Made by a program: the position numbers and the translations under genes. 64,000 nucleotides of DNA from Microbacteriaceae bacterium. GTDB taxonomy: Bacteria; Actinomycetota; Actinomycetes; Actinomycetales; Microbacteriaceae. Location: assembly GCA_025352325.1 (NCBI GenBank), contig JANXTR010000028.1, forward strand, positions 1 through 64,000. Reading direction: 5' to 3'. Positions 1 to 64,000 of the stretch are shown here, in pieces. The notes under the pieces were generated by a model, which worked only from the letters and a program-made list of their open reading frames with translations, was not told where the DNA came from and did no database searches. Each line of letters opens with the position of its first letter. Positions within the stretch are counted from its first letter, which is position 1.

Positions 1-1
1 A

Positions 2-106
2 CGCTTCAGCACCAGCGTCGATCCCAAGATCCTCGCCACCCCCGACGCGGCCTGGATCAACAAACCTGCCGAAGCACAAGAAGACGAGCCGAAACTAGCC
101 GCCTAA
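2..106 (+). CDS. C-terminal end of an unidentified protein, possibly a transposase
   Basis: An open frame enters from the left edge and stops at TAA 104-106. The visible 34 residues are mostly polar, ending in a Glu/Lys-rich tail and LAA. I do not recognise the family. Its position at the edge of a low-GC island, immediately before a remodelled gene end, makes a transposase or other mobile-element protein plausible, but no catalytic motif is in view. The start lies outside the window. Confidence 0.35.
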   Translation, partial: RFSTSVDPKILATPDAAWINKPAEAQEDEPKLAA

Positions 107-107
107 C

Positions 108-1151
108 TCACCCTGGCCCCATCCACCTTGACAAATTCCGAAGCGACCCGAACCTTCGACTTCCAGCGACTGGATTACTATCCCGAGCTGTGTTGAGATC
201 ATGAGAGAGCGTTGGGGTTTCGCGACCGACCTGAAATGGCCGTGATTGGCTGACCGCGAATGAGCCTCGAGCAAAAGTTAGCGGCAAGAGCTGCGGACGC
301 TCGAATGGCGAATTGTTTGGCGCGTGAAGTACCAATAGCTCGCCTCCTTCCGGCATTCGACCGATCATCGCGTGGCCTCCATCAAGGTCCCAGATCGGAG
401 CTATATCGTGTGCCCACGGGCCGCTCATCAGACCGCTGGTCGCCCGCGCAACTCCGACTGCATACCCGGTGCGTGACCGGCTCGACCAGAGCATGATCAA
501 AGCCTCGGGAGTGCGATAAAGAAATGGCCCATCTGTGACGTAGGCGCCATCACTAAGACCGTTGCTTTCTGCCAAGGATAGGGGCGCGGTCCAAGGGGCT
601 TCGTTCGCTCGGAACAGCAAGACGGGATCGCCGATGCGTTCGCGAAGGTCTTCGGTGAGAGCCACCGCCCAGATCTGGCCCACGGTCACTTCCAGCCATT
701 CTCGACAGAACACGAGCCAGGGTGTCCCGGTTTCATCGACGAAGAGCGTCCCGTCCAGGCACATCCAGTCGGGCGGGGTTATTGGGTTGGGCGAAATTGG
801 TTGAAAAGGGCCGTCGGGCGTGCGAGCGCGGAGGACGTGCGTGCCGCGGTGGCCCGCCCTGTCCGCAAAGGTGGCGAACATGTACCACGCGTCGTTCCAG
901 GGGTGAACCTCGGGCGCCCAAAACTGGGTACTTCCGGAAAAATGTGCATCGGCTTTAAAAACCGTGTACGGGCCGTCCCAGTATTCAAGATCGTCGCTGC
1001 GGTAGGCGTCGAAACCGGTCCCAGGGCCGACCCATGGGTTGGGGTCCGTCGTCCCATAAAGCCGGTATGTGTTGTCGGGCAGCGTAAGAAGAAAGGGATC
1101 CCGCATGTGGATGTCGCCGAGGGATCTTCGCGGCTGGTTGGGATTCGTCAT
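108..1151 (-). CDS. Glycoside hydrolase family 43 protein
   Basis: A five-bladed beta-propeller glycosidase of the GH43 type, probably an arabinofuranosidase or xylosidase acting on imported oligosaccharides, since no signal peptide is seen. The RDPF motif near residue 18 carries the expected general base Asp, and LDGTLF near residue 132 fits the pKa-modulating Asp. Where GH43 enzymes usually show EGP, this protein has VTDGPFLYRT near residue 206. The ATG at 1151 overlaps the upstream permease stop by four bases (ATGA), so it is the last gene of the transporter operon. A longer open frame upstream is only a shadow of the permease. The last 15-20 residues read into sequence that looks like a mobile-element end, so the natural C-terminus may have been replaced. 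Family call is firm, substrate is inferred. Confidence 0.85.
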   Translation of the reverse strand: MTNPNQPRRSLGDIHMRDPFLLTLPDNTYRLYGTTDPNPWVGPGTGFDAYRSDDLEYWDGPYTVFKADAHFSGSTQFWAPEVHPWNDAWYMFATFADRAGHRGTHVLRARTPDGPFQPISPNPITPPDWMCLDGTLFVDETGTPWLVFCREWLEVTVGQIWAVALTEDLRERIGDPVLLFRANEAPWTAPLSLAESNGLSDGAYVTDGPFLYRTPEALIMLWSSRSRTGYAVGVARATSGLMSGPWAHDIAPIWDLDGGHAMIGRMPEGGELLVLHAPNNSPFERPQLLPLTFARGSFAVSQSRPFQVGRETPTLSHDLNTARDSNPVAGSRRFGSLRNLSRWMGPG

Positions 1152-2020
1152 TTGCCGGCACCCATGGTCAGCCCTGACACGACCTGCCGCTGAAGCAAGA
1201 TGAAGACGAGAACCAGCGGCGCAACGCCCAGCAGTGCGGCCGGGAACAGAACTGTGGGATCGACGTTGTACGGGCCGATCAGGTTGTAGGCGTTCACCAT
1301 CACCGTTTGCATCGAAGGCTCCTGCAGGAACACCAGTGGGAGCACGAGGTCGTTCCAGATCGACAGGGTGAGAAAGGTTGCCAGTGTCGCCGTTATGGGC
1401 CGCAGCAGCGGGAACAGGATGAGGAAGAAAACTCGTAACGGGCCGGCACCATCCAAGCTGGCCGCTTCTTCGAGTTCTTCGGGAATCTGGCGGAAGAAGC
1501 TCGTGTAAAAGAAAATCGCAACGGGGAGGTTGAGCGCGGTATATCCGAAAATCACACCCTGGTAGCTGTTCAGCAGTCCGAAATCGCGCTCGAGGAGGTA
1601 AAACGGAGCGAGGATGACAAATATCGGCACTGTCGATCCGGCGATGAATATTCGATAGATGCCGGTGGTCCATCCGCGAGTTATGCGGGCCAGTGGGTAG
1701 GCGGCAAGCGCCCCAATAACAATCACCAGTATCAGGGACCCGAGCAGGATGATGACGGAGTTTATGAGTCCGACGCCGTAATTAATCTTCGCATAGACCT
1801 GAACGAAATTATCGAGAGTCACGGCCCGCGGAAAACTAATGGGATTCGCTGCAACGTCCGCCCGCGTTCGCAGAGCGGTCAGAACCGTAAACGCGAAAGG
1901 TAAAAGGATAAGGAACACCGCCAGAGCAAGCAGAACATCGCCAACCCGCGTGGAGATGGGCCGCCGAGCTCGGCGGCGCCTGACAATCTTTGTGTGCACC
2001 GGGGATGAAGTTAGCACCAT
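1148..2020 (-). CDS. Carbohydrate ABC transporter permease, MalG/CUT1 type
   Basis: Inner-membrane permease of a CUT1 sugar importer, 290 residues with about six hydrophobic segments. The cytoplasmic EAA loop is clear (EEAASLDGAG followed by FPLLRP), the site that docks the ATPase. The ATG at 2020 sits five bases beyond the stop of the partner permease. An upstream start at 2125 would overlap that gene by 100 bases and add an Arg/Ser-rich stretch unlike the family. No ATPase gene is present in the locus, which is usual for actinobacterial CUT1 systems that share an MsiK-type ATPase encoded elsewhere. Its four-base overlap with the GH43 gene argues for coupled translation. Confidence 0.92.
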   Translation of the reverse strand: MVLTSSPVHTKIVRRRRARRPISTRVGDVLLALAVFLILLPFAFTVLTALRTRADVAANPISFPRAVTLDNFVQVYAKINYGVGLINSVIILLGSLILVIVIGALAAYPLARITRGWTTGIYRIFIAGSTVPIFVILAPFYLLERDFGLLNSYQGVIFGYTALNLPVAIFFYTSFFRQIPEELEEAASLDGAGPLRVFFLILFPLLRPITATLATFLTLSIWNDLVLPLVFLQEPSMQTVMVNAYNLIGPYNVDPTVLFPAALLGVAPLVLVFILLQRQVVSGLTMGAGK

Positions 2021-2024
2021 GGTT

Positions 2025-2900
2025 TCAGATCCGCCGTTCGCGACGGCGCAGCACTGTCTGTGCTCCCATGGCGAATATGACGACGATCGCGAGGAGTATG
2101 AGCGCGATTGTCGCGCCGTAGGCAAAGGTTCCCTGGCCGCCGAAGATTTTCTGGTAAATAAGAATGGAGAGCGTCGTTGTGGAACCGGCGGGACCCCCGT
2201 TTGTAAGGACGAGAGGCAGCTCGAAGACCTTCAGGGAGCCGATGAGGGCAAGTGTGACGTTCACCGTCAGTGCAGGGGCAAGTAGCGGCCACTCGACCGA
2301 CCAAAATCGGCGGAATCCGGATGCGCCGTCAAGGGTCGCCGCTTCGGTAATCTCGGCGGGCATATTCATGTAGCCAGCAAGGAATATCGCTGCGGAGTAC
2401 CCGCAGAACATCCACACGTTGACAAGGGCAATGGCCCAAAGAGCGGTTGATGGATCGCCGAGCCAGACGCGCGTCACTCCGCCAAATCCAACGGTGCGCA
2501 GTAGAACGTTTATGGCCCCGTCTGGGGAATACAGTGAGCTCCAGACAAAACCCGCCATTACGGCCGACATAAGCGTTGGCAGCAGGATGAGCACGCTCAC
2601 CGCCCGGCGAATTCTCGGGCGATTGTAGAGAGCCCTTGCGAGAGCAAGCCCAATGAGATTTTGTACGATCACGACAACCGCTGCATAACTGATTGTTGTG
2701 ACAATCGCTTTACGTACGGTCGAGTCGGCAGCGGCGTGGGCGAAGTTAGAAACGCCCACGAAGTTCCCCGCATTGCCGATCTGACTGTCGGTCAGGCTTA
2801 GCCAACCTCCCTGGATGAGTGGGTAAATGATCAGGATCAGGTATATCGCGACGGCGGGCAGAACGAAGGCGAGGGCCCACAGGGGACGTCTTTGGATCAT
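2025..2900 (-). CDS. Carbohydrate ABC transporter permease, MalF/CUT1 type
   Basis: First permease of the sugar importer, 291 residues. It opens with a hydrophobic segment after MIQRRPLW and contains the EAA loop (TEAATLDGASG, then WPLLAP). The start at 2900 is chosen because AGGAG lies six bases upstream; longer starts run into the hairpin between this gene and the binding-protein gene. It should form the channel heterodimer with the downstream MalG-like protein. The pair, with the lipoprotein binding protein and GH43 enzyme, makes a complete uptake-and-hydrolysis operon apart from the missing ATPase. Confidence 0.92.
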   Translation of the reverse strand: MIQRRPLWALAFVLPAVAIYLILIIYPLIQGGWLSLTDSQIGNAGNFVGVSNFAHAAADSTVRKAIVTTISYAAVVVIVQNLIGLALARALYNRPRIRRAVSVLILLPTLMSAVMAGFVWSSLYSPDGAINVLLRTVGFGGVTRVWLGDPSTALWAIALVNVWMFCGYSAAIFLAGYMNMPAEITEAATLDGASGFRRFWSVEWPLLAPALTVNVTLALIGSLKVFELPLVLTNGGPAGSTTTLSILIYQKIFGGQGTFAYGATIALILLAIVVIFAMGAQTVLRRRERRI

Positions 2901-2929
2901 AGGGAGCTCCTGAATTTCGCTGGTCGAAT

Positions 2930-2979
2930 GATCGGGGTGTGGTGCCGATCGTTTCATCGATCGGTAACACACCCCGATC
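2930..2979 (-). other. Intercistronic hairpin between binding protein and permease genes
   Basis: A perfect 12-bp inverted repeat (GATCGGGGTGTG at 2930-2941 with CACACCCCGATC at 2968-2979) encloses a second 7-bp stem (CCGATCG at 2945-2951 with CGATCGG at 2958-2964) closing a six-base loop. It starts eight bases after the binding-protein stop and has no T-run. That fits an mRNA-stabilising or attenuating hairpin which keeps binding-protein transcript above permease transcript. Confidence 0.7.
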
Positions 2980-2987
2980 AAGGTGAA

Positions 2988-4256
2988 TCAGCGGAGGTTA
3001 TTCATCTCGGCAAGAAACTGTTGCTGGGTGATCTGACCGAGCCAGAGCGCCTGCATACGCTGCTGCATGGTTGTCTCATTGGCCGCTTTGAGCCAGGTGT
3101 TCGAAGGAAGAATTCTGTAATTTCCCGATTCGACCGCGGCAACGAAGGAGCTTGTCGCCGGAGTCGATGGTGACTTCGCCCCGGCGAAGGGTGCGATCGC
3201 ATTCTCGGAGGTCAGGTACGGCGCAGCGTTCTTCGAATCGGCCCAGAACTGGAGATACTTCTGTGCTGCGGACTTGACTTTCGTCTTCGCATTAATGCTC
3301 CACATGGTCCCCGCAAACAGGTTTGCGGTTGGCTTGGAACCGGAATTCGCTGGCCACGGAATGAAAGAGTCGTTCACGTTCGCTTGCGCAATGGCCGTTT
3401 GGTTCCACGCCCCCTGGAAGTAAAACGCACTCTTGCCTGCGGTGAAGTCAGAAAGACCGGTCGACCATTCGTCAACTCCCAGCTCGTCTTTGAAGTTCAC
3501 GTACCCGCTATCGTGCAATGACATCAATTGCGCGAGCGAAGATGACCAATCGCTGAAGTTCGCTTTTCCAGCAACGAAATTAGCGTCCCAGTTCTTATTC
3601 TTCTGATACACCAGTGACGCCGCGATCGCGCCCAGTGCGGCCTCCCCGGTCCACCCATTCTTGTTGGGAAGCGAAATCGGGGTGATGCCCGCCTGCTTGA
3701 CTTTCTGAAGATCCGCGTTGAAGTCGGCCCACGTCGTGGGAACCTGGTCTATTCCTGCCTTCTTCAGCAGAGTGTTGTTCGCGTACAGGCTTATGCCAAT
3801 GAGTTCCATTGGTTCCGCGTACACCTTCGACTGCGCGGTAATAAAGGGTTTGGCCGCAGGCAAAACGTTTTCAGTCCAGCTCTCGGAGCTCAGGTCGGCG
3901 AGGTAGCCAGCCTTACCCCACGTGTCAACCTTGCTCCCATCCGTCATGACGACGTCAGCACTATTCCCCGCAAGGAGCTCGGGCTGAACCCGCTGAGTGT
4001 AGGTAGGGTCCGAACGGATGTACTGGAACTCCACTTGAATGCTGGGGTTGGCCTTCTCAAATGCCTGATTTACCTGGGCCACGTTAGCAAGCTCTGTACC
4101 ACCGCCCTTCCACCCGTAGACTTTTAGCACCGTCTTCGCACCGGCGGGGTTTGATGCGGCGGCCGAGCAGCCCGCCAAGGCCACGATCGAAGCGAATGCT
4201 AGGGCTGTGATTGCGATGCGGCCTGCTTTGCGGCCGCCAACGCGATTGAAGAACAT
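2988..4256 (-). CDS. Sugar ABC transporter substrate-binding lipoprotein (family 1)
   Basis: Extracellular solute-binding protein, 422 residues. Residues 1-35 form a lipoprotein signal: positively charged N-terminus, hydrophobic core and lipobox LAGC, so the mature protein is anchored to the outer face of the membrane. The remainder has the family 1 layout of CUT1 binding proteins, including the conserved Trp-rich region near FYFQGAWNQ. The ATG at 4256 has AAAGGAGA seven bases upstream; an ATG ten codons earlier would fall inside the first operator. It is the first gene of the importer operon and is preceded by two matched palindromes. The ligand is not identifiable from sequence; the GH43 neighbour suggests an arabino- or xylo-oligosaccharide. 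Confidence 0.93.
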   Translation of the reverse strand: MFFNRVGGRKAGRIAITALAFASIVALAGCSAAASNPAGAKTVLKVYGWKGGGTELANVAQVNQAFEKANPSIQVEFQYIRSDPTYTQRVQPELLAGNSADVVMTDGSKVDTWGKAGYLADLSSESWTENVLPAAKPFITAQSKVYAEPMELIGISLYANNTLLKKAGIDQVPTTWADFNADLQKVKQAGITPISLPNKNGWTGEAALGAIAASLVYQKNKNWDANFVAGKANFSDWSSSLAQLMSLHDSGYVNFKDELGVDEWSTGLSDFTAGKSAFYFQGAWNQTAIAQANVNDSFIPWPANSGSKPTANLFAGTMWSINAKTKVKSAAQKYLQFWADSKNAAPYLTSENAIAPFAGAKSPSTPATSSFVAAVESGNYRILPSNTWLKAANETTMQQRMQALWLGQITQQQFLAEMNNLR

Positions 4257-4274
4257 AACTCTCCTTTGAGGTAG

Positions 4275-4308
4275 TTGTGACGTCACAAACTAATTTGTGA
4301 CGTCATAA
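4275..4308 (-). promoter_or_regulatory. Tandem LacI-type operators
   Basis: Two palindromes lie just upstream of the binding-protein gene: TTGTGACGTCACAA at 4275-4288 (perfect) and TTGTGACGTCATAA at 4295-4308 (one mismatch). Their centres are exactly 20 bp apart, about two helical turns, so two dimers would bind the same DNA face. The neighbouring LacI-family gene is the obvious candidate regulator. That pairing is inferred. Confidence 0.75.
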
Positions 4309-4362
4309 GTTTGGCGCACAAGCGCAATGCTGTCAATGTTTTCCCCTACCGCGATGCGTACC

Positions 4363-5373
4363 CTAGCGGGTGCTCTCGCGCAAAACGAGGTGGTGAGGGG
4401 CCTGAACCTGTCGGGAAGGGCCTGTGGGCTGCCCAATTTCCCGCATCAGCAAGCGGAAGGCGGTGTCGATCATCCACTTGCGGTCAACTGCGACGGTGGT
4501 CAGCGTTGGTTCCGAGAACGAGGCCTCTTCGATGTCGTCGACCGCTGCGATCCGGTAGTCGGCTGGGGCGTGCAGTCCAGCGCCACGAAGCCTACGAAGC
4601 GCGCCAAGCGCGAGGAGATCGTTCGCACAGAAGATGCCGTCAAATGCTTCGCCTGAGCTAAGCAGCCTGTCTGCTGCACGCTCTCCGTCGGGCCGGTTCC
4701 AGTCGTCCACCTTGATAAGGGGTGCCGTCCACTCGAGCCCATGCGCTGCGAGAGCTTCGCGATAGCCCTGCACGCGCTCGCCGATGACATTGCTATCTCC
4801 GGATTGACGGTCGCCAAACATCACGATGCGGCGCGCTCCACGTTCAATTAAGTGCTCGGTTGCGAGACGTGCCATCGCCACACTGTCGAGATACACGCGA
4901 TTCACGGTGCTCAGTCGCGAGTGTTCTCCGAGCAGAACAAGTGGCATCTGACCGCGGCGTTCCTCGATCTCCTCATCGGAAATGACCGATGGGCTGAAGA
5001 TGAGCCCGTCCGCCGCACCGAGGTTCCACGCGTCCGCGATATCCCGCTCGCGATCCAACCGGTTATCGGTTTGTTGTACGACTAGCCGCAAGTCCGATCG
5101 TTCAGCAGCCGCAACAGCAAGGCTCGCCATTTCCGCAAAGTAAGGCTGGGCGAAATTTGGAATCGCAAGGTTGACGGCCCCGGTGCGTCCGGACCGAAGG
5201 TTTTGGCCGATGGCAAGCGGACGGTACCCGAGCTCTGCAACAGCGGCCAGTACTCGTTGCCGAATTTCGGGCCGCACGTGCGGGTGACTCCGCAGCACAT
5301 TCCCGACCGACGCCGGGGAAACCCCTGCCGCCTCCGCGACATTGCCTAAGGTCACCCGCCTAATGCCGCTCAT
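4363..5373 (-). CDS. LacI family transcriptional regulator
   Basis: Likely sugar-responsive repressor, 336 residues. The N-terminus carries the LacI helix-turn-helix (TLGNVAEAAGVSPASVGNVL) followed by a hinge, then a periplasmic-binding-protein-like effector domain. The C-terminus keeps the usual pattern of this family (DDIEEASFSEPTLTTV). The ATG at 5373 places the helix-turn-helix at the expected distance; the ribosome binding site is weak (GGGG), and an upstream start at 5451 would add a tail unusual for the family. It lies upstream of the sugar importer on the same strand, 106 bases away, with the two operators in the gap. It may control both that operon and itself. Confidence 0.93.
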   Translation of the reverse strand: MSGIRRVTLGNVAEAAGVSPASVGNVLRSHPHVRPEIRQRVLAAVAELGYRPLAIGQNLRSGRTGAVNLAIPNFAQPYFAEMASLAVAAAERSDLRLVVQQTDNRLDRERDIADAWNLGAADGLIFSPSVISDEEIEERRGQMPLVLLGEHSRLSTVNRVYLDSVAMARLATEHLIERGARRIVMFGDRQSGDSNVIGERVQGYREALAAHGLEWTAPLIKVDDWNRPDGERAADRLLSSGEAFDGIFCANDLLALGALRRLRGAGLHAPADYRIAAVDDIEEASFSEPTLTTVAVDRKWMIDTAFRLLMREIGQPTGPSRQVQAPHHLVLRESTR

Positions 5374-5455
5374 TGCCCCATTGTCCCCATTTTCGGCCAG
5401 CCCCGCTTGCGCGGAGATGGAGACACGCACGCCATCTCCGCGCTCGGGCAATTAT

Positions 5456-7012
5456 TCAACCAAGTGGCGTGAGTCGGATATCGTCGCAGGAACTGGGCGT
5501 GCTGCCGCCTCCCTTCCAGCAGTACACGGTCGCGGACGTGGAATCTGTTCCGATTGTGAAGATCACTGTCCCGGCAGCGTAGGTCGTCGAAGCAACACTC
5601 TGATAGGTTTCGCGCCCCCCGAAGGCCTTCACACCAAGCGCGATACCCTCTCCGGAAGAGGCGCGGAGCCATCCCGTCAGAACGTAGGTGCCTCCTGGGG
5701 TCAGTCCGGTGATCGTCTGGTTGACGCCACTGTTCGCCACTGCGGTGAGTAGTCCGTAGGTCCCTATGTTCGCGGCGGTCGCAGACACCGCTGGAGCCGC
5801 CGTTCCGCTCACCACCCATGGATTCAACTGCCCCGACTCAAAACCAGGATTGCTGACCAGGTTTACCGGGTTCGTGACACGTTGAAGACTCATGCTGTCG
5901 CAGTACCCTGCGCCAGTGCCGCCGCTGTTTTTCCAGCAGTAGACGGTAGCGCTTGTGCTACTTGAGCCCATGGTGAAATACACCGTCACTGGGGCCCAAG
6001 CGGCCGCTGTTGATAGCGCATATGTTTCGGTGCCTCCGAAGTTTTTCACGCCAACGGCTATCGACCCACCGCTGGGGGCAGTCTGCGTCCAACCCGTAAG
6101 CTGGTATGTCGCGCCCGCCACCAATCCAGTTACGTTTTGGTTGACACCGCTGCCTGAGGCTGCCGTGACGACAGCGTCCGCGCCCTGCGCCGTGCTACCG
6201 GTGGTGATCGCCGCGCCCGGCCCGCTCGAGTACCAGGGCGCGAGCGCCCCATACTCGAATCCTCCGTTGGTCAGTAGGTTGTTTGATCCTTCGAATGCAC
6301 CAATCGTGGGGACCGCGGCAATCGCGTTCCCAGCGAAGTCCACGCCCCCGTTGTTGGTAAGCGGGGTCCCGGCAGCCACGGCGGGCGAGGATGCCGATAG
6401 TTGGAATGCTGACGGGCCGCTGCTAGTTGACGACGTGGGAAGCGGACCTACAAACGCTGGGTCTAGTGTCATGGTGCCGGTGCCAGCAGGCTCGCTGGTT
6501 GAGTGGTTGCCGTAAAACAGGTTGTTAGCAAATGTTGACGCGGTGGTGGCGAAATAGCCGCTGGATCCGAAGTTTTCCACGACGTTGTTGTCGAATAGCA
6601 ATGAACCGGCGGGTGTCGATGTCTCGTAGCTACCGAGGACCTTCGCCGAGACGCTTGCAGGGATGAAGAAGGTGTTGTTGTAGATCAACGGTGTTGCTTC
6701 AGCGCTCCCACTCTGATTGGGAATGTCCTTGAGGAAGTTGATGATTGAGTGAGCGAACTTGCTCGCAACCTGGAGCGGGCAACCGGCCGTATCGGTATCG
6801 CTTTCGCTGACGTTGTATCGCACCACAATGCCGTCGCTGGGTATTTGGGACGTCGGCTCATTTGTGACGTTGATGGGATCCATCACCAGAAGAAAGCCAC
6901 CAGAGTTGTTCCGCGAATAGTTGTACTCCACGGTGGTGTCATGGGGGTCGACTACTCGACAGGTTTGCGCGTGGGCGCATGAGCTGACCCAATAAATGAG
7001 CGACTGGGAAGG
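5456..7012 (-). pseudogene. 5'-truncated beta-helix protein with two C-terminal carbohydrate-binding repeats
   Basis: The readable protein begins in the middle of a right-handed beta-helix (Asn-rich turns such as NNTFFIP and NNVVENF, then a PAVAAGTPL...GAFEG ending typical of secreted pectate-lyase-like proteins). Two roughly 135-residue repeats follow, each starting with N-G/P-GFE and ending with SATVYCWK and an SxxC-D motif. They resemble CBM4/9-type carbohydrate-binding modules. No signal peptide or credible start exists: the frame stays open from a GTG at 6931 up to about 7012, right beside the inverted repeat at 7015, and a stop lies just beyond. The 5' half was therefore probably lost by an insertion or deletion. 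It lies upstream of the LacI gene on the same strand and was likely a secreted polysaccharide-degrading enzyme. The product of the remnant is probably not exported. Confidence 0.7.
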
Positions 7013-7014
7013 GG

Positions 7015-7056
7015 GACTGCCCCCGGTTCAGTTGACTCAACCAAATCGGGGCAGTC
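7015..7056. repeat. Inverted repeat, possible insertion-sequence ends
   Basis: GACTGCCCC at 7015-7023 is matched by GGGGCAGTC at 7048-7056 around a 24-base centre that contains a further imperfect palindrome. The GACTGCCCC(C) end resembles terminal repeats of IS3-group elements, from memory of the family. Only 42 bases separate the outer ends, so it would be a remnant or a tip-to-tip scar, not an intact element. It sits exactly where the beta-helix reading frame is broken. Confidence 0.45.
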
Positions 7057-7309
7057 TCTCTTGGTCAACTCGTGTCATTCAGGTCGTGACCAGTCACCGG
7101 CGTTTTGGCGGGATTTCGAGCACTTCGGCATAACTCCCGGGAAACAGCTTTCGAATACGGATTAATGGGTCGGGATCGGAGACCGAGTCGCCGACCCCGG
7201 CAACAAAATGGCAACACACTCACGTGATTCATCATCGTCCAGGTGGCGAGACATCCCCGCAAATCAGGGCCAAAATGATCCCACCGATCGATACGTGAAG
7301 TGAAGGCTA
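7057..7309. other. Non-coding island edge
   Basis: About 250 bases between the inverted repeat and the tRNA-Ser fragment. Composition is lower in GC than the chromosome to the right. I find no gene with coding character. A short minus-strand frame (about 30 codons) could be the tail of a lost gene but carries no recognisable motif. Confidence 0.4.
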
Positions 7310-7333
7310 GAGTTCAAATCCCTCCGTCTCCGC
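7310..7333 (+). other. tRNA-Ser 3'-end fragment, probable attachment site
   Basis: Bases 7310-7333 reproduce the T-loop and 3' acceptor arm of a tRNA-Ser (GTTCAAATC followed by CCTCCGTCTCCGC) without any D or anticodon arm upstream. Elements that integrate into tRNA genes leave such a copy at one junction and an intact tRNA at the other. The composition shift from low-GC island to high-GC chromosome occurs here. The intact tRNA-Ser should lie left of the window, reading toward the island. Confidence 0.65.
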
Positions 7334-7483
7334 AGTGCAATTTTGTCCGCCGCTCCCGCGGCGGAGCCGCTCCGTCGGCCGCGCGCGAGCGACCGGCTCC
7401 GCTGCCGATCTGCTCGTTCCAGACGTCTCCGGCCCCTGGCACGCCATGGTTGACTCGGGTTCGGCACAATCGGGGGACGCTGG

Positions 7484-7489
7484 TATAGT
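7484..7489 (+). promoter_or_regulatory. Probable -10 box of the tRNA-Arg promoter
   Basis: TATAGT at 7484-7489, preceded by TGG, lies 26 bases before the tRNA-Arg gene and fits a sigma-70-type -10 element. No good -35 match sits at 17 bases. The TTGACT at 7450 is too distant. The rest of 7334-7514 is GC-rich and shows no gene. Confidence 0.5.
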
Positions 7490-7514
7490 CAACAGGTTGG
7501 CCAGCGGCAGACAT

Positions 7515-7587
7515 GCGCCCGTAGCTCAACGGATAGAGCATCTGACTACGGATCAGAAGGTTGGGGGTTCGAATCCCTTCGGGCGCA
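7515..7587 (+). tRNA. tRNA-Arg (anticodon ACG)
   Basis: A complete cloverleaf of 73 bases: acceptor GCGCCCG pairs with CGGGCGC, the D arm contains AGCTCAACGGATAGAGC, the anticodon stem TCTGA/TCAGA holds ACG, and the T loop is GGTTCGAATCC. CCA is not encoded. It is a separate gene from the truncated tRNA-Ser copy 180 bases upstream and is followed by a strong terminator. Confidence 0.97.
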
Positions 7588-7625
7588 CAGTGCTTCGGCA
7601 CAGAGAACTGGTTGAGACAGTGAAG

Positions 7626-7653
7626 AAGGCCCTCGCTTCGGCGGGGGCCTTTT
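7626..7653 (+). terminator. Rho-independent terminator after tRNA-Arg
   Basis: An 11-bp stem with one mismatch (AAGGCCCTCGC with GCGGGGGCCTT) closes a TTCG tetraloop and runs into TTTT. It lies 39 bases after the tRNA and ends transcription before the downstream oxidoreductase gene. Confidence 0.85.
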
Positions 7654-7744
7654 CTCGTTCCGCGCGAACGAGAGGATCTCGGCGAGCAGGCGCACGCGCG
7701 GCTTCCGCCGAGCGTGCAGCGCGCCATCCGGGCAGGATGGACGC

Positions 7745-8692
7745 ATGGCACGCACCGCGATCGCCCGGCAGTTCGGCGACATCCAGGATCTCGAGATCGT
7801 CGACCAGCCCGTGGGGGACCCCGAGGCGGGTCAGGTGCGGATCGCCGTCCGCGCCGCGTCGATCAACCCGGCTGACCTCAAGCAGCTGCGCGGCATGTTC
7901 GGGCGCAATGAGAAGTCGCTGCCGCTGCGGCTGGGGTCCGAGGTGAGCGGGGTCGTCACGGCGGTCGGTCCGGATGCCGTGGGCCCCGCCGGCCCGATCG
8001 CGGTCGGCGATGAGGTGGTCGGCTACCCCGTGCGCGGGGGCTTCGCCGCCGAACTGCTCGTGAAGGCGAGTTCCGTGCTGCCGAAGCCCGCGAGCCTCGG
8101 CTGGGGCGAGGCGGCGGGACTGCTCGTCGGCGCCGTGACCGCGCTCCACCTGGTCGAAGCGGTGGCGCTGGCAGCGGGCGACCGCGTGATCATCCACGGT
8201 GCCACCGGCAACGTCGGTTTGGCGGCGGTGCAGCTCGCACGGCTCCGCGGGGCCGAGGTCATTGGTACGGTCAGCGCGGCACACGAGGACGAGTTGCGCG
8301 CCCTGGGTGCGGTGCCCGTGCTCTACGGCCCCGGGCTCGAGGATCGGCTGCGCGTGCTGCTGCCCGACGGGGCGGATGCCGCGCTCGACACGGTCGGCTC
8401 CGACGAGGCGCTCGACGCCTCCGTGGCCCTCGTTCGCGACCGGCAGCGGATCGCGTCCGTCGCCGGATTCGCGCGGGGCCCGGAACTCGGCATCCGCCTG
8501 CTCGGTAGTGGGCCAGGGGCGGACCCCGGCACGGAGCTCCGCTCGGGTGCCCGGCTGTCGATGCTCCAGCTCGCCGGCGACGGGGTGCTGGTCGGCCCGC
8601 CCGTGGTCTCGTTCCCGCTCCAGCAGGTGCGCGAGGCGATGGCACTCGTCGGCAGCGGGCACGCCGGCGGCAAGGTCGTGCTCGAACCCTGA
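7745..8692 (+). CDS. Zinc-free quinone oxidoreductase-like MDR family protein
   Basis: Medium-chain dehydrogenase/reductase of the NADPH:quinone oxidoreductase branch, 315 residues. The N-terminal GroES-like half (RAASINPADLKQLRG, LGSEVSGVVTAVG) lacks the zinc-binding Cys cluster. The Rossmann half carries GATGNVGLAAVQLAR near residue 144, the NADPH-binding loop of this subgroup. It probably reduces quinones or unsaturated carbonyl compounds in the cytoplasm. It stands alone after the tRNA terminator and before a small acidic protein gene. The ATG at 7745 is the only sensible start. Exact substrate cannot be read from sequence. Confidence 0.9.
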   Translation: MARTAIARQFGDIQDLEIVDQPVGDPEAGQVRIAVRAASINPADLKQLRGMFGRNEKSLPLRLGSEVSGVVTAVGPDAVGPAGPIAVGDEVVGYPVRGGFAAELLVKASSVLPKPASLGWGEAAGLLVGAVTALHLVEAVALAAGDRVIIHGATGNVGLAAVQLARLRGAEVIGTVSAAHEDELRALGAVPVLYGPGLEDRLRVLLPDGADAALDTVGSDEALDASVALVRDRQRIASVAGFARGPELGIRLLGSGPGADPGTELRSGARLSMLQLAGDGVLVGPPVVSFPLQQVREAMALVGSGHAGGKVVLEP

Positions 8693-8754
8693 GCGCCGCC
8701 TCCGGGATCGGACTTCCCTGGGTCGCGGTCGGGTGCAGGTGGCAGACTGAGGCC

Positions 8755-8973
8755 ATGAACACAGACCCGAAAGATGCCGGTGCGAACGCCAGCGGCAACC
8801 AGTCCGACTCGGCCGTCACCTGGGATTCGGTTGATTCGGGCCAGTCCGAGGACATCGAGAACAGCCTGACCGGTCAGGGCACCTCTGACCGCGAGACGAC
8901 CCGCGAGGTCAGCCGTAACGAACTGGTCGAAGAGGCCGAGCGCGCGCGTCTGAAGCGTTCCGGCATCGTATAG
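8755..8973 (+). CDS. Small acidic hypothetical protein
   Basis: A 72-residue protein rich in Asp, Glu, Ser and Asn, with a more charged C-terminal helix (ELVEEAERARLKR). No membrane segment, signal or known motif is visible and much of it is probably disordered. Codon use matches neighbouring genes, which is why I keep it. It is monocistronic, 62 bases after the oxidoreductase gene. Function unknown. Confidence 0.6.
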   Translation: MNTDPKDAGANASGNQSDSAVTWDSVDSGQSEDIENSLTGQGTSDRETTREVSRNELVEEAERARLKRSGIV

Positions 8974-9102
8974 TTCTTTTTCGTCGAACGAGGGCGGCGG
9001 CGCCGCCTTACACAGCCCGTACATCCGCCTGATCGAGGGCGAATGGAGCTCCCCGACTGTGGTGTCAGCACATTCCGTGCCCAGACACGAAAAGGGAGTC
9101 CC

Positions 9103-9816
9103 ATGTCCCGCTCACTCGCAGTCGCCGCCACGGTCGGCGCGATCGTCCTCGGCTCCGTGGGCGTGGCCGCTCCGGCCTTCGCCGCCACCACGACCGACCC
9201 GCCCAAGCCGACGAACCACTCGACCCTCTCGCAGATCCAGGCGGCGGCCGCCATCCAGACGGCCAACCGCATCACGGCCCTCAACGCCGGCATCACCAAG
9301 GTCAACTCGACCGCCAGGCTGACCGCGCCGGACAAGTCGACGATCCTCGGCACGCTGAACGGCGACCTGAGCGGCATGAAGACCCTGCATTCGAAGATCG
9401 CCGCCGACACCGACGCGACCGTCGCGCTCGCCGACTACCGCAGCATCTACAACAAGTACCGCGTCTACGCGGTCGGGCTGCATCAGTCGTCCATCGCGGC
9501 GACCGCCGACGGACTGACCGGCACGGCCATCCCGAAGCTGCAGTCGGCGGCATTGAAGATCTCGGCGCTTTTCGCGGCGGATCCCTTGAAGGCCACCCCG
9601 GCGCTGCAAGCCCAGCTGGCCGACATGCAGGCGAAGACCGCGGATGCCGTGAGCAAGACGTCGGGACTCGCCGCCGGTGCTCTGGCAGTGACCCCGGCGG
9701 CCTACAACGCGAACCACGCCGTGTTGGTCGACCTGCGGGCCGCGGCCCGCGACGCGCTCGCCGACTCGAAGGCGGCCGCTGAGGATGGCAAGGCGATTCT
9801 GGCGGCGATCTCGTGA
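9103..9816 (+). CDS. Secreted helical protein of unknown function
   Basis: A 237-residue exported protein. Residues 1-28 form a classical signal peptide ending AFA before a Thr/Pro linker. The mature part is almost entirely Ala-, Leu- and Asp-rich helix with few aromatic residues, suggesting a helical bundle outside the membrane. The ATG at 9103 is chosen over an upstream one because AAAGGGAG lies just before it and the signal peptide starts there. Its stop overlaps the GTG of a lipoprotein gene (GTGA), and a response-regulator/kinase pair follows. The four genes look like one operon in which the exported proteins may be sensed by, or respond with, the kinase. No family recognised. Confidence 0.8.
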   Translation: MSRSLAVAATVGAIVLGSVGVAAPAFAATTTDPPKPTNHSTLSQIQAAAAIQTANRITALNAGITKVNSTARLTAPDKSTILGTLNGDLSGMKTLHSKIAADTDATVALADYRSIYNKYRVYAVGLHQSSIAATADGLTGTAIPKLQSAALKISALFAADPLKATPALQAQLADMQAKTADAVSKTSGLAAGALAVTPAAYNANHAVLVDLRAAARDALADSKAAAEDGKAILAAIS

Positions 9817-10094
9817 CCGGCATCCGTGCTGCCAGGGCTCCCCGGCTCGTCCCCGTTGCGGTGGTCGCGCTGATCCTCGCTCTGACCGGATGCAGCAGGC
9901 TCGGCACCTCCGCAGGCGAGGCCCCCACGCCCGCTCCGCCCGCGGCCGCGACGACGACGTCAGCCCCCGCCGCCCCGGACGCCGCCACCCTCGGCAGCAT
10001 CTCCTCGGACCTCGGCTCGGCCGGCACTGCCAACACCGAAGCGGACTCCAACGCGACGGCAAGCGATCAGGCCGCGCAGAACGACAACGGATGA
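9813..10094 (+). CDS. Small lipoprotein
   Basis: A 93-residue protein starting with GTG that overlaps the preceding stop by four bases. A charged N-terminus and hydrophobic stretch lead to the lipobox LTGC near residue 27, so the mature protein should be lipid-anchored on the outer membrane face. The rest is low-complexity Ala/Pro/Thr/Ser and probably unstructured. Translational coupling with the secreted helical protein and closeness to the two-component genes suggest a shared envelope role, but no function can be assigned. Confidence 0.75.
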   Translation: MTGIRAARAPRLVPVAVVALILALTGCSRLGTSAGEAPTPAPPAAATTTSAPAAPDAATLGSISSDLGSAGTANTEADSNATASDQAAQNDNG

Positions 10095-10132
10095 TGATCG
10101 CCGCCGCGGCATCCCTGCGCTTGAATGGCCCC

Positions 10133-10831
10133 ATGAGCGCCGAGAAGGGGATGCCCGACCGCGGGATGGTCGTCATCGTCGAGGACGAGCGGTCGATCGC
10201 CGAACTGGAGCGTTTGTACCTCACGCAGGCGGGTTTCGGCGTGCACGTGGCGAGCGACGGGCTGACCGGGCTCGCCGACATCCGCCGCCTGGCGCCGGTC
10301 GCCGTGATCGTGGATGTCGGCCTGCCGGGCCTCGAGGGGACCGAGCTGGTGCGGCGGCTCCGCGCCGACGGCAACTGGGTGCCCGTCGTGTTCGTCACCG
10401 CGCACGACAGCGAGATCGACCGAGTGGTCGGGCTCGAGCTCGGCGCCGACGATTACCTGACGAAGCCGTTCTCGCCGCGCGAGCTGGTGGCCCGGGTGAA
10501 GGGGCTGGTGCGGCGGGCGGCGGTTCCCGCTGCTCCGACGGTGCGCCGCGCGGGGCGCCTGGAACTTGACGAACGCGCACGACGCGTGACACTGGACGGC
10601 GCCCCGGTCGAACTGACCGCGACCGAGTTCGACCTGCTGGCGTACCTACTCGCGCATCCGGCTCAGGTGTTCAGCCGGGAGCAGCTGCTCTCAGCGGTCT
10701 GGGGAGTCGTGGACTACAGCGGCAGCCGCACCGTCGACGTGCACATCGCGCAGCTGCGGGCGAAGCTCGGGGAGCCGGATCCGATCCGCACCGTGCGCGG
10801 GGTCGGCTACGCGTTACAGGACCCGGCGTGA
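10133..10831 (+). CDS. OmpR/PhoB family response regulator
   Basis: Cytoplasmic DNA-binding response regulator of 232 residues. The receiver domain shows the acidic pair in VIVEDE, the phospho-acceptor Asp near residue 61 in IVDVGLPG, the Thr of FVTAHD and the Lys of LTKPF. A PhoB-type winged helix follows (LTATEFDLLAYLL and GVGYALQD). The ATG at 10133 precedes the receiver by a short linker; ATG at 10151 or 10166 is also possible. It is followed 13 bases later by its histidine kinase gene. Target genes are not evident, though the upstream secreted protein and lipoprotein genes are likely members of the same unit. Confidence 0.93.
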   Translation: MSAEKGMPDRGMVVIVEDERSIAELERLYLTQAGFGVHVASDGLTGLADIRRLAPVAVIVDVGLPGLEGTELVRRLRADGNWVPVVFVTAHDSEIDRVVGLELGADDYLTKPFSPRELVARVKGLVRRAAVPAAPTVRRAGRLELDERARRVTLDGAPVELTATEFDLLAYLLAHPAQVFSREQLLSAVWGVVDYSGSRTVDVHIAQLRAKLGEPDPIRTVRGVGYALQDPA

Positions 10832-10844
10832 GCGGGTCGGGAGC

Positions 10845-12173
10845 GTGAGCTCGCTCCGGGGCCGCATCCTCGCCGCCACGGTCATCGTCGCCCTGATCGC
10901 CGTGCTCGTGACCGCGCTGGCCGCGCTGCAGCTGGTGCGCTCCGTCGACACCACGGCCGCGCGCGATGCGCTCAGTTCGCAGGCCGAACGCCTCGCCTCC
11001 GCGAAGCCGGCTGTGCGGGAGGCGATCGTCTCCGGGCTCTCGCAGCTCGACGGCACCGACGTGTCGGTGGCGATGGTCACTCGAGCCGGGGTCGTCTCGG
11101 GGGCGGCATCCGTGCCGCGGCGGGTGGTCATGCAGCTGCGGGCGGGGAACTCGGTGTCGACGACGGTGCGTGTGGGCGGCGCGAGTTATCTGCTCGAGGG
11201 ACGGCCGACGGCCGAAGGTGGCGGGGTCGTGGTGGTTCAGGATGCCGGGACCGTCCGCGCGTTGACCCCGACCGTGGTCGGGCGCATCCTCATCGCGTTG
11301 CTGATCGGTTTCGTGGTTGCCGTGATCGCGGCCTTCTTCCTCGCGCGCGTGCTCGCGAAGCCGCTGGTCAACCTGGCCGGAGCCGCGCGTCAGATGGCCG
11401 CGGGCCAGCGGAACGTGCCGCTCGAGCCGAGCCGGATCGCCGAGGTGACCGACGTCGAGAACGCGCTCGGCGCGCTCGACCAGGCGCTGCGGCACTCGGA
11501 GGGGCGGCAGCGCGAGTTCCTGCTCTCGATCTCGCACGAGCTGCGGACTCCGCTGACGGCGATCCGTGGCTACGCGCAGGCGCTGGCCGACGGGGTCGTC
11601 GCACCGGACGCTGTCGAGCAGGTCGGCAAGACGCTCGAGGCCGAGGCTGAGCGGCTGACCGCCTTCACGAACGATCTGCTCGCGCTGGCACGTCTCGAGG
11701 CGGATGACTTCTCGCTCCAGCCCTCGTCGGTCGACGTGGGTGGCGTGTTGGCGGCGGCGGCCGAGGCGTGGCGAGCGGCGGCGACGAGTGGGGGCGTTGT
11801 CGTCGAGCTCGCGGCATCCGGGGGTCTGATGGTCACGACGGATGCCGCTCGGCTGCGACAGGTCGTCGACGGGTTGATCGAGAATGCGCTGCGGGTCAGC
11901 CAGGCCGGGTCGCGCGTCACGCTGTCTGCTTCGCGCGCCGGTGGCTCGGTTGTGGTGGAGGTCGCCGACGGCGGACCCGGCCTCACGGCCGAGGATGCTG
12001 CGCAGGCCTTCGATCGCGGTGTGCTGCGCGAGCGCTACCGAGACGCCCGTCCGGTCGGCACCGGACTGGGGCTCTCGATCGCCGCCCGTCTGGTCGAGCG
12101 GCTCGGCGGCACGATCTCGGCGCACTCGGCGGCGGGCGGCGGGGCGGTGTTCCGGATCGTGATCCCGGGGTAG
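10845..12173 (+). CDS. Membrane sensor histidine kinase
   Basis: Partner of the preceding response regulator, 442 residues. A first membrane segment at residues 10-30, an extracellular domain of about 110 residues, a second segment near 150-170 and a HAMP linker lead to the phospho-acceptor histidine in SISHELRTPL near residue 231. The ATPase lid and boxes follow (VVEVADGGPGL and GTGLGLSIAARL). GTG at 10845 is the start, 13 bases after the regulator stop. The extracellular sensor region is not recognisable. The gene ends in the REP-like hairpin that separates it from the convergent ferritin-like gene. Confidence 0.93.
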   Translation: MSSLRGRILAATVIVALIAVLVTALAALQLVRSVDTTAARDALSSQAERLASAKPAVREAIVSGLSQLDGTDVSVAMVTRAGVVSGAASVPRRVVMQLRAGNSVSTTVRVGGASYLLEGRPTAEGGGVVVVQDAGTVRALTPTVVGRILIALLIGFVVAVIAAFFLARVLAKPLVNLAGAARQMAAGQRNVPLEPSRIAEVTDVENALGALDQALRHSEGRQREFLLSISHELRTPLTAIRGYAQALADGVVAPDAVEQVGKTLEAEAERLTAFTNDLLALARLEADDFSLQPSSVDVGGVLAAAAEAWRAAATSGGVVVELAASGGLMVTTDAARLRQVVDGLIENALRVSQAGSRVTLSASRAGGSVVVEVADGGPGLTAEDAAQAFDRGVLRERYRDARPVGTGLGLSIAARLVERLGGTISAHSAAGGGAVFRIVIPG

Positions 12174-12196
12174 GGAACCCGACGACCGGGACGGCC

Positions 12197-12257
12197 GTCG
12201 GCGCTGGCGTCGCGGCGAAGGTCAGAAATGGCCTTCGCTCCGAGCCCCAGCGCGCTA
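12197..12257. repeat. REP-like 61-bp hairpin element, copy 1
   Basis: A central stem GCGAAGGTCA-GAAA-TGGCCTTCGC (one wobble pair) sits inside an outer stem GCGCTGG/CCAGCGC. The same 61-bp element recurs at 32347-32407 with 55 of 61 bases identical. Both copies end in CGCGCTA, whose last three bases are the stop codon (TAG) of the adjoining minus-strand gene. It lies between convergent genes and may act as a two-way terminator. Confidence 0.85.
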
Positions 12258-13085
12258 CGCGGCGACGGTCTCGAGCGACGGCTCGACATCGAATTCGGGG
12301 ATGCCTCGGGCGTCGAGCGAGGTCTCGACGATCGTGAGGCCCTCCATGCCCGGGAGCTTCGCGATGTGCGAGTCGACGTCGCGGATGAGCTTGCGCCCCT
12401 CTGAGCCGCCGAACAGGTCGCTCATGACGTGCTTGACCTCGTCCTCGGAGCTGATCGTCGACCCGACCGGGCCCCAGAACTTGCGCAGCGCGAAGCGGGC
12501 GATGACCTGGGCCTTCTTGCTGGCCATGAGCCGCTCGCGGGCCTGCGAGGCGTAGAAGGCAACGTGCTTCGTCTCTTGAGCCGCGATCCGCTTCAGCAGC
12601 TCGGCGAGAACCGGATGGCCCTCCTTCTTCGCCATGCGCAGGTAGGCGGCGTTGGCCGACCACTCGTTGGCGGCGCCCCACGCCATGTGCACGGCGACGA
12701 AGTCGTGACCAACGAGTCCGCTGAGCAGGGACTGCTTGATCGGGTCGAGACGGTCCTTCCAGCCCAGCTTCACGCGGGTGGCCTTCAGCTCGTCGAAGTC
12801 GACCGCGATGCCGTGTTTACCGAGGACGGCGGCGAGAGCCTCACCGTGCCAGAACTCCTCACGGTTCCACATCGTCATGAAGGCGCCGATCTCGGGCTCC
12901 TTGTGTGAGGGGGTGGTGAGCAGATCGCGGAGGTAGCAGACGGTGTGATATTCCACATCGCACATATAACGAAGTGTGCGCAGCGTCGAGGCCGGCAGCG
13001 GCTGACGATCGAACTCGTCGAAGTCGAGATCTCCCCAGGCGACGGCGCTGGAGTTCGTCGTGTACTTGTCGATGTCGAATGCCAT
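12255..13085 (-). CDS. Ferritin-like diiron protein, possible lipid desaturase or oxygenase
   Basis: A 276-residue helical protein with diiron-type ligand motifs: Glu45 (CDVEYHT), E77-F-W-H80 in EEFWHGEAL, a Glu in ANEWSANAAY and E171-T-K-H174 in ETKHVAFY. This pairing of two ExxH motifs is that of the ferritin-like family, which includes acyl-ACP desaturases and aldehyde-deformylating oxygenases. There is no membrane segment. The start at 13085 follows GAAGGACTGACC. It is the last gene of a minus-strand operon, 10 bases after the acyl reductase/HAD gene, and has a diverged paralogue at the operon head. In this context it is a candidate for oxidation of an ether lipid or fatty aldehyde. The exact reaction is inference. 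Confidence 0.8.
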   Translation of the reverse strand: MAFDIDKYTTNSSAVAWGDLDFDEFDRQPLPASTLRTLRYMCDVEYHTVCYLRDLLTTPSHKEPEIGAFMTMWNREEFWHGEALAAVLGKHGIAVDFDELKATRVKLGWKDRLDPIKQSLLSGLVGHDFVAVHMAWGAANEWSANAAYLRMAKKEGHPVLAELLKRIAAQETKHVAFYASQARERLMASKKAQVIARFALRKFWGPVGSTISSEDEVKHVMSDLFGGSEGRKLIRDVDSHIAKLPGMEGLTIVETSLDARGIPEFDVEPSLETVAA

Positions 13086-13095
13086 GGTCAGTCCT

Positions 13096-15420
13096 TCAGT
13101 TCGCGTGGCCGGATGCGCGATCGGCGTGGAGAGCTTTCGCCTCAATCACATCACGCTTCGGTGAATGATTGCCGCGTTTCCAGTCGTCGATCTTCCATCC
13201 TCTTCGTTGCGCTTCCCGTGCGAGTTGGGTGTCGGGATTGACGGCATGGGGGTTTCCCAGCAACTCGAGCCAGACAAGGTCGGCGTGGCTGTCCCCGTAG
13301 CCGTAGGACACCGCTAGATCGAGCCCATGCTCCTCGGCGTATCGACGCACCCAGGCGGCACGTGCTTCGTCGACGAGCGGCGGCTTCGCGAGGTAGCCGG
13401 TGAGCACGCCGTCCGTCTCGTGCATGTGGCCGCCGACGACCTCGTCGAAGAGCCCGGCGAGCGGCTCGGCCAGCGTCTCGATCGAGCCGGTGACGAGCAC
13501 GGTGCGATGGCCGGCATCCCGATGGGCCTGGATCGCCTGGATCGCGGCGTGGCTTGTGTGCCGGTACATCTGGTCGGCGAAGCCGCCCTGCACGATCTTC
13601 TCGAGGCGCGCGACAGGCATGCCCTCGTAGCGCCGCAGGAACGACCGGATGAACTCGCCACGATCCCGACGCTCGGCGCGCAGGTAACCGCGGAGCGATC
13701 CGAGGATGGACAGCACCTCGGCCACCCAGGCCGCCTTGCGCACGCCCGAGGAACGCACCCACAGGTACTGCTGCACGATGTTGGAGTCGACGACCGTGCC
13801 CTCGAGGTCGAAGACCGCCAGCACGTTGGATCCGGGCACCAGCGTGTCCGACGGTGGTGCGGCGGCGGCCTCGGCAGCCTTCTTCCGCGCGCGCTTGGCC
13901 GAGAACTCGGCGGTCAGGGCGATGACGGCGGGGAAATGCACGTTGAGCATGTAGTCCCCCCAGTCGATCGCGGGGATGTCGAAGCCGAACTCTGCGCGCT
14001 TGGCGGCGGGGAGGGCGTCGTGCAGGGCGCGCAGGTTGCGGTCGTCGAAGATGATCTCGGTCTGCACGTAGACGAGGTAGAGCTGGTTGAAGTTGCGCAG
14101 CGTCTTCAGGTCGGCGATGTTGCGCAGCATCTGGTTGTGCCAGTGGCGCACGCGCTCGGTGTCCGGTAGACGGCCGAGCACCTTCTCGGCGGTGTTGGCC
14201 AGTCGCTCCTGGCGGCGCACCCCGGTGTCGATCTTGTTGATGACCGGGAACGACCAGGTGGGAACAGCGAGATCCGCGCCATGCTTGTCCTTCATGGGGT
14301 GCTCGAGGAAGAACTTGTTCACGTAGGCAAACATCTGGTGGAACGGCAGCGGGTTCGAGGCGCCGGAGGCCACGTGGTAGTACTTCGGCTCGTTCTTCAG
14401 GGCCGGGTTGGCGGCCGCGGCCAGGATCGCGTTGACGACGTAGTCGACCGGGATGACATCGAGGATCGAGTCCGGCAGGCCCGGGAACTCGGGCAGGAGA
14501 CCGCGGCCGTAGGCGATGATCAGCGGATCAGCGACCTTGAATCCGTCGATCCAGCCGGGGAAGGGATGCTTCAGCGCGCTCTCGATGATCGCGGGCCGGA
14601 CGATCGACAGCCGGTGGCCGTTCTCACCCCACAGCTCTTCGGCTGCACGCTCGGAGAAGGCCTTGGTGAGCGTGTAGACGTCGGTCCAGCCGAGGGACTG
14701 CGCGCGGGTGCGCCCGGCGTCGACGAGCTCGGCGGTGACCCAGGCGATCCGCGCCTCCTCGCTCGCCTTGGCGACCGCCTGCGGGCCCTCCTTGCCGTGC
14801 TTCGCGCGGGCGGCATCCATGAACGAGCGGAGCTGATCCGATTCGCGCGACAGCATCTCGACGCGATCGCGCGCGGCACGGGCGGCGGCGTACTCGGTGC
14901 GCCAGTCGACCTCATGGGTGAGTCGGGCCTCGGGCGCGACGCCCTTGCGCAGGCCGCCGACGTAGCAGGTGGAGACGTGCACGACCCGGGGGTCGCCGCC
15001 GGACTCGAGCAGCCGCTCGTAGAGGTTGATCGCGCCGTTGACGTTGGTGTCGAACGCCTCGTCGATCGGCGGGTCGAAGCTGACGACCGATGCCGAGTGG
15101 ATCGCGATGTCGAGATCCTTCGGGAGCGGCGGGATGGATCCCATCGCGCCCTCGACGATCCGCACGCGCTCTTTTGCGGCCTCCGCGACGGCCGTGTCGC
15201 CGATCTTGTCGCGCCACGACTGGAACACTGGCTTGGCAAGCAGCTCGGCGAGGCGCGCCGCCGGGTCTTCCCCGGCCTTGGTGCGGACCAGGATCGAGAT
15301 GGTGGTCTCGGGGTGCGCCGAGAGAAGTCGCTCGAGCACGGCCTGCCCGACGAAGCCCGTAGCCCCGGTCAGGAAGACGTGCGCCCGGCCGAGATCGGTC
15401 GTCGCTCGCTTCTGTGTCAC
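13096..15420 (-). CDS. Fatty acyl reductase fused to a HAD-IB hydrolase domain
   Basis: A 774-residue two-domain protein. Residues 1-500 are an extended SDR of the alcohol-forming fatty acyl-CoA reductase type: TGATGFVG at 18-25 binds NADPH, YTLTK near 249-253 gives the catalytic Tyr and Lys, and a C-terminal FAR-like segment contains FDIPAIDWGDY. Residues 530-765 are a HAD-IB domain with VLVTGS and GDSHAD motifs, but motif I reads FDLEGT, so the second Asp of DxD is Glu. The GTG at 15420 overlaps the upstream stop by four bases; the longer frame is a shadow. It should reduce activated acyl chains to fatty alcohol for the divergent alkyl-DHAP synthase. The HAD substrate is unknown. Confidence 0.85.
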   Translation of the reverse strand: MTQKRATTDLGRAHVFLTGATGFVGQAVLERLLSAHPETTISILVRTKAGEDPAARLAELLAKPVFQSWRDKIGDTAVAEAAKERVRIVEGAMGSIPPLPKDLDIAIHSASVVSFDPPIDEAFDTNVNGAINLYERLLESGGDPRVVHVSTCYVGGLRKGVAPEARLTHEVDWRTEYAAARAARDRVEMLSRESDQLRSFMDAARAKHGKEGPQAVAKASEEARIAWVTAELVDAGRTRAQSLGWTDVYTLTKAFSERAAEELWGENGHRLSIVRPAIIESALKHPFPGWIDGFKVADPLIIAYGRGLLPEFPGLPDSILDVIPVDYVVNAILAAAANPALKNEPKYYHVASGASNPLPFHQMFAYVNKFFLEHPMKDKHGADLAVPTWSFPVINKIDTGVRRQERLANTAEKVLGRLPDTERVRHWHNQMLRNIADLKTLRNFNQLYLVYVQTEIIFDDRNLRALHDALPAAKRAEFGFDIPAIDWGDYMLNVHFPAVIALTAEFSAKRARKKAAEAAAAPPSDTLVPGSNVLAVFDLEGTVVDSNIVQQYLWVRSSGVRKAAWVAEVLSILGSLRGYLRAERRDRGEFIRSFLRRYEGMPVARLEKIVQGGFADQMYRHTSHAAIQAIQAHRDAGHRTVLVTGSIETLAEPLAGLFDEVVGGHMHETDGVLTGYLAKPPLVDEARAAWVRRYAEEHGLDLAVSYGYGDSHADLVWLELLGNPHAVNPDTQLAREAQRRGWKIDDWKRGNHSPKRDVIEAKALHADRASGHAN

Positions 15421-16256
15421 GGCATGAGTCTCGCAGAAATGGTCGGGGCAACGGGTGCGAGTCCGGGAAGCGCGGCGATCAGGCCCTGGATGCGGCGCAC
15501 CTCGGCCCGCCCATTCTCGTTGCCGAACACGATCGCGTCGAAGAAGGTGCGGTCCTCGTCGGAGTGCTCGACGGCTCCGACCGGCCAGACCATGTTCTTC
15601 AGCTCGCGCGTGGCCAGCTTGCGAGCCTTGGTGGAGGCGGCGAGGCGACGGCCGGCCTCCTCGGCGAGGAAGCGGATGTGACGGTCCTTGATCCCGTTGA
15701 CCATGTCGACGACCGAGTGCAGGCCGGTCGCGAGCTCGCCGAGTCGGCGGTATGTCGCTTGGGTGATCCATTCGTCGACGAGGCCCGTGGTGACGTGGGC
15801 GGCGACGATCTGCGGGCCGTCGATGTTGCCCTGGATGGCGCGGCGCACCGGTCCGCGACGCTCCGGGCGCTCCATCACCACGTGGCGCAGGCCGCCCGCC
15901 GGAGCCGAGGAGTGCAGGTCGTCGCCGGTGGCCTCGAGCACGGCGTCGAGCGCATCGGCGATCCAGAACTTCTCGAACGCCCAGGTGGTGAGGAACGCGG
16001 TGACGCGGGCGTCCTTGTGGGTCGCGGTGACGAGGAGGTTCCGCATGCGATGCATGGTGGAGCGCTCGAGGTCGCGCAGCAGACGCAGCAGGCGGATCGC
16101 GTCGGTGCCCAGCCCGGACGCGGTGATCGCCTCGAGGTCGAGCTGGCCGCGGTGGCTGCCCTGCGCGGTGCGGGCGAAGTCGCGGACGTCGAACACGCCG
16201 TCTTCGAGCGATCGCCCGTCGGTGAGGTGGTCGGACGCGGCACTGCTCGGAGTCAT
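15417..16256 (-). CDS. Ferritin-like paralogue lacking several diiron ligands
   Basis: A 279-residue protein clearly related to the ferritin-like protein at 12255-13085: WNREEFWHGEAL there aligns with WAFEKFWIADAL here, and ETKHVAFY with KDRHIRFL. The alignment places Lys, Ile and Lys at three ligand positions (Glu77, His80 and Glu171 of the paralogue), while the first-helix Glu, the DEW Glu and one His remain. It therefore probably cannot hold a diiron centre and may be an inactive partner or a lipid-binding subunit. It is first in the minus-strand operon, and its stop overlaps the GTG of the acyl reductase gene. The start ATG at 16256 faces the divergent SDR gene across 77 bases. Confidence 0.8.
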   Translation of the reverse strand: MTPSSAASDHLTDGRSLEDGVFDVRDFARTAQGSHRGQLDLEAITASGLGTDAIRLLRLLRDLERSTMHRMRNLLVTATHKDARVTAFLTTWAFEKFWIADALDAVLEATGDDLHSSAPAGGLRHVVMERPERRGPVRRAIQGNIDGPQIVAAHVTTGLVDEWITQATYRRLGELATGLHSVVDMVNGIKDRHIRFLAEEAGRRLAASTKARKLATRELKNMVWPVGAVEHSDEDRTFFDAIVFGNENGRAEVRRIQGLIAALPGLAPVAPTISARLMP

Positions 16257-16333
16257 CGGATGAGGCCCTTCCAGGATGGGGCGAAGCTGTCCGCGGCGGG
16301 AACGGCGCTCAGTTGCACCGTATCGTAAGGCAT

Positions 16334-17176
16334 ATGGGAACTGCTCTGGTCACCGGGGGCACCTCCGGCATCGGCGCCGAGTTCGCCCGCCAGTTGGCTG
16401 CCCGCGGACACGACATCGTGCTCGTGGCCCGCGACACCGGTCGTCTCGAGGCGATGGCCGCCGAGCTGCGCAGCCGTGGGCGTGCGGGCGGAGCGACGAC
16501 GGCGACCGCGACGGAGTCCACGACGAAGGCCACGGTCGAGATCCTCGTGGCCGACCTCGCCGACCCGGGCGACACGGATCGCGTGGCGGCACGACTGGCA
16601 GACCCGCTGCATCCGATCGACTGGTTCATCAACAACGCGGGTTTCCGCGTCTCGAGCCGCCTCACCACCCCGGATATCGCGGAGCACGATCGTGCGTTCG
16701 CCGTCATGGTGCGCGCTGTGCTGGTGCTGGGCGCCGCGGCCGCCGCGGCCATGCGCGACCGGGGCGCGGGCCGGATCGTGAACGTGGCGAGCATCAACGG
16801 ACAGCTCACACTGAGCAACTACTCGGCGATCAAGGCTTGGGTGCGCGTCTACAGCGAGTCGCTCTCGAACGAGCTGAGCGGAAGCGGCGTGACGGCCACC
16901 GCTCTCATGCCCGGCTGGGTACGTACGGAGTTCCATCAGCGCGCCGGAGCTACGAAGGGCGAGAAGGGGCGCGGCGGTATTCCGAACTTTTTGTGGCTCG
17001 AGCCCGAACTCCTCGTACGCGAATGTCTGCGCGACGTGGAAAAAAATCGGGTGATCTCCATACCGACTATTCGGTACCAACTGCTTTCCTGGTTGCTCAA
17101 GCATCTGCCCGACAGCACGGTGCGCGCCGTCTCGCGCAGGATTAGCCTGAGACGGAGCACCGCGGCCAGCAACTGA
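16334..17176 (+). CDS. Short-chain dehydrogenase, possible alkyl/acyl-DHAP reductase
   Basis: Classical SDR of 280 residues: TGGTSGIG near the N-terminus for NAD(P)H, NNAG, an active-site Ser in VASING, and Y163-x3-K167 in YSAIK. The C-terminal 40 residues are hydrophobic and basic (LLSWLLKHLP) and may attach to the membrane. ATG at 16334 has AAGG five bases upstream; the TTG at 16313 is less likely. It heads a plus-strand operon with an acyltransferase and an alkyl-DHAP synthase, divergent from the acyl reductase operon. That context suggests it reduces the ketone of alkyl-DHAP, but SDR family alone does not fix the substrate. Confidence 0.85.
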   Translation: MGTALVTGGTSGIGAEFARQLAARGHDIVLVARDTGRLEAMAAELRSRGRAGGATTATATESTTKATVEILVADLADPGDTDRVAARLADPLHPIDWFINNAGFRVSSRLTTPDIAEHDRAFAVMVRAVLVLGAAAAAAMRDRGAGRIVNVASINGQLTLSNYSAIKAWVRVYSESLSNELSGSGVTATALMPGWVRTEFHQRAGATKGEKGRGGIPNFLWLEPELLVRECLRDVEKNRVISIPTIRYQLLSWLLKHLPDSTVRAVSRRISLRRSTAASN

Positions 17177-17222
17177 CCGGGATCTCCGCACCACCGCAGT
17201 ATCGAAGTCAGGAAGGAAGCGC

Positions 17223-17939
17223 ATGCCCGCAGAGTCGCGCAATCGCTTCACCTCGCGATCCCAGGCGGCGGCCCGGTTTGTCGCCCAGCGCGGCATCCTC
17301 AAGGGTGTCGTCTGGGGCATGGAGCACGTCACCATCGTTGACGTGGAGAACCTGAAAGGCGTCACGCGCCCCTTCGTGGCCATCGCCAATCACACGAGCC
17401 ACCTGGATGCCCCGCTCATCATGGGCGCCCTGCCCCGGCCCCTCGCCCGTTACCTGGCCGCCGGCGCGGCGGGCGACTACTTCTTCGACGTCTGGTGGCG
17501 GCGCGGTTTGACCGCGCTGTTCTTCAACGCCTTCCCGGTCGATCGCAGCGGGAAGAACCCACGCAACATCAACGCGAAGATGCTGCTGCAGCACGATGTC
17601 CCGGTGCTTGTGTTCCCCGAGGGCACCCGGTCGAAGGACGGCACGATGGGCCACTTCAAGTCGGGTGGCGCCGCGCTCGCGTCCGCGACCGGCGTGCCGA
17701 TCTTGCCGATCGCGATCATCGGGGCCCACGAGGCCCACCCGCGCGGCTCCAAGTGGCCGAAGTCCGGCCGTCCGCTCGGAATCGTATTCGCGCCGCCGAT
17801 GCGCGCGCTCGAGGGTGAGAACCCGACCGAGTTCATGGCGCGCGTGCGGGCCGTCATCGCTGATCTGCTCGAACAGCATTCCGCCCGTATCCTCGGCACC
17901 ACGTCGCTGGGGACGAACTCAGAAGGAGACGCATCATGA
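17223..17939 (+). CDS. 1-acylglycerol-3-phosphate acyltransferase, PlsC family
   Basis: Glycerolipid acyltransferase of 238 residues. The catalytic HxxxxD box is HTSHLD at residues 57-62 and the phosphate-binding box FPEGTRS starts near 132. There is only one weakly hydrophobic region, so it is probably a peripheral membrane protein. The ATG at 17223 follows AGGAAG. Its stop overlaps the ATG of the alkyl-DHAP synthase gene (ATGA), which argues for a shared pathway. In ether-lipid synthesis it could acylate DHAP before alkyl exchange, or 1-alkyl-glycerol-3-phosphate at sn-2. General phospholipid synthesis is the alternative. Confidence 0.92.
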   Translation: MPAESRNRFTSRSQAAARFVAQRGILKGVVWGMEHVTIVDVENLKGVTRPFVAIANHTSHLDAPLIMGALPRPLARYLAAGAAGDYFFDVWWRRGLTALFFNAFPVDRSGKNPRNINAKMLLQHDVPVLVFPEGTRSKDGTMGHFKSGGAALASATGVPILPIAIIGAHEAHPRGSKWPKSGRPLGIVFAPPMRALEGENPTEFMARVRAVIADLLEQHSARILGTTSLGTNSEGDAS

Positions 17940-19645
17940 CCGATGTTCAACACATGAAGTGGTGGGGATGGGGCGTCGAAGGCGTCGGCTTCCATTGGGA
18001 AGACAAGCCCGGCTTTGCGCCATTCGTCGACTACGCCGTCGGCCTCGACCTGCGAGCCGCTCCCGTCATCAGCAAGCCCGACTTCGACAAGCTGACGGTT
18101 GCCGACTCGCTCGCGTCGTCCGCGTTCGTCGCTTCGCTGGCATCCATCGTCGGTGAGGCATATGTCTCCATCGACAAGATGGAGCGGGTCGTCCACACCT
18201 ACGGCAAGAGCATCCGGGACCTGATCCGCGTGCGAGCCAATCTGATCGAGCGCTCCCCCGACGTCGTCGTCTACCCGGCCGACGAGGTCGAGACGCAGCG
18301 CATCGTGGATGCCGCCGTCGCCGCCGATGTCGTCATCATCCCGTTCGGCGGCGGCAGCAACATCGCCAGCAGCCTGGAGCCGCGCTCCGACGAGACGCGG
18401 GTCGTGCTCTCCATCGACATGGGCCGGATGCGCGAGCTCCTGTCGATCGATGAGGAGTCCGGCCTCGCGGTCATCCAGGCCGGCGCGCTCGGCCCCGACC
18501 TCGAGGAGCAGCTCAACGGGAGGGGCTGGACCCTCGGCCACTTCCCTGACTCGTTCACGCACTCCAGCCTCGGTGGATGGATCGCGACGCGCTCCTCAGG
18601 CATGCAATCCGACAAGTACGGCGACATCGCCGACATCGTGCGCGGGCTGCACGTGGTGCGACCCAGCTCTCCGGGGCGCAGCGGCATCCTGGTGATCCGT
18701 CCGATCCCGAGCTCGTCGACCGGGCCGAGTGTCCGCGAAATGATCGTTGGCAGCGAGGGCCGTCTCGGCATCATCACCGAGGCGACTGTGCAGGTGCACC
18801 GCCAGCCGGCCAAGCGCGACGTCTACGCGTATTTCTTTCCCAACTGGGAGGCCGGAATCGCGGCAATGCAGGAGATCGCCGAGAGCGACGCGACGCCGTC
18901 CATCACGCGCGTCTCGGATGCTCGCGAAACCGGTTTCTCACTGGCGACCAGCAAGGAGAGCCATGGGCTCTCCAAGTTCCTCTCGGGCACCGTGCTCCCG
19001 TTCCTGATGCGCCGCAAGGGCTGGAATCTCGACGACATCTGCCTCTCGTTCATCGGGTACGAGGGTGGCGAGGCGCACGCGAAGCTTCAGAAGAAGCTCG
19101 TCGAACGTGTCGTCAAGAAGCACGGTGGCATGGGTGTCGGGAGCGGCCCGGGCGTGCTCTACGACCAGAAGAAGTTCGACACGCCGTACCTGCGCGACTT
19201 CCTGCTGGACCGGGGTGCGGCGGGTGACGTGTCCGAATCCGCCATGCCGTGGTCGAAGGTCAACCAGCTGCACGATGCTGTGCGCGTCGCGGCCGACAAG
19301 GCATTTGACGAGATCGGCATCAAGGGCTGGATCATGTCGCATGTTTCGCACTCGTACCACTCGGGTGCCTGCCTGTACTTCACCTTCTCGTTCGTCTTCG
19401 GAGACGATCCGATCGGCGAGTACAATGTCGTGAAGAGCGCCATCCAGCAGGCCTTCATCGACAACGGCGGATCGCTCTCGCACCACCACGGTGTCGGGCT
19501 CGAGCACGCGCCGTGGCTCGAACAGGACATCTCGCCGGAGGGTGTCGCGGTCATGCGCGGCCTGTTCGCCTCGGCCGACCCGGGCGAGAACTTCAACCCG
19601 CGCAAGATCGTGGCCGATGTGAAGGCGCCCGCGAAGGTCAGTTGA
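17936..19645 (+). CDS. Alkyldihydroxyacetonephosphate synthase-like FAD enzyme
   Basis: FAD-dependent enzyme of 569 residues that should replace the acyl chain of acyl-DHAP with a fatty alcohol, forming the ether bond. The PCMH-type FAD domain shows PFGGGSN near 135-141, and DSFTHSSLGGW...SSGMQSDKYGDI from about 204 matches the pattern of AGPS enzymes. The decisive mark is the triple-histidine LSHHHGVG near residues 514-521, which is characteristic of AGPS and not of D-lactate or glycolate oxidases of the same superfamily. A Tyr-rich stretch (ACLYFTF) precedes it. ATG at 17936 overlaps the acyltransferase stop. The fatty alcohol would come from the divergent reductase gene. No peroxisomal or signal sequence is present. 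Confidence 0.88.
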   Translation: MTDVQHMKWWGWGVEGVGFHWEDKPGFAPFVDYAVGLDLRAAPVISKPDFDKLTVADSLASSAFVASLASIVGEAYVSIDKMERVVHTYGKSIRDLIRVRANLIERSPDVVVYPADEVETQRIVDAAVAADVVIIPFGGGSNIASSLEPRSDETRVVLSIDMGRMRELLSIDEESGLAVIQAGALGPDLEEQLNGRGWTLGHFPDSFTHSSLGGWIATRSSGMQSDKYGDIADIVRGLHVVRPSSPGRSGILVIRPIPSSSTGPSVREMIVGSEGRLGIITEATVQVHRQPAKRDVYAYFFPNWEAGIAAMQEIAESDATPSITRVSDARETGFSLATSKESHGLSKFLSGTVLPFLMRRKGWNLDDICLSFIGYEGGEAHAKLQKKLVERVVKKHGGMGVGSGPGVLYDQKKFDTPYLRDFLLDRGAAGDVSESAMPWSKVNQLHDAVRVAADKAFDEIGIKGWIMSHVSHSYHSGACLYFTFSFVFGDDPIGEYNVVKSAIQQAFIDNGGSLSHHHGVGLEHAPWLEQDISPEGVAVMRGLFASADPGENFNPRKIVADVKAPAKVS

Positions 19646-19723
19646 GCAAACGGTCGGACGTCCGGGCGATGTGAGACGGATGCGGTGACGGAGCCGCATC
19701 CGAACTCGCGTACCTTTGAAGGG

Positions 19724-20641
19724 ATGTCAGCCTTCACCGTCTCCTCCGAGGTCGCCTCTGCGCTCGCCGCCGGCCGACCCGTCGTCGCGCTCGAGTCAAC
19801 GATCATTTCCCACGGCCTTCCCCGCCCCCGCAACCATGCGGCCGCGCTCGAGTTCGAGGCGCTGCTGCGCGACCGCGGCGTGACGCCGGCGACGGTCGCC
19901 GTGCTCGACGGCGTGCCGCAGATCGGGCTCGACGCCGAGGGCGTCCGCCGGATCGCCGAGGAGGATCTCGCGAAGGCCAGCGTCCGCGACCTCCCGATCC
20001 TGGCCGCACGCGGCGCCTCCGGCGCGACCACGGTTGCGGCCACCGCGCACCTCGCCGCGCTCGCCGGAGTCCGCGTCTTTGCGACCGGCGGCCTGGGCGG
20101 CGTGCACCGCGGCGCCTCGCAGACCTTCGACGAATCCGCCGATCTGCCCACGCTCGCCGTGACCCCGATTACGGTTGTCAGCGCCGGCGTCAAGAGCGTG
20201 CTCGACATCGCCGCGACCCTGGAGCGCCTCGAGACGCTGAGCGTGCCGGTCGTCGGCTACCGCACGACCCAGTTCCCGGCGTTCTGGCTGCGCGAATCCG
20301 GTCACCAGCTGGACTGGTCGGTGGAGTCCGCCGAGGAGGTCGCCCGCATCATGTCGGCCCGCGACGTGCTCGGCGGTCGTGAGGGAATCATCGTCGCCAA
20401 CCCGATCCCGCTCGAGCAGCAGTGGGACCCGCTCGAGCACGATCGCGTGCTCGCCACAGCCTTCGAGGCCGCCGAAAAGGCGGGGGTGCATGGCAAGGCC
20501 GTGACCCCGTTCCTGCTCGGCTTTATCGTGGAGGCCTCGGGAGGTCGCAGCCTCGAGGTCAACCTCGACCTGGCTCGCAACAACGTCCGCGTCGCCGCGG
20601 ACATCGCGACCGCCTGGTCGGAACTCCGGCTCTCGGCGTGA
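19724..20641 (+). CDS. psuG: Pseudouridine-5'-phosphate glycosidase
   Basis: Cytoplasmic enzyme of 305 residues that splits pseudouridine 5'-phosphate into uracil and ribose 5-phosphate. Family features include VVALESTIISHGLPRP at the N-terminus, GASGATTVAAT, the FATGGLGGVHRG loop, VVSAGVKSVLDI and the YRTTQFPAFW segment. The ATG at 19724 follows GAAGGG; the longer frame from 19685 lacks a binding site. Its stop overlaps the GTG of a PfkB kinase gene, giving the usual glycosidase/kinase pair for pseudouridine salvage. The uracil released could feed the upp gene 5 kb downstream. Confidence 0.95.
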   Translation: MSAFTVSSEVASALAAGRPVVALESTIISHGLPRPRNHAAALEFEALLRDRGVTPATVAVLDGVPQIGLDAEGVRRIAEEDLAKASVRDLPILAARGASGATTVAATAHLAALAGVRVFATGGLGGVHRGASQTFDESADLPTLAVTPITVVSAGVKSVLDIAATLERLETLSVPVVGYRTTQFPAFWLRESGHQLDWSVESAEEVARIMSARDVLGGREGIIVANPIPLEQQWDPLEHDRVLATAFEAAEKAGVHGKAVTPFLLGFIVEASGGRSLEVNLDLARNNVRVAADIATAWSELRLSA

Positions 20642-21543
20642 GCGAGCTCCTCGTGGATCCCGCGCGTCGTGTCGTCGTGTTCGGCGACATCGTCAACGAT
20701 GTGGTCGTCGTGCCGAAGACCGGGATCCGGGCGGACACCGACACCACGTCCACCATTCGACCGCGGCCCGGGGGTTCGGCGGCCAACACCGCGGCCTGGC
20801 TCGGCTCGCTCGGCACTCGAACCGACTTCATCGGAAGGGTCGGCCTCGCCGACATCGAGTACCACATCGGGGAGCTGCGCAAGCAGAACGTCGAGCCGCA
20901 CCTCGGCATCGCCACCGGGCTCCCCACCAGCACGATCGTGATCATCGTCGAGGGCGAGCGCCGCACGATGTTCACCGAGCGCGGAGCGAACCGGGCGCTG
21001 TCGTCGAAGGATGTGACCGACGAACTACTCGCCGGAGCCACCGTGCTGCACCTGACCGGGTACTCGCTGCTCGACGGAACGCGTGTTCCTGGCGTGCGCG
21101 AACTCATCGACAGGGCCCACGCGGCCGGCGTGACCGTATCGCTCAACCCGGGCTCCGCGGGGTTCATCGGCGACTTCGGGCCGACCGAGTTCCTGGCCGG
21201 GATCGTGGGGGCCGACATCCTGTTCGCCAACGTCCAGGAGGCGGCGCTGCTCTGCACCGAGACGACCCCGGAACGCATGGCGCAGGTGCTTTCCGCTCGT
21301 CACGGCCTCGCCGTCATCACGCAGGGCGCGGACAGCGTCTTCGTCTCCGAGGGCGGGAACAAGCCGATCAGCGTGCCGGTGCCGACCGTCCGGCTCGTCG
21401 ACCCGACCGGCGCGGGCGACGCGATGGCGGCCGGGTTCCTGAACTCCTGGATCGTGGAGCACGACATGCTCAAGGCCGCTCAGGCGGGCATCCTCGTCGC
21501 GGCGCGTGCCGTGATGCTGATGGGCGGCCGGCCGGCCATCTGA
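20638..21543 (+). CDS. PfkB family kinase, probable pseudouridine kinase
   Basis: Ribokinase-family sugar kinase of 301 residues. The N-terminal PfkB signature GGSAANTAAWLGSLG and the C-terminal DPTGAGDAMAAG, with the catalytic Asp, are both intact. GTG at 20638 overlaps the psuG stop by four bases, so the proteins are made together and the natural substrate is most likely pseudouridine, phosphorylated to feed PsuG. Other nucleosides or sugars cannot be excluded from the kinase fold alone. Confidence 0.88.
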   Translation: MSELLVDPARRVVVFGDIVNDVVVVPKTGIRADTDTTSTIRPRPGGSAANTAAWLGSLGTRTDFIGRVGLADIEYHIGELRKQNVEPHLGIATGLPTSTIVIIVEGERRTMFTERGANRALSSKDVTDELLAGATVLHLTGYSLLDGTRVPGVRELIDRAHAAGVTVSLNPGSAGFIGDFGPTEFLAGIVGADILFANVQEAALLCTETTPERMAQVLSARHGLAVITQGADSVFVSEGGNKPISVPVPTVRLVDPTGAGDAMAAGFLNSWIVEHDMLKAAQAGILVAARAVMLMGGRPAI

Positions 21544-21558
21544 CTCGGCTGCCGTTGG

Positions 21559-22968
21559 TCATTGCTTCGAGGCTTTGACGGCCTCGTAGGCGGCCAGCGC
21601 CTCGCGTCGTGACTCGGCGAGGTCGACGATCGGCGCGGGATACTCGGGGCTGAGTCGTTCGGGCACCCAGCGGTCCAGGTACTCGCCGGCCGGATCGAAC
21701 TTCGCCGCCTGCAGTTCGGGATTGAAGACGCGGAAGTAGGGCGCGGCATCCGCCCCGCTGCCCGCCACCCACTGCCAGTTTGCCGGGTTGCTGGCCTCGT
21801 CGGCGTCGACCAGGGTGTCCCAGAACCAGCGCTCACCGACCCGCCAGTCGATCAGCAGATTCTTGACCAGCAGGCTGGCAGCGACCATCCTCACGCGGTT
21901 GTGCATCACGCCGGTCGTCCACAGCTCACGCATGCCGGCATCGACGAGTGGGATGCCGGTGCGCCCCTGCTGCCAGGCCGCGAGATCCTCGGGGGTGGGC
22001 TGATCCCACGGGAACGCGTCGAACGCGGGGCGGAAGTTCTTCGTGGCGAGCTCGGGGGAGTGGAAGAGGATATTCCAGTTGAACTCCCGCCAGCCCACCT
22101 CGCTGAGGAACTTGGGCGCGTCCTTCCGCGCAGCCGCTGACAGCTCGCCGTGTTGGACGCGGTGCCAGATCTGCACCGGGCTCAACTCGCCGAAGCGCAG
22201 GTGCGGGCTCAGGCGCGAGGTGGCGTCGACGGCGGGTTCGTCGCGCCGGTGATAGTCGGCGAGGTGCTCGGTCACGAAGCGCTCCAGGCGATGATGAGCG
22301 GAGGCCTCCCCCGGCGTCCAGGACTCGCGCAGCCCACCTGCCCAGTCCGGCCGAGTCGGCAGCAGCCGCCAGTCGTCGAGATCGTCGCTCTCGAGGCGCT
22401 GCGCATGCCCCGGGATTCCGCGGGGAGCCGTTACCAGCTCGCGGACGGGCCGCTCCTGCGCCGCACGCCAGAACGGCGTGAACACCCGGTAGGGATTGCC
22501 CTCGGCCGTGGTCACCGTCCACGGCTCCACGAGCAGGTTGGCGGCGAAGCTCTCGACGGTGATCCCGCCGCCTGCGGGGCCGGTCTTGCGCAGCGAGGCC
22601 TTGAGGCGAGCGTCCACTTCGCGGCTGGCGCCGTAGCGGCGGTTCCAGAACACGGCGTCGGCCTCGGTCTCGCGCACGAGTCTCGGCAGTTCGGTCTCGG
22701 CGGCTCCACGGCGCAGCAGCAGTCGGCCGCCGCGCTTCTCGAGCTCCTCGCCCAGCGCGGAGAGGCTGCCATGCAGCCACCAGCGCGCCGCCCCGCCGAG
22801 CGGCCGGATGCCGGGGCTCACCTCGTCGAGCAGGTACAGCACGACGACCGCGCCGCCGGCCGCCGCGGCGCGTTCCACGCCGGCCCGGAGCGCCGGGTTG
22901 TCGGCCACGCGCAGATCGTCGCGCAACCAAACGATGCTCGAAGCTGCGGTCACGCCCTGGCTCGTCAT
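21559..22968 (-). CDS. Deoxyribodipyrimidine photolyase
   Basis: Light-dependent DNA repair flavoprotein of 469 residues that reverses cyclobutane pyrimidine dimers. The N-terminal antenna domain begins SIVWLRDDLRVADNPAL. The FAD domain includes the WREFNWNIL region, the VDAGMRELWTTGVMHNRVRM helix and NWQWVAGSGADAAPYFRVFNP near the C-terminus, all typical of class I CPD photolyases. The ATG at 22968 overlaps the stop of a MarR-family gene (ATGA), so the two are co-transcribed. Which antenna cofactor it uses is not readable. Confidence 0.94.
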   Translation of the reverse strand: MTSQGVTAASSIVWLRDDLRVADNPALRAGVERAAAAGGAVVVLYLLDEVSPGIRPLGGAARWWLHGSLSALGEELEKRGGRLLLRRGAAETELPRLVRETEADAVFWNRRYGASREVDARLKASLRKTGPAGGGITVESFAANLLVEPWTVTTAEGNPYRVFTPFWRAAQERPVRELVTAPRGIPGHAQRLESDDLDDWRLLPTRPDWAGGLRESWTPGEASAHHRLERFVTEHLADYHRRDEPAVDATSRLSPHLRFGELSPVQIWHRVQHGELSAAARKDAPKFLSEVGWREFNWNILFHSPELATKNFRPAFDAFPWDQPTPEDLAAWQQGRTGIPLVDAGMRELWTTGVMHNRVRMVAASLLVKNLLIDWRVGERWFWDTLVDADEASNPANWQWVAGSGADAAPYFRVFNPELQAAKFDPAGEYLDRWVPERLSPEYPAPIVDLAESRREALAAYEAVKASKQ

Positions 22969-23423
22969 GCGGGCGAGATCGGCGGCGCGCCCGCCCGCAG
23001 CTTGTTGCTGATCTCGATGAGGTCGCGCAACTCCTGCGAGCTGAGCACGGTCATCTTCTGGGCGATGGAGTGACTGTGCCGGGCTCCCACGCGACGGAAC
23101 TCGGCCAACCCCTCGGCCGTCAGGGTCACGACGGTGCCGCGCGCGTCATCCGGATCGCCGCTCTTGGTGACCAGATCGCGCGCCACGAGGCGGTCGAGCA
23201 GCCGGCTCACGCTCGGCTGGGTGAGAAGCAGGTGCTTGTTGAGATCCCGGATGCGCAACGCGTGACCGCTCTGGCGCGACAGGTTGAACAGCACGTCGTA
23301 CTCGGTGAGCGAGATGCCGTCATCGGGGAACTCGGCGCGGATCTGCCGGAGCACGGCGACCTGCGCGCGGTAGAGCGCCTCCCAGGCGTCCACGGCTTCG
23401 GAACGATCGCTCACGAGTCTCAC
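22965..23423 (-). CDS. MarR family transcriptional regulator
   Basis: Winged-helix regulator of 152 residues with the MarR pattern: recognition region IRDLNKHLLLTQPSVSRLLDRL followed by the beta wing KSGDPDDARGTVVTLT. No redox-sensing Cys is present. The start is GTG at 23423 or GTG at 23414, three codons later. It precedes and overlaps the photolyase gene, and a strong palindrome lies about 45 bases upstream, suggesting autoregulation of the pair. The signal it senses is unknown; a link to light or oxidative stress is only inferred from the partner gene. Confidence 0.88.
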   Translation of the reverse strand: MRLVSDRSEAVDAWEALYRAQVAVLRQIRAEFPDDGISLTEYDVLFNLSRQSGHALRIRDLNKHLLLTQPSVSRLLDRLVARDLVTKSGDPDDARGTVVTLTAEGLAEFRRVGARHSHSIAQKMTVLSSQELRDLIEISNKLRAGAPPISPA

Positions 23424-23440
23424 TCTAGAGTGGCCGCCCC

Positions 23441-23480
23441 ATCCTGTTCACGGGCCTGGAAATAGCCTGTTAAACAGGAT
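23441..23480 (-). promoter_or_regulatory. Candidate MarR operator
   Basis: A 13-bp palindrome, CCTGTTAAACAGG at 23466-23478, lies upstream of the MarR-photolyase operon. A second half-site ATCCTGTT at 23441-23448 mirrors AACAGGAT at 23473-23480. A separate 10-bp palindrome ACTCTAGAGT spans the start region at 23422-23431. MarR proteins typically bind such sites over their own promoter. Confidence 0.6.
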
Positions 23481-23593
23481 TGAGGGTCGACCGCAGAGGC
23501 GAGCGGCCGACCCTCTCCCTTGCACCAAGAGTGTCCTGCAATCACATTCCACGCTTCGCTGCCACAGCAAACAACTAACGCATCTGAAATATA

Positions 23594-23642
23594 TAACGGT
23601 GAGGTAACGGTGTCTAGTTACCAGAACGTTATTTTTCTGGGA
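23594..23642. promoter_or_regulatory. AT-rich control region with phased direct repeats
   Basis: TAACGGTG occurs at 23594-23601 and again at 23605-23612, eleven bases apart, about one helical turn. GGTAAC (23603-23608) is mirrored by GTTACC (23617-23622), and CCAGAA/TTCTGG form a small hairpin at 23621-23642. The block is much richer in AT than its surroundings. Eleven-base direct repeats are the style of OmpR/PhoB-family sites. It lies between the MarR gene and the nitroreductase-like gene. Confidence 0.45.
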
Positions 23643-23724
23643 GTTTTCCCGGAGGGGCCTCGGGGAGTCCCTGCGCGAGGCCGAGCGCAGCGAACGCGGG
23701 CCTGCGGATGCCAGGATCGGTGAC

Positions 23725-24087
23725 GTGACCTCATCCATCGAGCAGGCCCTCGCGGCAGACCGCGTCATCGACATCACCACGACCGGTCGCAAGACCGGCG
23801 AGGCCCGACGCATCGAAATCTGGTACCACCGGGTCGACGGCCGTCTCTACATCACCGGCACGCCGGGGGCGCGGGGCTGGTACGCCAACCTGCTGGAGCA
23901 CCCGGACTTCACCTTCCACCTCAAGGAGTCGACGCAGGCCGATCTCCCGGCGCACGCGACACCGGTGGTGGGTGAGGAGAAGCAGCGCGTGCTCGAGGCG
24001 ATCCTGGCGTCGCTCGCGGGCACGCTGACGCTTGATGCGGAGGCCAGCCCCCTGGTCGAGGTCACGATCGCGCCTGCCGCCGCCTGA
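23725..24087 (+). CDS. Deazaflavin-dependent nitroreductase-like protein (DDN family)
   Basis: A 120-residue single-domain protein with the split-barrel pattern of the F420-dependent DDN family: TTTGRKTGEARRIEIWY near the N-terminus, then YITGTPGARGWYANLLEHPDFTF. Such proteins reduce quinones or nitro compounds using the deazaflavin F420 and often sit at the membrane. The start is GTG at 23725. It is monocistronic, downstream of the phased-repeat region. Cofactor use is known for the family, not shown here. Confidence 0.82.
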   Translation: MTSSIEQALAADRVIDITTTGRKTGEARRIEIWYHRVDGRLYITGTPGARGWYANLLEHPDFTFHLKESTQADLPAHATPVVGEEKQRVLEAILASLAGTLTLDAEASPLVEVTIAPAAA

Positions 24088-24255
24088 GGCCTTCGCCGCT
24101 CCGGCTCGCCCCCTCCCGCACCGGGGACCACGCGAGGAACACCGGCTCGTCGTCGCCTCCGTCGAAGCGGTCGATCGTCGTCCCGGCTGGCTCGAAGAAG
24201 ACCTCGCCTGGCCCGACGACGATGATCTCGCCGCCGTCGACGCGGACGTAGGCCG
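24061..24255 (-). pseudogene. Possible cupin remnant
   Basis: A minus-strand frame without a credible start encodes a stretch matching cupin motif 2: GPGEVFFEPAG preceded by YVRVDGGE and followed by DDEPVFLAW. The metal-binding His of the motif reads Ile. Upstream, the frame runs into the coding region of the winged-helix gene and loses protein character. It may be the decayed end of a cupin gene, or an overlapping frame with fortuitous similarity. Confidence 0.35.
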
Positions 24256-24258
24256 CGA

Positions 24259-24972
24259 TCAGAATATGTCGGGCGACGGTGTCGACGCCCAGCGGATGGT
24301 GACGTCCGCGTGGCGGTCGAAGCGGTATCCGGCCCCCCGCACGGTGCGCACGATGTCCTCGTAGGCGCCGAGCTTCGAGCGCAACCGCCGCACGTGCACG
24401 TCGATGGTGCGCTCGTTCGGGACGTCCTCGCCCTCGCCGTCGGCCCAGAGCGTCGCGATGATCTCGCTGCGGTCGATCGTGCGCCCCTCGCGCAGCACGA
24501 GGAACTGCAGCAGCTCGAACTCCTTGTAGGTCAGCGGCGAGGTCTCGCCGTCGAGGAGCACCCGCTTGCGCGAGATGTCGATGACGACGCCGCCTTTCGG
24601 CTCGGGCGTGGGGGCGGCGACCTCCTGGCGACGCTTGGCGAGTGCTGCCGGGTCCTGCAGGGCGAGGCGGACGACGTCCACGTCGCGTCCGCCAGCACCG
24701 GCAGGAGCCAGGGCGACAGAGGCGTAGGTCTCGGCCCCGGGGACGAGGTCGACGGCGAGCTTGCGCAGAGCCTGGACGACCTCCCCGAGGTCAGTGCCTG
24801 CTGCAGCGGCCTTCAGTTCGTCGATGCCGACGTAGAGGGCGAAGCCGCGAGCCTCGGTCCCCTCAGGAACGGCTCGCACGGCCCGTGGGGCGGGCGGAGC
24901 GTCCGGCGCGGGAATGGGTCGAATGATCGGACGGGCGGTGGGACGCAGGGCGTCGAGGGTGGCAAGGGACAT
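24259..24972 (-). CDS. Orphan winged-helix DNA-binding protein without receiver domain
   Basis: A 237-residue protein whose C-terminal 95 residues are an OmpR/PhoB-type winged helix (LTYKEFELLQFLVLREG, RTIDVHVRRLRSKLG, RGAGYRFD). The N-terminal 130 residues hold no phospho-acceptor Asp or other receiver features; after an Arg/Pro-rich linker comes an alpha/beta-looking stretch (GFALYVGIDELKAAAAG to DVVRLALQDP) that I do not recognise. The ATG at 24972 follows AAGGAT. No kinase gene is nearby. A 15-bp tandem repeat lies 200 bases upstream. It probably responds to something other than phosphorylation. Confidence 0.88.
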   Translation of the reverse strand: MSLATLDALRPTARPIIRPIPAPDAPPAPRAVRAVPEGTEARGFALYVGIDELKAAAAGTDLGEVVQALRKLAVDLVPGAETYASVALAPAGAGGRDVDVVRLALQDPAALAKRRQEVAAPTPEPKGGVVIDISRKRVLLDGETSPLTYKEFELLQFLVLREGRTIDRSEIIATLWADGEGEDVPNERTIDVHVRRLRSKLGAYEDIVRTVRGAGYRFDRHADVTIRWASTPSPDIF

Positions 24973-25175
24973 GGTGTCAAATCCTTGGTCTGGTGCGGGC
25001 GTCGCCGTGTCGTCCACTGATGTGTCATCCACGGCTGATCGCCTCACGGGTGTATCGAAAGTGCGGGAGTACGGATTCCTGGTCCAGGACAGCGGGAATC
25101 CGGGAGTTCATGAGAGATCTGAACTCGACGAGGGGAATGCCTCTAGGCACACATTCGACAACACGCGACCGCACG

Positions 25176-25250
25176 CACCGGCATCATCAACACCGGCATC
25201 ATCAACACCGGCATCATCAACACCGGCATCATCAACACCGGCATCATCAT
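25176..25250. repeat. Tandem repeat, five copies of a 15-bp unit
   Basis: The unit CACCGGCATCATCAA is repeated head to tail five times, perfect except for the last base. It lies in the 393-base gap between the winged-helix gene and upp, where I see no convincing gene. A plus-strand frame through it would read as a His-rich peptide and a minus-strand frame as repeats of DDAGV. It could be an array of binding sites or a length-variable minisatellite. Confidence 0.9.
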
Positions 25251-25365
25251 GCCGGCGTTCCCAGGGGCCTCGAGGGAGGTCAGGGTGCGCGAGTGGTCGG
25301 TCATGCGTGCAAGTTTCTTGCACGGACGCATGAAATGCAAGCCGACGCCGTGGGAGCGTTGCGAC

Positions 25366-25998
25366 TCAGACGGTCCCGTACAGCCGGTCACCCGCGTCGC
25401 CGAGCCCGGGAACGATGTAGCCGAGCTCGTTCAGCTTCTCGTCGAGCGCGCCGAGCACGATGGTGACTTCTCGGCCCTCCGTGGCCTTCTTGACCGCTTC
25501 GAGGCCCTCGGGGGCAGCGATCAGGCAGACCGCGGTGACGTCGACGGCTCCGCGTGCGAATAGGTACTCGATGGCGGCGATCAGGGACCCGCCGGTCGCC
25601 AGCATCGGATCGAGCACGAAGCACTGGCGGTCGCTGAGGTCGTCGGGCAGGCGCTCGGCGTAGATGTCGGGTTGCAGGGTCTCCTCGTTGCGGACCATGC
25701 CCAGGAAGCCGACCTCGGCCGTGGGGATCAGCTTCGTCATACCGCTGAGCATTCCGAGCCCCGCGCGCAGAATCGGCACGACCAAGGGGCGCGGGTCGCT
25801 GATCTCGACGCCCTGCGTCTCGGCGACGGGCGTCGTGATGGTCACCGGCTTGGTACGGACGTTGCGCGTCGCCTCGTAGGCCAGCAGCGTCACCAGCTCC
25901 TCGGCCAGCGCACGGAACGTCGGTGAGGGCGTGTTCTCATCGCGCAAGACGGTCAGCTTGTGGGTGACGAGGGGGTGGTCGGCAACGTGGACGCGCAT
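25366..25998 (-). CDS. upp: Uracil phosphoribosyltransferase
   Basis: Salvage enzyme converting uracil and PRPP to UMP, 210 residues, the usual length. The PRPP-binding loop DPMLATGGS and the uracil-binding end ([14 protein letters not shown]) are intact, as is PILRAGLGM. The ATG at 25998 is chosen because it gives the family N-terminus [11 protein letters not shown]; longer frames overlap the divergent tadA gene. It is monocistronic and divergent from tadA. Confidence 0.97.
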
Positions 25999-26052
25999 AG
26001 GCTCGATGCTACCGGCGCACCGTTCATGGTCGGTCGGGGCGAAAGGGACCGG

Positions 26053-26538
26053 ATGCCGCTGCTCCCGCTCGACGCCGCCTCGCGCGACGCCGCCATGCGG
26101 GTGGCTCTCGCGCAGGCCGAGCTCGCCTTCCGCACCGGCGACGTGCCGGTCGGCGCCGTGCTGCTCGACGCTGACGGCAGCGTGCTGGCCATGACACGCA
26201 ACGAGCGCGAGAAGCTGCACGATCCGACAGCGCACGCCGAGGTGCTCGCGATCCGGCGCGGGGCCGAGACGCGGGGCGACTGGCGCCTCACCGACACCAC
26301 CCTGGTGGTCACCCTCGAGCCCTGCGTGCTCTGCGCGGGCGCCATCCTGTCCGCCCGGATCCCGCGCGTCGTGTTCGGCGCGTGGGACGAGAAGGCCGGC
26401 GCGGCGGGCAGCGTGCACGATCTGCTGCGTGACCGCCGGCTGAATCATCGCGTCGAGGTCATCGGGGGGGTGCTCGAGTCGGAGTGCGGCGCGCTGCTGA
26501 CGGGCTTCTTCCGGAGCGAGATGCCCTCCGAGCTGTAG
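26053..26538 (+). CDS. tadA: tRNA-specific adenosine deaminase
   Basis: Zinc deaminase of 161 residues that converts A34 to inosine. The HAE motif (TAHAEVLAI) and PCxxC motif (EPCVLCAGA) supply the zinc ligands and catalytic Glu. Its natural substrate in bacteria is tRNA-Arg(ACG), which is encoded at 7515-7587 in this window. ATG at 26053 has GAAAGGG nearby. It is divergent from upp by 54 bases and converges with the CDF transporter gene. Confidence 0.95.
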
Positions 26539-26544
26539 CTCGCC

Positions 26545-27507
26545 CTAGTCCTCGGACTTGAGGATGATCGCGTCGGTCGGCGGGTCGCCGTCGCTCGGCG
26601 GATGGAACAGATCGGGCTCGATGTAGATGACGCGGGCCGCGGGGATCTTTCCTCGGATGTCCGCCTCGAGCGAGTCGATGGCGGCGGCGATCTCGACGAG
26701 CCGGGTCGCGGGCGGGAAGGCGACCTTCGCCGCGATCAGCAGCTCGTCCGGTCCGAGGTAGAGGGTCTTCATGTGGATCAGCGACTCGACGCTCGCGTTG
26801 GCGTTGATGGCATCCCGGATGGTGGCGATGTTCTCGGGCGATGCCCCCTCGCCCAGCAGCAGGCTCTTCGTTTCGAGGCCGAGGATCAGCGCGACCACGA
26901 TGAGCAGCGCGCCGATGAACAGGGTGGCGAGCGCGTCGAACAGCGGGTCGCCGGTGATGATCGTGAGCCCCACGCCGAGCAGCGCGAAGACGAGACCGAT
27001 CAGGGCCGCAGTGTCTTCGAGCAGCACGATCGGCAGCTCGGGGGCCTTGGCCCTGCGGACGAACTGGACCCATGACCCGGAGCCCTTGAACGGCAGCGAC
27101 TCGCGGCGGGCGGTGCGCAGCGAGAAGCTTTCGAGCACGATCGAGATGAGGATGACGACGATCGGCAGCCAGACCACCGAGAGCGGCTCGGGGTGCTGGA
27201 GCTTGTGGAAGCCCTCGTAGATCGAGTACGAACCGCCGACCGTGAACAGGATGATTGAGACCAGGAAGCCGTAGAGGTAGCGCGCCCGGCCGTAACCGAA
27301 GGGGTGCTCCTCGTCCGCGGCCTTCTGCGAACGACGGCCGCCGATCAGCAGCAGCACCTGGTTGATCGTGTCGGCGAAGGAGTGGACGGCCTCGGCCAGC
27401 ATGGCGCCGGATCCCGAGAACACGGCGGCGATGAGCTTGGTGATCGCGATGCCGAGGTTTGCGAGCATCGCGGCGATGATCGCTTTGTTCCCGCCGCTCG
27501 CACTCAC
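26545..27507 (-). CDS. Cation diffusion facilitator family transporter
   Basis: Membrane divalent-metal transporter of 320 residues with about six membrane segments and a cytoplasmic C-terminal domain (MKTLYLGPDELLIAAKV). The first metal site is conserved as HSFAD on helix 2; the matching site on helix 5 reads EDTAALIG in place of the common HxxxD, as in the subgroup related to SLC30A9. The GTG start at 27507 is 23 bases from the divergent proC gene. Likely substrates are zinc, manganese or iron, but the altered helix-5 site makes prediction unsafe. Confidence 0.9.
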   Translation of the reverse strand: MSASGGNKAIIAAMLANLGIAITKLIAAVFSGSGAMLAEAVHSFADTINQVLLLIGGRRSQKAADEEHPFGYGRARYLYGFLVSIILFTVGGSYSIYEGFHKLQHPEPLSVVWLPIVVILISIVLESFSLRTARRESLPFKGSGSWVQFVRRAKAPELPIVLLEDTAALIGLVFALLGVGLTIITGDPLFDALATLFIGALLIVVALILGLETKSLLLGEGASPENIATIRDAINANASVESLIHMKTLYLGPDELLIAAKVAFPPATRLVEIAAAIDSLEADIRGKIPAARVIYIEPDLFHPPSDGDPPTDAIILKSED

Positions 27508-27530
27508 CCCGCCAACCTACACTTTCGAGC

Positions 27531-28385
27531 ATGACCGTCCTCCTCCCGCAGATCGCCATCCTCGGAGCTGGCTCGATGGGCGGCGCCATCCTGTCCGGCC
27601 TCCTCTCGCCCGAGGTCGAGACCGCCGGCATCACCGTCACGAACCGCACCGAGGCGAAGGCCGCCGGCGTGCGGATGTCAACAGCCGGTCATGCGGGGGT
27701 CGTGTCGCTCGCCCTCGAATCCGACCCGGATGCCACGACCACCGCCCTGCACGGAGCGAAACTCGTGCTGCTGGGGGTGAAGCCCGCCATGGTGCCCAAG
27801 CTGCTCCGCGACATCCGCGACACGCTCCCGCCTGATGCGATCGTGGTCAGCGTCGCCGCGGGCGTGACGATCGCGACGATGGAGGCGCTCGTGCCGAACG
27901 TGGTGTTCCGCGCGATGCCCAACACGCCTTCGCTCGTCGGGCTCGGGGTCACCGGGGTCGCCGCGGGCTCGCGCGCCTCGGACGAGCACGCCGCGCTCGT
28001 CCGCACGCTCTTCGAAACCGTCGGCGCGGTCATCGAGCTCCCCGAGTCGCAGATCGACGCGCTCAGCACGATCTCGGGGTCGGGCCCGGCCTACGTGTTC
28101 CTGCTGATCGAGCAGCTCACGGCGACGGCGCGCAAGCTCGGCTTCGACGAGGAGCAGTCCCGGATCATGGTCGAGCAGACCTTCCGCGGTGCGTCCGAGC
28201 TGCTCGCGCGGGAGCGGCAGCAGTCGGATGTCGACCCGGCCGAGCTGCGCCGCCGCGTCACGAGCCCCAAGGGCACGACCGAGCGCGCGATCGGCGTGCT
28301 GCAGTCGGCGGACCTCAGCGAGCTGTTCGACCGCGCAACGGCCGCCGCTCTCGTGCGCGCGGGCGAGATGGCTTGCGGGGAGTAG
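27531..28385 (+). CDS. proC: Pyrroline-5-carboxylate reductase
   Basis: Last enzyme of proline synthesis, 284 residues. The Rossmann motif GAGSMGGAI binds NAD(P)H at the N-terminus, and the C-terminal dimerisation domain carries the signature from SGSGPAYVFLL through to RRRVTSPKGTT. Length and order match the family. ATG at 27531 lies 23 bases from the divergent CDF gene, so the promoters overlap. Confidence 0.97.
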   Translation: MTVLLPQIAILGAGSMGGAILSGLLSPEVETAGITVTNRTEAKAAGVRMSTAGHAGVVSLALESDPDATTTALHGAKLVLLGVKPAMVPKLLRDIRDTLPPDAIVVSVAAGVTIATMEALVPNVVFRAMPNTPSLVGLGVTGVAAGSRASDEHAALVRTLFETVGAVIELPESQIDALSTISGSGPAYVFLLIEQLTATARKLGFDEEQSRIMVEQTFRGASELLARERQQSDVDPAELRRRVTSPKGTTERAIGVLQSADLSELFDRATAAALVRAGEMACGE

Positions 28386-28502
28386 CTCGCGGCGGTCGTC
28401 CGTCTCATTGGATGCTCCTAGGCTGCGGCAGTGTGTGACCGAGGTGGCGCTCGCATCCTCGTCTCAGCGGGGCACACGGCTCCGCGGGGAAGGGATGAAC
28501 CG

Positions 28503-28820
28503 ATGAGCACCGACCACGAGATGGAGCCGATCGCGGGGGAGCCACCCGTCGCGACGCTGACGACCGCGAAGGCCGTGATGCCGAAGTCCACACGAATCCT
28601 CGCGATGACCGCGGGCGGGGTCGTCGTCGCCGCTGCGGTGTTCGGGGGAGGCGTCGCGTTCGGCACCTCGTTGAACTCCGGCGTGAGCACGGCCCAGCAG
28701 GGGCAGTTCAGCGGCACACCGCCGACCGGGATGACCGGCACCGGTCCAGGAAGAACGACCGGCACCGCGCCGACGGGTGCTCCGACGGATGCGGCGGGCG
28801 TGACCACCACGACGGGATAG
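28503..28820 (+). CDS. Single-span membrane protein of unknown function
   Basis: A 105-residue protein: an acidic cytoplasmic N-terminus of about 30 residues, one membrane segment near 33-55 (AGGVVVAAAVFGGGVAFG) and a Gly/Thr/Pro-rich external tail. The ATG at 28503 follows GGGAAGGG. It resembles the next gene in layout and around the membrane segment, suggesting a tandem duplication. No known domain. Confidence 0.7.
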   Translation: MSTDHEMEPIAGEPPVATLTTAKAVMPKSTRILAMTAGGVVVAAAVFGGGVAFGTSLNSGVSTAQQGQFSGTPPTGMTGTGPGRTTGTAPTGAPTDAAGVTTTTG

Positions 28821-28956
28821 CGCTCCGTCAAGGGCTCTCGGCGATCTCCCGGCGGATCCATCAGCGGCGCTGGGGGTTCTCGCGGGTTCGCTTCAGTCGC
28901 AACCAGCAAGGTGATGTCTCCGGGTCGCATGACCCCCTCACGAGGAGAGCATCCCC

Positions 28957-29358
28957 ATGTCAGAGCAGACCGAACCCATCGAGCCCGACTCCACCCTTCC
29001 CGCGGTGACCGAGACCACCGAGACCACCCCGGCTCTGACTGCACCCACCGCTCCGACCGCTCCGGTGGCGGTGCCCGTCACGCGTCGCTCAGTCACCCTC
29101 CCGCTGCTCCCGCTCGGCATCGTCGGCGGGGTCATCGTCGCGCTGCTGTTCTTCGGCGCAGGCGTGGCGATCGGGTACGGCGTGGCGTCGCACGACGGCC
29201 GGTCGGACAACGCCCAGCAGTACCGCGGCGGCACCCCCGGGTACCAGTTTGGCAACGGCGACGGATTCGCCCCTCGCCCGAACCAGGGCGGCCAGAACGA
29301 GCAGGGCCCGAACGGCCGCCCGGGGGACCGTGCGACCACAGGCCCCAACAACGGCTAG
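28957..29358 (+). CDS. Single-span membrane protein, paralogue of the preceding gene
   Basis: A 133-residue protein with a Thr/Pro-rich N-terminus, a membrane segment at about 50-72 (GIVGGVIVALLFFGAGVAIGYG) and a Gly/Gln/Asn/Pro-rich tail. The FGxGVAxG core followed by a QQ-containing tail mirrors the gene at 28503. GAGGAGA precedes the ATG. It is followed by an ArsR-type regulator gene 82 bases later. Function unknown; the disordered tail would be outside the membrane. Confidence 0.72.
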   Translation: MSEQTEPIEPDSTLPAVTETTETTPALTAPTAPTAPVAVPVTRRSVTLPLLPLGIVGGVIVALLFFGAGVAIGYGVASHDGRSDNAQQYRGGTPGYQFGNGDGFAPRPNQGGQNEQGPNGRPGDRATTGPNNG

Positions 29359-29440
29359 GAGAGCACGGGCTGGTCGCCCGAGGCGAACCTCTCCCACCGG
29401 ACACCTGGTGACCTGCAGCCTGTCTGACTACTCTGGCACG

Positions 29441-29947
29441 ATGGCTGACATCTTCGACGTGCTCGCCGACGGCACCCGTCGCGAGCTGCTCCTGCACCTG
29501 TTGCACCGCGCCGGCACCGCGTCCGCACGCGGAGAGATCGCCGTGAGCGAGCTCGTCGCCGAGCTGGGCATCAGCCAGCCGACCGTCTCGAAGCACCTCA
29601 GGGTGCTGCGCGATCACGGCCTGGTCGCGGTGCGCGAGGAAGGGCAACACCGCTACTACCGCCTCGACTCCGGCCCGCTCGACGAGCTGGCACTCTGGCT
29701 CGCTCCGTTCGTAACCGGCTCGCCGGCGACGAGCTCGGCGGACTCGGACGCGGCATCCACCGTGTACGTCGCCTGGGCGGGAACCGACGTCGCCGACCGC
29801 GTCGGTCGCCGCGCCGCGGAGACGGCGCACAATGCGCGCGCCGCGATCGGGGCAGCGCAAGGGCGGCTGCATGGCGCGCAGGAGAAGCTGCAGGGTGCCC
29901 AGAAGCGCGTCGTCGCGCGGGTTCAGCAACTTCCGTTCAACGAGTAG
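29441..29947 (+). CDS. ArsR-type winged-helix regulator
   Basis: A 168-residue DNA-binding protein. The first 85 residues are an ArsR-like winged helix (DVLADGTRRELLLHLL, then VSELVAELGISQPTVSKHLRVLRDHGLV and the wing HRYYRL). No metal-binding Cys pair is present, so it belongs to the metal-independent branch. The C-terminal third is Ala/Gln/Arg-rich and helical (GAAQGRLHGAQEKLQGAQKR), possibly a coiled coil. The ATG at 29441 is chosen because it starts the domain; a longer frame overlaps the membrane-protein gene. Target unknown. Confidence 0.85.
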   Translation: MADIFDVLADGTRRELLLHLLHRAGTASARGEIAVSELVAELGISQPTVSKHLRVLRDHGLVAVREEGQHRYYRLDSGPLDELALWLAPFVTGSPATSSADSDAASTVYVAWAGTDVADRVGRRAAETAHNARAAIGAAQGRLHGAQEKLQGAQKRVVARVQQLPFNE

Positions 29948-30129
29948 AAGCTCCCGCGAACCGGATGCTTATCACCCGAACGGGTGCGACGCACTCGGGT
30001 GCTTTACAGCGGCTTGCGCCGCCCCCTAGTGTTGCGACTGCGAGAGCACTCCCGTCACAGGAGTCACACTGCTTTCAGCGAGCAAGATCGGGGTACGAGC
30101 TTCAGGGCTCGCAGAAATCAGGGGCGGTA

Positions 30130-30324
30130 ATGGCGAAGGAACTGTCGGACGTGCGTTTTCTCACGGTCGCCGAGGTGGCCGAGATGATGCGCGTCTCGAA
30201 CATGACCGTCTACCGTCTCGTGCACTCCGGAGACCTGCCCGCGATCCGCTTCGGCCGCTCGTTCCGCATCCCGGAGTCGGCCGTCGAGGCCGCCATCTCG
30301 CTGCCCGAGTCGCAGGTCGGCTGA
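30130..30324 (+). CDS. BldC-like excisionase-family DNA-binding protein
   Basis: A 64-residue MerR-type helix-turn-helix protein: FLTVAEVAEMMRVSNMTVYRLVHSGDLPAIRFGRSFRIPESAV is the standard BldC pattern of actinobacteria, where it acts as a developmental or global transcription factor binding direct repeats. The ATG at 30130 is preceded by GGGGCGGTA. It lies just before the bS22 gene, a neighbourhood that supports chromosomal, not phage, origin. Confidence 0.9.
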   Translation: MAKELSDVRFLTVAEVAEMMRVSNMTVYRLVHSGDLPAIRFGRSFRIPESAVEAAISLPESQVG

Positions 30325-30474
30325 GCTCCTCGCCGCCGGTCGAGTTCTTGCTGGTCGAATCTGTCGAGACCCGGATTCCCGGCACTCCGGTCGGTCAGGT
30401 ACACTCGGCAGGTTAGATTTCCGTGGTCGGTTGATGGCCAGGGTTGGTCAACATCCGACACGATTGAGGTGAAC

Positions 30475-30573
30475 ATGGGTTCTGTCATCAAGAAGCGCCG
30501 CAAGCGCATGGCGAAGAAGAAGCACCGCAAACTGCTGCGCAAGACGCGTCACCAGCGTCGCAACAAAAAGTAG
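30475..30573 (+). CDS. Small ribosomal protein bS22 (AURKAIP1/COX24 domain)
   Basis: A 32-residue, extremely basic protein ([20 protein letters not shown] at the start, then an Arg/Lys-rich end). This is the actinobacterial small-subunit protein bS22, recognised by its [24 protein letters not shown] pattern. Start ATG at 30475 follows GAGGTGAAC. A probable -10 box TACACT is at 30400-30405. It is too short for routine gene finding and ends in a strong terminator. Confidence 0.93.
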
Positions 30574-30593
30574 ATTTCTTCGCAGAGACGACA

Positions 30594-30627
30594 ACGCGTC
30601 GGGCCGATCAGGCCCGGCGCGTGTTTC
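30594..30627 (+). terminator. Terminator after bS22, shared with the convergent gene
   Basis: ACGCGTCGGGCC pairs with GGCCCGGCGCGT (one mismatch) around a short loop and is followed by GTTTCTATT. It spans the stop codon region of the minus-strand HAD gene, so it probably stops transcription from both sides. Confidence 0.8.
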
Positions 30628-31402
30628 TATTCGCCGACTTCTTGACCGCACGCGCTTCGCGACGCACCCGGCGCTGCGCCTCCCGGATGCTCGGCGGACT
30701 CAGCCGGAGCACCGGCCACCCGTGCTCGTGCGCGTGACGGGTGAGGATGACATCCGGATTCACCACGACCGGGTGCCCGACCAGTTCGAGCAGCGGGATG
30801 TCGTTGCGGCTGTCGGAGTACGCCCAGCTGTCCGCGAGGTCGGCCCCGGCGTCGGCCGCGAGTTCGCGCACGGCCTCGGCCTTGCGCTCGTTGTGGAGCA
30901 CGTGGCCGATGAGCTCTCCGGTGTAGACACCATCGACGACCACGGCGCGGGTGCCGAGGGCGCCGGTCAGGCCGAGGCGACGTGCCATCAGGTCGCCGAT
31001 CTCCCAGGGGGTCGCAGACACGAGCCAGACCTCGTGGCCCTTGGCAAGGTGCTCCTGGGTGAGGTCGACGGTCTCCGCGTAGAGACGGGGCTTGATCCGT
31101 TCCTCCCAGATCGAGTCCGCGAGCCCCAGCACCTGCGTCTCGGTGAGCCCGCCGACGAGGCCGAGCGCGCGCTCCCTGGCAGTCTTCAGGTGCTCGTCGT
31201 TCTCGCCGACCTTGATGAAGCGACGCTGGTGCCAGGCGAACAGGGCGACATCCCGCACCCCGATCACATGCTGCTTCCATGCCTCGCGGCCCAGTTGGAA
31301 CAGGCTGGTGCCCCGCATGAGCGTGTTGTCCACGTCGAAGAAGGCGAGGATCGGGCGGTCGCTCGGGTCCGGGCCTTCGGACGTGCTCGGCGGTTCGGAC
31401 AT
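30608..31402 (-). CDS. HAD-IB family hydrolase
   Basis: Phosphatase-like HAD protein of 264 residues. Motif I is FFDVDNTL with both Asp residues, motif II is WLVSATPW, and motif IV is AYSDSRNDIPLLE, matching the HAD-IB group that includes phosphoserine phosphatase and lysophosphatidate phosphatases. The start at 31402 leaves a short Ser/Pro-rich lead. The C-terminus is basic (KKSANRNTRRA). It is divergent from a glutaredoxin-like gene. Unlike the HAD domain fused to the acyl reductase, its catalytic DxD is intact. Substrate unknown. Confidence 0.88.
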   Translation of the reverse strand: MSEPPSTSEGPDPSDRPILAFFDVDNTLMRGTSLFQLGREAWKQHVIGVRDVALFAWHQRRFIKVGENDEHLKTARERALGLVGGLTETQVLGLADSIWEERIKPRLYAETVDLTQEHLAKGHEVWLVSATPWEIGDLMARRLGLTGALGTRAVVVDGVYTGELIGHVLHNERKAEAVRELAADAGADLADSWAYSDSRNDIPLLELVGHPVVVNPDVILTRHAHEHGWPVLRLSPPSIREAQRRVRREARAVKKSANRNTRRA

Positions 31403-31474
31403 CGGTTCATCGTATCCGGCGAGGAGCCGACCCCGACGCTCGCTCCGGCTGCCCGGTCGCCATAGCCTGGGGCG

Positions 31475-31729
31475 GTGCCCCGCCTCACCTTCATTGGCAA
31501 ACCCGACTGCCACCTCTGCGAGGACGCCCGCGCGATCGTCGAGACGGTGCTGCTCGAGTTCCCGGGGGTGACGCTCGAGGAGCGCTCGATTCTCGACGAG
31601 CCGGAACTGTTCGACGCCTACGTCGAGGAGATCCCCGTCATCATGATCGACGACCGGGTGCACACCATCTGGAAGGTGGATGCCGCCCGCCTCCGTTCCG
31701 CCCTTGAGCGGGCCGCCGCCGATTCCTAG
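31475..31729 (+). CDS. Glutaredoxin-like thiol protein
   Basis: An 84-residue thioredoxin-fold protein with an active-site CHLC (residues 12-15), preceded by LTFIGKPD, and a cis-Pro in EEIPVIMID. This is the glutaredoxin-like small-protein pattern common in actinobacteria next to metabolic genes. The start is GTG at 31475. The next frame begins 50 bases before its stop. Redox partner is not evident. Confidence 0.88.
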   Translation: MPRLTFIGKPDCHLCEDARAIVETVLLEFPGVTLEERSILDEPELFDAYVEEIPVIMIDDRVHTIWKVDAARLRSALERAAADS

Positions 31730-32087
31730 GCTCTCGCCCGAACTGTTGTTCGTCGGAGCCGAGCTGGTGCGCGACCTGCCACTGCTCGATCCGGACCTTG
31801 ACGCCCCTGACCGGTTGCCCTCTGTTGTGCGCGAGTTCCGCCTGCTCGCGGGGGCGGCGAGCGGCGGCATCGTGTCGTCCCCCGAGTACGTGCACTCGGC
31901 ATCCGGGGTGACGAAGAACGCGCTCGACTGGCTGGCCGGCTCGACGGGGCTGTACGGCAAGCCGGTGCTGTTGACCATCCTGCCCGACGGAGAAGTCGTG
32001 GAGGCTGGCCTCCACCTCCGGCTCGACATCGCTCTTGAGCAGTTCTCGGCCGCTATGGCGCTAGCCGGGCGGGTCGTGCGCCCCTAG
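31680..32087 (+). CDS. NADPH-dependent FMN reductase-like protein, N-terminally short
   Basis: A 135-residue frame whose centre matches the flavodoxin-like FMN reductases: SSPEYVHSASGVTKNALDWLAGS followed by LYGKPVLL. Full-length members start with a GSLRxxS phosphate loop about 35 residues before this segment; here it is missing, and the frame instead overlaps the glutaredoxin-like gene by 50 bases. Either the start is misplaced inside a degenerate gene or the protein is a truncated, probably FMN-free relic. Codon use remains normal. Function uncertain. Confidence 0.55.
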   Translation: MPPASVPPLSGPPPIPRLSPELLFVGAELVRDLPLLDPDLDAPDRLPSVVREFRLLAGAASGGIVSSPEYVHSASGVTKNALDWLAGSTGLYGKPVLLTILPDGEVVEAGLHLRLDIALEQFSAAMALAGRVVRP

Positions 32088-32139
32088 GCTGACGCCTGCG
32101 TCGTCGTCGACCCGCTCTCACCTTCGGAAGGACCGCGTC

Positions 32140-32319
32140 ATGAAGTTCCAGATCGTCAAGGGCAAGAGCACCACACAGCCGTACTTCTGGCGCATCGTCG
32201 CCTCCAACGGCCAGACGCTCGCCGTGAGCGAGAACTACGTCGCCAAGGCCTCCGCCAAGAGCGCCGTCGAATCCGTCATCAAGAACGCCGCTGGCGCGAC
32301 GGTCGAAGACCTGTCATAA
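32140..32319 (+). CDS. DUF1508/YegP family small protein
   Basis: A 59-residue protein with one YegP repeat: YFWRIVASNGQTLAVSENYV followed by KASAKSAVESVIKNA. The family is widespread and its role is not established. The ATG at 32140 follows GGAAGGACC. It stands alone and converges on aspS across the second REP-like element. It is short enough to be missed by length cut-offs. Confidence 0.9.
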   Translation: MKFQIVKGKSTTQPYFWRIVASNGQTLAVSENYVAKASAKSAVESVIKNAAGATVEDLS

Positions 32320-32346
32320 CCGAGTGATCCGACGCCCGAGACGGGC

Positions 32347-32407
32347 GTCGGCGCTGGCGTGACGGCGAAGGCCAGAAATGGCCTTCGCTCGTAGCTCCAG
32401 CGCGCTA
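32347..32407. repeat. REP-like 61-bp hairpin element, copy 2
   Basis: The perfect inner stem GCGAAGGCCA-GAAA-TGGCCTTCGC is nested in GCGCTGG/CCAGCGC. It matches the element at 12197-12257 at 55 of 61 positions. Its last three bases again form the TAG stop of the minus-strand gene, here the aspartyl-tRNA synthetase. It separates convergent transcription units. Confidence 0.88.
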
Positions 32408-33724
32408 CGGCGTCAGTCTGTTCGGCCCCCGGAACAGGTAGGTGACCTCGCGGATCGACGGCTGGTGCAGCAGCAGCATGAGCACGCGCGACAGGCCCAT
32501 ACCGAATCCGCCGTGCGGCGGTACGCCGTAGCGGAAGAAGTCGAGGTAGAACTCGAGCTCCTCCGGGTCGACGCCCTTGCTCTTCGCCTGTGCGACGAGG
32601 ATGTCGATGCGGTGCTCGCGCTGGGCGCCGGTCGAGATCTCGGTGCCGTTGAAGATCAGGTCGTAGCTGTTGGTGAGGGTCTCGTCGCCCTCGTGACGCA
32701 TGTGGTAGAACGGCCGGATGCTCGAGGAGTAGTCGGTCAGGAAGACGAACTCGTGGCCGAACTCCTCCTTCACGTACGCCGCGATCTGGCGCTCTCCCTC
32801 GGGGTCCATGTCGTCGTCGGCGCGCGGAACGGTGTAGCCGCGTGATGCCACGATCTGCTTCGCCTCAGCGAGCGGGATGCGCGGGAACGGCACGGTAGGC
32901 ACGGTCACCTCGAGCCCGAACAGGGCCTCGATCTCGGCACCGTGCTTTTCCTTGATGGCGGTGAAGCCCGCGACGAGCAGCTGCTCGTGCATCTGCATGA
33001 CGTCCTCGGCCGAGGTGACCCAGCTGATCTCCGCGTCGACCGAGATGAACTCGGTGGCGTGCCGCGAGGTGAACGACGGGTCGGCGCGGAACGCCGGCGC
33101 GACCTCGAAGACCTTGCCGAACCCGGCGGGCTGGGCCATCTGCTTGAAGAACTGCGGGCTCTGCGCGAGGTACGCCTTGCCTTCGAAGTAGCCGACCTCG
33201 AACAGCTCGGCGCGTGACTCGGACGCCGAGGCCATGAGCTTCGGAGTGTGAATCTCGATGTAGTCGTGCTCAACCCACCAGGTGCGCAGCGCGTGCAGGA
33301 AGGTGGTCTGCACGCGGAAGATCAGGTTCTGCTCGGGGCGACGCAGGTCGAGGAAGCGCCAGTCGAGGCGCTTGTCGACGCTGGAGTCCTCGGCGATGGG
33401 CATGTCGAGGGCGAGAGCCGCGACGTCGAGGTCGCCGATCTTGACCTCGAGCCCTCCGAGTTTGACCCGCTCATCGTGCTTCAACTCGCCCGTCACCGTG
33501 AGGAACGTGCCGGTCGTCAGCGACGAGATCGTGGCGGCCACGGCATCCGGCTCGCTGCCTTCTTCGACGTCGGTGCGGGGGTGCACGAGCTGCACTGCGC
33601 CGGACTCGTCTCGGAGCACGATGAACTGCACCTTCTTCTGGTCGCGCACCGTATCGACCCAGCCGGACACCGAGATCGGTCCATCGGAGGCGGCGGCGAG
33701 GTTCTTGAGGAGGGTGCGAGTCAC
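32405..33724 (-). CDS. aspS: Aspartyl-tRNA synthetase, archaeal/eukaryal type
   Basis: Class II synthetase charging tRNA-Asp, 439 residues. After an N-terminal OB fold (VSGWVDTVRDQKKVQFIVLRD) come class II motif 2 (FEVAPAFRADPSFTSRHATEF) and motif 3 (GGFGMGLSRVLMLLL). Bacterial AspRS is about 590 residues because of an inserted GAD domain; that insertion is absent and the length matches the archaeal type, which in bacteria is often non-discriminating and also charges tRNA-Asn. GTG at 33724 is the start. Its stop lies inside the REP-like element. Confidence 0.94.
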   Translation of the reverse strand: MTRTLLKNLAAASDGPISVSGWVDTVRDQKKVQFIVLRDESGAVQLVHPRTDVEEGSEPDAVAATISSLTTGTFLTVTGELKHDERVKLGGLEVKIGDLDVAALALDMPIAEDSSVDKRLDWRFLDLRRPEQNLIFRVQTTFLHALRTWWVEHDYIEIHTPKLMASASESRAELFEVGYFEGKAYLAQSPQFFKQMAQPAGFGKVFEVAPAFRADPSFTSRHATEFISVDAEISWVTSAEDVMQMHEQLLVAGFTAIKEKHGAEIEALFGLEVTVPTVPFPRIPLAEAKQIVASRGYTVPRADDDMDPEGERQIAAYVKEEFGHEFVFLTDYSSSIRPFYHMRHEGDETLTNSYDLIFNGTEISTGAQREHRIDILVAQAKSKGVDPEELEFYLDFFRYGVPPHGGFGMGLSRVLMLLLHQPSIREVTYLFRGPNRLTP

Positions 33725-33795
33725 GGTGGCTAAGTCTACCGGCCGCGCTTCCCCGGCCCGGCGGGCTCCGAGGCTCGCAACCGTAGACTTCTGAG

Positions 33796-34449
33796 GTGCC
33801 TGCGGATCTGATCCATCTGGTGCGCCACGGCGAGGTCTTCAACCCGAGTGGCGTGCTCTATGGGCGTCTGCCCGAGTTCCATCTGAGCGAGCGCGGGCGA
33901 CAAATGGCGCAGCTCGCCGCCGACTCGCTGACGGGTCGCCCGATCGTCTCGGTGACCGCGAGTCCGCTCACCCGCACGCGGGAGAGCGCCCAGCCGTGGC
34001 TCGAGCGCTTCGACCTCGAGCTGGGCATCGACGAGCGGCTGATCGAACCGGCCAACGCCTTCGAGGGCACCAACATCCGGGCATCGCTGAAGCGCAACCC
34101 GCTGCTGCTGCGCCGACTCTGGAACCCGTGGAGGCCATCCTGGGGCGAGCTGTTCGTCTCGATCGCGGCACGGATGATGGCGGCCGTCGTCGCCGCGCAC
34201 GACTCCGTCGAGAGCGGCGAGGTCGTGCTCGTCAGCCATCAGCTGCCGATCTGGATGGTGGCGCGTACGGTACAGGGCAAACCGCTCGCCACGGATCCGC
34301 GGCACCGTCGCTGCACGCTCTCGAGCATCACGACACTCGCGTGGGACCCGGCCGCCGGCCTGGGCAGGGTAGGCGCTTTCTCCGAGGTCGACTATCAGGA
34401 ACCTGCGGCAGCATTACTGTCACAGTCCATCGATCTGGGAGCCGTGTGA
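33796..34449 (+). CDS. Histidine phosphatase family protein
   Basis: Phosphoglycerate-mutase-like phosphatase of 217 residues. The catalytic RHG motif is at the N-terminus (LVRHGEV), the second Arg in ASPLTRTRESA and the second catalytic His in LVSHQLPIW. GTG at 33796 starts the protein. Its stop overlaps the GTG of the ResA-like thioredoxin gene, so it opens the cytochrome c maturation operon. A position before the cytochrome c genes is common in actinobacteria, but the substrate is unknown. Confidence 0.9.
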   Translation: MPADLIHLVRHGEVFNPSGVLYGRLPEFHLSERGRQMAQLAADSLTGRPIVSVTASPLTRTRESAQPWLERFDLELGIDERLIEPANAFEGTNIRASLKRNPLLLRRLWNPWRPSWGELFVSIAARMMAAVVAAHDSVESGEVVLVSHQLPIWMVARTVQGKPLATDPRHRRCTLSSITTLAWDPAAGLGRVGAFSEVDYQEPAAALLSQSIDLGAV

Positions 34450-35045
34450 GAGCCCGTACCGCCGTCGCGCTGATCGCGGTCGCCGCCTCCCTGATGCTCG
34501 CCGGCTGCACCTCCAACGACGGCCTGGCGAACTCATACAACTCGACCGGCGACACCGGCAACTACGTGTCGACCGACGGCGCTACGAAGACGATCGCGTC
34601 GGCCGATCGCGGCGCGGCCGTGAGCTGGTCGGGCACGACGGATGCCGGCTCGAAGGTCTCGAGCGCTGACTACTCGGGCAAGGTGATGGTGCTCAACTTC
34701 TGGTACGCGAGCTGCCCGCCCTGCCGCCTGGAGGCGAAGGATCTCGAGAAGCTCAACCAGAAGTACTCGACCGAGGGCGTGGTCTTCCTCGGCGTCAACG
34801 TCTCGGACAGCGGTTCGACCGCCCTGAGCTTCGAGCAGAGCCACGGCGTCACATACCCCTCGATCCTCGACGCCGATCAGGGCGCCGTGAAGCTGGCCTT
34901 CACCGGCAAGGTCGCACCCAACGCGGTGCCGACCACGCTGATCATCGACGGCAAGGGCCGGGTGGCGGCGCGCTTCAGCGGGCTCATCACCAGCCCATCG
35001 CTGGTCGGGCAGATCATCGAATCGACGCAGGCGGAGAAATCCTGA
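34446..35045 (+). CDS. ResA/TlpA-like thiol-disulfide lipoprotein
   Basis: Extracytoplasmic thioredoxin of 199 residues that should keep apocytochrome c haem-binding cysteines reduced. A signal with lipobox LAGC near residue 21 anchors it outside the membrane. The active site WYASCPPCRLE gives CPPC, and the cis-Pro lies in NAVPTTLIID. GTG at 34446 overlaps the preceding stop by four bases. It is followed by CcdA, ResB and CcsB genes, completing a system II cytochrome c maturation set. Confidence 0.92.
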   Translation: MRARTAVALIAVAASLMLAGCTSNDGLANSYNSTGDTGNYVSTDGATKTIASADRGAAVSWSGTTDAGSKVSSADYSGKVMVLNFWYASCPPCRLEAKDLEKLNQKYSTEGVVFLGVNVSDSGSTALSFEQSHGVTYPSILDADQGAVKLAFTGKVAPNAVPTTLIIDGKGRVAARFSGLITSPSLVGQIIESTQAEKS

Positions 35046-35067
35046 TGCACGCCTCGGCAGGCGCCGC

Positions 35068-35799
35068 GTGAACCCCGGCGCTGTCGTGCTGAGCGGAGGC
35101 CTCTGGTTCGCCGTGCCGATCGCGATCGCCGCCGGGCTGCTCTCGTTCCTCTCGCCCTGCGTTCTCCCGCTCGTGCCCGGCTACCTCGGCTACGTGAGTG
35201 GGGTGACGAGCGGGCGCGAGCGCACCCGCGGTCGGATGCTTCTTGGCGTCGCCCTCTTCATCGCCGGGTTCTCGGCGGTGTTCCTCGCTGTCTCGCTACT
35301 GGTCGGCACGGTCGGGATGTTCGTCACCGAGTACACCGACGTCATCCTGCGGATCGCGGGCGTCATCGTGATCCTGATGGGCATCGTGTTCATCGGTCAG
35401 GTCAGCTTCCTGCAGCGGACCATCAAACCCGGATGGCAGCCCCGCACCGGTCTGATCGGCGCCCCGCTGCTCGGCATCGTCTTCGCCGTTGGCTGGACCC
35501 CGTGCGTCGGGCCGACCCTCGTCGCGGTGCAGTCGATGGTGCTCGACCAGGGGAATCTGGGGCGGGCGCTCATCGTCGGCCTCGCCTACTGCATCGGCCT
35601 CGGCATCCCGTTCCTGCTGGTCGCGATCGGCTTCGGCTGGGTCGGCGGCTCGGTCGCCTGGGTCAAGCGCCACATCCGCGTCATCAATATCGCGGGCGGC
35701 GTCCTTCTGATCATCATCGGCGTGCTGATGGTCTCGGGTGTCTGGCGGGCATTCATCACGGCGTTCGGAGCGGGCCTTGGCATCGCGAACCCGCTCTGA
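35068..35799 (+). CDS. ccdA: Cytochrome c biogenesis protein CcdA
   Basis: Six-span membrane protein of 243 residues that passes electrons from cytoplasmic thioredoxin to ResA outside. The two redox cysteines are in SPCVLPLVPGYLGYVSG near the N-terminus and GWTPCVGP in the middle, each at a membrane helix. The start is GTG at 35068, 22 bases after the ResA stop. The end of the gene overlaps the likely ResB start. Confidence 0.95.
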   Translation: MNPGAVVLSGGLWFAVPIAIAAGLLSFLSPCVLPLVPGYLGYVSGVTSGRERTRGRMLLGVALFIAGFSAVFLAVSLLVGTVGMFVTEYTDVILRIAGVIVILMGIVFIGQVSFLQRTIKPGWQPRTGLIGAPLLGIVFAVGWTPCVGPTLVAVQSMVLDQGNLGRALIVGLAYCIGLGIPFLLVAIGFGWVGGSVAWVKRHIRVINIAGGVLLIIIGVLMVSGVWRAFITAFGAGLGIANPL

Positions 35800-37546
35800 C
35801 TCTGGATCGTCGAACGTCGACGCTGAGAGCGCCGACGGCACGAGTTTGCGCTCCGACCCGCTGCGGCCGTCCGACCACATCGACTCGGTCGAGCAGCCGG
35901 TTGACGAGTCGATCGCGCAGCCGAAGCTCGGCCCCCTCGGCTACGTGCGCTTCTTCTGGCGGCAGCTCACGAGCATGCGCACGGCGCTCGTGCTGCTGCT
36001 GCTGCTCGCGGTCGGCGCGGTGCCCGGCTCGCTGGTGCCGCAGCGCAGCTCGGACCCCAACGGCGTCATCCAGTACCAGCAGCAGAATCCCGACACCTTC
36101 AAGGTGCTCGACGCGCTCGGACTGTTCAGCACCTTCACCTCGCCGTGGTTCTCGGCCATCTACCTGCTGCTGTTCGTCTCGCTCGTCGGCTGCATCATCC
36201 CGCGGCTCAAGCACCACCTCGACGCCCTGCGCGCGAAGCCGCCGAAGACGCCGGCGCGGCTCGAGCGGCTTGTCGGGTTCACCTCCACGACGACCACGAC
36301 GGATGCCGCGGCCGCGATCGACGACGCCCGGTCCCTGCTGCGCCGCCAGGGCTACCGCGTCGCGCGCTACGACACGGCCGGCCGCGGCACCTTAGGAGCC
36401 GGGGCCAGCCTCTCGGTCTCGGCGGAGCGCGGCTACCTGCGCGAGACCGGCAACCTGATCTTCCACATCGCGCTCGTCGGGATGCTGCTGACCGTCGGCA
36501 TCTTCGGCAGCTTCGGCTACACCGGCCAGCGCATCCTGGTGCAGAACGAGGCGTTCACGAACGCGCTCACCGACTACGACTCCTACAACCCGGGTCGGTT
36601 CGCCGACGAGAACTCGCTCGAGCCGTTCCAGTTGCGCCTCGACACCTTCGTGCCTAAGTACCTGTTCCAGGACGGCGTGTGGGAGCCCGAGAACTTCGAC
36701 GCGAACCTCAGCACGCGCGTGCCCGGCGGCAGTTGGACGAAGCAGACGCTCAAGGTCAACTCGCCGCTGGCCATCGGCGACACCCAGGTCTACCTCCTCG
36801 GCAACGGTTTCGCGCCCGTCGTCACGGTGCGCGACCCGAGCGGGAAGGAGGTCTTCAGCGGGGCCGTCCCCTTCATCTCGCAGGATGCCAACCTCACCAG
36901 CTCCGGCGTCATCAAAGTGCCGGACGGGTTGAGCAAGCAGGTCGCGTTCCAGGGCTTCTTCTGCCCGACCCCAGTGGCCACCTCGGCCAGCTGCACCTCG
37001 CTCTCGCCCTACCTCACCGACCCGAGCAAGGCGGTGCTGCAGCTCTCGGTGTTCACCGGCAACCTCGGTCTTGACAGGGGTGTCGCGGTCAACGCCTACT
37101 CGCTCAACGAGGACGGCCTGACCAAGATCGCCGGATTCAAAACCCCGGTCGCCGGACTCCAACTCACGAAGGGGCAGCGCGTCGATCTGCCGAACAAGCT
37201 GGGATCGATCGAGTTCACAGGCATCCAGCGCTTCGTGAGCGTCGACATCCATCACGACCCGACTCCGGCCTTCGCCCTGCTGTTCGCGATGCTGATCCTT
37301 GGTGGACTGCTGCTGAGCCTGTTCGTTCCGCGCCGGCGGGTGTGGATCAAGGCGCTCCCCGGTGTCGACGGCGGCCTGACCCGTGTCGAGTACGCCGGGC
37401 TCGCCCGCGGCGAGGACCCGACGCTGGAGCGCGCGGTGGCCGAGCTGGCCGCGCGTCATGGGCAGTACCTCGACGGGCTGCCCCCGGAATCCGCCGACTC
37501 TGACCCGGACGACCACGCACGAGCCGAACGTAGGATAACAACGTGA
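35777..37546 (+). CDS. resB: Cytochrome c biogenesis protein ResB
   Basis: Large membrane protein of about 589 residues, half of the system II haem lyase with CcsB. Features: an acidic cytoplasmic lead, a first helix MRTALVLLLLLAVGAVPGSLVPQ, further helices near the middle, a long extracytoplasmic domain and a last helix before FVPRRRVWIK. The start is uncertain: TTG at 35777 has GGAG six bases upstream and overlaps ccdA by 23 bases, while GTG at 35738 is possible but lacks a binding site. Its stop overlaps the CcsB gene start (GTGA). Confidence 0.9.
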   Translation: MASRTRSDSGSSNVDAESADGTSLRSDPLRPSDHIDSVEQPVDESIAQPKLGPLGYVRFFWRQLTSMRTALVLLLLLAVGAVPGSLVPQRSSDPNGVIQYQQQNPDTFKVLDALGLFSTFTSPWFSAIYLLLFVSLVGCIIPRLKHHLDALRAKPPKTPARLERLVGFTSTTTTTDAAAAIDDARSLLRRQGYRVARYDTAGRGTLGAGASLSVSAERGYLRETGNLIFHIALVGMLLTVGIFGSFGYTGQRILVQNEAFTNALTDYDSYNPGRFADENSLEPFQLRLDTFVPKYLFQDGVWEPENFDANLSTRVPGGSWTKQTLKVNSPLAIGDTQVYLLGNGFAPVVTVRDPSGKEVFSGAVPFISQDANLTSSGVIKVPDGLSKQVAFQGFFCPTPVATSASCTSLSPYLTDPSKAVLQLSVFTGNLGLDRGVAVNAYSLNEDGLTKIAGFKTPVAGLQLTKGQRVDLPNKLGSIEFTGIQRFVSVDIHHDPTPAFALLFAMLILGGLLLSLFVPRRRVWIKALPGVDGGLTRVEYAGLARGEDPTLERAVAELAARHGQYLDGLPPESADSDPDDHARAERRITT

Positions 37547-38517
37547 CCGCAACCACTCTCGCCGCGTACTCTGTCGCCGCCATCTACTCGGCGATCGTCG
37601 TCTACGTGTTCGCGTTCATCGCCTTCGCCCTCGACCTGAGCAAGCGCTCGGCGATCGCGCAAGCCGCGCAGGTCTCGACCGGGTCGACCGCCGCGGCATC
37701 CGCCGGCTCCACCGTTGTTCTCGAGAAGACCACGACTGCGGCCCCGAGTGTGCGCGGCCGGTCGAGCCGTTACCAGCGCACCGCCTACGCGCTCGTCATC
37801 GTCGGCTGGGTCGTGCACCTGACCGCGCTCGTCCTCCGCGGGCTCGCGGCCGGGCGCGTGCCGTGGGCCGACCTCTACGAGTTCGCCATGACCGGCACGG
37901 CGATCATGATCGGCGTCTTCATCTTCATCCAGCTCTGGCGCGACGTGAAGTTCCTCGGGGCGTACATCACCGGTATCGTCGTGCTGCTCCTCGGGCTGGC
38001 GAGCGTGAACTTTTACGTCGCCGTCGGGCCGTTGAATCCGGCCCTCCAGTCGTACTGGCTCGTCATCCACGTCTTCGTGGCGACGCTCGGCACCGGCTTC
38101 TTCGCAATCGGCGGTGGGCTCTCGATCGCCCAGCTCCTGCAGGCCCGGCGCGAGGCCGGCGGTCTCAAGCGGGTCCCGCTGCTCGCCACCTTCCCGAGCT
38201 CCGAGGTGCTCGAGAACATCGCGTACAGGGTCATCGTGATCGGCTTCGCGTTCTGGACCTTCACCCTCATGGCCGGTGCCATCTGGGCCGAGCGCGCCTG
38301 GGGTCGCTACTGGGGCTGGGACACCAAGGAGGTCTGGACCTTCATCATCTGGGTCACCTTCGCTGGCTACATCCACGCTCGGGCGACCCGGGGATGGCGC
38401 GGCTCACGTTCCGCCTGGCTCGCGATCATCGGCTTCACCGCGGTGATGTTCAACTTCACCGTCGTCAACCTGTTCTTCAAGGGACTGCACGCGTATACCG
38501 GTCTGCCGGTCGGCTAG
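37543..38517 (+). CDS. ccsB: Cytochrome c biogenesis protein CcsB
   Basis: Haem-handling membrane protein of 324 residues, partner of ResB. The WWD-type motif reads WGRYWGWDTKEVWTFIIW, the haem-presenting loop, and conserved His residues lie in VVHLTAL and VIHVFVATLG. A variable Ala/Ser/Thr-rich cytoplasmic loop follows the first helix. GTG at 37543 overlaps the ResB stop. With ResA, CcdA and ResB it forms a complete operon that attaches haem to apocytochrome c outside the membrane. Confidence 0.95.
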   Translation: MTATTLAAYSVAAIYSAIVVYVFAFIAFALDLSKRSAIAQAAQVSTGSTAAASAGSTVVLEKTTTAAPSVRGRSSRYQRTAYALVIVGWVVHLTALVLRGLAAGRVPWADLYEFAMTGTAIMIGVFIFIQLWRDVKFLGAYITGIVVLLLGLASVNFYVAVGPLNPALQSYWLVIHVFVATLGTGFFAIGGGLSIAQLLQARREAGGLKRVPLLATFPSSEVLENIAYRVIVIGFAFWTFTLMAGAIWAERAWGRYWGWDTKEVWTFIIWVTFAGYIHARATRGWRGSRSAWLAIIGFTAVMFNFTVVNLFFKGLHAYTGLPVG

Positions 38518-38613
38518 CCGCTCACTGTTGTGCTCCTCGGTCGGAGGCGCGAAAACGACTGATTCCGAAGACTCTGGACCCGCTACGCTGGCGGAATCGA
38601 GAGTCGGGGGTCG

Positions 38614-39657
38614 ATGTCCGCCGTGAGCACCCCGCAGATCGAGCTGAAGGGCCTGCGCAAGACCTTCGGCAGGGTCATCGCCGTCGACGCCGTCGATCTT
38701 GAGATCGGCGACGGCGAGTTTTTCGCGATGCTCGGACCCTCCGGGTCAGGGAAGACGACCGTGCTCCGGATGATCGCCGGCTTCGAGCGGCCGACGAGCG
38801 GCAGCGTCATCCTGGGTGGTGTTGACGAGACCGAGGTCCCCGCCTTCCGGCGCGACGTGAGCACGGTGTTCCAGGACTACGCGCTCTTCCCGCACATGAC
38901 AGTCGGTCAGAACGTGGCGTACGGACTGAAGGTGCGCGGCGTCGGCGGAGCCGAGCGCACCCGCCGCGTCGGCGAGGCTCTCGAGATGGTGCGCCTCGGC
39001 GACCTCGCCGCGCGCAAGCCGGGTGAGCTGTCGGGCGGCCAGCGTCAGCGCGTTGCCCTGGCGCGCGCCCTCGTCACGCGCCCGAGGGTGCTGCTGCTCG
39101 ACGAACCTCTGGGCGCGCTCGACCTCAAGCTGCGCGAGCAGATGCAGCTCGAGCTGAAGGCGATCCAGCGCGAGGTCGGCATCACCTTCCTCTTCGTCAC
39201 CCACGATCAGGATGAGGCGCTCACCCTCTGCGACCGCCTCGCGGTCTTCAACGCCGGTCGCATCGAGCAGGTGGGACCCCCCAGCGAGGTGTACGAGTAC
39301 CCGGCCACGCGCTTCGTCGCGGGCTTCGTCGGTTCGTCGAACGTGATCCCGGCCGCGAGTGCGCAGGCGGTGGTCGGCAGGCCGGGCACCTTCGCGATCC
39401 GGCCGGAGAAGATCCGCGTGCTGGCGGCGGGAGCGACCCCCTCCGCGGGCGAGCTCGGGCTCACCGGCACGGTCGACGAGGTCGTCTACTCCGGAGCGAC
39501 CACGAGGATCGTCGTCGACGCCGCCGGGCTGCAACTCTCGGCGACGGTGCTCAACGACGAGGCGCCAGACGATGTCGCTGCTGCGTCCGCCCTGCGGCGC
39601 GGCGACCCGATCGCCGTCGCCTGGCACGAGAGCGCTCTGCGTCCGCTCGAGGTCTGA
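38614..39657 (+). CDS. Spermidine/putrescine-type ABC transporter ATPase
   Basis: ATPase of 347 residues of the PotA class. Walker A GPSGSGKTT near residue 41, the Q-loop in FQDYALFPHMTV, signature LSGGQRQRVALARAL, Walker B VLLLDEP and the switch His in VTHDQDEAL are all present. The C-terminal 110 residues form a TOBE-like regulatory domain. ATG at 38614. It starts a four-gene operon with its binding protein and two permeases, placed between ccsB and menC. Confidence 0.93.
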   Translation: MSAVSTPQIELKGLRKTFGRVIAVDAVDLEIGDGEFFAMLGPSGSGKTTVLRMIAGFERPTSGSVILGGVDETEVPAFRRDVSTVFQDYALFPHMTVGQNVAYGLKVRGVGGAERTRRVGEALEMVRLGDLAARKPGELSGGQRQRVALARALVTRPRVLLLDEPLGALDLKLREQMQLELKAIQREVGITFLFVTHDQDEALTLCDRLAVFNAGRIEQVGPPSEVYEYPATRFVAGFVGSSNVIPAASAQAVVGRPGTFAIRPEKIRVLAAGATPSAGELGLTGTVDEVVYSGATTRIVVDAAGLQLSATVLNDEAPDDVAAASALRRGDPIAVAWHESALRPLEV

Positions 39658-39710
39658 GCCGCGGTATCCCTCCCCACCCAGAACCACAGCACGCAAACGA
39701 GAGGAACGTC

Positions 39711-40919
39711 ATGACCCGCAGAGTCAAGTTCAGCGCCGCGATCGCGGTGGCCGCCGCGATCGCTGTCACGATCGCCGGCTGTTCGAGCGGTAGCGGAGGC
39801 GGTGGCAGTTCCTCGGCGGCCGACAGCTTGCCCAAGGTCGCCGAGCAGAAGAAGCTGGGCGCCAACGAGAGCACCCTCAACCTCATCGTCTGGGCGGGTT
39901 ACGCCGAGAACGGCTCGAACGACCCGACCGTCGACTGGGTGACCCCCTTCGTGAAGCAGACCGGATGCCAGGTCAACGCGAAGACCGCAGGCACCTCCGA
40001 CGAGATGGTGCAGCTCATGCGCACCGGCCAGTACGACGGGGTTTCCGCCTCGGGCGACGCGACCCTGCGCCTGATCTACGGCGGCGACGTTGCCCCGGTG
40101 AACACCTCGCTCGTGCCCAACTACACGACCATCAGCGACTTCCTCAAGCTCAAGGCCTGGAACTCGGCCGGCGGCAAGATGTACGGGATTCCGCACGGCT
40201 GGGGCGCCAACCTGCTCATGTACAACACGACCGCCGTGACCACCGCCCCCGATTCCTGGTCAGCCGTGTTCGATGACTCGTCCACCTATGCGGGCAAGGT
40301 CACCGCATACGACTCGCCGATCTACATCGCCGACGCTGCGCTCTACCTGAAGACGAAGGATCCCTCGCTCGGCATCAGCGACCCGTACTCGCTCACCGAG
40401 AAGCAGCTCACGGCCGCCGTGGATGTGCTCAAGAAGCAGAATGCGAACGTCGGGGAGTACTGGTCCGACTACACCAAGGCGGTGCAGGCCTTCGAGTCCG
40501 GTACCTCGGTGATCGGCACCACCTGGCAGGTCATCGCGAACCTCATCGCCTCAGACGGCAAGGTAAACGTCAAGACGGTCGTGCCGAAGGAGGGCGTGAC
40601 CGGCTGGTCCGACACCTGGATGATCGCGGCCAAGGCCAAGCATCCGAACTGCATGTATCAGTGGATGAACTGGATCACGTCCGCGAAGGTGAACGCCCAG
40701 GTCGCCGAGTGGTTCGGCGAGGCTCCCGCCCAGACCCTGGCGTGCGCGGAGACCTCCGACCCGGCCTTCTGCAACAGCTATCATGCGACCGACGCGGCCT
40801 ACGCGGCGAACATCCACTACTGGACGACGCCGCAGACGACGTGCGTCGACGGCAGCGGAAAGACCAACTGCACGGCGTACTCCGAGTGGACGACCAAGTG
40901 GCAGCAGATCAAGGGATAG
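39711..40919 (+). CDS. Polyamine-type ABC transporter substrate-binding lipoprotein
   Basis: Extracellular binding protein of 402 residues, PotD-like. The signal ends at lipobox IAGC near residue 24, followed by a Gly/Ser linker. The mature part begins LNLIVWAGYAEN, which matches the start of PotD-type domains, and contains VQLMRTGQYDGVSASGD and the YDSPIYIADA region. AGAGGAACGTC precedes the ATG. The ligand could be spermidine, putrescine or a related amine; the binding-pocket acids cannot be assigned without a structure. Confidence 0.92.
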   Translation: MTRRVKFSAAIAVAAAIAVTIAGCSSGSGGGGSSSAADSLPKVAEQKKLGANESTLNLIVWAGYAENGSNDPTVDWVTPFVKQTGCQVNAKTAGTSDEMVQLMRTGQYDGVSASGDATLRLIYGGDVAPVNTSLVPNYTTISDFLKLKAWNSAGGKMYGIPHGWGANLLMYNTTAVTTAPDSWSAVFDDSSTYAGKVTAYDSPIYIADAALYLKTKDPSLGISDPYSLTEKQLTAAVDVLKKQNANVGEYWSDYTKAVQAFESGTSVIGTTWQVIANLIASDGKVNVKTVVPKEGVTGWSDTWMIAAKAKHPNCMYQWMNWITSAKVNAQVAEWFGEAPAQTLACAETSDPAFCNSYHATDAAYAANIHYWTTPQTTCVDGSGKTNCTAYSEWTTKWQQIKG

Positions 40920-40963
40920 CGAACCGCCCGGTCGCGCCCCGTTCCGTCGCGACGCGGGGGCGG

Positions 40964-41806
40964 GTGTCGGCGTACTTCGCCACCCGCCCCCGCACGCGAC
41001 TAGGCCTCCTGCTCACGCCGCCGCTCCTGTGGCTGGTGGTCGCGTACCTCGGGTCGATCGTGCTGCTGCTGCTCACGGCGTTCTGGACGGTCAACGGCTT
41101 CACCGGGCGAGCCGAGCCGGCCTTCCAGTTCGGCAACCTCGTGGCCGTCGTCACCGATCCGCTGTATCGGGATGTCGCGCTCCGTACACTGCTCGTCGCG
41201 CTCAGCGTGACCGTCATCGATGCGGTTGTCGCCTTCCCGATGGCGTTCTACATGGCCAAGATCGCCTCGCCGCGCAACCGCGCCTTCTTCCTGGTCGCCG
41301 TGACCACCCCGCTCTGGGCCAGCTATCTGGCGAAGGCGTACGCCTGGCGTGTGCTGTTCGAGCCGAACGGCCCGATCGACATCGTCACGGGCGGCCACTC
41401 CCCGGGGTACGGGCTTCCCGCCACGGTCGTCACGCTGGCCTACCTGTGGCTGCCGTACATGGTCATCCCGCTCTACGCGGGCTTCGATCGGGTGCCGGCG
41501 TCGCTGCTCGAGGCGAGCGCGGATCTCGGGGCGTCCACAGGCCGGACCGTGCGATCGGTGGTGCTCCCCTTGGTGTTCCCGGCGATCGCCGCCGGATCGA
41601 TCTTCACCTTCTCGCTGAGCTTCGGCGACTACATCGCGGTCACGATCGTGGGGGGCAAGACACAGCTGCTGGCCAACCTGATCTACGGTCAGCTGGTCAC
41701 CGCCAACAACCAGCCGCTCGCGGCGGCGCTGTCGATCGTGCCGCTGCTGGCGGTCATCCTGTACCTACTCGCGATGCGACGGACCGGCGCATTGGAGAAC
41801 GTCTGA
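40964..41806 (+). CDS. Polyamine-type ABC transporter permease, PotB-like
   Basis: Membrane permease of 280 residues with six hydrophobic segments and an EAA loop (LEASADLGASTGRTVRSVVLPLVFPAI). The GTG at 40964 gives a short basic lead before the first helix and has GGGGGCGG in front. The long frame that begins inside the binding-protein gene is a shadow. It is the PotB-like half of the importer, followed 16 bases later by the PotC-like partner. Confidence 0.9.
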   Translation: MSAYFATRPRTRLGLLLTPPLLWLVVAYLGSIVLLLLTAFWTVNGFTGRAEPAFQFGNLVAVVTDPLYRDVALRTLLVALSVTVIDAVVAFPMAFYMAKIASPRNRAFFLVAVTTPLWASYLAKAYAWRVLFEPNGPIDIVTGGHSPGYGLPATVVTLAYLWLPYMVIPLYAGFDRVPASLLEASADLGASTGRTVRSVVLPLVFPAIAAGSIFTFSLSFGDYIAVTIVGGKTQLLANLIYGQLVTANNQPLAAALSIVPLLAVILYLLAMRRTGALENV

Positions 41807-41822
41807 TGGGCACGGTCGCCTG

Positions 41823-42635
41823 ATGGAGTTCTCCCCGGCATTCCGGATTGGTCTGCGCATCTGCATGTGGATCGGCCTGGCGCTGCTGTATATCCCGCTG
41901 ATCCTCATCGTCGTCAACTCGTTCAACGCCTCGAAGACCTTCGCGTTCCCGCCGACCGGATTCACACTCGAGTGGTGGATCGCCGCCTCCCGCAGCACGG
42001 GAGCAGTCAATGCCCTCGGCACGTCGATCGTCGCCGGCGTCGGGGCGACGGTCATCGCTCTGCTCCTCGGGACCATGGCGGCCTTCGCCGTGCAGCGCTA
42101 CCGCTTTTTCGGGCGCAACACGATCAGCTTCCTGGTCGCGCTCCCGATCACCCTTCCAGGCATTGTCACCGGACTCGCGCTGTTCTCCACGTTCTCGGCG
42201 GTGCTCGGCCCCGTCGGTGTCGGCCTCGGGATCGGCACGGTCATCGTCGGGCATGCCACCTTCTGCATCGTCATCGTCTTCAACAACGTGCAGGCTCGGC
42301 TCCGTCGACTCGGTACCTCGCTCGAGGAGGCCTCTGCCGACCTGGGCGGGACGGGCTGGCAGACGTTCCGCTATGTGACGTTCCCCAGCATCCGGGGCGC
42401 TCTGGTGGCCGGCGCGCTGCTCGCCTTCGCGCTGAGCTTCGACGAGATCGTCGTCACCACCTTCACGGCCGGTGCCGAAGTGCAGACGCTCCCGATCTGG
42501 ATCTTCGGCAACCTATTCCGACCGAACCAGGCGCCCGTGGTGAACGTCGTCGCGGCAGTGCTGACGATCGTGGCGATCGTGCCGGTGTGGCTGAGCCAGA
42601 GGCTGGCGGGCGACTCGGTCACGAGTCGGGTGTAG
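41823..42635 (+). CDS. Polyamine-type ABC transporter permease, PotC-like
   Basis: Second permease of the importer, 270 residues and six hydrophobic segments. The EAA loop is LEEASADLGGTGWQTFRYVTFPSI. The N-terminal helix leads into NSFNASKTFAFPPTGFTLEWW, a stretch typical of PotC. ATG at 41823 directly follows a TGA. It is the last gene of the transporter operon and converges with menC. Confidence 0.92.
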   Translation: MEFSPAFRIGLRICMWIGLALLYIPLILIVVNSFNASKTFAFPPTGFTLEWWIAASRSTGAVNALGTSIVAGVGATVIALLLGTMAAFAVQRYRFFGRNTISFLVALPITLPGIVTGLALFSTFSAVLGPVGVGLGIGTVIVGHATFCIVIVFNNVQARLRRLGTSLEEASADLGGTGWQTFRYVTFPSIRGALVAGALLAFALSFDEIVVTTFTAGAEVQTLPIWIFGNLFRPNQAPVVNVVAAVLTIVAIVPVWLSQRLAGDSVTSRV

Positions 42636-42664
42636 CAGGCGGGTCTCGAGACGCTGCGTCGCTG

Positions 42665-43648
42665 CTACTCGACCAGCGAGTTGTAGCAGCGCTCCAGGCG
42701 GGCGCGCCACCAGAGCTCGCGGACGTCGGCGGCGGCGAAGCGCGTGAGAGCTTCATCGTCGAGCTCGACCCGCGTCACGGGGATCGACCCGTCGGCCGCG
42801 ATCAGCGGGGCGATCGCGACATCCGCCTCGAAGAGCCCGACCGTGGCCAGGCCGCAGTCGAAGTCGAGCTCGGGGATCGCGGCGGCGAGGGACGCGCCCA
42901 TCGAGATGCCGACCGAGGTCTCGAGCGCGCTCGACACGACGACCGGCAGGCCGGCCTCGGCGATGATCTCGAGGGCCCGGTGGATGCCGCCCAACGGCTG
43001 CGCCTTGATCACCAGCAGGTCGGCGGCCCCGGCACGCGCCACGGCGAGCGGATCCTCCGCCTGACGCACGCTCTCGTCCGCCGCGATCGGCAGCTGCCAG
43101 TCGTGCAGCCGTCCGCGCAGCTCGACGAGCTCCGCGACGGATGCGCAGGGCTGTTCGAGGTACTCGAGGTCGAAGCCGGCGAGGGCGTGGGCGGCGTGCT
43201 CCGCCTCGTCCACGTTCCAGCCGCCGTTCGCGTCGACGCGAATGCGACCCTCCGGCCCCAGGAACGCGCGCGTGGCCCGGACGCGCGCCACGTCATCCGA
43301 CAGTTGCTGCCCCGGCTCGGCGACCTTCACCTTCACCGTGCGGGTGCCGGCATAGCGGGCGAGGATGCCTTCGACGGCGTCGGCGGGCACGGCCGGGAGG
43401 GTCGCGTTGACGGGGATGCGGTCGCGGATCGCCGGGGGAGTCGGCACCCAGCCGAAGTCGATCGCGCCGCGGAGCCAGTTCGAGGCCTCGGCGTCGTCGT
43501 ACTCGGTGAAGGGCGAGAACTCGGTCCAGCCCTGCGGTCCGCGCAGCAGCATCGCCTCGCGCAGCTCGATTCCGCGGAATCGCGTCACCAGGGGCAGGGC
43601 GACGACGCGCGCGTCCGCGAGCAGTTCCGACAGCGATGGCATTTCCAC
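42665..43648 (-). CDS. menC: o-Succinylbenzoate synthase
   Basis: Enolase-superfamily enzyme of menaquinone synthesis that dehydrates SHCHC to o-succinylbenzoate, 327 residues. The catalytic Lys pair is in TVKVKVAEPG, the metal ligands in RVDANGGW, YLEQPC and AADESV, and the second catalytic Lys in VIKAQPLGG. GTG at 43648 starts the protein. It is the only men gene between 42.6 and 49.4 kb on the minus strand and is separated from menE by two small membrane-protein genes. Confidence 0.95.
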   Translation of the reverse strand: MEMPSLSELLADARVVALPLVTRFRGIELREAMLLRGPQGWTEFSPFTEYDDAEASNWLRGAIDFGWVPTPPAIRDRIPVNATLPAVPADAVEGILARYAGTRTVKVKVAEPGQQLSDDVARVRATRAFLGPEGRIRVDANGGWNVDEAEHAAHALAGFDLEYLEQPCASVAELVELRGRLHDWQLPIAADESVRQAEDPLAVARAGAADLLVIKAQPLGGIHRALEIIAEAGLPVVVSSALETSVGISMGASLAAAIPELDFDCGLATVGLFEADVAIAPLIAADGSIPVTRVELDDEALTRFAAADVRELWWRARLERCYNSLVE

Positions 43649-43816
43649 GCGGCCAGTCTGTCGCGTGGGGTTACCAAATCAAGGCTGAAACGGGGTGGGG
43701 AGCGCATCCGCTCCCGGATTTGGCTCCGATCGGTCGTGCGGACCTTGATTCGGCAACACCCGACGGCCGCCCAACCGCGTGGCTAGGCTGAGGCCAGGCG
43801 ACGAAGGGAGCTGCGC

Positions 43817-44284
43817 ATGAGCGTTCCGCCTCCACAGAAGACGCCGGCCACGCGACCGACGAGCAACATCCGGCCGGCGGGGATCGGCGCCAGCTACGCC
43901 CTCAACCCGACGCCGCAGGGCCGGGCCGCCGGCTATGTCCCGGTCGCCCCGCTCGGACACACCGAGGTGATCGCGAACGCGCCGACGCTCGGGCAGTTCT
44001 GGCGCAGCGACATCCGCCGCACGACGGGCGGACGACGTCCGCGCTGGGCGGGTCTCACCGCCTTCTGGGTCGGCCTCGCGGCGATCGGTTTTCTCGTGAT
44101 CGGCACCGTGATCGGCGTCTCGACGTTGGCCGCCATCGCGCTGCCGCTCAGCACGGTCGCCCTCTTCTTCGCGATCATCGCGATCATCGCCGGGGTGGGC
44201 CGGGCGCTGGGATTCTTCGGGTTGATCTTGGCCCTCATCGGCAACGTCGTCGTCGTCGACTGGTTCCTGCACCTGTTCAGCTAG
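43817..44284 (+). CDS. Small multi-span membrane protein of unknown function
   Basis: A 155-residue protein with a Pro/Arg-rich cytoplasmic N-terminus of about 80 residues and three hydrophobic segments to the end (AGLTAFWVGLAAIGFLVIGTV and two more). GAAGGGAG precedes the ATG. It and the following gene are similar in length and layout, and both lie in the gap between menC and menE. No family function is known to me. Confidence 0.75.
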   Translation: MSVPPPQKTPATRPTSNIRPAGIGASYALNPTPQGRAAGYVPVAPLGHTEVIANAPTLGQFWRSDIRRTTGGRRPRWAGLTAFWVGLAAIGFLVIGTVIGVSTLAAIALPLSTVALFFAIIAIIAGVGRALGFFGLILALIGNVVVVDWFLHLFS

Positions 44285-44303
44285 CCCGGCTTAGGCTGGG
44301 ATC

Positions 44304-44678
44304 GTGGACGACGCTCAGGATGCCGAGGCTCCGATTGAGCCGCCGACTGCCCCAGTCGGCGGCCTCGCCCCGGGGATGACGATCATCCGCCGGGTGCGGC
44401 GCCCGCCGCGCTGGCCCGGGATCCTCGCCTGCATATTCTCCGTGCTGATGCTCGCCGCCACAGGCGCGGGGATCCAGGTGGCAGCGACCGGTGACTACGC
44501 GACCTCGACCGGCCTCGCCTATGCGGCCATCGCCTTGAGCGTCGCCGCCATCCTGTTGGGCCTCGTCGCCTTCGTGCGTCGCTGGGGTCGGCCCGCCGGC
44601 ATCGTCGGGGCGATCGTCGCGGTGCTCGGCAACCCGCTCGTGTTGCTGTACGTCCTGGGTTCGCTGAGCGGATCGTGA
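44304..44678 (+). CDS. Small membrane protein of unknown function
   Basis: A 124-residue protein starting with GTG: an acidic, Pro-rich lead of 40 residues, then three hydrophobic segments (GILACIFSVLMLAATGAG and two more). Its stop overlaps the GTG of menE (GTGA), so it is translated with the quinone gene. It may be related to the preceding membrane protein. Function unknown. Confidence 0.78.
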   Translation: MDDAQDAEAPIEPPTAPVGGLAPGMTIIRRVRRPPRWPGILACIFSVLMLAATGAGIQVAATGDYATSTGLAYAAIALSVAAILLGLVAFVRRWGRPAGIVGAIVAVLGNPLVLLYVLGSLSGS

Positions 44679-45850
44679 GACGTCTCCGCGTCATCGCGCC
44701 CGGCGATGGGGTGCTCGACGAGCTGCGGGCGGCCCTCGCGGGCGGCGACGCCATCCTGGTCGCACCGCAGGCGGCCGGAGCGTCGGGCGCCGCAGCAGCA
44801 GGCGCGACCGACCTCGACCTCCCCCGGACGGTCGAGCGGCGCGTCGCCCTGGTCGTCCAGACCAGCGGCTCGACCGGACGTCCGAAGCGGGTCGCCCTCT
44901 CGGCCGACGCCCTGCTCGCCAACGCGGCCGCCAGCGAGTCCGCGCTGGGAGGGCCGGGGCAGTGGGTGCTCGCCGTGCCGACGCACTACATCGCCGGGCT
45001 GAACGTGCTCGCACGATCGCTGGCGGCCGAGACCGAGCCAGTGACGGCACGCGGCGATCATTTCACGGCGGCGGCCTTCCTCGACGCCGTCGAGCGGATG
45101 TCGCACCCGACCCGTTTCACCTCGCTGGTGCCCGCGCAGCTCGCCACCCTGCTCGACGACCCGCGCGCCTCCGCGGCGCTCGCCGGATTCGCGGCCGTGC
45201 TGGTCGGCGGCCAGGCCTCGCCGCGCGCGCTGCTGGACCGGGCCGTGCAGGCGGGCATCCCGGTGCGACGCAGCTACGGCTCGAGCGAGACGAGCGGCGG
45301 CTGCGTGTACGACGGTGTCCCGATCGGCGCCACGACGGTGAAGCTGGTCGACGGCGAGGTGTGGCTTGGCGGGCCAAGCCTGGCCGAGGGCTACCTCGGC
45401 GATCCCGAGCTGACGGCGGAGCGCTTCGTCCATGAGGCCGGGGTGCTCTGGTTCCGAACCGCCGACGGGGGCCAGCTCGCGACGGGCTCGGACGGCGACC
45501 GCCTCACGGTGACCGGCCGCCGCGACGACGTGCTCATCTCGGGCGGCGTGAAGGTGGCGCTCGCCGCGGTCGAGCGCGTGCTGCGCGAGCTGCCCGGGTT
45601 CGGGGACGCGGTCGTGGTGGCCGTCCCGGATGAGCGCTGGGGCGAGGTCCCCGTCGTGGTGGTCGGGGAGGACGGCGCAGGACACCCGGCAATCCGTAAC
45701 GAGGATCGCGCTCGGGCCGCGATCGTCGTCGAGCTGGGCGTCGCAGCTCGACCCGCCCGCTTCATCCGGCTGGATACCCTTCCCCTCCTGTCCAGCGGCA
45801 AAGTCGACCGGCTGGCCGTGCGCACGATCGCCCTCGGCGCCCCTCGGTAG
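44675..45850 (+). CDS. menE: o-Succinylbenzoate-CoA ligase
   Basis: Adenylate-forming ligase of 391 residues that activates o-succinylbenzoate with CoA. The AMP-binding loop is VVQTSGSTGRPKRV near residue 60, the YGSSETSGGCVYDG segment is the second core motif, and the hinge/C-terminal domain shows TGRRDDVLISGGVKV and the catalytic Lys in LLSSGKVDR. It is shorter than typical MenE at the N-terminus, as seen in actinobacteria. It overlaps the upstream membrane-protein gene and is 9 bases from menA. Confidence 0.95.
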   Translation: MRRLRVIAPGDGVLDELRAALAGGDAILVAPQAAGASGAAAAGATDLDLPRTVERRVALVVQTSGSTGRPKRVALSADALLANAAASESALGGPGQWVLAVPTHYIAGLNVLARSLAAETEPVTARGDHFTAAAFLDAVERMSHPTRFTSLVPAQLATLLDDPRASAALAGFAAVLVGGQASPRALLDRAVQAGIPVRRSYGSSETSGGCVYDGVPIGATTVKLVDGEVWLGGPSLAEGYLGDPELTAERFVHEAGVLWFRTADGGQLATGSDGDRLTVTGRRDDVLISGGVKVALAAVERVLRELPGFGDAVVVAVPDERWGEVPVVVVGEDGAGHPAIRNEDRARAAIVVELGVAARPARFIRLDTLPLLSSGKVDRLAVRTIALGAPR

Positions 45851-45859
45851 ACTTCGCGC

Positions 45860-46894
45860 GTGGCGAAGCAGCAGCGCATGGACCCCCGGCGGACCGACCG
45901 GGCACGGGGCACGACCCCCTCGAAACCGACCCAGGGCAAGAACCGCGGCAAGAGCGGGCATCCGGGTGGACGGCTCACCTCGGAGGCGCGTCCGGCGACG
46001 CTCGGCACCTGGATCGCCGGTGCCCGCCCGCAGACCCTGCTGCTTGCGATCGCACCGGTCGCGGTCGGCACGGGGGCGGCATCCCTCGACCTGCCCAGCT
46101 GGCACACCCATTGGGTGCGCGCGGTGCTCGCGCTGATCGTTGCGCTGGCCCTGCAGATCGCCGTGAACTACGCCAACGACTACTCGGATGGCGTGCGCGG
46201 CACCGACAAGAACCGCGTCGGTCCGGCGCGGCTGGTCGGCTCCGGCCGGGTCAAGCCGCGTGCGGTGCTGACGGTCGCGTTGGTGTTCTTCGGCATCGCA
46301 GCGGTGGCGGGCGTCATCCTGGTCTGGCGCAGCGGGGAGTGGTGGCTGTTGGCGGTCGGCGCGGTCTGCATCGCAGCCGGGTGGTTCTACACCGGCGGCA
46401 AGCGCCCGTACGGCTACTACGCCCTGGGCGAGGTCGCCGTGTTCCTGTTCTTCGGCATCGTGCCGGTCGCCGGGACGATGTACACCCAGACCGGGACGGT
46501 CAACCTGGAGGCTTGGCTCGGCGGCGTCGCGATCGGGGCGTTCGCCTGCGCGGTGCTCGTCGTCAACAACCTGCGCGATCGGGAGCAGGATGCCGTGAGC
46601 CGCAAGCGAACGCTGGCGGTGTTCCTCGGCAACCGGGGCACCCGCGCGCTCTACGTCGTGCTGATGCTCGTCCCGCTCGCGCTCCTGGCCTTCTACGCGA
46701 TCTTCTACCCGCTGGCGGGCTTCGTCTACTTCGACGCTCTGCTCGTGCTGCCGGCCATCCTCATCGTGATCCTCGCGAAGACCGCGCCCGAGTACGTGAC
46801 CGCCCTGAAGGTCACCCTGTTCGCCGCGTTCCTCTACGGGATCGGGCTCGGGGCGTCGCTGGCGTTCTGGGGACCGCCGTCGATCGGCGGCTGA
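45860..46894 (+). CDS. menA: 1,4-Dihydroxy-2-naphthoate polyprenyltransferase
   Basis: Integral membrane prenyltransferase of 344 residues that joins the polyprenyl tail to the naphthoate head group. The Asp-rich motif NYANDYSDGVRGTDK binds the diphosphate through magnesium, and a second acidic motif NNLRDREQDA lies in a later loop. An unusually long basic N-terminal lead of about 45 residues precedes the first helix. GTG at 45860 starts it. The polyprenyl donor would come from the synthase at 52574-53641. Confidence 0.95.
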   Translation: MAKQQRMDPRRTDRARGTTPSKPTQGKNRGKSGHPGGRLTSEARPATLGTWIAGARPQTLLLAIAPVAVGTGAASLDLPSWHTHWVRAVLALIVALALQIAVNYANDYSDGVRGTDKNRVGPARLVGSGRVKPRAVLTVALVFFGIAAVAGVILVWRSGEWWLLAVGAVCIAAGWFYTGGKRPYGYYALGEVAVFLFFGIVPVAGTMYTQTGTVNLEAWLGGVAIGAFACAVLVVNNLRDREQDAVSRKRTLAVFLGNRGTRALYVVLMLVPLALLAFYAIFYPLAGFVYFDALLVLPAILIVILAKTAPEYVTALKVTLFAAFLYGIGLGASLAFWGPPSIGG

Positions 46895-46926
46895 GCCGAC
46901 CCGCGCCGGGCCCGGCCGCGGGCGGG

Positions 46927-47211
46927 CTACTGCTCGCCGCGAGCGCTGTCTTCCGCGTCCTCGTCGCTTCCGACCTTGACCTTCGCAACCGTCCCTGTGC
47001 TCGCGCGCGCATTGACGAGCTCGAGGGCGACGCGGTCGCGCAAGGGCTTGAGGAAGATGTACGAGACACAGAGGGCCAGGACCGCGCCGCCGACGCCCGC
47101 GATCGCCCACGCGATGGTGGGGAAGGCCGAGACGGTCAGCACGTAGAGGATGCCGAACAGCACCGCGAACAGGCCGAGGCGCAGAGCGGAGTAGAGGATC
47201 CAGGCGCGCAC
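46927..47211 (-). CDS. DUF4229-type small membrane protein
   Basis: A 94-residue protein with two membrane segments (ILYSALRLGLFAVLFGILYVL and IAWAIAGVGGAVLALCVSYIF), then FLKPLRDRVALELVNARA and an acidic tail. This matches the DUF4229 family often encoded among actinobacterial menaquinone genes. GTG at 47211 is chosen since the upstream frame runs into the divergent gene. Convergent with menA. Function unknown. Confidence 0.82.
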   Translation of the reverse strand: MRAWILYSALRLGLFAVLFGILYVLTVSAFPTIAWAIAGVGGAVLALCVSYIFLKPLRDRVALELVNARASTGTVAKVKVGSDEDAEDSARGEQ

Positions 47212-47259
47212 GTCGCACAGTCTAAGCGCGGCGACTGGGAGCCGATCTAGACTCAGAGC

Positions 47260-47613
47260 ATGGTCAAGATCCTGGTGCCGATCGTCGTCTTGTTGATGGT
47301 CTTCTCCGTGGTTGACATCGCGGTCCTGGAGCGCAGCAGAGTGCGATTCCTGCCCAAGCTGGCGTGGATCGTACTGGTCGTCGTGCTGCCGATCGCCGGA
47401 CCCGTGATCTGGTTCATCGTCGGGCGAGGCCGTCCGGGCGAGGGCTACTCGGTCGCATCGACGAACCCCACGATTCACCGCCTCGGACCGATCGCACCCG
47501 ATGACGACCCCGACTTCCTCGGTCGGCTGCACCGCGAGCAGGAGCAGGAGCAGCGCATCCGCGAGTTGGAGAAGCGCCTCAACGAACTCGGCGATGACGC
47601 TCCCGGAAAGTGA
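47260..47613 (+). CDS. PLDc_N-type membrane protein
   Basis: A 117-residue protein with two membrane segments that match the N-terminal domain of phospholipase D/cardiolipin synthase-like proteins (LPKLAWIVLVVVLPIAGPVIWFIVGRGRP). The catalytic HKD domains are absent, so it is only the membrane anchor portion. The C-terminal 40 residues are a charged coiled coil (HREQEQEQRIRELEKRLNEL). Its stop overlaps the GTG of menD. Its role in the quinone operon is unknown. Confidence 0.88.
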   Translation: MVKILVPIVVLLMVFSVVDIAVLERSRVRFLPKLAWIVLVVVLPIAGPVIWFIVGRGRPGEGYSVASTNPTIHRLGPIAPDDDPDFLGRLHREQEQEQRIRELEKRLNELGDDAPGK

Positions 47614-49325
47614 CTGAGTCGCTGGCGAGCGTCGCAGCCACGGCTCTGCTCGCGGAGTTCATCGCCTCGGGCGTGACCGACCTGGTGCTCAGCCCCGGGT
47701 CGCGCTCGCAGGCCCTCGCCCTCGCCGCCGCCCAGTTCGAGCGCGCCGGGTTGCTGCGGCTGCGGGTGCGCATTGACGAGCGCTCGGCCGGCTTCCTCGC
47801 GCTCGGCCTCGCCGTGGAGACGCGCCGCCCGGTGCTCATCGTCGTCACCTCGGGGACCGCCGTCGCCGAGCTGCACCCCGCCGTGCTCGAGGCGTCGCAC
47901 TCCGGCGTCCCGCTCATCGTGCTCAGCGCCGACCGGCCGAGCGAGCTGCTCGGCGTCGGGGCGAATCAGACCACCGTGCAGCCCGGGATCTTCGGGTCTG
48001 CGGTCGAGAGATCCTGGGATGTCGCGCCTCCGGCGGGAGCGTTCGACGAGGATCCCGCCGCCTCGGCCCGCGTGCTCGTCGCCGAGGTGCTGACCGGCAT
48101 CCGCGGCCCGCGTCACGTCAACCTCGCCTATCGCGAGCCGCTCTCATCGCCTGTGCGGCTGCCCGACGTCGAGCCCGGCGACTGGCCGCCGGCCCCGGCG
48201 CCGTTCGAGGTGATCGAGCTGCAGCCCGGGCCCGGGACGGTCGTCGTCGCGGGCACGGGGGCGGGAGCCGAGGCGGAGGCCGCCGCGCGCGCGTTGGGAG
48301 CTCCGCTGCTGGCCGAGGTGGCGAGCGGCGCGCGCTTCGGGCCGAACCTGGTCGCGTCCTATCGCGAGCTACTGCGGGCCGCAAACTTTCGGGACCGGAT
48401 CGAGCGCGTCATCGTGTTCGGGCATCCGACCCTCAGCCGTGAGGTGCCCGCGCTGATCCAGAGCGGGCGAGTCGAGACGATCGTCGTGCGCGGCTCCGGT
48501 CCTGGCCGCCGTCGCGACGACTTCAATCCCGGTCGACGCGTGAGCCGATTCGCGGATGCCGTCACCGTCGCCGACGGACCGGCAGCCCTCGAGGCGTCCC
48601 GGACGTGGGTCGGGCGCTGGGTGCAGACGTCGCGCGCGCTCCTCGAGGAGGGCGAGGCCGCCGACCCGGGGTCGGCTCCGGGTGCCGCGCTCACCGACGA
48701 CTACCGCGAGCGCGCGGCCTTCGCGCGCACCCAGCTGGAGGCGCTGCGCGCCCCGGTCACGCGGCGGGCTCTCGCCCTCGCGGTCTGGAACGCGAGCTGG
48801 CCGCACGATCGCCTTGTGCTCGCCTCGTCGCGCCTCATTCGCGAACTCGATCAGGTGGCGCCTGGCAAGAAGATCCCGGTGCACAGCAACCGCGGTCTGG
48901 CGGGGATCGACGGAACGATCGCGACCGCGACCGGAATCGCCCTCGCCCAGCAGGCCGCGGGCGACTCCGCCGACTCGAGTCGCGGCATCACGCGCGTGCT
49001 GCTCGGCGATCTCGCGATGCTGCACGACGCGGGCTCGCTGCTGGCGGGCGTCGGTGAGGAGCGTCCGCGGATGCAGCTGATCGTCGGCAACGACGGCGGT
49101 GGCACCATCTTCGACGGGCTCGAGGTCTCCTCGATCTTTCCCGTGGGCAGCCCGGATGCCGCGCTCCTCGACCGCGTCATGCTCACCCCCCAGCGCGTTG
49201 ACCTGGCCGCGCTCGCCGCCGCCTACGGCTGGGAGTACCGCCTCGTCACCAGCCGCGGCGAGCTCGACCCGGCGCTCTCTCCCCGCGACGAGCGCGTGCT
49301 CGTCGAGGTGCCGCTCGAGCGCTGA
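47610..49325 (+). CDS. menD: SEPHCHC synthase
   Basis: Thiamine-diphosphate enzyme of 571 residues that adds 2-oxoglutarate to isochorismate. The N-terminal pyrimidine domain begins with the MenD signature VLSPGSRSQALALAA and carries the catalytic Glu in RIDERSAGFLALG. The C-terminal cofactor domain shows the GD...N motif as LLGDLAMLHDAGSLL followed by LIVGNDGGGTIF. GTG at 47610 overlaps the upstream membrane-protein gene. Isochorismate would be supplied by the MenF-type enzyme 1 kb downstream. Confidence 0.96.
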   Translation: MTESLASVAATALLAEFIASGVTDLVLSPGSRSQALALAAAQFERAGLLRLRVRIDERSAGFLALGLAVETRRPVLIVVTSGTAVAELHPAVLEASHSGVPLIVLSADRPSELLGVGANQTTVQPGIFGSAVERSWDVAPPAGAFDEDPAASARVLVAEVLTGIRGPRHVNLAYREPLSSPVRLPDVEPGDWPPAPAPFEVIELQPGPGTVVVAGTGAGAEAEAAARALGAPLLAEVASGARFGPNLVASYRELLRAANFRDRIERVIVFGHPTLSREVPALIQSGRVETIVVRGSGPGRRRDDFNPGRRVSRFADAVTVADGPAALEASRTWVGRWVQTSRALLEEGEAADPGSAPGAALTDDYRERAAFARTQLEALRAPVTRRALALAVWNASWPHDRLVLASSRLIRELDQVAPGKKIPVHSNRGLAGIDGTIATATGIALAQQAAGDSADSSRGITRVLLGDLAMLHDAGSLLAGVGEERPRMQLIVGNDGGGTIFDGLEVSSIFPVGSPDAALLDRVMLTPQRVDLAALAAAYGWEYRLVTSRGELDPALSPRDERVLVEVPLER

Positions 49326-49374
49326 GCCCGGCAGTCCGTATCGGTTGCGCCCGTCGCGCGCTAGCGTGACGGTC

Positions 49375-50229
49375 ATGGACGAGTTCCGCGACATCGAACC
49401 CCTGCTGCGCGCCGGGGACGGCTTCGACCTCGGGGCGGTGGACACGGCATCCACTCCGGGTTTCGAACACGGCGGCAAGCACGGGAAGAAGCAGGGGCAG
49501 GCCGCCCTTGCCGAGGGCGCCGTCGAACTCGCAGACCTGCAGGAGAAGCTCTACGCCGGCGGGCTCGACGGCGATCAGCGGCGCGTCCTGCTCGTGCTGC
49601 AGGCGATGGATACCGCCGGCAAGGGCGGCATCGTCGGGCACGTGGTCGGGTCGGTGAACCCGTACGGCGTGCACATCGCCGCGTTCAAGGCGCCGACCGA
49701 CGAGGAGAAGGCGCACGACTTCCTGTGGCGCATCCGGAAGCAGCTGCCGGCCGCCGGCATGCTCGGTGTCTTCGACCGCTCCCACTACGAAGACGTGCTC
49801 GTGCATCGCGTGCGGCACTTCTCGACGCCCGAGGAGATCGAGGCGCGCTACGGCATCATCAACGACTTCGAGAAGGAGATCACCGACGCCGGCACCACCG
49901 TCATCAAGGTGATGCTCCACATCTCGCCCGCCGAGCAGAAGTCACGCCTCGAGGCACGGCTCGACGACCCGACCAAGCACTGGAAGTTCAACCCCGGCGA
50001 CCTCAACGACCGCTCCCTCTGGCCCGGCTTCATGGAGGCGTACCAGATCGCGATCACCCGCACCTCGGCGGATGCCGCACCCTGGTATGTGATCCCCGCC
50101 GACCACAAGTGGTACGCCCGCCTCGCCGTGCAGCAACTGCTCATCGACGCTCTGATGCGGTTCGGGCAGGACTGGCCGGCCGCCGACTTCGACGTGGCGG
50201 AGCAGAAGGCGCGGCTCGCGGCCGAGTAG
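49375..50229 (+). CDS. Polyphosphate kinase 2 family protein
   Basis: PPK2-type nucleotide phosphotransferase of 284 residues, using polyphosphate to phosphorylate nucleotides. The Walker A motif is MDTAGKGG near residue 80 and the Walker B/lid region is FDRSHYEDVLVHRV. The acceptor loop and KHWKFNPGDLNDRSLW stretch follow the family. ATG at 49375, 50 bases after menD. The region 1-40 is variable and Gly/His/Lys-rich. Class I (diphosphate) or class II (monophosphate) cannot be separated safely here. Confidence 0.93.
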   Translation: MDEFRDIEPLLRAGDGFDLGAVDTASTPGFEHGGKHGKKQGQAALAEGAVELADLQEKLYAGGLDGDQRRVLLVLQAMDTAGKGGIVGHVVGSVNPYGVHIAAFKAPTDEEKAHDFLWRIRKQLPAAGMLGVFDRSHYEDVLVHRVRHFSTPEEIEARYGIINDFEKEITDAGTTVIKVMLHISPAEQKSRLEARLDDPTKHWKFNPGDLNDRSLWPGFMEAYQIAITRTSADAAPWYVIPADHKWYARLAVQQLLIDALMRFGQDWPAADFDVAEQKARLAAE

Positions 50230-50343
50230 CTGCGACATGTGCCGGTTGGCTCGCGCCCATCGTGTTGCTGAGGAGTCACGAATCACCAGTGCGACCCTCG
50301 ATCACTGTGACACGCATCGACGGCTCGCGAGCGGCTAACCCTC

Positions 50344-50404
50344 GCCGAGGAGTCGCGATCGGTCACTTGCGACGCCGACGACCCACCAATCGCAACTCCT
50401 CGGC
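50344..50404. repeat. Palindromic intergenic repeat, second REP-like type
   Basis: GCCGAGGAGTCGCGAT (50344-50359) pairs with ATCGCAACTCCTCGGC (50389-50404) with one mismatch around a 29-base centre. A diverged copy of the left arm lies upstream at about 50267-50295 (GCTGAGGAGTCACGA, ending GTGCGAC). It occupies the gap between the convergent PPK2 and isochorismate synthase genes and differs in sequence from the 61-bp element. Confidence 0.75.
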
Positions 50405-50440
50405 TAAGGGAGCAGCCCGGCGGGGCGAGCGGTTGCGCAG

Positions 50441-51688
50441 CTACCCGAACGCCTCGACGATCGGGCGGAACTTCAGCCGCGTCTCGGCGAGCTCGCGTTC
50501 CGGGTCGGAGTCGGCGACGATGCCGGCTCCGGCATATGCCGTGATGCCTCCGTCGGCGGTGACCTCTGCCGAGCGCAGGGCGACGGCCCACTTGCCGCAG
50601 CCCGAGGCATCCACCCAGCCGACAGGACCGCCGTAGCGGCGCCGGTCGATCGGTTCGAGTTCTCGGATGACGCCCACCGCCGCCGCCGTCGGGGCACCCG
50701 CTACGGCCGCCGTGGGGTGCAGCGCGGCCGCGAGGTCGAGCGCGGTGGAGCCGTCGGAGAGCGTGCCCTCCACGTCGGACGCGAGGTGCCACAGGTTCGG
50801 TAGCTTCAGCGCGAACGGCAGCTCGCTGCTCACGACGCCGGTCGCGTGACCGCCGAGCGACGACAGCACGCTCTGCACCGCGAATCGGTGTTCGTCGAGA
50901 TCCTTGGTGGAGGTGGCGAGGGCCAGCGCATTGGCCTGGTCGGCTTTGGCATCCGAACCTCGGCCGATGCTGCCCGCAAGAACGCGCGCGGTCACGATAC
51001 CGTGGTTGACGCGCACCAGCGTCTCGGGACTGGAGCCGAGCAGGCCGTCGACCGCGAATGTCCAGGTATCCGGGTAGCCGAGGGCGAGATCGACGAGCAC
51101 GCGACGCAGGTCGGCTCCCTCGGGAAGGTGGCCGATCAGGTCGCGGGCGAGCACCACCTTGCTGAGCTCTCCGGCGCGGATGCGCCGCACGGCCTCGGTG
51201 ACGGCCGCCTTGTAGCCTTCGCCGTCGAGCGTTCCCTGGTGCAGCGCGATCCGGTACTCGGCGCCGAGTGGGAGCTTTGCCAGCTTCAGCTCGGATCCGT
51301 TCACTCGGGTGACCCAGCTCGTCCCGTCACGGCGACCGACGATGACCTCCGGGACGATGAGCACGCTGGCGCGCTCCGACTCGTCGTCGAAGGTGAAGGC
51401 GCCGAAGGCGACGAGGCCGGTGCCCGAGAGCCCGACCGGATCGGTGACCGTCGCGGCGGCGCTGATTGTGCGCCAGGCATCCGCCGCCCCGCGAATGCGA
51501 TCGGGGCCGTGGAATTCGAGCCGGAGCGCCTCGCCGAAGCCGGCGATCCCGTCGCCCCGACGCACGAACAGCAGGGGCTTCCGCGCGTCGAGGATCGGCA
51601 GCAGGGACGTCACCTGATCGATCGCGCGCGTCTCGACGTGCAACTGGGGCACGGAGCGCGCGGGAAGCGCCTGCGCGGAATCCGTCAC
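50441..51688 (-). CDS. menF: Isochorismate synthase
   Basis: Chorismate-binding enzyme of 415 residues that makes isochorismate, the entry point of the menaquinone branch. The catalytic Lys lies in LSKVVLARDL, the substrate-binding Glu/magnesium residues in SSPETLVRV, and the C-terminal signature in ASDVEGTLSD, LHPTAAVAGAPTAAA and AYAGAGIVADSDPERELAET. These match the MenF/EntC group; the presence of menD in the same region favours MenF. GTG at 51688. It is divergent from menG. Confidence 0.94.
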   Translation of the reverse strand: MTDSAQALPARSVPQLHVETRAIDQVTSLLPILDARKPLLFVRRGDGIAGFGEALRLEFHGPDRIRGAADAWRTISAAATVTDPVGLSGTGLVAFGAFTFDDESERASVLIVPEVIVGRRDGTSWVTRVNGSELKLAKLPLGAEYRIALHQGTLDGEGYKAAVTEAVRRIRAGELSKVVLARDLIGHLPEGADLRRVLVDLALGYPDTWTFAVDGLLGSSPETLVRVNHGIVTARVLAGSIGRGSDAKADQANALALATSTKDLDEHRFAVQSVLSSLGGHATGVVSSELPFALKLPNLWHLASDVEGTLSDGSTALDLAAALHPTAAVAGAPTAAAVGVIRELEPIDRRRYGGPVGWVDASGCGKWAVALRSAEVTADGGITAYAGAGIVADSDPERELAETRLKFRPIVEAFG

Positions 51689-51776
51689 AACTCAAGCCTA
51701 TGCGCCTGGGTGGGGAAGCGCCGTGAGACGGGTCCTGGGCCGGAAGCGGTCAGCAACCTTTCAGTAGGATCAGTGT

Positions 51777-52577
51777 GTGGTCAGGGCCGAAATGGACAAG
51801 CAGCCGGACGAGGTCTCCGGCATGTTCGACGACGTCGCCCCCAACTACGACCGCACCAACGCCATCATGTCGGTCGGCAACTCCGCCCTCTGGCGTGTCG
51901 CGACGGTGCGCGCTGTCGATCCGAAGGCCGGCGAGCGAATCCTGGATCTCGCGGCGGGCACCGGCACGTCGAGCACAGCACTCGCGCGCTCGGGTGCGAC
52001 GGTTGTGGCCGTCGACCTGTCCCCGGGGATGATCGCGGAGGGTCGCAAGCGGCACCCGCGCATCGAGTTTGTCGAGGCCAACGGCGAGCGGCTTCCCTTC
52101 GGCGACGACGAGTTCGACGCCGTGACCATCAGCTTCGGCCTGCGCAACATCGAGCACCCGCAGGTCGCGCTCGCCGAGATGTACCGGGTGCTGAAGCCGG
52201 GCGGCCGCCTCGTGATCTGCGAGTTCTCCAAGCCGCCGCGCGCGCTGTTCCGAACCGGGTATCAGGTGTACACGAAGTTCGCGATGCCGATCATCGCGAA
52301 AGTCACCAGCTCCAACTCCGAGGCGTACGACTACCTCGCCGAGTCGATCCGCAACTGGCCCGATCAGGGGACCCTGAGCCAGTGGATCCGCGGGGTCGGT
52401 TTCACTCGCGTGGCCTACCGCAATCTGACAGCAGGGGTGGTGGCTCTTCACCGTGGTCACAAGCCCGAGGATGCTGCCATCCGCGCGTCCGTCACGAAGC
52501 GCCGCGTGGCCCGCACCCGCAAGCCCGCAGGTACCTCCCACGGCGCTTCCCACGTCACCGCAACCGAACTGACATGA
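51777..52577 (+). CDS. menG: Demethylmenaquinone methyltransferase
   Basis: SAM-dependent UbiE/MenG methyltransferase of 266 residues, performing the last step of menaquinone synthesis. The signature YDRTNAIMSVGNSALWR and SAM-binding LDLAAGTGTSS are intact, with ISFGLRNIEHP and LKPGGRLVICEFSKP further on. The C-terminal 40 residues are a basic, Ser/Thr-rich extension. GTG at 51777. Its stop overlaps the ATG of a polyprenyl synthase gene (ATGA). Confidence 0.95.
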   Translation: MVRAEMDKQPDEVSGMFDDVAPNYDRTNAIMSVGNSALWRVATVRAVDPKAGERILDLAAGTGTSSTALARSGATVVAVDLSPGMIAEGRKRHPRIEFVEANGERLPFGDDEFDAVTISFGLRNIEHPQVALAEMYRVLKPGGRLVICEFSKPPRALFRTGYQVYTKFAMPIIAKVTSSNSEAYDYLAESIRNWPDQGTLSQWIRGVGFTRVAYRNLTAGVVALHRGHKPEDAAIRASVTKRRVARTRKPAGTSHGASHVTATELT

Positions 52578-53641
52578 ACTCGAGTCCACCGCTCGCGCGT
52601 CGCAGCAACACCCTGAGCTCCTCGCTGGGCCTGGGGGAGAAGCTGTTCGCCTCCAGCGAGGAGCGCAAGTTCGCCGTCGCTATCGAGAACGGCCTGGCCG
52701 AGGTCGAGACCGGGCTGCTCGCCGAGATGTCGTTCACAGACGACATCGCTGATGTCACCAGCCGCTACCTGCTCGAGGCGGGCGGCAAGCGCGTGCGCCC
52801 CACGCTCACGCTGCTCACCGCGCAGCTCGGGCGGGGTAACAGCGACGAGGTCATCAAGGCCGCGGAGGCGGTGGAGATCACGCACCTCGCCTCGCTATAC
52901 CACGACGACGTGATGGACGAGGCGCAGCTGCGTCGCGGCGTCCCGAGCGCGCAGACGGTGTGGGGCAACTCGGTTGCCATCCTCACCGGCGACCTGCTGT
53001 TCGCCCGGGCGAGCAAGATCATCGCGAGCCTCGGCGACCGCGGCCTCGAGCTGCAGGCCGAGACTTTCGAGCGGCTCTGCCTCGGGCAGCTGCACGAGAC
53101 GATCGGCCCGAAGGAGGGCGACGATCCGATCGCGCATTACCTGCAGGTGCTCGCCGACAAAACGGGTTCGCTCATCTCGCTGGCCGCCGTGCTCGGCGTC
53201 ATCTTCTCGAACGCTCCGGAATCGTTCCAGGCCCCCGTGCATGACTTCGGCGAGCGGGTCGGCGTGGCCTTCCAACTCATCGACGACATCATCGACCTCT
53301 CGGCCGAGACCGAGCAGACCGGCAAGATCGCGGGCACCGACCTGCGCGCCGGGGTCCCCACGCTGCCCCTGCTGTTTCTGCGCAGGGCCGCCGAGACGGA
53401 TGCCGCGGCCGCCCGCCTCCTCGCGCGGATCGAGCTCGACGCCGCAGCCGGGTCCGAGGCCGACGCGGACTTTGCGCTCGCCGTCGCGGAGCTCCGCGAC
53501 CATGACGTCACCCGCGCCACCCTCACCGAGGCCCGTCGCTGGGCCGACGACGCCGTCGCGGCGCTCGAGCCGCTGCCGTCCGGCCCCGTCAAGAAGGCCC
53601 TCACCAAGTTCGCCGAGGCGATCGTCGAGCGATCGGCCTGA
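52574..53641 (+). CDS. Polyprenyl diphosphate synthase
   Basis: Trans-polyprenyl synthase of 355 residues that probably makes the menaquinone side chain. Both Asp-rich motifs are present: YHDDVMDE and LIDDIIDLS. The GGKRVRPTL motif and the KTGSLI segment complete the active site. ATG at 52574 overlaps menG by four bases, so tail synthesis is tied to the quinone operon. Chain length cannot be read with confidence. Confidence 0.94.
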   Translation: MNSSPPLARRSNTLSSSLGLGEKLFASSEERKFAVAIENGLAEVETGLLAEMSFTDDIADVTSRYLLEAGGKRVRPTLTLLTAQLGRGNSDEVIKAAEAVEITHLASLYHDDVMDEAQLRRGVPSAQTVWGNSVAILTGDLLFARASKIIASLGDRGLELQAETFERLCLGQLHETIGPKEGDDPIAHYLQVLADKTGSLISLAAVLGVIFSNAPESFQAPVHDFGERVGVAFQLIDDIIDLSAETEQTGKIAGTDLRAGVPTLPLLFLRRAAETDAAAARLLARIELDAAAGSEADADFALAVAELRDHDVTRATLTEARRWADDAVAALEPLPSGPVKKALTKFAEAIVERSA

Positions 53642-53669
53642 GCCGCAGTATCCACTTAAAGGAACACGC

Positions 53670-55025
53670 ATGACCACCCTCCGCTTGGCCATCGTCGGCG
53701 CCGGTCCGGCCGGCATCTACGCCGCCGACATCCTGCTCAAGCAGGAGCGCGAGTTCGACGTCTCCATCGACTTATTCGATCAGCTGCCCGCGCCGTACGG
53801 GCTGGTCCGCTATGGCGTCGCCCCCGACCACCCGCGCATCAAGGGCATCATCACGGCGCTGCGCGATGTGCTTGACCGCGGCGACATCCGGATCTTCGGC
53901 AACGTGCGCTACGGCATCGACATCACCCTCGACGACCTCAAGAAGCACTACAACGCGGTCATCTTCTCGACCGGGGCGATCCGGGATGCCGACCTCGATA
54001 TCCCCGGCATCGACCTGCCCCGCAGCTACGGGGCCGCCGACTTCGTGAGCTGGTACGACGGGCACCCCGACTTCCCGCGCGAGTGGCCGCTGGAGTCGTC
54101 GTCGGTTGCCGTGATCGGCGTCGGCAACGTCGCGCTCGACGTGGCGCGCATCCTGGCGAAGCACGCCGAGGACCTGCTGCCGACCGAGATCCCGGCGAAT
54201 GTCTACGAGGGGCTCGCGGCGTCGCCGGTGACGGACGTGCACGTCTTCGGCCGCCGCGGACCGATGCAGGTGAAGTTCACCCCGCTGGAGTTGCGCGAGC
54301 TCGGCGAACTGCGCGACGTCGACATGATCGTGCACGACGAGGACTTCGACTACGACGAGGCCTCCCGCACCGCGATTACGACCAACAAGCAGGTCTTTGT
54401 GATCGACAAGGTGCTGTCGCAGTGGCGTGAGCGCGAGGTGGGGACGGCGTCGCGCCGCCTGCACCTGCACTTCCACGCGCGGCCGGTCGCGGTGCTCGGC
54501 ACGCCTGAAACCGGCGTGACCGGTTTCAGCTACGAGCGCACCCAGCCGGATGGCGCGGGCGGCGTCGTCGGCACCGGCGAGTTCCGCGAGGTTGAGATTG
54601 GCGCCCTGTACCGCGCGGTCGGCTACTTTGGCTCGCCCCTGGACGGCATCCCCTTCGACGACAAGCGCGGCGTCATCCCCAACCGCGAGGGCCAGGTGCT
54701 CGGCGACGACGACGAGGTCATCCCCGGTACGTACGCCACCGGCTGGATCAAGCGTGGCCCGGTCGGCCTCATCGGCCACACCAAGTCGGATGCCATGGAG
54801 ACCATCTCGCACCTCGTCGTCGACCAGGCGAACTGGTGGGCGCCTGTCGACCCGTCGCCCGAGGCGATCGTGGCACTGCTCGAGGAGCGCGGTGTCACGT
54901 ACACCGACCTCGACGGCTGGCACCGTCTCGACTTCCACGAGATCGCGCTCGGCGAACCCGAGGGCCGCGCCCGCGTGAAGGTCGTGGATCGCGACGAGAT
55001 GATCGTGGTCTCGCGCGGCAAGTAA
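53670..55025 (+). CDS. Ferredoxin/adrenodoxin-type NADP reductase (FprA-like)
   Basis: FAD/NADPH-dependent reductase of 451 residues. The FAD-binding motif is VGAGPAGIYAAD and the family signature PAPYGLVRYGVAPDHP follows. The NADP site is VIGVGNVALDVARIL with FGRRGP, and the C-terminal GWIKRGPVGLIGHTKSDAMET is diagnostic. It should pass electrons from NADPH to a ferredoxin. AAAGGAA precedes the ATG. It follows the polyprenyl synthase by 28 bases, a place where a menaquinone-saturating reductase is often found in actinobacteria, but the sequence is clearly FprA-like. Confidence 0.94.
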   Translation: MTTLRLAIVGAGPAGIYAADILLKQEREFDVSIDLFDQLPAPYGLVRYGVAPDHPRIKGIITALRDVLDRGDIRIFGNVRYGIDITLDDLKKHYNAVIFSTGAIRDADLDIPGIDLPRSYGAADFVSWYDGHPDFPREWPLESSSVAVIGVGNVALDVARILAKHAEDLLPTEIPANVYEGLAASPVTDVHVFGRRGPMQVKFTPLELRELGELRDVDMIVHDEDFDYDEASRTAITTNKQVFVIDKVLSQWREREVGTASRRLHLHFHARPVAVLGTPETGVTGFSYERTQPDGAGGVVGTGEFREVEIGALYRAVGYFGSPLDGIPFDDKRGVIPNREGQVLGDDDEVIPGTYATGWIKRGPVGLIGHTKSDAMETISHLVVDQANWWAPVDPSPEAIVALLEERGVTYTDLDGWHRLDFHEIALGEPEGRARVKVVDRDEMIVVSRGK

Positions 55026-55032
55026 CCCCGAG

Positions 55033-56493
55033 CTACTGCACCGCCGCCGTCAGCCGCGCCACATTGTCGAGCGCGCGCGACAGCATCGGCCGCCTCAGCC
55101 ACTCGTCGAGCGTGAGCTCGCGGCTCCGCTCGAGGTAGTCGGCCTCGACCTTCCGCATGCGTTCGAGGAACGTTCCGCCCGACACCATGATCGAGATCTC
55201 AAAATCGAGGCTGAACGAGCGCATGTCCATGTTGCTCGATCCGATCACCGACACGTCGTCGTCGATCGTGAAGTGCTTCGCATGCAGGATCGTCGGCGAC
55301 TCGAAGAGGAAGATGCGCACGCCGGCCCGCAGAAGCGCCTCGTAGTAGCTGCGCTGCGCGTGGTAGACGAAGAACTGGTCGCCGATCTCCGAGACGATGA
55401 GCCGCACATCGAGCCCGCTCTGGGCCGCGGTGGTGATCGCGTAGAGCATCGAATCGTCCGGCACGAAGTACGGGCTGACCAGTACGACCTTCTTCTGGGC
55501 CGTGTAGACGAGCGAGTTGAACAGTCGCAGGTTGTTCTCCCCCTCGAATCCCGGGCCGCTCGGCACGACCTGGCAGTCCAGCGAACCCGGCCCGTAGTCG
55601 CGCGCGGGTGCGGCCTCACGCGTCAACAGTTCGTCCGTCTCGGCGTACCAGTCGGTGACGAAGAGCGCGTCGATCCCCGCGACCACTGGTCCCTCGAAAC
55701 GGACCATGAAGTCCTTCCACTGCAACCCGCGCTTCGCGTTCTTCCTCTTCTCGTACCCGGGGTCGATCACGTTCTGCGAACCCGTGAACGCGATACGGCC
55801 GTCGAGGACCATCAGCTTGCGATGGTTGCGCAGGTCGGGCCGCTGGAATCGGCCCCGCAGCGGTTCGAACGGCAGCATCAGGTGCCAGCGCGCACCCATC
55901 TTCGTGAGCGCGCGCTTCGCGGGTCGGAAACCCCTGTACTGGAGGGTTCCGAGGTGATCGAAGAGCACCCGCACAATGACGCCGCGCTCGATGGCTCGCG
56001 CGAGGGCGTCGAAGAAGGGCTTCGTCGTCGAGTCCAGCGCGAGGATGTAGAACTCCACGTGAATGGTCTTGCTCGCGAGGTCGATCTCCTCGGTCATCGT
56101 GGCAAGCGCGACGGCATCCTCCTGGTACATCGTCGAGGAGTTGCCCCCCACCATCGGCATCGCTCCGAGGGTGCGATTGAGTTCGACGATCGGCGTGAGC
56201 CAGTCCGGCCACGGCGCCTCATCGGCGACCCGGTCGAACCCCTCCGTCGTCTCGAGGATGTACTGGTTGATCTCGACCTGCTTCTGGCGACGCCGCTTGG
56301 GCAGCCGGAAGGTGCCGAGCAGGAGGAACAGCCCGAACCCGATGTACGGGATGAAGAAGATCGCGAGCAGCCAGGCGAGCGCCGTCTGCGGTCGACGGTT
56401 GCGCGGGATGATGACGAGCGACAGCACCCGGATCACGAAGTCCGCGATGAGCAGGGCGGCCGCGAGAATCGCGGACATCGTCGCACTGTTCAC
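55033..56493 (-). CDS. cls: Cardiolipin synthase
   Basis: Phospholipase D-superfamily membrane enzyme of 486 residues that joins two phosphatidylglycerols. Two N-terminal membrane segments (PLDc_N type) are followed by two HKD motifs: NHRKLMVLDGRIAFTGSQN and LHAKHFTIDDDVSVIGSSN. GTG at 56493 starts the protein, just after the yajQ stop on the same strand. The gene at 47260 encodes only the equivalent membrane anchor. Confidence 0.95.
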   Translation of the reverse strand: MNSATMSAILAAALLIADFVIRVLSLVIIPRNRRPQTALAWLLAIFFIPYIGFGLFLLLGTFRLPKRRRQKQVEINQYILETTEGFDRVADEAPWPDWLTPIVELNRTLGAMPMVGGNSSTMYQEDAVALATMTEEIDLASKTIHVEFYILALDSTTKPFFDALARAIERGVIVRVLFDHLGTLQYRGFRPAKRALTKMGARWHLMLPFEPLRGRFQRPDLRNHRKLMVLDGRIAFTGSQNVIDPGYEKRKNAKRGLQWKDFMVRFEGPVVAGIDALFVTDWYAETDELLTREAAPARDYGPGSLDCQVVPSGPGFEGENNLRLFNSLVYTAQKKVVLVSPYFVPDDSMLYAITTAAQSGLDVRLIVSEIGDQFFVYHAQRSYYEALLRAGVRIFLFESPTILHAKHFTIDDDVSVIGSSNMDMRSFSLDFEISIMVSGGTFLERMRKVEADYLERSRELTLDEWLRRPMLSRALDNVARLTAAVQ

Positions 56494-56497
56494 CGGA

Positions 56498-56986
56498 TCA
56501 GCGGTAGTTCACGAACTGGAGTGCGACATCCAGTTCTTTGCCCTTCAGGAGCGCCTGCACCTGCTGGAGGTCGTCGCGGCTCTTGGACTGCACGCGCAGC
56601 TCGTCACCCTGGATCTGACTCTTCACGGCCTTCGGCCCCTCGTCGCGGATGATTTTGGCGATCTTCTTCGCGTCCTCGCTCGAGATGCCCTGCTTGACGG
56701 AGGCCTCGATGCGGTACTCCTTGCCGCTCGGGAACGGCTTGCCGGCATCCAGCGACCTCAGCGAGATCCCGCGCTTGATGAGCTTCTGCTCGAAGACTTC
56801 GAGCACCGCCTTCACGCGCTCCTCGGCGTTCGCCTTCATCAGGATCTTGTCGCCGCTGAACTCGACGGAAGCGCCGACGCCCTTGAAGTCGTAGCGCTGC
56901 GCCAGTTCCTTCTGCGCCTGCCCCATTGCGTTCTGCACCTCCATCTCGTCGACCTTGCTCACGATGTCGAAAGAGGAATCAGCCAT
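56498..56986 (-). CDS. YajQ family nucleotide-binding protein
   Basis: A 162-residue protein of two related ferredoxin-like halves. The family start [18 protein letters not shown] and the end [12 protein letters not shown] are both intact, as is YDFKG. YajQ proteins bind nucleotides, including cyclic di-GMP in some bacteria, and act on translation or transcription; which applies here is unknown. The ATG at 56986 is 22 bases from the divergent transglycosylase gene, and the cardiolipin synthase gene follows five bases after its stop. Confidence 0.95.
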
Positions 56987-57008
56987 GCAGCCATGCTAGT
57001 AATGCCGA

Positions 57009-57785
57009 GTGCGTCGGCGGAGAGGGATGAGCGTGGTGGCGGCCGTCCGCATCCTCGCCGTGGTCATCGTGCTGGCCGTCGTCGTCGTGGTGCTCATCCC
57101 CCGGCTCGCGGGTCTCGGAAAGCCGTCGGCGTCCGTCCCCGCGCCGGACTGGGCTCCGCCCGTCGCCGCGGTCGCGCCGACCCCTGCCGCCACGGTGACC
57201 TCGGCCGGCATCGTCGCTCGGGTGGATCCGACCTGGGCCGCGGCCGCAGCGGCAGCGACCGGGATCTCGGATCGGGCCGTCCTGGCGTACGCGGGCGCCG
57301 CCCTCCTCAAGCAGTCCGACGATCCGGAATGTCGGCTGTCGTGGACCACCCTCGCCGCAATCGGCAAAGCCGAGAGCGGCAACGGCACGCACGATGGCTC
57401 GGTGGTCGGGCCCGACGGCACCGTCAGCCCGCCGATCTACGGCGTCGCGTTGAACGGCGGCGGTGTCGCCCTCATCCCCGACAGCGACGGCGGTGCGATC
57501 GATCAGGATGCCGCGGCCGACCGCGCCGTCGGACCGATGCAGCTCATCCCGCAAACCTGGCGCAACTGGCACACCGACGGGAACGGCGACGGGGTCCAGG
57601 ACCCGCAGAACATCGACGACGCCGTCGTCGCGACCTCGAACTACCTGTGCCGCGCGTCCAGCGGCCTCGACACGGAGTCCGGCTGGCGGGCGGCGATCGC
57701 GGCCTACAACTCGGCGCCCTCGTACCTCGCGAAGGTCGCGACCTTCGCAGTGCGGTACAACCGGCTGATCGCCGCCGCGGGCTGA
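57009..57785 (+). CDS. Lytic transglycosylase-like cell-wall hydrolase
   Basis: A 258-residue exported protein, membrane-anchored by residues 12-32, with a Pro/Ala linker. The catalytic region matches MltB-type lytic transglycosylases: AAIGKAESGNGTHDG contains the catalytic Glu, then GPMQLIPQTWRNW, DPQNIDDAVVATSNYLC and AIAAYNSAPSYL. It should cleave peptidoglycan glycan strands. GTG at 57009. Monocistronic, with tRNA-Tyr 150 bases downstream. Confidence 0.92.
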   Translation: MRRRRGMSVVAAVRILAVVIVLAVVVVVLIPRLAGLGKPSASVPAPDWAPPVAAVAPTPAATVTSAGIVARVDPTWAAAAAAATGISDRAVLAYAGAALLKQSDDPECRLSWTTLAAIGKAESGNGTHDGSVVGPDGTVSPPIYGVALNGGGVALIPDSDGGAIDQDAAADRAVGPMQLIPQTWRNWHTDGNGDGVQDPQNIDDAVVATSNYLCRASSGLDTESGWRAAIAAYNSAPSYLAKVATFAVRYNRLIAAAG

Positions 57786-57936
57786 ACCCGGCCACCGGAT
57801 GAGCCGCCCGACTGATCGCTGCCGCCGACTCGCGGCCCCTCGGTCCCGCCCGCAGCCGCGTGCGCGCGCCGCCCGCAACACCTTGTAGCATTATCTGAGC
57901 GCTTCCGCTCGGTGATCACACCGGGCGGGCGCGTAT

Positions 57937-58018
57937 GGCGGGTTACCCGAGCGGCCAAAGGGATCTGACTGTAAATCAGACGTGTAATGCTACGGGGGTT
58001 CGAATCCCTCACCCGCCA
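57937..58018 (+). tRNA. tRNA-Tyr (anticodon GTA)
   Basis: A class II tRNA of 82 bases. Acceptor GGCGGGT pairs with ACCCGCC, the anticodon loop is CTGTAAA within TCTGA/TCAGA stems, a variable arm CGTGTAATGCTACG follows, and the T loop is GGTTCGAATCC. CCA is not encoded. An integrase remnant begins about 50 bases past its 3' end. Confidence 0.97.
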
Positions 58019-58032
58019 CCCGAAATCACCCC

Positions 58033-58059
58033 GGAAAATCGATGATTTCCGAGGTTTTT
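58033..58059 (+). terminator. Terminator after tRNA-Tyr
   Basis: GGAAAATC and GATTTCC form a short hairpin around GAT, followed after GAGG by a run of five T. It lies 15 bases beyond the tRNA. Confidence 0.65.
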
Positions 58060-58066
58060 GGAGGCT

Positions 58067-58243
58067 TCAGGCCTTGACCCTCCATAAATCCCTCGCAACT
58101 GTGCGCGATCGAACCTCGACCAGGCGATCAGAAACGGCGTCCAGACCGTCCTCGAACAGGTTCGCGTAGACGTGCAGAGCCATGGCGGCGGAGGCGTGTC
58201 CGAGCATCCGCTGCACCGCTTTCGGCGTCGCGCACGCCGAGAA
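58067..58243 (-). pseudogene. Tyrosine recombinase (integrase) C-terminal remnant
   Basis: The last 50-60 residues of a phage-type integrase are recognisable: KAVQRMLGHASAAMALHVYA followed by NLFEDGLDAVSDRL. The LGHxS motif carries the second active-site His and the Tyr of HVYA is the nucleophile. The rest of the gene is missing; upstream sequence is already the end of the iron-permease-like gene. Its 3' end next to tRNA-Tyr is the usual arrangement for an element that integrated into the tRNA and has since decayed. Confidence 0.85.
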
Positions 58244-58254
58244 GTAGGGGCTCT

Positions 58255-58686
58255 TCACAGGTGCTCGTCAGACGTCTCGTCGCGTGCGATCGCGTCGTCG
58301 ATCGCCTCCTGTCGGATCGCGTGGTGGGCAGCGCCGATGTCCCGGAGTTCATCGTCGTTGGCATTTTCGATGCTGAGCACCGCGTTGCTTGCCCCGGGAA
58401 GTGCTTTCAAGATTTCATCAAGCTTCCGCTGTGTCGCTGCTTGAAGCCGCGACTGCGTGTGCTGGATAACGAAGATCATCGCAAATGTTAGACCCGCGAC
58501 AAGAGTCTGAAAGATCGCCTCCAGGCGGGCGGGGAAGTGCAAGAGGACGCTGGCGACGATCCATGCCGCGTCCGCCGTGACAAGCAGCACGGCCACTGAC
58601 GGTCGCGACGCGACTCGGTCGAGGCCGGTCAGTATGCGGCTCATCGTGGGGCGACCAGGTGACGGCTTCGGATCGGAGTTGAACAT
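58255..58686 (-). CDS. Low-affinity iron permease-like membrane protein
   Basis: A 143-residue protein with two membrane segments (VLLVTADAAWIVASVLL and LEAIFQTLVAGLTFAMIFVI) and the family pattern IQHTQSRLQAATQRKLDEIL followed by an acidic tail. It matches the small bacterial group named after the fungal low-affinity iron permease; transport has not been generally shown for these. Start at 58686, or ATG at 58644, which is closer to the conserved part. It lies in the accessory block after tRNA-Tyr. Confidence 0.75.
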   Translation of the reverse strand: MFNSDPKPSPGRPTMSRILTGLDRVASRPSVAVLLVTADAAWIVASVLLHFPARLEAIFQTLVAGLTFAMIFVIQHTQSRLQAATQRKLDEILKALPGASNAVLSIENANDDELRDIGAAHHAIRQEAIDDAIARDETSDEHL

Positions 58687-58967
58687 TGAGCACCCGCAAA
58701 CATGGAATCGGCGACGAGGAGGGCCGGGGACGGCACCGATGTCTGAGATGGGCGACGCCCCGGCCCCCGGCTCATCGTGGACTCCAGAAGTTGGGGGGAC
58801 TGATCCGAAGCCGGGTGAAGTGCCACCTTGAAAGATAGGGGATAGGGGCGCCCCTTGGAGGTTTCCTGAGGAGACATGCAGCCTTGGGGATGAAACGTGA
58901 ACCGAGCCGGGTAACAGGATCGCGCTCGGCTGACCGGCGGCAACCCGCGCGGCACGAGATGCCCTCC

Positions 58968-59321
58968 TTATTCGCGGTTCTCGACGACTGGTCCGAGCGG
59001 CGCAGGGAGATCTGAAACCGCACTCTCTTTGAGTTCCACGAGGATGGTGTGCGTTGGTGTGCTGCCGATGTTCTCGCCGCTATGCGATTGCGCCGGCAGC
59101 CACACCGCGATACCAGGGGGCAGAGTCACGTCTCGACTTTCGACCCCGCTCGTCAGGCGTCGGTCGAATCCGGTGAGGGTCACCATGACCGTGTTGGGAT
59201 GCCGATGGGGAGTCGTCTGCTCTCCGGGCTGATCTCGATACTCGAGCACGCGAACATCATCGTTCTCCCAAAGAATGCGGTAGAACTGCGGGTTCGTCGT
59301 TGTCGGATCGGTATCGGCCAT
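58968..59321 (-). CDS. Cupin domain protein
   Basis: A 117-residue single cupin. Motif 1 reads PGEQTTPHRHPNTVMVTL, with two His for metal binding, and motif 2 is LPPGIAVWLPAQSHSGENIG with the third His. The N-terminal FYRILWENDDVRVLEY is typical of cytoplasmic cupins that bind small ligands. No neighbour suggests a substrate. It lies in the accessory region after tRNA-Tyr, 281 bases from the iron-permease-like gene; that gap holds only a short open frame without family features. Confidence 0.85.
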   Translation of the reverse strand: MADTDPTTTNPQFYRILWENDDVRVLEYRDQPGEQTTPHRHPNTVMVTLTGFDRRLTSGVESRDVTLPPGIAVWLPAQSHSGENIGSTPTHTILVELKESAVSDLPAPLGPVVENRE

Positions 59322-59519
59322 CTGCGAACGCTATCCCGTGCAGCGGCGTGCCTCAATGCCGATGCGCCAGGGTGCCGATGCGCCAGGATGCCGGCGGTAC
59401 CTCGCCACCGTCGTGCAGCTGCGACCTTCTAACTCGGCGCCCGGACGGGGGTCTACTGCCCGGATGAAGATCTACATAGCGTTGGAGTCAGCGAATATCA
59501 AGACCCGGGGGACGGCAGA

Positions 59520-60728
59520 GTGGCGCCGATCGCAGTTTGGAACACGCTTCTGCATGCCGCCTCGTGGTTGGCCGCGGAAGTGAGCAACGACGACTTGTCG
59601 AACGGCCCCCGGCCGCCGTCGAGCGCGACGGTTCACAGTTCTGGAACCTCTCCATATCGCGCGCTGCTTTTTGGTGGAGGACCCGCGGTCGGATACGGGG
59701 TGGGGTCACACGACCTATCTCTCGCGGGCCATTTGGCGCGGCGCCTCACCGAGGTCACCCAACACGGTATCGACATGGATGTGGTGACCGCGACGGACCT
59801 GCGATGCCGGGATATGCCGCAGCTGATGACGGATGTGGATCCGGATCACTACGACATGGTGTTCCTGAGCGTCGGAGTTCAGGACGCCCTCGACTTCACA
59901 GCCCCCGAGGACGTGTCAAACGCCGTCGAGAGGATATTGCGAATGTTTACACGGGCGCCGGGGCGCCCGCTCCCAGTTTTCCTCATCGGGGTGCCCCCTG
60001 TTTCCCGTGTGCTGCGGGGAGAGCCCGCGTTGCACAGGCACGCCGACCGTCGAGCGGAACTGGTCAACGACCGACTTCGTACCCTCTGCGAGAGCATGCA
60101 AGACGTGACCTTTGCGCCGTTCGCTCCCGACGCCGAGCCGGTAGTCGCTCGTCACCGCAGTTCTCAGACATACCGCCGGTGGGCCGACCTCGTGATCGAT
60201 GGCGTCGTTCCCGCCCTTCCGGCGCTGCGTCACAGCGCACAACTGCACGTAGACGAACAGGGCCGTCAAGCCGCCCTCGCTGCGCTGCACATTATGGACA
60301 CTCCATCCAATGAGTATTTCGACACTGTCACCAGAACTGCCCACCGCTTCTTCGGAACTCTCGGTGCGGCGATCTCCTTCATCGACCACGACCGGCAATG
60401 GTTCAAATCCATGTCGGGCGTCAATATCGTGGAGTTCCCCCGAAGCGACACGGTCTGCAACCACACCATCAATACCTTCGACGGCTTCATCCTGGAGGAC
60501 GCAACCCTCGACCCGCGCTTCGCCGACAGCTACTTTGTCGTCAACGCGAAGCTTCGTTTCTACGCGGGAGTGCCGATTCGCGACCCGCACGGCTACATGG
60601 TCGGGGCGCTCTGTATCTTCGACGACAAACCACGCACATTCACCCCCGCAGACATGGTGTATCTGCGCGACCTCGCTCGTCTCGTCGAAGAACAACTGCT
60701 CCTCGCCGCACAGCCTCGGCACGCCTGA
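59520..60728 (+). CDS. SGNH hydrolase-like domain fused to a GAF domain
   Basis: A 402-residue protein. Residues 45-235 follow the SGNH-hydrolase order, but block I reads FGGGPAVGYG in place of GDS, so the nucleophilic Ser is missing, and block III is GVQD where GxND is usual. A late RHRSSQTYRRWA resembles block V and keeps a His. Residues 245-398 are a GAF domain (DTVCNHTINTFDGFILEDA, RFYAGVPIRDPHG, GALCIFDD). There is no output domain, membrane segment or signal peptide. It is probably a cytoplasmic ligand sensor with an inactive esterase-like module. GTG start at 59520. Alone in the accessory region. Confidence 0.75.
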   Translation: MAPIAVWNTLLHAASWLAAEVSNDDLSNGPRPPSSATVHSSGTSPYRALLFGGGPAVGYGVGSHDLSLAGHLARRLTEVTQHGIDMDVVTATDLRCRDMPQLMTDVDPDHYDMVFLSVGVQDALDFTAPEDVSNAVERILRMFTRAPGRPLPVFLIGVPPVSRVLRGEPALHRHADRRAELVNDRLRTLCESMQDVTFAPFAPDAEPVVARHRSSQTYRRWADLVIDGVVPALPALRHSAQLHVDEQGRQAALAALHIMDTPSNEYFDTVTRTAHRFFGTLGAAISFIDHDRQWFKSMSGVNIVEFPRSDTVCNHTINTFDGFILEDATLDPRFADSYFVVNAKLRFYAGVPIRDPHGYMVGALCIFDDKPRTFTPADMVYLRDLARLVEEQLLLAAQPRHA

Positions 60729-61036
60729 CGTGAATATTGAAACGTTCGAACACGTCGGCGCCTGTCGTCACTGGCGACCCCCTCTTCGAGCTGCTGGCTG
60801 CCTACCAATACCTGCAGGGTCACAACGTAAGAATGGCGTCCGACCTCTCCTTCCGGCTCGCCGTCAGGCCTACCGACTTGCAGCGTGAGCCCGAAAGAGG
60901 TTGCCGCTGAACTCACGATGACCAGCAGATGAGTCAGGCATTTGGCCGCGCCGAACTGCGAACCGTCACGTCCGCGGAGGCTTGTCGCTTCACTTACTCT
61001 AAGGAAGTGACGTTCCAAGTACCCGCACCGTTCCTG
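60729..61036. other. Intergenic stretch without a recognised feature
   Basis: About 300 bases between the SGNH-like/GAF gene and the SDR gene. I see no tRNA, repeat or protein-like frame; part of it may be the leader of the SDR gene, which could also start at GTG 61007. Confidence 0.4.
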
Positions 61037-61843
61037 ATGACCGCTCTGATCACGGGGGCGGGGAGCGCGTCTGGAATCGGCTTTGCCTCCGCGAAGCTGC
61101 TTGGCGCCCGTGGTGTGAGAGTAGCTCTGACGTCAACGTCGTCGCGCATTCATCAGCGGGTCGAGGAGCTTCGCGCCGAGGGTGTCGATGCGTCCGGTTT
61201 TGTGACTCGCCTGGACACGGAAGAGCAGGTGAACGGCCTGTTCGACACCCTCCGGACCGAAAAGTGGCTGCCCTTGATCGTGGTCAATAACGCCGGAATG
61301 ACAACCGTCGGCGAACCGGAGATGGATTCCGGCGACGTAAGCATCACTATCGAGGCGTGGAACAAAGCGCTGGCGGGCAACCTGACAAGTGCGTTCTTGA
61401 CGGCACGTGCCGCGATCCCGTCGATGCGAGAGGCGGGATGGGGTCGCATCATCAACATGTCCAGCGTCACGGGTCCGGTGATGGCTGCCCGGTCTGAGGT
61501 TGCGTATGCGGCGAGCAAAGCGGGAATGATCGGCCTCACTCGCGCTTTGGCGGTGGATGAGGCCGAGGCTGGAATCACGGTGAATGCGGTAGCGCCCGGA
61601 TGGATCGCGACCGGGTCGCAGTCGCCGGATGAGGCGGCGGAGGGCTTGCTTGTTCCCATCGGCCGAAGCGGAACCCCCGAGGAGGTCGCGTCCGCGGTCG
61701 ACTGGCTTGCTTCACCAGGAGCCTCCTACATCACGGGTCAAGTGATCATTGTCGACGGCGGCAATAGTGTGGCCGAGCAGCGCCGTCGGTCCCGGGAGTT
61801 CAGCGGCAACCCGACGAACGCACCGGACCCCGCCCAAGTGTGA
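61037..61843 (+). CDS. FabG-like short-chain dehydrogenase
   Basis: Classical SDR of 268 residues: TGAGSASGIGFA for the cofactor, NNAG, active-site Ser in NMSSVTGPV and YAASK for the catalytic Tyr and Lys, ending with the standard YITGQVIIVDGG. The C-terminal 30 residues are a polar extension not typical of FabG. ATG at 61037 begins the fold directly; GTG at 61007 would add ten residues. It stands alone in the accessory block. It differs from the SDR in the ether-lipid operon. Substrate unknown. Confidence 0.88.
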   Translation: MTALITGAGSASGIGFASAKLLGARGVRVALTSTSSRIHQRVEELRAEGVDASGFVTRLDTEEQVNGLFDTLRTEKWLPLIVVNNAGMTTVGEPEMDSGDVSITIEAWNKALAGNLTSAFLTARAAIPSMREAGWGRIINMSSVTGPVMAARSEVAYAASKAGMIGLTRALAVDEAEAGITVNAVAPGWIATGSQSPDEAAEGLLVPIGRSGTPEEVASAVDWLASPGASYITGQVIIVDGGNSVAEQRRRSREFSGNPTNAPDPAQV

Positions 61844-61919
61844 CCTCAGGATCCCGCTGCCTCATCCGTCACGCCGCCCGTGGTCGTGGCGCGCGCGCAA
61901 GGCTGGCTAGCCTCGGAGC

Positions 61920-62780
61920 ATGACCCGCGCGCCGTCCGAACTGCTCGGTCTCGCCCGCACCATCGCGATCGAGGCGGGAGAGCTGGCGGTTCGGCGTCGC
62001 CGCGAAGGTGTCCAGATCGCGGCGACCAAGTCGACGATCGTGGATGTCGTCACCGAGGCCGATCGCGAGGTCGAGCTCCTCATCCGGAGCCGCATCTGCG
62101 ACGCCCGCCCCGGTGATGCCATCTTGGGCGAAGAGGGAGGCCTCGGCGAGGATGGCGGAGCGGCATCCGGCACCAGCGGACTCACCTGGGTCGTCGACCC
62201 GATCGACGGCACCGTCAACTACCTGTACGGGATCCCGCACTACGCGGTCAGCATCGCCGTCGTCGAGGGGGAGCCCGATCCGCGCACCTGGACGGGGCTG
62301 GCCGGATGCGTGCTCAACCCTGCCATCGGCGAGCTCTTCACTGCCTCGCGTGGTGAGGGCGCGTTCCTGTCGAGCGGGGGCGGCGCCGCCGCGCCGATCC
62401 GGATCGCCGAGCCCGTGCCCCTCGAGCTCGCCCTGATCAACACGGGTTTCGCATACAACGCGACCACGCGCGGCCGTCAGGGTGAGGTCGTCGCGCGCCT
62501 GCTGCCGCTGGTGCGCGACATCCGCCGCATGGGCACGGCCTCGCTCGACCTGTGCATGGTCGCGAGCGGTCGCGCGAACGCCTACGTCGAGCGCACCCTG
62601 AGCCCGTGGGACCACGCGGCCGGTGCGATCATCGCGCGGGAGGCCGGGGCGGTCGTGAAGGGGTTCGCGGATGCCGCCCCCAGCCGCGATCTCATCCTCG
62701 CCGCAGAACCGGCCCTTGCCGCCGTGTTGGAGCTGCTGCTGCTCGAGCTCGGGATGCGGTTCGAACTTCCCGCGAACTGA
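61920..62780 (+). CDS. Inositol monophosphatase family protein
   Basis: Magnesium-dependent sugar-phosphate phosphatase of 286 residues. The metal sites are in ILGEEGG and WVVDPIDGTVNYLYGIP, and the last Asp in LSPWDHAAGAIIAREAG. Candidates for substrate are inositol-1-phosphate, histidinol phosphate or PAP; sequence alone does not decide. ATG at 61920. It marks the return to typical high-GC chromosome after the accessory block and is followed by an M23 peptidase gene. Confidence 0.93.
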   Translation: MTRAPSELLGLARTIAIEAGELAVRRRREGVQIAATKSTIVDVVTEADREVELLIRSRICDARPGDAILGEEGGLGEDGGAASGTSGLTWVVDPIDGTVNYLYGIPHYAVSIAVVEGEPDPRTWTGLAGCVLNPAIGELFTASRGEGAFLSSGGGAAAPIRIAEPVPLELALINTGFAYNATTRGRQGEVVARLLPLVRDIRRMGTASLDLCMVASGRANAYVERTLSPWDHAAGAIIAREAGAVVKGFADAAPSRDLILAAEPALAAVLELLLLELGMRFELPAN

Positions 62781-62912
62781 CGGGCGGGCCGCCGCAGGGT
62801 GTCCCGGCGCGGCGTCCCCCTCTTGGGCGGCTCGCTCCGTCGCACGGCGGCGGCTACCCTCGAAAGGTCCGACCGTGCATCTCGGCGCGGTTTGGAGTCC
62901 GAGGAGCGCGTG

Positions 62913-63824
62913 ATGACCGAGTTGCCGCAGGCGACCAGTCGGCGCGAACTCCGGGACCGCGAGGTGGCGGCGCGCGCGAGGCCGCCTCGCCTGCTGCGGC
63001 TGCCGTCGCAGTTGCCCGCGACGCCGCGCTCCGCTCCGCGCCCGCGCACGACCAACCGTCATGGGCTGGCATCCAAGCTGCTGTCGTTCGGCGCGATGAT
63101 CTTCGCGGGGGCCCTCGCGATCGGCACCTCGCTGCCGGCGAATGCGTTCTACCCCGCGAGTTCGGCGGGGTCGGCGAGCGCCACGGGTTCGGGTTCGGGT
63201 TCGGGTTCGGCGACGCTGGCGGCGGACGGATCGGCCGCGGCATCCGGAACCGCTGGCATCGCGGGCGAGGCGCAGAGCGCGGCGGTGGCCGCTGACCAGA
63301 CTGTCGACGCCGGCACACGGGACGACTTCCAGGTGCTCTCCTGGGCGCAGGTGCTCGCGCAGAAGTACGCGCAGATCAACAACTACAGCTTCTCAGGAGG
63401 GCGGGGCAGCGTGCGGTGGCCGTTCCCGGTCCAGGTGTCGATCAGTTCGCCGTACGGCCCGCGGATCGCGCCGTGCGGTGGCTGCTCGACGATGCACAAC
63501 GGCGTCGACTTCACGCCGGGAGAGGGGGCGGCGATCTTTGCGATCGCGGATGGCGTGGTCACCGGCCGCGAGGACGGCACCTCCGAGTACGGCAACTTCG
63601 TCATCATCACGCACAAGATCGGCAAGAACTCCGTCACCTCCACCTACGCGCACATGCTCGCCGGCTCGAGCGCGATCGCGCTCGGTCAGACGATCCACGT
63701 GGGCGACTTCCTCGGCCTCGTCGGCATGACGGGCGAGGCGACGGGGCCGCATCTGCACTTCGAGATCGCGGTCGACGGCACGCGGACCGACCCGATCCCG
63801 TGGCTCGAAGCGAACGTGAACTGA
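62913..63824 (+). CDS. M23 family metallopeptidase
   Basis: Secreted peptidoglycan hydrolase of 303 residues. After a long basic cytoplasmic lead (about 45 residues) comes a membrane or signal segment ending NAFY, a Gly/Ser repeat linker, and the LytM domain: HNGVDF and HLHFE supply the zinc ligands, with YAHM between them. The ATG at 62913 follows GAGGAG at eight bases. The linker is encoded by repeated GGTTCG units. It would cut cross-links outside the membrane. Monocistronic, followed by a TetR gene. Confidence 0.92.
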   Translation: MTELPQATSRRELRDREVAARARPPRLLRLPSQLPATPRSAPRPRTTNRHGLASKLLSFGAMIFAGALAIGTSLPANAFYPASSAGSASATGSGSGSGSATLAADGSAAASGTAGIAGEAQSAAVAADQTVDAGTRDDFQVLSWAQVLAQKYAQINNYSFSGGRGSVRWPFPVQVSISSPYGPRIAPCGGCSTMHNGVDFTPGEGAAIFAIADGVVTGREDGTSEYGNFVIITHKIGKNSVTSTYAHMLAGSSAIALGQTIHVGDFLGLVGMTGEATGPHLHFEIAVDGTRTDPIPWLEANVN

Positions 63825-63869
63825 GTCGCGAGCGAGCGGCGGGGGCGGAACTCTTGACTTCGACGTACG

Positions 63870-63891
63870 TGTTACTGTTCAATCAGTCACA
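63870..63891 (+). promoter_or_regulatory. Candidate TetR operator
   Basis: TGTTACTG (63870-63877) is mirrored by CAGTCACA (63884-63891) around six bases, directly before the TetR start codon. TTGACT at 63854-63859 and TTCAAT at 63878-63883 could be its -35 and -10 with 18-base spacing, so a bound dimer would block the promoter. Confidence 0.5.
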
Positions 63892-64000
63892 TGACGTTCG
63901 CACTCGCTGACCCGACGCCCCGGAGTATTCGCTCCACCGCCGATGAACAGCGCGTTCGGATCCTCGCCTGCGCGGTCGAGGTCTTCGCCGGCGCTGGCTA
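63891..64000 (+). CDS. TetR family regulator, N-terminal part
   Basis: The first 36 residues of a TetR regulator before the window ends: an 18-residue lead, then EQRVRILACAVEVFAGAGY, the first helix of the TetR DNA-binding domain. The ATG at 63891 is the only start in frame near the domain. The rest of the gene, including the recognition helix, lies beyond the window. A palindrome overlaps its start, suggesting autoregulation. Confidence 0.85.
   Translation, partial: MTFALADPTPRSIRSTADEQRVRILACAVEVFAGAG

Follow-up and report, generated by a model that had tools for sequence, protein, structure and literature searches.

Can a bacterium of the Microbacteriaceae make ether lipids, and from them plasmalogens, in the presence of oxygen, and if so, which enzyme would introduce the vinyl-ether bond? 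The question is raised by six genes at positions 12255-19645 of the window, by which we mean the whole 64,000-nucleotide stretch of DNA that was analyzed. The minus strand carries ferB, FAR-HAD, and ferA; the plus strand carries SDR, PlsC, and AGPS.

12255..13085, minus strand: FerB, 276 aa, soluble diiron-type protein; candidate catalytic subunit of a vinyl-ether desaturase
13096..15420, minus strand: FAR-HAD fusion, 774 aa; fatty acyl reductase with a HAD phosphatase-like domain
15417..16256, minus strand: FerA, 279 aa, FerB-like predicted fold with a degenerate metal site; candidate non-catalytic partner
16257..16333, no strand: divergent intergenic region, 77 bases; putative two-way promoter
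16334..17176, plus strand: SDR, 280 aa; candidate acyl/alkyl-DHAP reductase, assigned by position
17223..17939, plus strand: PlsC-type acyltransferase, 238 aa, with NHTSHLD and FPEGTRS; candidate DHAP acyltransferase, by position
17936..19645, plus strand: AGPS (alkyl-DHAP synthase), 569 aa, with SLSHHHGVG

A sequence-only reading of this DNA had named these genes and their motifs, including HTSHLD, FPEGTRS, and SHHHGVG, and all were present. The same reading described two divergent operons joined by four-base overlaps. The divergence was borne out, but the overlaps occur at only two of the four within-operon junctions (FerA/FAR, 15417-15420, and PlsC/AGPS, 17936-17939); FAR and FerB are separated by a 10-base gap, and SDR and PlsC are separated by a 46-base gap. 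No inverted repeat of at least 8 bases was found between the operons (16190-16345 searched), and no ferredoxin or reductase gene was seen among the six cluster genes.

The evidence for the ether-lipid part of our reading, which rests on a bacterial AGPS, is strong. The window protein scored 395 bits against solved ether-lipid synthases and 80 bits against D-lactate dehydrogenase, with matches to Dictyostelium ADPS (E 4e-117), guinea-pig ADPS (E 3.6e-83), and D-lactate dehydrogenase (E 1.5e-21), and it contains FAD_binding_4 (E 4.9e-31) and FAD-oxidase_C (E 1.4e-36) domains. The aligned equivalents of the catalytic residues, R325 (18908-18910), R420 (19193-19195), and Y481 (19376-19378), are all kept, as is the HHH motif at residues 516-518 (19481-19489). 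The catalytic residues were taken from Dictyostelium AGPS, and guinea-pig AGPS residue numbers were also used in the alignment and tree work. In a tree of 37 rows, the window AGPS grouped with two eukaryotic AGPS (support 95/92) and 22 other actinobacterial AGPS-like rows fell apart from this group; the program warned that the two eukaryotic rows have long branches. Clustering with lactate or glycolate oxidases, which had been named as the outcome that would refute the assignment, was therefore not observed, and such an identity was ruled out by the match scores together with the tree grouping. In Dictyostelium AGPS, the importance of the catalytic Arg, Arg, and Tyr was shown by mutagenesis (PMC3509576). 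These sequence comparisons are strong evidence that the protein is an AGPS, from which formation of alkyl-DHAP is inferred.

The alcohol-forming acyl reductase with a FAR-type C-terminal segment was likewise recovered, with NAD_binding_4 at residues 17-332 and a Sterile segment at residues 439-494 (E 1.5e-8; 35.1 bits, 0.3 below the Pfam cut-off of 35.4), and the protein matched the fatty acyl-CoA reductase 7eoz (E 5e-48). A HAD domain that was absent from the earlier reading is fused behind the Sterile segment (residues 535-718, approximately 13267-13818, E 2.8e-32). A domain scan of FAR gave no ACS, ACP, or acyltransferase match. The matches of PlsC and SDR were generic.

We examined the recurrence of the locus in 80 named loci, the best of 443 matches from one scan. 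The six genes were together in 73 of these and in the same divergent order in 71. Among the seven loci that lack the full set, three are cut off by a contig end and another three belong to genomes in which ferAB lies at a different place. Because it recurs in 73 of these best 80, the grouping is more than chance. Across 120 genomes of the family, a high-scoring AGPS and ferA/ferB were found together in 31, AGPS only in 1, and ferAB only in 5, one of them at a contig edge (Fisher 2e-22, although the genomes are not independent). An adjacent ferA-ferB pair without AGPS at E<=1e-60 was present in four family genomes (G025, G102, G057, and G079), and G385 carries ferAB with only a divergent AGPS. 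The FerB proteins of four of these five genomes (L114, L116, L117, and L158) nest beside those of Frigoribacterium and Agreia, so the FerAB pair can persist in genomes that lack this AGPS. FerB was not found in Phytoactinopolyspora halophila or in the 85%-complete genome G101, both of which carry the core. AGPS-profile matches were observed in 51 of 296 phylum genomes; 47 of the 51 carriers lacked FerB at E<=1e-20, and 16 of 20 FerB-profile carriers lacked AGPS at E<=1e-60. Distant FerB relatives (36-46%) stand alone. Three neighbors of stand-alone FerAB were scanned (lysine-decarboxylase-like, fumarylacetoacetate-hydrolase-like, and EAL/GGDEF proteins) and the rest viewed by eye, and they were uninformative about FerAB function.

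Dimethylacetals (DMAs) are the methanolysis product of plasmalogens, and the sequence-only reading had cited them as reported in some aerobic Microbacteriaceae such as Subtercola and Frigoribacterium. For Subtercola this was borne out: in PMC5945732, i-16:0 DMA at 17.0% and a-15:0 DMA at 3.2% are reported for S. vilae DB165, and DMAs are also reported for S. lobariae, S. boreus, and S. frigoramans. Among the named genomes, the cluster is present in DB165 itself, in S. lobariae, and, for S. boreus, in three other strains. For Frigoribacterium only indirect data were found, in the form of a large "C14:0 2 OH" peak; a "C14:0 2 OH" peak in Kineococcus was shown by GC-MS to be a dimethylacetal. These three genera were what a survey of the open-access literature yielded. 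In view of the locus, the "C14:0 2-OH" given in descriptions of some Microbacteriaceae may be a plasmalogen marker under the wrong label. Agreia carries the full cluster and was reported to have little DMA, at most 4% (PMC5945732). Together with the AGPS scores and catalytic residues, the Subtercola DMAs support the earlier claim that the cluster makes alkyl, and possibly alkenyl, glycerolipids. In the absence of lipid data for the window organism, we conclude that the six genes very likely allow ether lipids, and probably plasmalogens, to be made in these aerobic soil bacteria.

The model of FerB was compared with known structures. It aligned with castor stearoyl-ACP desaturase at Z 18.3 over 240 residues (3.6 A) and with Mycobacterium tuberculosis DesA2 at Z 16.3, and Foldseek matched it to the soluble acyl-ACP desaturase fold (E 4.4e-4). 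Further matches were to R2lox and ribonucleotide-reductase R2, both at Z about 15, and to 6d9f, a Kitasatospora protein titled with aldehyde-deformylating activity (Z 14.8). The R2lox and R2 matches mean that the reaction cannot be read from the fold alone. FA_desaturase_2 reached 21.8 bits, below the cut-off of 22.7, the rubrerythrin cut-off was passed, and the FerB profile found a designed helix bundle (2.4e-7) followed by DesA2 (0.0027) among PDB sequences. The putative ligand codons are E45 (12951-12953), E77 (12855-12857), H80 (12846-12848), E141 (12663-12665), E171 (12573-12575), and H174 (12564-12566), and the six diiron ligands and two ExxH motifs were kept in all 80 FerB sequences. 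The paralogue FerA has the same predicted fold, yet the window FerA has K, I, and K at the positions of FerB E77, H80, and E171, and FerA sequences mostly have lysine at two ligand positions. Fold comparison of FerA gave Z 17.3 for both the desaturase and R2lox and hence no choice between them, and its profile matched no PDB sequence up to E 1. These models suggest that FerB may be the catalytic subunit and FerA a non-catalytic pseudo-enzyme partner; their pairing and activity are inferred.

Known vinyl-ether enzymes were sought in the window genome, whose completeness is 96.5%. PF10520 (Lipid_desat), which we take to be the CarF/PEDS1 family, had no match there or in any of the 120 family genomes; the model does give hits in 12 of 296 phylum genomes. 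PF09989, presumably a domain of PlsA, was not in the window genome and occurred in one of the 120 family genomes, which has neither AGPS nor ferAB, and in 4 of 14 control genomes. Membrane fatty-acid desaturases (PF00487) were not found in the window genome either, leaving CarF, the PlsA domain, and a membrane desaturase unmatched there as the missing enzyme. The desaturase-like fold, the six invariant ligands, and this lack of matched alternatives strengthen the earlier suggestion that the diiron protein is a vinyl-ether enzyme candidate, which remains an inference.

We propose that FAR would make a fatty alcohol by reducing a branched acyl thioester, PlsC would acylate dihydroxyacetone phosphate, AGPS would exchange the acyl chain of acyl-DHAP for the fatty alcohol, and SDR would reduce the ketone, giving 1-O-alkyl-glycerol-3-phosphate for completion by normal phospholipid synthesis. 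FerB, with FerA and a cellular electron donor, would then take the part that the membrane enzyme CarF/PEDS1 plays elsewhere and use O2 to desaturate the alkyl chain between 1' and 2'. Every reaction in this scheme is inferred, as are its substrate and electron donor and the assignment of FerAB as a new soluble O2-dependent vinyl-ether desaturase. We consider it moderately probable that the locus encodes an ether-lipid pathway of the eukaryotic type that runs aerobically and ends in plasmalogens, with FerAB replacing CarF/PEDS1. Counting against the FerAB step are the four family genomes with FerAB and no recognizable AGPS, and further points against are the core found without FerB, the stand-alone distant FerB, the generic PlsC and SDR matches, the rubrerythrin cut-off passed while FA_desaturase_2 was missed, the phylum-level AGPS/FerB mismatch, the lack of a ferredoxin or reductase among the six genes, and the low DMA of Agreia.

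Several of these points would also fit a core that makes alkyl ether lipids, with FerAB modifying acyl or alkyl chains in some other way, for example by hydroxylating them or desaturating them internally, and an unseen enzyme supplying the vinyl ethers. We regard this as unlikely, although it cannot be dismissed given FerAB without recognizable AGPS in four family genomes, the core without FerB in P. halophila and G101, the distant FerB relatives that stand alone, and the additional fold matches of FerB to R2lox and R2. The C18:1 summed feature (MIDI) of 52.1% in S. lobariae and 40.4% in S. frigoramans (PMC9287328) makes an acyl desaturase possible there. The Subtercola acids listed in PMC5945732 are saturated except for trace a-15:1, but this counts little against the alternative because the two sources disagree. 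The alternative is opposed by the window genome's lack of any match to CarF, the PlsA domain, or membrane desaturases, and by three named genomes in which ferAB accompany the core although they are not linked to it.

The AGPS-like flavoprotein could instead be another VAO-family enzyme, not an ether synthase, giving the locus a different lipid role. AGPS-profile matches are spread over 51 of 296 phylum genomes, and we know of no proven ether lipids in several of the phylum groups concerned. In Myxococcus xanthus, little changed when the gene for AGPS was disrupted (PMC9131029). Nevertheless, the protein is closest to solved AGPS and keeps the catalytic residues, genes for FAR, an acyltransferase, and a reductase adjoin it, and cluster carriers contain dimethylacetals (PMC5945732), which together make this alternative improbable. 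A hydrocarbon pathway, in which FerB would deformylate a FAR-derived aldehyde as aldehyde-deformylating oxygenases do, could be based on the match to 6d9f; however, that Z of 14.8 is below the 18.3 for the desaturase, FAR has a C-terminal Sterile segment, and AGPS, PlsC, and SDR would be left without a role, so we hold it very improbable.

If the plasmalogen reading is confirmed, the locus would explain the plasmalogen traces reported in related bacteria; in the open-access literature searched, these are the first gene candidates found for the DMAs of Subtercola and Kineococcus. Those published DMAs contrast with a review in which myxobacteria stand out from other aerobic bacteria in having plasmalogens (PMC9131029). 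Should FerAB prove to be the desaturase, the vinyl-ether step would have been solved a third time, via soluble diiron chemistry. The enzyme would then be a soluble iron protein, different from the membrane enzyme of animals, and purifying it should be easier than purifying that membrane enzyme. The fuller proposal is a third route to the vinyl ether in aerobic actinobacteria: a soluble heterodimer resembling acyl-ACP desaturases, with one diiron subunit and one in which lysines have replaced ligands, would desaturate AGPS-made alkyl lipids without any part for CarF/PEDS1 or PlsA/PlsR, and gene transfer would have carried it to Streptomyces and Actinoplanes. We give this proposal an even chance.

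Among known systems, M. xanthus makes plasmalogens aerobically, and its MXAN_1676-1674 and elb operons with CarF likewise combine a bacterial AGPS with FAR, an acyltransferase, and an NAD-dependent enzyme; it differs in its FAR-acyltransferase fusion, in ElbD as the main route, and in CarF making the vinyl ether (PMC9131029). In the window, FAR is fused to HAD, CarF was not found, and the ElbD-type multidomain FAR-ACS-ACP-acyltransferase arrangement is not met. The anaerobic clostridial PlsA/PlsR route yields the same product class but acts on diacyl lipids (PMC9702350), and its PF09989 was not found in the window genome. Castor stearoyl-ACP desaturase and DesA2 share with FerB the predicted fold and two ExxH diiron motifs, whereas FerB shows 13-18% identity to soluble acyl-ACP desaturases, falls just below the FA_desaturase_2 cut-off, is linked to a ligand-poor paralogue, and has an alkyl ether as its proposed substrate. 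The animal/Dictyostelium pathway (FAR1, GNPAT, AGPS, AGNPR, and PEDS1) resembles the locus in its FAR and AGPS, which are homologous by sequence, in having the two remaining steps covered by an acyltransferase and an SDR, and in the oxygen-dependent finish proposed here; the window differs in being one bacterial locus with a PlsC-type acyltransferase and in having, without a PEDS1-family match, a soluble diiron pair proposed instead.

The two divergent operons in the window hold all six cluster genes, as follows.

12255-13085, minus strand: ferB, encoding a candidate diiron vinyl-ether desaturase subunit
13096-15420, minus strand: FAR-HAD, a fatty acyl reductase fused to a HAD domain
15417-16256, minus strand: ferA, encoding a paralogue of FerB
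16334-17176, plus strand: SDR, a short-chain dehydrogenase
17223-17939, plus strand: PlsC, an acyltransferase
17936-19645, plus strand: AGPS, an alkyl-DHAP synthase

Four-base overlaps join ferA to FAR and PlsC to AGPS, with none at FAR/ferB or SDR/PlsC. Pfam searches identified FAD_binding_4 and FAD-oxidase_C domains in AGPS. The FAR protein has, besides its FAR domain, a fused HAD domain and a Sterile segment at the FAR C terminus that falls 0.3 bits short of the cut-off; its FAR half matched the solved fatty acyl-CoA reductase 7eoz (E 5e-48). The SDR and PlsC products gave short-chain dehydrogenase and acyltransferase matches; these are generic, and the place of the two proteins in the DHAP steps is inferred from gene position. 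In the HAD domain (13267-13818), the second Asp of motif I is replaced by Glu (DxEGT) in 72 of 76 FAR sequences, the remaining 4 not being matched by the search pattern; its substrate, otherwise unknown, is perhaps a lipid phosphate. Downstream of AGPS (19685-22968) lie genes that by eye resemble those for a pseudouridine-phosphate glycosidase, a PfkB-type kinase and a photolyase.

Among PDB sequences, the window AGPS was most similar to Dictyostelium ADPS (395 bits, E 4e-117); guinea-pig ADPS scored 283 bits and D-lactate dehydrogenase only 80 bits. Residues R352, Y508, and R447, important in Dictyostelium ADPS by mutagenesis (PMC3509576), align with R325, Y481, and R420 of the window protein, assuming a constant shift of three between the aligned chain index and the published numbering. 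The triple histidine is also retained, and the Tyr and first two His are missing from two other FAD-oxidase_C proteins of the window genome. In a 37-row tree, 11 cluster AGPS proteins formed a single clade (100/100) that grouped with two eukaryotic AGPS (95/92); 21 of 22 other actinobacterial AGPS-like rows formed a sister group (91/85), L177 fell outside it, and the two other FAD-oxidase_C proteins were outermost. The program warned of long branches on the eukaryotic rows, and therefore the scores and residues were weighted first.

Conservation of the locus was analyzed in the best 80 of 443 relatives from a scan of named genomes. All six genes lay within the fetched stretch at 73 of these 80 loci, and 71 shared the same divergent order; complete but rearranged sets were observed in Streptomyces NRRL WC-3626 (L046) and Phytoactinopolyspora alkaliphila (L095). 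The incomplete loci L036, L072, and L111 reached contig ends; for L111, a second contig of the genome has ferB, FAR, ferA, and SDR at its end (L183). The ferAB pair is on a separate contig in Naasia (L065) and Actinoplanes (L068), with FAR nearby in the latter, and about 7 kb from the rest in Amnibacterium kyonggiense (L109). FerB was not found in a search of the P. halophila genome (L106), the completeness of which is not known. In Subtercola lobariae, two extra genes sit between FAR and ferB (L094:1774-4037), one for another PlsC and the other for a protein that matches the N-terminal domain of lactate racemase (Lar_N); S. vilae and Labedella have a similar gap with a second PlsC match. The AGPS proteins of Streptomyces (L046) and Actinoplanes (L068) nest among Microbacteriaceae rows in the AGPS tree, a placement suggesting that the gene may have been transferred to them. 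The cluster also occurs, with a 90% identical AGPS, in a genome titled 'Acidobacteria bacterium isolate G2_35' (L034), which is probably a mislabelled bin.

In 120 family genomes, including that of the window (2.83 Mb, 54 contigs, 96.5% complete), high-scoring AGPS (>800 bits) was detected in 32, ferA/ferB in 36, and both together in 31 (Fisher's test, 2e-22, for genomes that are related and not independent). S. vilae belongs to this family: family genome G090 and the genome behind the S. vilae locus L077 gave identical coordinates. The ferAB count includes G113, where ferA alone was detected because the contig stops there, and excludes weak FerA-only matches in G045 (51 bits) and G116 (43 bits). 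One genome that is 85% complete (G101) had AGPS without ferAB, a second search also giving no match, and three further genomes had divergent AGPS-like proteins (~300 bits) and no ferAB. Conversely, G107 had ferAB without AGPS on a contig that stops within PlsC. In G025, G102, G057, and G079, ferA adjoins ferB, AGPS was not recognised, and the other four cluster genes were absent from the 20 kb examined around ferAB. These four genomes count against the inferred role of FerAB in the vinyl-ether step. In a tree that left out G102, FerB of the other three and of G385 nested with Frigoribacterium and Agreia FerB, a pattern that looks like loss of the core with retention of FerAB. Alkyl lipids would then come from elsewhere in these organisms, or else FerAB acts more widely. 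Beyond the family, FerB and AGPS are mostly found apart: in a phylum draw of 296 genomes, the FerB profile matched 20 and the AGPS profile 51, with an overlap of only 4.

FerB gave a weak Pfam rubrerythrin match (23.4 bits; cut-off, 22.8) and an FA_desaturase_2 score just below the cut-off (21.8 versus 22.7); FerA had no Pfam match up to E 0.001. The FerB model (pLDDT 86, pTM 0.84) best matched castor stearoyl-ACP desaturase (Z 18.3, 240 residues, 3.6 A), followed by M. tuberculosis DesA2 (16.3), R2lox (15.5), and ribonucleotide reductase R2 (~15), and Foldseek returned only two chains at E 0.001, both acyl-ACP desaturases. For the FerA model (pLDDT 90, pTM 0.88), desaturase and R2lox tied at 17.3. 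Thus, the reaction of FerB is not fixed by its fold. FerB residues E45, E77, H80, E141, E171, and H174 are present in 80/80 FerB proteins and 11/11 distant relatives. In 82 FerA proteins, K or R occupies the position of E77 in 81 and that of E171 in 78, and none has His at the H80 position. FerA (16), FerB (16), and the distant relatives (11) formed three separate well-supported groups in a 43-row tree. We interpret FerB as the iron-containing enzyme and FerA as its partner, now without a metal site; that the two proteins pair is inferred from constant linkage. The FerB relatives L148-L157 and L159 (36-46% identity, six putative diiron ligands) are solitary in other actinobacterial families; three of the distant relatives were scanned and had no Pfam match.

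Other vinyl-ether enzymes were also sought. PF10520, which we take to be the CarF/PEDS1 family, was absent from the window genome and from all 120 family genomes; the same search matched 12/296 phylum genomes. PF09989, presumably a PlsA domain, matched 1/120 family genomes, one without AGPS or ferAB matches. The inclusion of S. vilae in both family searches is inferred. No PF00487 membrane desaturase was found in the window genome by a search that gave matches in 5/14 controls.

The window organism is without lipid data, and the phenotype comes from other strains, as reported in the available portions of the sources. Dimethylacetals, the methanolysis products of plasmalogens, are listed for S. 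vilae DB165 (iso-16:0, 17.0%; anteiso-15:0, 3.2%; anteiso-17:0, 1.9%), with several also in S. frigoramans, S. boreus, and S. lobariae and low levels (<=4%) in Agreia (PMC5945732). The cluster is carried by S. vilae DB165 (L077), S. lobariae (L094), Agreia pratensis (L110), and S. boreus L098, L100, and L101, three strains whose labels do not identify them as the analysed type strain. In Kineococcus rubinsiae, GC-MS identified the MIDI 'C14:0 2OH' peak as anteiso-15:0 dimethylacetal (2.9%), and the MIDI system is said to assign peaks to dimethylacetals only when its anaerobe database is used (PMC7472656). MIDI '2OH-C14:0' reached 15.6% in S. vilae (PMC9287328) and 17.0% in Frigoribacterium faeni (PMC7033078), a cluster carrier (L086, L091). 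We infer that, within the family, the peak often marks plasmalogens. However, the S. lobariae table has both 14:0 2-OH (10.3%) and dimethylacetals, the latter from cells grown at another temperature according to its note (PMC5945732). The same source states that dimethylacetals are absent from Frondihabitans and that 14:0 2-OH is major; because the Kineococcus peak was a dimethylacetal (PMC7472656), this component may, by analogy, be a misnamed one. Studies also conflict on unsaturated acids, the S. lobariae C18:1 feature being 52.1% in one (PMC9287328) and absent in the part seen of another (PMC5945732). A term search of the main text of the S. vilae genome paper (PMC6518244) found no mention of ether, plasmalogen, or acetal.

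In the open-access literature, we found no published description of the six-gene locus, no gene candidates for the dimethylacetals of aerobic actinobacteria, and no report of a soluble diiron vinyl-ether desaturase. From the parts of the sources available, the AGPS route is known in eukaryotes and, in part, M. xanthus (PMC9131029), AGPS homologues are reported in Actinobacteria from Black Sea metagenomes (PMC11868695), and plsA/plsR are reported for several actinobacterial orders (PMC9702350).
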